DNA from: Botryococcus braunii
Lineage: Eukaryota > Chlorophyta > Trebouxiophyceae
DNA length: 12,500 bases
Direction: 5' to 3'
NCBI GenBank assembly: GCA_002005505.1
Contig: KV908357.1
Location: 426,344 to 438,843 of the forward strand
Made by a program: the position numbers and the translations under genes. Below are positions 1-12,500 of the stretch, in pieces. The notes beneath the pieces are model-generated. The model was given only the letters and a program-made list of their open reading frames with translations. It ran no database searches and was not told the DNA's origin. Each line of letters opens with the position of its first letter. The first letter of the stretch is position 1.

Positions 1-2632
1 TCAGGGTACTGGAAGGAGCTGTCAGGTCTAATGCTGGAGCATGGGCTGCTGACAGTCTGATTCTGCGTGCTCCACTGTGCAATGACACCACTGGCCAGCA
101 CACCATGGGTTGCTGCTGTGCATTTGCCCTGGTAAGTCTTCAGGGTATGAGAACTGCTGAGGCTGGTCAGGGAGAACTGCCATTCCCACCCGAGTAGCTC
201 CTCGAATGTGTTCCACAAATTGGACATCTCTGCTCTCTCTCCAGATCCCCCTCCCATATAGACACGGTATGCCTTTGACACTGGAGAGTAACCAGTGAAC
301 ATCCCAGCCACAGCCTTTGGTGCAAATGCCCCCTCTGCTGATCAGGAACGTGCACAAATGTAAGGCATCCCCATGTGCGCAGCAAGGATACATCTGGTTT
401 ATATCCCATGAACATTTCACAGGGAGATAGGGGCCTGCCTGTGCTGGGTCCCATATTTAGGAGGGTGCAGGCTGTCTCCAGGGCTTCCTTCCACATAACA
501 GGGCTTGATGCAGCAAAATTGAGGAGGGTTCTGGTGCGCTCCTTGATGGTTCTGTTCGCTCTCTCAGCAACTCCATTCTGCTGAGGGGTATATGGGGCAG
601 ATGTCTCCAGCTTAGTGCCCAGGGATGCACAAAATTCCTTGAACTTGGCATTTAAGAACTCTGTGCCTCTGTCACAGCGGATGCACTTCACTGTAGTTTC
701 CTTCTCAGTTTGCCAATACAAAATTAGGTCTCTGACAACAGCTCCAATTACATCTTTTGACTTCACTGGCAGCACTGCCTTCCACCCAGATGCCTCATCA
801 GTTACAGTTACCCAAAAGCGTTCCCCAGTAATGGCTACTGGTGATATGGGGCCCACAGTGTCAATGTGGATTCTGTCAAGGGGTTTCTCAGCAGGTCTAG
901 AGCTTTCACCAAATGGGGGACGTGCATGCTTCCCCTCAATGCAAGCTTCACAGTACTTAGGACACTTTTCACAAGGGGACAATAAGGTGTCTAGGCCAGT
1001 AACCAGTTGCTCACTGCTCAGGCGTTTCATCCATGGATCTCCTGGGTGTCCCAATCTGCTGTGCCACAGGAAACGTTTGGCACAGTCATGGCTTTGAGCT
1101 TTGGAGCATTTCTTCTTCAGAGCAGCTGTTACTGAATAAGGAACCTTCACTGGTGCTACTGGGAGGCAGTTATGGATATAATACAGGCCATTCTCTGGTT
1201 TCACAGGCATCTGCCAGCCACTCGGTCCTGAGACAGCAGTGAATGCTCCCAGTCTATCTGTAAAGAACCGGATTCCATCACGCAGAGCAGCAGATACTGA
1301 TAAAATATTGGTGGTGGCTGAGGGAACACACTGGACATGATGCAGCCACACTGGAACATGCTGAGAGGACATGAGACATGCTGACCCAGTAGCAACAATA
1401 CCCCCAGTGGCATCAGATGTAGCGAGCAGCAGTGGAATAGGGTGGTCATGTACTGTAGGGGCATGCAGCAGGGAAAGGTTGTTCACAAGATGTACAGACG
1501 CTCCACTGTCCACAAGCCACGACTGTTTGGACTGTTGGTGTCTACTGCCATCCAGCACATTATATGATACCACGTATGGCATACCTTCTGAGGGAGGAGA
1601 AGGTGGGCCTGGAGGAGGGTGCAGCAGTGGGAACGCTCCAGTGCCTGGGAATGCATGCTGCACGCTTGGAGGTGGCTGAGGTGCTCCAGGAAACTGCCCT
1701 TGGGGCCACATGGCAGCCAGTTGTTGTACAGCTGCAACCACATTGCGTTGTGTCTCTGCATCCCTTTGGCGTTTGCGGCAGTCTCTCCAAAAATGGCCTT
1801 TCCTGTGGCAGTAGTTGCACGTGCCTCTCACTTCTCCCCTTGATTCTGTGTCTGCTGGCCGTCTGGAGGGAATGGCTCCGCTAGTAGAAGGGGCTGGGGC
1901 TGCCTCTAGTTGAGCAGGCATTGCTTTCATCACCATGGCAGGCTGTTCTCCATCATCGTTGTAGCCAGATGCCTCTACTGTGGTGGAAATGAGAGCTGCC
2001 AGCTCATCCAGGGGGTAAGCTACTGCAGTGGGTAGCAGCCCGGGAGGATTGGCTGCAGCTGGCAGTCCCTGCACTATCTGAGTGGCCACATGACCATCCA
2101 AGAGGTCATGTCCATTGCGTTTCAAGCAGCTTTTGAGATTTATCATTCTGGACACATACTGAGAGATTGTTTCTCCACGTCTCATCCCTCTTGACATTTC
2201 CTTCAGCCAGTCTGCATTGGCTTGAGTGTTGTAACCACCAACAAATTTCTTGCAAATGAACAGATATGCATCATATGCCGACGGCTTACTTGACACTTCC
2301 CCTAACCATTCCTCTGGAACTGACTCATACAGCAGAAGCATTGCAGCCGCATTATGGATAGTCCCAGGCATGGCTGACTGAATGGCAGGAAAAGAACCCT
2401 TAGCACTATTGGCCGCAGTAAAGGCATTGTCCCATACCACAAAATTTGTGCCATGACGATCCAGCTTAATATGCACCTTGACTTGGGTGGCTATGACCTT
2501 GGGAAGTACATCTCCCTCACCCTTTGATGTACTGGGTGTACATGGCTGTCGTGTGGGGGACGATGTAGACGCCTCCTCTGTTGTGGGCTCCTCCTCTGAT
2601 GGCTCCCTTGATTTAGATCTCTTCCTCGCCAT
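1..2632 (-). CDS. copia gag-pol polyprotein, 3'-truncated by the window and frameshifted
   Basis: One open frame of 821 codons runs from ATG 2632 to 167. The N-terminus is basic then acidic. Residues 50-215 form a copia gag domain, followed by a CX2CX4HX4C zinc knuckle (C272, C275, H280, C285) for RNA binding. A proline-rich stretch (316-350) leads to the aspartic protease motif DSGA at 375-378. The GAG-pre-integrase zinc domain has H524, H529, C561 and C564. The integrase core shows D591, D654 and E690, i.e. DX62DX35E. After about residue 767 the frame loses similarity. The expected integrase C-terminal sequence continues in a second frame from a G5 run (329-333) and in a third from a CT repeat (233-241), where SRDVQF, a typical copia motif, appears. 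The third frame meets a stop at 28-30. The start ATG has A at -3 and G at +4. The product would make the virus-like particle and integrate cDNA; this copy is probably defective. Confidence 0.93.
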
Positions 2633-2648
2633 GTTGCTCGAATGTCAC

Positions 2649-3173
2649 TCAGTCTTCGTTAGGTTCTGAACGCTGCGAGTCCCCGTCTTCGTCTCCGTTA
2701 TCTGGGTCCGTGCACCACTCCTCTGGGCTGAATCCTTTTCTGCTGCCCAAAAGGGAAAGTAGGAAGTCCTCGTCAAGAGTGGCGAGAGCACACTCCACTG
2801 CTGTGTAGGCTGCCCTTTCTTCCCAGTATTCGGGTTTGCTGGGTCCTCCGATCTGTTGTAGATGCCGTTCAAATAATGCTCGCGTGACGAAGCCTGGATC
2901 CGCGTTGATGAATGAACACTCCCACGCAGTTACTATGTAGGCTGGGTATGCAGAGAATCGTCGTCTGAACCACTGAGGCTGTTCGACTTTACCCAGTCCG
3001 TACGCGCGGCTGACAAAATCCTTCACCAGGAATGCTCGTTCTTCTGGTGTTCTCGGTCCCGTGTCTCCTCCAGCTCGCCTCAGGCTATCGTATGTAGGTG
3101 GTGAAGGAGGTGGGGGTCTAAAAGGTCTTTTACCGCCGGTCGACATCCTTCCGCTCTGCTTCGTTCGTCCCAT
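2649..3173 (-). CDS. retrotransposon extra ORF with histone H3 tail-like N-terminus
   Basis: This is a 174-codon ORF between the primer site and gag; its stop is 16 nt before the gag ATG, in a different frame. ATG 3171-3173 has A at -3 and G at +4, and an in-frame TGA lies upstream. Residues 1-17 read MGRTKQSGRMSTGGKRP. Aligned without gaps to the H3 tail ARTKQTARKSTGGKAP after Met removal, R2, T3, K4, Q5, R8, S10, T11, G12, G13, K14 and P16 are identical. A1, T6 and A7 are replaced by G, S and G, and K9 is replaced by M. Gly at position 2 should allow Met removal. Residues 18-27 are proline-rich. Residues 42-153 look like a mostly helical globular domain that I do not recognise, with W68, W84, W117 and W153. 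Residues 154-174 are very acidic. Most known copia elements lack such an ORF. A chromatin-mimic role is inference; a matrix-like or regulatory protein is the alternative. Confidence 0.8.
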   Translation of the reverse strand: MGRTKQSGRMSTGGKRPFRPPPPSPPTYDSLRRAGGDTGPRTPEERAFLVKDFVSRAYGLGKVEQPQWFRRRFSAYPAYIVTAWECSFINADPGFVTRALFERHLQQIGGPSKPEYWEERAAYTAVECALATLDEDFLLSLLGSRKGFSPEEWCTDPDNGDEDGDSQRSEPNED

Positions 3174-3189
3174 CGTAGGCTCGGAACAT
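3130..3189 (-). CDS. short upstream ORF overlapping the start of the H3-tail ORF
   Basis: ATG 3187-3189, with A at -3, opens a 19-codon frame ending in TAA at 3130-3132. It overlaps the first 14 codons of the 174-codon ORF in another frame. A still earlier ATG lies inside the primer site (3224-3226) and gives 10 codons to a stop at 3194-3196. Both lie ahead of the real start on any transcript beginning in the LTR, so they could lower translation of the H3-tail ORF. No function as peptides is claimed. Confidence 0.35.
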   Translation of the reverse strand: MFRAYDGTNEAERKDVDRR

Positions 3190-3217
3190 GCTTTCAGTTG
3201 CCCAGCTCAAGAGTTGG

Positions 3218-3230
3218 TGGGCCCATAACC
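3218..3230 (-). other. primer-binding site, half-tRNA type (initiator tRNA-Met anticodon arm)
   Basis: The minus strand reads GGTTATGGGCCCA directly next to the LTR end. Its complement, TGGGCCCATAACC, is the conserved anticodon stem and loop of eukaryotic initiator tRNA-Met, with the CAT anticodon inside it. Drosophila copia uses this internal region after the tRNA is cut, not the tRNA 3' end. The position between the LTR end (…TGTACA) and the first ORF is as expected. The match to the tRNA is from memory of the conserved arm. Confidence 0.8.
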
Positions 3231-3254
3231 TGTACAATTCTGGGCGTAATGATC

Positions 3255-3400
3255 CCTGTATGTCCCGGCACGAAGGGTGTTAAGCTCGGTCGGGTCTCTT
3301 GCTGTGTGTAGGAGAGCAAGCAGAGCCCGACTATGTGTTGACACTTGTGGCAACTGATCAGAGATAAGCACCCGGAGTGCTCTTTCAGTCCCAAACAAGT
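3255..3400. repeat. 146-bp exact direct repeat, copy 1
   Basis: By eye this stretch is identical to 3583-3728 over 146 bp, with an offset of 328. Flanking bases differ on both sides. This copy lies 24 bp from the LTR inner edge, so it probably covers the end of the LTR transcript leader. Confidence 0.9.
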
Positions 3401-3582
3401 CATTACATTGCTTCTTGCTCTCTCTCAATGCCAAGGAATCCAAACTCCCTCTTCTACGCATCGACAGATAGTCCGCATTACCATTGTTCGATGAGCCAAG
3501 CATTAGCAACATTCTAATACTCTTATCTAGACCTCTTCCTAATCAATTGTTCATACAAGTCACACTAAGATGCAGCACTTTA

Positions 3583-3728
3583 CCTGTATGTCCCGGCACG
3601 AAGGGTGTTAAGCTCGGTCGGGTCTCTTGCTGTGTGTAGGAGAGCAAGCAGAGCCCGACTATGTGTTGACACTTGTGGCAACTGATCAGAGATAAGCACC
3701 CGGAGTGCTCTTTCAGTCCCAAACAAGT
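3583..3728. repeat. 146-bp exact direct repeat, copy 2
   Basis: This is the second identical copy, separated from the first by 182 bp of unrelated sequence. It may be an internal LTR duplication or a remnant of a second LTR of the same family. Complete identity points to a recent event. Confidence 0.9.
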
Positions 3729-3826
3729 GCCGAGCCCTTCATGCCTGCTGCCTATATCCTTTCTAGCAAGAACGCGTCAAATTGCATTACTCTCTTTCTC
3801 CTAAGTGGAATCAGTCCAGATCAATT

Positions 3827-3852
3827 ATGGCAGAACTCTAGAGTTCTGCCAT
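3827..3852. repeat. 26-bp perfect palindrome
   Basis: The 13-base arm ATGGCAGAACTCT is followed at once by its exact reverse complement, with no spacer. The centre is CTCTAGAG. It could be a factor-binding site in the LTR promoter, a footprint at the LTR edge or a target-site hotspot. Confidence 0.9.
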
Positions 3853-4680
3853 CCATTACTCAACCTCTGAGATTGTTCACAGTGATTGCTTTAGAGAAGC
3901 CTGGCCACTATTACTCTTCTGAGGGAAAGTCACTAATTGTTCTTTCACTATTATAACACATAGCCACTAGTACTCAAAATATGTGCCCTGATCTTAGATA
4001 ATGCAACATTTGCATATTTTGACTTGACAATTGCATATTTGTTCAAACAATTTGTTACACTCAGCTGATCAATTGCCCTAGGGCCAACATGACCCTAGGG
4101 AAAGGCCTTCATGACAATGACCTCATGGATGTGATTAAATCAATGAGAAACGTTCGAGGGCTTTAATAAAGGAAAGCCAATACCTTCTGAGGGACATATA
4201 CAAATACGTATCGCAAACTTTTCAAAGAAGTTTACATTTATCGCTGACAGCCCTAGCGGCCCAGACACAGCGGCCCAGACACGCCCTAAAATCAACACAC
4301 GCTTTCCTTGCCATTAAATACAAAATCACTCTAGGTTCGTTAAGATATGTAAGTCATTCACACAACTGTCACATCATCATGTGAATACTTTACTGACGCA
4401 GGCAGCACACATTTAATTAACTGCGTACGTGACATGAACATGCCTACGATTACCCAGATATGTGCGGGTTGTTCTGCTGCATGCAAAGCGGAGGAATTCA
4501 AATATCACATTTCATACGTTTATGCCACACCCGGGCTTGGTGATGTGCACGGGCGTGTGTGGATCTCGAGCGAGGATGCTCCGACGGAGACCGAAAAAGC
4601 CTGAACCCCAAGGCTTTGAGTTCCTAATCATTAATGAATATTCCCAGTACCTCACACCACCTCCCCTCTCCACCCTTTAC
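3852..4680. other. AT-rich non-coding stretch
   Basis: No convincing ORF, exon or RNA gene was found here. The only structure seen is an exact tandem duplication of the 14-mer AGCGGCCCAGACAC at 4255-4282. This may include the outer end of the LTR and the flanking target DNA. Confidence 0.6.
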
Positions 4681-4688
4681 CCAAAACG

Positions 4689-4733
4689 GTGTGTGTGTGT
4701 GTGTGGGGGGGGGGGGAGGGAGAGGGGGGTGGG
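4689..4733. repeat. (GT)8 followed by G12 and further G runs
   Basis: The dinucleotide array 4689-4704 runs straight into 12 G (4705-4716), then AGGGAGAG, six G, T and four G. At least four G runs in 30 bases could form a G-quadruplex on the plus strand. Confidence 0.9.
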
Positions 4734-4802
4734 GATGTTGCCCTCTTCTCTGGTCAGGTCTAACAAATCCGTCGCGAGGAGTTCCTCCGGGGGAGGAACC
4801 CC

Positions 4803-5290
4803 TCAGGACGAAATTTTTTTTGTAGAAAAAACTTTGCAGAACTCTGGTTGGCTGCACGAAAGAGCGAGCTCGAGGCAACCAGCAGTGGTTCCCTCACCAG
4901 TGCAGCATCCTTGCGGACAGTAACCATGGGCACTGCTCAGCTGGTACCAGGTGGTACCGGCCGATACAGCCGCTCTGAATATGGCCACACATTAGCCAGT
5001 ACAGAACGTAAATAAAGTTGCCAGAACTGGAACTCCGATGCACCACATTGTTCTGCAGCAGCTTACGGTTCTAAACTGACACTACAGGTTCAAATCTTCT
5101 AATTGATGCACTATCAGCATCCTAGTAGATCTAGAATGGAAGGGGAAAATCGCGCATTGAGCACTTATATGATTGACTGCATTGGAAGAGGCTATTTGCG
5201 AGCAATAATGTTGACACCCCGTCCTTTCAGGAATAATGTGCAAGGAATAATGTGGGCACCCGGTCCTTTAAAAGACTTTGAGAAGCCTAG
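4803..5290. other. stretch without a supported gene
   Basis: No reliable gene is seen. On the minus strand, 4967 to about 4894 lies between a CAG acceptor and a GTGAGG donor and stays open, but this is too weak to call. An imperfect duplication sits at 5203-5270: AATAATGT, then CACCC, then GTCCTTT, occurring twice about 40-45 bp apart. Confidence 0.5.
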
Positions 5291-5482
5291 TTGCTTCTAA
5301 AGCTGCGGCTGAGGTTGGTGGTGAGCACCACCCAGGCGCTGATTAAGCAATGCGACTGGTTTGCCAACGAAAACCGGGCCAAGGAACGTCTACACGGCCA
5401 AATTAAGGATTGCATGACCCCATTTGTGGCCTCACGTACCCCAAACAACCCCGTTCTCCCTCTCCCCACCGTCACTAGCTAG
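5291..5482 (+). CDS. possible orphan exon or gene fragment, plus strand
   Basis: An open frame begins after TAG 5288-5290. From about 5301 its codons mostly end in G or C (CTG, GTG, AGC, ACC, CAG, GCG, AAG), and the translation is charged and amphipathic (for example LIKQCDWFANENRAKERLHG). This looks more like protein than the neighbouring shadows. A donor-like C/GTACCC lies near 5436, but no good acceptor is seen. I do not recognise the product. It runs against the minus-strand gene to its right and may be a pseudogene scrap or chance. Confidence 0.25.
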   Translation: MLLKLRLRLVVSTTQALIKQCDWFANENRAKERLHGQIKDCMTPFVASRTPNNPVLPLPTVTS

Positions 5483-5534
5483 GGCCTGTCTCTCCCTCTC
5501 CCCCCCCCCTCTCTCTGTTCGTGTGTGTGGGTGT

Positions 5535-5536
<2 letters not shown>

Positions 5537-5613
<77 letters not shown>

Positions 5614-5636
5614 GGGGGGGGGGGTGGGGGCGGGGG
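5537..5636. repeat. (GT)38 followed by G11-T-G5-C-G5
   Basis: There are 76 bases of uninterrupted GT (5537-5612), then T, then 11 G (5614-5624), T, five G, C and five G. A C10 run (5500-5509) lies just upstream. The alternating GT can adopt Z-DNA and the G runs can form a quadruplex. The array length may be altered by assembly. Confidence 0.95.
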
Positions 5637-5760
5637 CTGTGTGTCCTTACAAGGCGCGTATGCACGGGCACACCTATGCATGGGCATGTGCGCATCTGTG
5701 CGTACATCGTAGGCGTTCTTTTTCCTCCCAAGCGTGCCCAGCATACGCAAACCCACTCAC

Positions 5761-5853
5761 TTGCAAAAAATACAAATCTGGTCCCCAGCTAACAAGCTTT
5801 GTTGACCTCTCAAGATGTTTGTGCAGGTCAATTGGTAACACAATTCCCCTAAG
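5761..5853 (-). CDS. candidate downstream exon of the membrane-protein gene
   Basis: On the minus strand, GAGTGCAG precedes 5853 and CAA/GTGAGT follows 5761. The 93 bp between them are open in phase 0 (31 codons) and give a protein-like sequence with LPIDLHKHLERSTK and WGPDLYFLQ. Phase 0 on both sides matches the stronger exons further upstream on the same strand. The donor is a full consensus; the acceptor has a weak pyrimidine tract. It could belong to the same gene as 7795-11170 if that gene splices past its apparent stop, or be chance. Confidence 0.35.
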
Positions 5854-5894
5854 CTGCACTCTGTCAGCCTAGGGACCATGTCATTGGAAGAAGG

Positions 5895-6120
5895 TAAGAC
5901 GAATGTGCAGTACAGCAGAATGTGCAGTACATCCACACCACAGCACAGTGTGCATTACGTACAGATAAGAGCAAAACGTGCAACAAACATATAATACAGC
6001 AGACTCGGCAGTATGTGCATAGTACAGCAGACAACATGCACTACGTGGTGCAGCATACGCGCTCTGAATAGCAGAACGTGCAGCACGGCATACAACATGC
6101 AGTACAGCAGATCCAGGAGT
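5895..6120. repeat. degenerate short tandem repeat rich in GTGCAGTACAGCAGA
   Basis: Variants of (A)ACATGCAGTACAGCAGA recur about ten times, with spacings of roughly 17-30 bases. Copies are diverged, so it is an old array. The reading frames across it look like repeat translations and not proteins. Confidence 0.6.
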
Positions 6121-6296
6121 GATAGAACCGGGAATGATGCAGTAGACACCCCGATGCGCAATGCCATGATCATGCCATGTATAGATGACACGTGCTCAGC
6201 ATTAAAGGAAGAAGCAATCCGTTTCAGCCCTTCCCTCCTGGGAACTCTCCCTCGTGGGCCCTCCTCCCCCCACCCCTTTCCACAAAACATGTTTAC

Positions 6297-6332
6297 CTTT
6301 CCTGTGCTTGCGAACTGGGACGATTGTGTGTC
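6297..6332 (-). CDS. candidate 36-bp micro-exon, minus strand
   Basis: The minus strand has a long pyrimidine-rich stretch ending TCTTTTGCAG before 6332 and a donor AAAG/GTAAAC after 6297. The 36 bases between are open in phase 0 (DTQSSQFASTGK) and also in phase 1. It has the best acceptor in this region. Whether it is joined to the exon ending near 7800 cannot be decided from sequence alone. Confidence 0.35.
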
Positions 6333-6639
6333 CTGCAAAAGACGGCTAGAGGACGAGAAAGAGGAATTGCTAAATTGACCCTGTCATATAAATGGCATGC
6401 TTCCGTTCCTACATTTCCCACACCCCAAACGAAGGGGGGAAATTATAAACAAAAAGAATACCGAACCTTAAAACAATAATAATAAAATGAAATAAAATAA
6501 AAAAACCCCACACAACTAAAAAAAAAAACACACGAACGGAAAGAGTGGCTAGGAAGTGCTCAGGTATATTCCCTGGGCGCCATAAAGGTGCACGCACGTC
6601 TTCCTGTCTCTGATATACAGGCACGTGCTGCACGACCCC

Positions 6640-7110
6640 TATCGGGGGATCGACTGTATGACCCCTGGTGAGACATTTCCTGCCTGACTGCAAGTGAGGA
6701 ATGTACTGCATGACCCAGTGGTTCGAGACTTACTTTATGACCCGTGGGGAGGGATGTACTGTATTGACCTAGGTGAGGGATGTACAGCATGACCCCTGGT
6801 GAGGAATGTACTGACCCCTGATGAGGGATATAGCACATAACAGCTGGTGAGGGATGTACTGTGTGACCCCTGGCGAGGGCTGCTCTGCATGACCCCTAGT
6901 AAGGGATTTACTTCATGCCCCCTGGTGAGGGATGTACTTCATAAATCCCTGGGGAGGGATGTACTTCATGACCCCTAGTAAGGGATTTACTTCATGGCCC
7001 CAGGTGACGGATGTACTTCATGACCCCTGCGGAGGGATGTACTGCATCGACCCTGCTGAGGGAGGTACCTCATGACACCTGGTGCGGGAGGTATTCCCTG
7101 ACCCTATTTC
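6640..7110. repeat. minisatellite, unit about 31 bp (GGGATGTACTGCATGACCCC type)
   Basis: About 15 diverged copies of a unit reading roughly GAGGGATGTACT-GCATGACCCCTGGT follow each other. A version with CCCCTAGTAAGGGATTTACT occurs twice, 79 bp apart (6892 and 6971), showing that larger blocks were copied as well. On the minus-strand gene it falls in a possible intron or the 3' region. Confidence 0.85.
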
Positions 7111-7245
7111 TTCAAAGACCATGTTCTTCTAAAAGACCGTAAATCCTGACCGTGAACCACGCGGCCTTCTTTTTCTGCCTGCTCTGTAATCAGTAATTGA
7201 GCGGTCGGTGATAACCGCGAGAAGACGACAGAAATTGCAATCGGT

Positions 7246-7780
7246 GACAGTCACTCCAGAACCGACGGCTGCTAGTGCAGTTGGAAGAAGTCACTCCAAA
7301 ACCGGGGCGGCTGCTAGTGCAGTTGGAAGAAGTCACTCCAAAATCGACGGCTGCTAGTGCAGTTGGAAGAAGTCACTCCAAAACAATGGCTGCTAGTGAA
7401 GTGGGAAGAAGCCCCTCAAAAACTCGCGGCTGCTAGTGCAGTTGGAAGAAGTCACTCCAAAACTCACGGCTGCTAGTGCAGTTGGAAGAAGTCACTCCAA
7501 AACGACAGCTGCTAGTGAATTTCGAAGATTTCACTCCAAAACCGACGGCTGCTACTGCAGTTGGAAGAAGGCACTCCGAAACCGACAACTGCAAGTGCGG
7601 TTTGGAGAAGTCACTCCAAAATTGAGGGCTGCTACTGCAGCTTGAAGATGGCAATCACTCCGACGTTTGCACGGCGCTTCGCAAAAGGCACTTAAAAGTC
7701 AAGGCTGCTAGTGCAGTTCGAAGAAGGCACTCAGAAACCTACGGCTGCTAGGGCAGTCAAAAGAAGGCACTCCAAACTCG
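7246..7780. repeat. minisatellite, unit about 43 bp (GGCTGCTAGTGCAGTTGG type)
   Basis: About 12 copies of a unit built from GGCTGCTAGTGCAGTTGG, AAGAAGTCACTCCAAAAC and a variable 3-6 base joint. Copies between 7262 and 7500 are nearly identical, while those nearer 7780 are diverged. The array ends 15 bp from the apparent stop codon of the minus-strand gene. Frames through it are repeat translations. Confidence 0.9.
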
Positions 7781-7794
7781 TGATTTCTTCTTCT

Positions 7795-11170
<3,376 letters not shown>

Positions 11171-12353
11171 GCCGCTCTCCCAAGCCCTTCAAAAACTTCT
11201 CTCATGTAGCTTTCAAAACGTAATAAAATGAGCCACAAAGTCTGAATGCCAACAACGCCCTCCCCGAGCGAGGGTCCCATCTACCCGGGGGGTCCCATCT
11301 ACCCGGGGCTCGAATATTTTAAGACCTATCGTCTACCAGAATTCTTTTTTTGATTCTTTATAGCCCTCTCTCGTGCATGCTATTTCCCATGCAGTCTCCC
11401 TTCATGTCAGCACGAGAACCGTATTACTTCTAGGGTTCTCTTCAGGCCCGTCAACAACAAGATACCGTTTCGCACACCGGGATTTGCCGGGCGATACAAT
11501 CGTATCGTAACAACTGTAGCAATTCAGATCGGGCCGGATTCGATTTGGTGGGGCCGACCGGCCTACGCCGCTGACTGGGGGTCAAACAGGGTGTACCTGC
11601 CAGGATGCCAGGATGATTTCGCATGAATTCCAGTGTGACATAGATGATCGACAATTTAAATAGTGTACCAGCACTAGTGTACTAGCAACACCACCCTGAA
11701 TCCACCGTGCGTCGCACAATGTGTTTAAATGTTTGATTGTACAGTAGGCAGACCCATGCCCAGCAGTGCAACTCCCACACATTCCCGTTGATAACCAGGG
11801 GCAGACCCCCACATTTGCATCAAGAAATTTATGGTTGCGACGCTACCTCTTGCGAGGCCCACTCCAGAAGTTTCAGGCCGATTGGAACGCCGAGTACATT
11901 TGTCCCCGTTCCCCGTTTCGTTTCCGCCGTTGCGTGTCTCGTATTTGGTTGGCTACCTCGGGTGGCCCGCTTTTCTTATTTCGGCTAGCGTGTGTTGTGG
12001 ACATCTTATCATGCCCTCGTGGCTGGACAGATGTAACTCTCTTCAGGCCCAGTCAGAAAGGACCCCTGCTGGTAAACTACATAAGGACTCCTGTTGGATA
12101 TGAGGGGAGAAATGATGACATCGTCCTGTGTTTAAGGAGGCCACTTTGCATCACATTATGCCCAGTGTGATGGACAGAAGTATCTCCTTGCGCAATCGCA
12201 GGAGTGACAGTGCAGTCTTGTCGCAGAATGAAGTTGCATTTTTAGGGGTTAAGGGTATGTGTACACTGATGGGTACCGGTAAGACCGAAGGAAGTCTGCA
12301 CCGGTATGTAATATTCGAATAATGAATTCACTTTTCCCTTAAATATTCCCTGC
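11171..12353. other. intergenic region without a supported gene
   Basis: This lies upstream of the minus-strand gene. The open frames here (for example plus 11766-12170) lack recognisable domains, clear codon bias or splice sites. An exact 18-bp tandem duplication, GGGTCCCATCTACCCGGG, sits at 11272-11307, about 100 bp upstream of the minus-strand start codon, and may be in its promoter. An imperfect repeat of AAGGACCCCTGCTGG occurs near 12058 and 12084. Confidence 0.5.
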
Positions 12354-12500
12354 ATGGACCGGCACAGGGGCACGAGGCCCAAGTCCAAAGGGAACCCTCC
12401 GGAGGAGCAGGCAGAAATTGTGAGAACTGATGGGTATTGTTTCTGCTGAGGACCCGGAAGATGACAGGCAGGTGACTATGGAGGCCAAAGCAGGTTTTTG
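12354..12500 (+). CDS. weak candidate first exons of a plus-strand gene, cut by the window
   Basis: ATG 12354 opens 22 codons (MDRHRGTRPKSKGNPPEEQA, then EI) ending at a GTGAGA donor at 12420. An acceptor GGCAG at 12467-12471 would make a 52-bp intron in phase 0, and the frame stays open to the window edge. Without this intron a stop occurs at once. The piece is too short to identify and could be chance. Confidence 0.2.

Follow-up and report, generated by a model that had tools for sequence, protein, structure and literature searches.

Histone mimicry is already known from viruses and from host regulators. EZHIP (CXorf67/CATACOMB), a PRC2 inhibitor of placental mammals, carries the motif VRMR and is described as a natural inhibitor of the K27M type (PMC12713659), and G9a and GLP contain H3-like motifs that are methylated and then bind HP1 (PMC9768651). 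The H3K9M peptide inhibits Clr4 and, in the presence of SAM, binds the SET domains of Clr4 and G9a better than the wild-type peptide, which agrees with the statement of the initial annotation of this locus that H3K9M blocks H3K9 methyltransferases; the fission yeast chromodomains tested in that paper did not bind H3K9M (PMC5030085). Among parasites, influenza NS1 (ARSK) and SARS-CoV-2 ORF8 (ARKS) are listed in a review of histone mimicry (PMC10208167), the text of which contains no word beginning with transpos-, and the mimicry by ORF8 is disputed (PMC10833455). The geminivirus protein TrAP blocks the H3K9 methyltransferase SUVH4/KYP to escape silencing (PMC4606454), and the VANC proteins of Arabidopsis VANDAL transposons are transposon-encoded anti-silencing factors (PMC5735166, PMC10398659). 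The literature matches listed on histone mimicry, H3 N-terminal mimicry and transposons, as seen in part, include no transposon-encoded H3-tail mimic, and the initial annotation likewise knew of no copia example.

The window, which is the whole 12,500-nt stretch of Botryococcus braunii DNA analysed here, contains an open reading frame (ORF1) with the following features.
2649 to 3173, minus strand: ORF1, an accessory protein with an H3-like tail, a Pro-rich stretch with PPTY, a body and an acidic C-terminus.
3123 to 3170, minus strand: H3-tail-like residues 2-17 of ORF1, GRTKQSGRMSTGGKRP, by sequence, shuffles and phmmer.
3144 to 3146, minus strand: codon for Met where H3 has K9; of the 72 distinct intact copies read from the clade, 71 have Met and one has Ile.
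3090 to 3101, minus strand: PPTY motif (PPxY type), 14 residues beyond the Met, PP[TS]Y in 68 of the 72 copies.
2652 to 2693, minus strand: acidic C-terminus, DEDGDSQRSEPNED, from the ORF1 translation.

ORF1 encodes 174 aa; its N-terminus reads MGRTKQSGRMSTGGKRP, the translation starts MGRTKQSGRMSTGGKRPFRPPPPSPPTY, and the tail with its first codon spans 3123-3173. Against the H3 tail ARTKQTARKSTGGKAP, it is identical at 11 of 16 positions (R2, T3, K4, Q5, R8, S10, T11, G12, G13, K14 and P16) with no gap and in exact N-terminal register, as the initial annotation had reported and as re-reading of the minus strand at 2649-3173 confirms. H3 numbering omits the first Met, so that H3 position 9 is residue 10 of window ORF1. 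The motif at H3 positions 7-10 is GRMS rather than the methylatable Lys type, ARK[ST]. The 12th codon upstream of the Met is an in-frame stop, which makes this Met the likely start of ORF1; a stop without an intervening Met also precedes ORF1 in 65 of the 72 distinct intact copies, and an in-frame Met lies upstream in six. Pfam searches at E up to 1 gave no family for window ORF1, the histone fold (PF00125) included, and of four ORF1 relatives three had no match and one (P0003) a match at chance level. The AlphaFold model of window ORF1 (mean pLDDT 49) shows a low-confidence, unstructured tail followed by helices, and we judged it too poor for a fold search. The PPxY motif is of the WW-domain or late-domain type and is conserved in the clade. 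N-myristoylation of the MG start was considered and is disfavoured by the Arg after Gly and by the MA- start in other subfamilies.

The surrounding element has the following features.
3231 to 3958, minus strand: 5' LTR, 728 nt, TGTTATAAT...TTGTACA (TG...CA), delimited by the end of homology among subfamily A copies.
3255 to 3400, minus strand: 146-bp direct repeat within the LTR, copy 1, found by repeat search and common to other subfamily A copies.
3583 to 3728, minus strand: copy 2 of this repeat, identical to copy 1 and also in subfamily A copies.
3215 to 3230, minus strand: putative primer-binding site GGTTATGGGCCCACCA, immediately following the LTR and exact in 76 of the 94 loci examined.
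167 to 2632, minus strand: ORF2, a copia-type gag-pol frame by Pfam matches, starting 16 nt past the ORF1 stop.

Homology to other subfamily A copies stops at 3958 in 16 alignments and at 3959 in eight. A TG...CA LTR followed by a putative primer-binding site is the arrangement of a Ty1/copia element. The putative site is presumably similar to the anticodon arm of the initiator-Met tRNA, which would parallel the half-tRNA priming of Drosophila copia, and the ORF1 start codon lies 41 nt past it. ORF2 has, in order, a copia-type gag, a weak zinc knuckle, a gag-pre-integrase domain, an integrase core and an SH3-like domain. The Pfam matches above the cut-off are gag_pre-integrs (3.6e-10), SH3_retrovirus (3.6e-7) and Pol_BBD (1.8e-6), and those below it are rve (1.3e-7, just below), Retrotran_gag_2 (9.5e-4) and zf-CCHC_2 (0.23). 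Judged from this context, ORF1 appears to be an accessory ORF ahead of gag-pol in a copia-type element. No reverse transcriptase match was found in ORF2, the open frame of which ends before one, and no 3' LTR of this copy was seen, the DNA beyond the window reading N. The gag-pol frame stops shortly beyond the SH3-like domain, and further open frames lie nearby in other phases, so the window copy is probably defective. Elsewhere, the window contains long GT/CA and GA/CT microsatellites (5516-5643, 8104-8293, 8727-8944 and about 9.9-10.1 kb) as well as repeats at intervals of 26 bp (6611-7099) and of about 40 bp (7225-7819).

We evaluated how well chance accounts for the H3 likeness, with shuffle and E-value figures for the window tail that are after the fact. 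In 2,000,000 shuffles of the 16 tail residues, 11 matches to H3 were never reached, and 10 matches were reached in 1e-6. A phmmer comparison of the first 24 ORF1 residues with PDB sequences gave histone H3 as the best match (E 0.0064, residues 1-19 on 1-19), and among the 128 PDB sequences at E up to 10 the best 60 are H3, its variants and H3-derived peptides. The whole 174-aa ORF1 reached an E-value of only 0.36 against PDB sequences, and the profile of 35 ORF1 rows reached 0.14. Because the window-tail statistics are after the fact and the whole-ORF E-values are weak, the decision falls to the relatives. The E-values of single tails are modest (0.0064 for the window, 0.19, and none up to 1) and would also fit an ordinary basic extension for nuclear localisation or nucleic-acid binding, in which the H3 likeness is a coincidence kept by descent; the N-terminus of ORF2 is basic too (MARKRSKSREPSEEE).

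The host assembly searched, of 176 Mb, contains over 200 ORF1-type copies. In the ORF1 search, 150 of 801 candidates were scored and each of them matched, and the searches with P0003, P0008, P0009 and P0010 gave at least 150 overlapping rows each, so that all of these counts are lower bounds. Three jgi/Botrbrau1 proteins are identical to assembly copies (P0002 to L082, P0003 to L092 and P0009 to C287), which identifies the host as Botryococcus braunii, presumably of race B. Its conservation and its presence among annotated Botryococcus genes are the only signs that ORF1 may be expressed. The loci read here were picked as the best-scoring and most divergent copies and not at random. For the window's clade (clade 1), 90 loci were read; 78 intact loci were kept, 72 of them distinct. 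The 12 left out (L051, L052, L053, L055, L056, L058, L068, L069, L072, L077, L103 and L111) have no starting Met or fall outside 165-195 aa. The tails of this clade include MGRTKQSGRMSTGGKRP (subfamily A), MGRTRQSGRMATGSTR, MGRTRQSGRMSTGSARP, MARTRKTGRMSTGYKGP, MARKRQSGRMSTGGGRP, MARTRQTGRMSTGGSRP and MARTRQSGRMRAGA.

R2, G7, R8 and M9 (H3 numbering) each occur in 71 of the 72 distinct intact copies, and the clade thus retains what defines the EZHIP type, a Met at the target Lys with its adjacent Arg. The Met that the initial annotation had noted at codon 3144-3146 is therefore a property of the clade. K4 and K14, which it had described as kept, are kept in the window but not in the clade: position 4 is Lys in 25/72 copies and Arg in 47/72, with nothing else, and K14 is kept in 26/72 and lost in 46/72. 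A residue that is Lys or Arg in 72/72 copies is also what a basic extension would give. S10, T11, G13 and K14 are variable, and the number of the 16 positions identical to H3 lies between 5 and 12, with 12 in one copy, 11 in 18, 10 in nine, 9 in eight, 8 in six, 7 in eight, 6 in 19 and 5 in three, so that 22/72 copies share only 5-6 positions with H3. A motif pattern of the clade that allows Met or Lys at position 9 gave 236 matches and none when reversed, and Met is at position 9 in all 12 matches whose letters were shown. Because position 4 and K14 drift and Arg8 and Met9 each persist in 71/72 copies, the H3 likeness of the clade, as read from these copies, centres on K9 and not on K4. The initial annotation had proposed a selected H3 mimic in a copia-type element and had held that neutral drift of the tail in intact copies would speak against it; the K9-centred part stands, with R8 and M9 kept, and the K4 part does not, since K4, S10, G13 and K14 drift. 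Its suggestion that K4 readers steer integration fails on the Arg4 of 47/72 copies and on the position of the K4 equivalent in clade 2 (residue 7 or 8, not 5), so that the free ART-K4 end has no counterpart there.

Deeper relatives, at 41-45% identity, were found by a profile of 35 window-clade ORFs with the tail included. P0009 starts MAKKRTKQTARKTTNLNVPAR, and its tail contains KRTKQTARKTT. The tail of P0010, which comes from a 1,032-nt ENA contig and is 41% identical over 53% of the query, reads GRKRQTARKSTSSKR, with the motif KRQTARKSTSSK, which contains QTARKST. P0007 and P0008 (JGI contigs) have RTQTAQRRT where the relatives have the H3 motif. At the P0009 locus, ORF1 is flanked by a near-identical putative primer-binding site, GGTTATGGGCCCAC, and by a gag frame that by eye is copia-like. 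We read 22 loci of clade 2, comprising 20 short stretches, the locus of P0009 itself (L132) and one locus taken from motif matches (L137). KQTARKTT is present in 16/22 loci (15/21 without L137, which was chosen by the motif pattern and so was bound to match), one-residue variants in three, and broken or shifted tails in the other three (L128-L130), which are included in the 22 but are outside the 19 tails counted below. Lysine is kept at position 9 in 18 of the 19 tails with a motif window, and clade 2 equals H3 at the positions where the window differs from it, T6, A7 and K9. The distance from position 9 to PP[ST]Y is 13-15 residues in 33 of 39 aligned rows from both clades (the other six are anchored wrongly on MARK, and their spacing is unused) and 13 residues in 19/19 counted clade-2 tails. 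This near-constant spacing indicates that position 9 is homologous between the clades.

Across the genome, a DNA pattern of KQTARK[ST]T in which Ser may also replace Arg gave 362 occurrences versus 0 for the reversed pattern. The first 100 rows include two H3 genes, so at least two of the 362 are H3 genes, and the codons of L131, a short high-copy derivative, recur in many rows. L131 (G000:C29:750080-750400) carries the first 81 residues of clade-2 ORF1 in a 90-aa open frame, with the KQTARKTT tail and PPSY, and at least 28 rows are of this type; the derivative is perhaps a non-autonomous element still carrying the mimic. Among viral contigs, a pattern search for relatives gave 67 stretches, none of them confirmed.

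Selection was assessed by pairwise Nei-Gojobori counts over ORF1 residues, in which pairs share changes and are not independent. For the 66 pairs between clusters, residues 2-17 have a dN/dS of 0.31, residues 2-13 one of 0.18 and the body (29-174) one of 0.185; pN/pS is 0.115 in residues 7-10 (H3 6-9) versus 0.348 in the body. Within clusters (494 pairs), dN/dS is 0.33 for residues 2-17, 0.39 for residues 2-13 and 0.13 for the body, and the core 7-10, with very few changes (on average 0.1 synonymous and 0.2 amino-acid changes per pair), has a dN/dS of 0.33 and a pN/pS of 0.342 versus 0.137 for the body. In subfamily A, dN/dS is 0.155 for the tail versus 0.108 for the body. The comparison of tail and rest proposed in the initial annotation thus gave a divided answer, with the core tighter than the body between clusters and looser within them. 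Silent variation is seen in the G7 and R8 codons, AGR/CGN switches included. On these counts, the Arg-Met core appears to be conserved over long times, and the tail in its entirety receives no special protection; the short-term counts show no protection of the core, and the looser tail within clusters is as a basic extension would have it. In clade 2, the octamer KQTARKTT has 11 DNA versions among 19 tails, with a pS of 0.68, a pN of 0.04 and a pN/pS of 0.06, which by this measure is strong constraint. Conservation through an RNA signal for packaging or priming near the primer-binding site would fit the 41 nt between that site and the ORF1 start and the R2 codon, which is CGA in 71/72 copies. 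The synonymous divergence of the tail rejects such a constraint, with a between-cluster pS of 0.51-0.56, near that of the body (0.64), and the pS of 0.68 in the clade-2 octamer, and we consider the RNA explanation largely refuted and very improbable.

The relatives speak against the basic extension. They match H3 better at T6, A7 and K9, where the window differs; shuffling the residues of the P0009 tail gives 7/8 of KQTARKST in only 4e-5 of cases, and shuffling those of the P0010 tail in 6.5e-5; and clade 2 keeps the non-basic Q5, T6, A7 and T11 through codon changes. We regard a coincidental likeness in a basic extension as rather unlikely. Because relatives found by a whole-ORF profile match H3 better, in the same register and with mostly silent codon changes, chance appears to be a poor explanation of the H3 likeness, and it is likely that ORF1 carries a real H3-tail mimic centred on K9. 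The 35 rows of the Met clade, one of them with Ile, group together (92/100) on a long branch in the ORF1-body tree, and P0009, P0007/8 and P0010, whose branch is very long, fall outside this group. Under midpoint rooting Lys9 would be the older state, the root being unsure.

The initial annotation had also raised the capture of the tail from a host H3 gene. The tail DNA is identical to four host H3 genes at 31-35 of 51 nt and to a fifth, odd H3-like gene at only 22 of 51, and we rejected this origin. One host H3 variant, L034 (G000:C224, around 266256-266850), has the tail ARTKQTARKSVGGNRPVYG and is non-canonical after residue 10, and L045 is another odd host H3 (ARTKQST). Searches of the host with Pre-SET, SET and SRA identified no SUV39/SUVH-type writer. 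Pre-SET had no match in the host, and the control query likewise had none; SET had 11 matches, four of which were fetched and two compared with PDB, the closest being NSD/SETD2 and MLL types; and SRA had four weak to moderate matches, with no SET exon seen by eye within 2.8 kb beyond one of them.

KQTARK[ST] also serves as a ligand of readers. The mimic could therefore act as a tether that binds H3-tail readers or importins for delivery to chromatin or the nucleus, without blocking methylation; the lysine retained in 18/19 clade-2 tails and the basic runs that precede the clade-2 motif fit such a role. The Met9 of 71/72 window-clade copies is non-methylatable, and the fission yeast chromodomains examined in PMC5030085 failed to bind H3K9M, and we consider the tether unlikely. 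The explanation that we propose, to which we give an even chance, is that the N-terminus of ORF1 mimics the H3 tail around lysine 9, in a methylatable form in one clade and in a K9M trap-like form in the window's. Against this explanation speak the looser tail within clusters, the variable S10, T11, G13 and K14 with the copies of low H3 identity, the RTQTAQRRT of P0007 and P0008, the modest E-values of single tails and the host searches that identified no SUV39/SUVH-type writer. In the Lys clade, an H3K9 writer could methylate KQTARKTT and H3K9me readers could bind it, in competition with nucleosomal H3. In the window clade, with Lys9 changed to Met, Ala7 to Gly and Arg8 kept, the tail would be a non-methylatable ligand of the SET domain of the H3K9 methyltransferase, and occupation of this domain would blunt silencing of the element. 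That the Met clade traps the enzyme in this way is possible but doubtful; we infer the binding by ORF1, the inhibition and the benefit to the element. More speculatively, an LTR element may have switched a methylatable Lys9 mimic to Met as a dominant trap, and PPxY may recruit a WW-domain ubiquitin ligase so that the enzyme is removed, a scenario that we advance tentatively.

The H3-like motif of G9a presumably reads ARKT, and a Lys motif of the G9a/GLP type belongs to the relatives of the window and not to window ORF1, its methylation there being putative. Like the automethylated, HP1-binding motifs of G9a and GLP, clade 2 has a comparable QTARKTT (PMC9768651). NS1 and ORF8 are also parasite-encoded and H3-like, but their motifs are shorter than that of ORF1 (PMC10208167). 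TrAP is a parasite protein that blocks an H3K9 methyltransferase; it differs in being another protein, and its abstract gives no H3-tail mimicry (PMC4606454). VANC shares with the proposal for ORF1 a transposon-encoded anti-silencing function, but its action is sequence-specific and apparently involves no histone mimicry (PMC5735166, PMC10398659). The window tail shares Arg-Met-Ser-Thr-Gly (H3 8-12) with the H3K9M peptide ARTKQTARMSTGGKA (PMC5030085), but unlike this oncohistone-type mutant ORF1 has Gly7, often Arg at K4, and a tail fused to an unrelated protein. If true, our proposal would make a family-wide transposon H3 mimic with Lys9 and Met9 branches a direct weapon in the arms race over silencing, and the two branches a natural K9M experiment over evolutionary time. 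EZHIP is, like ORF1, a non-histone protein with an Arg-Met H3-like motif (PMC12713659). It differs in that its motif mimics K27, is C-terminal and belongs to a host gene, whereas that of ORF1 is K9-like, N-terminal and retrotransposon-encoded; inhibition is shown for EZHIP only, ORF1 being known from sequence, and if the proposal holds, K-to-M inhibition also arose outside mammals.
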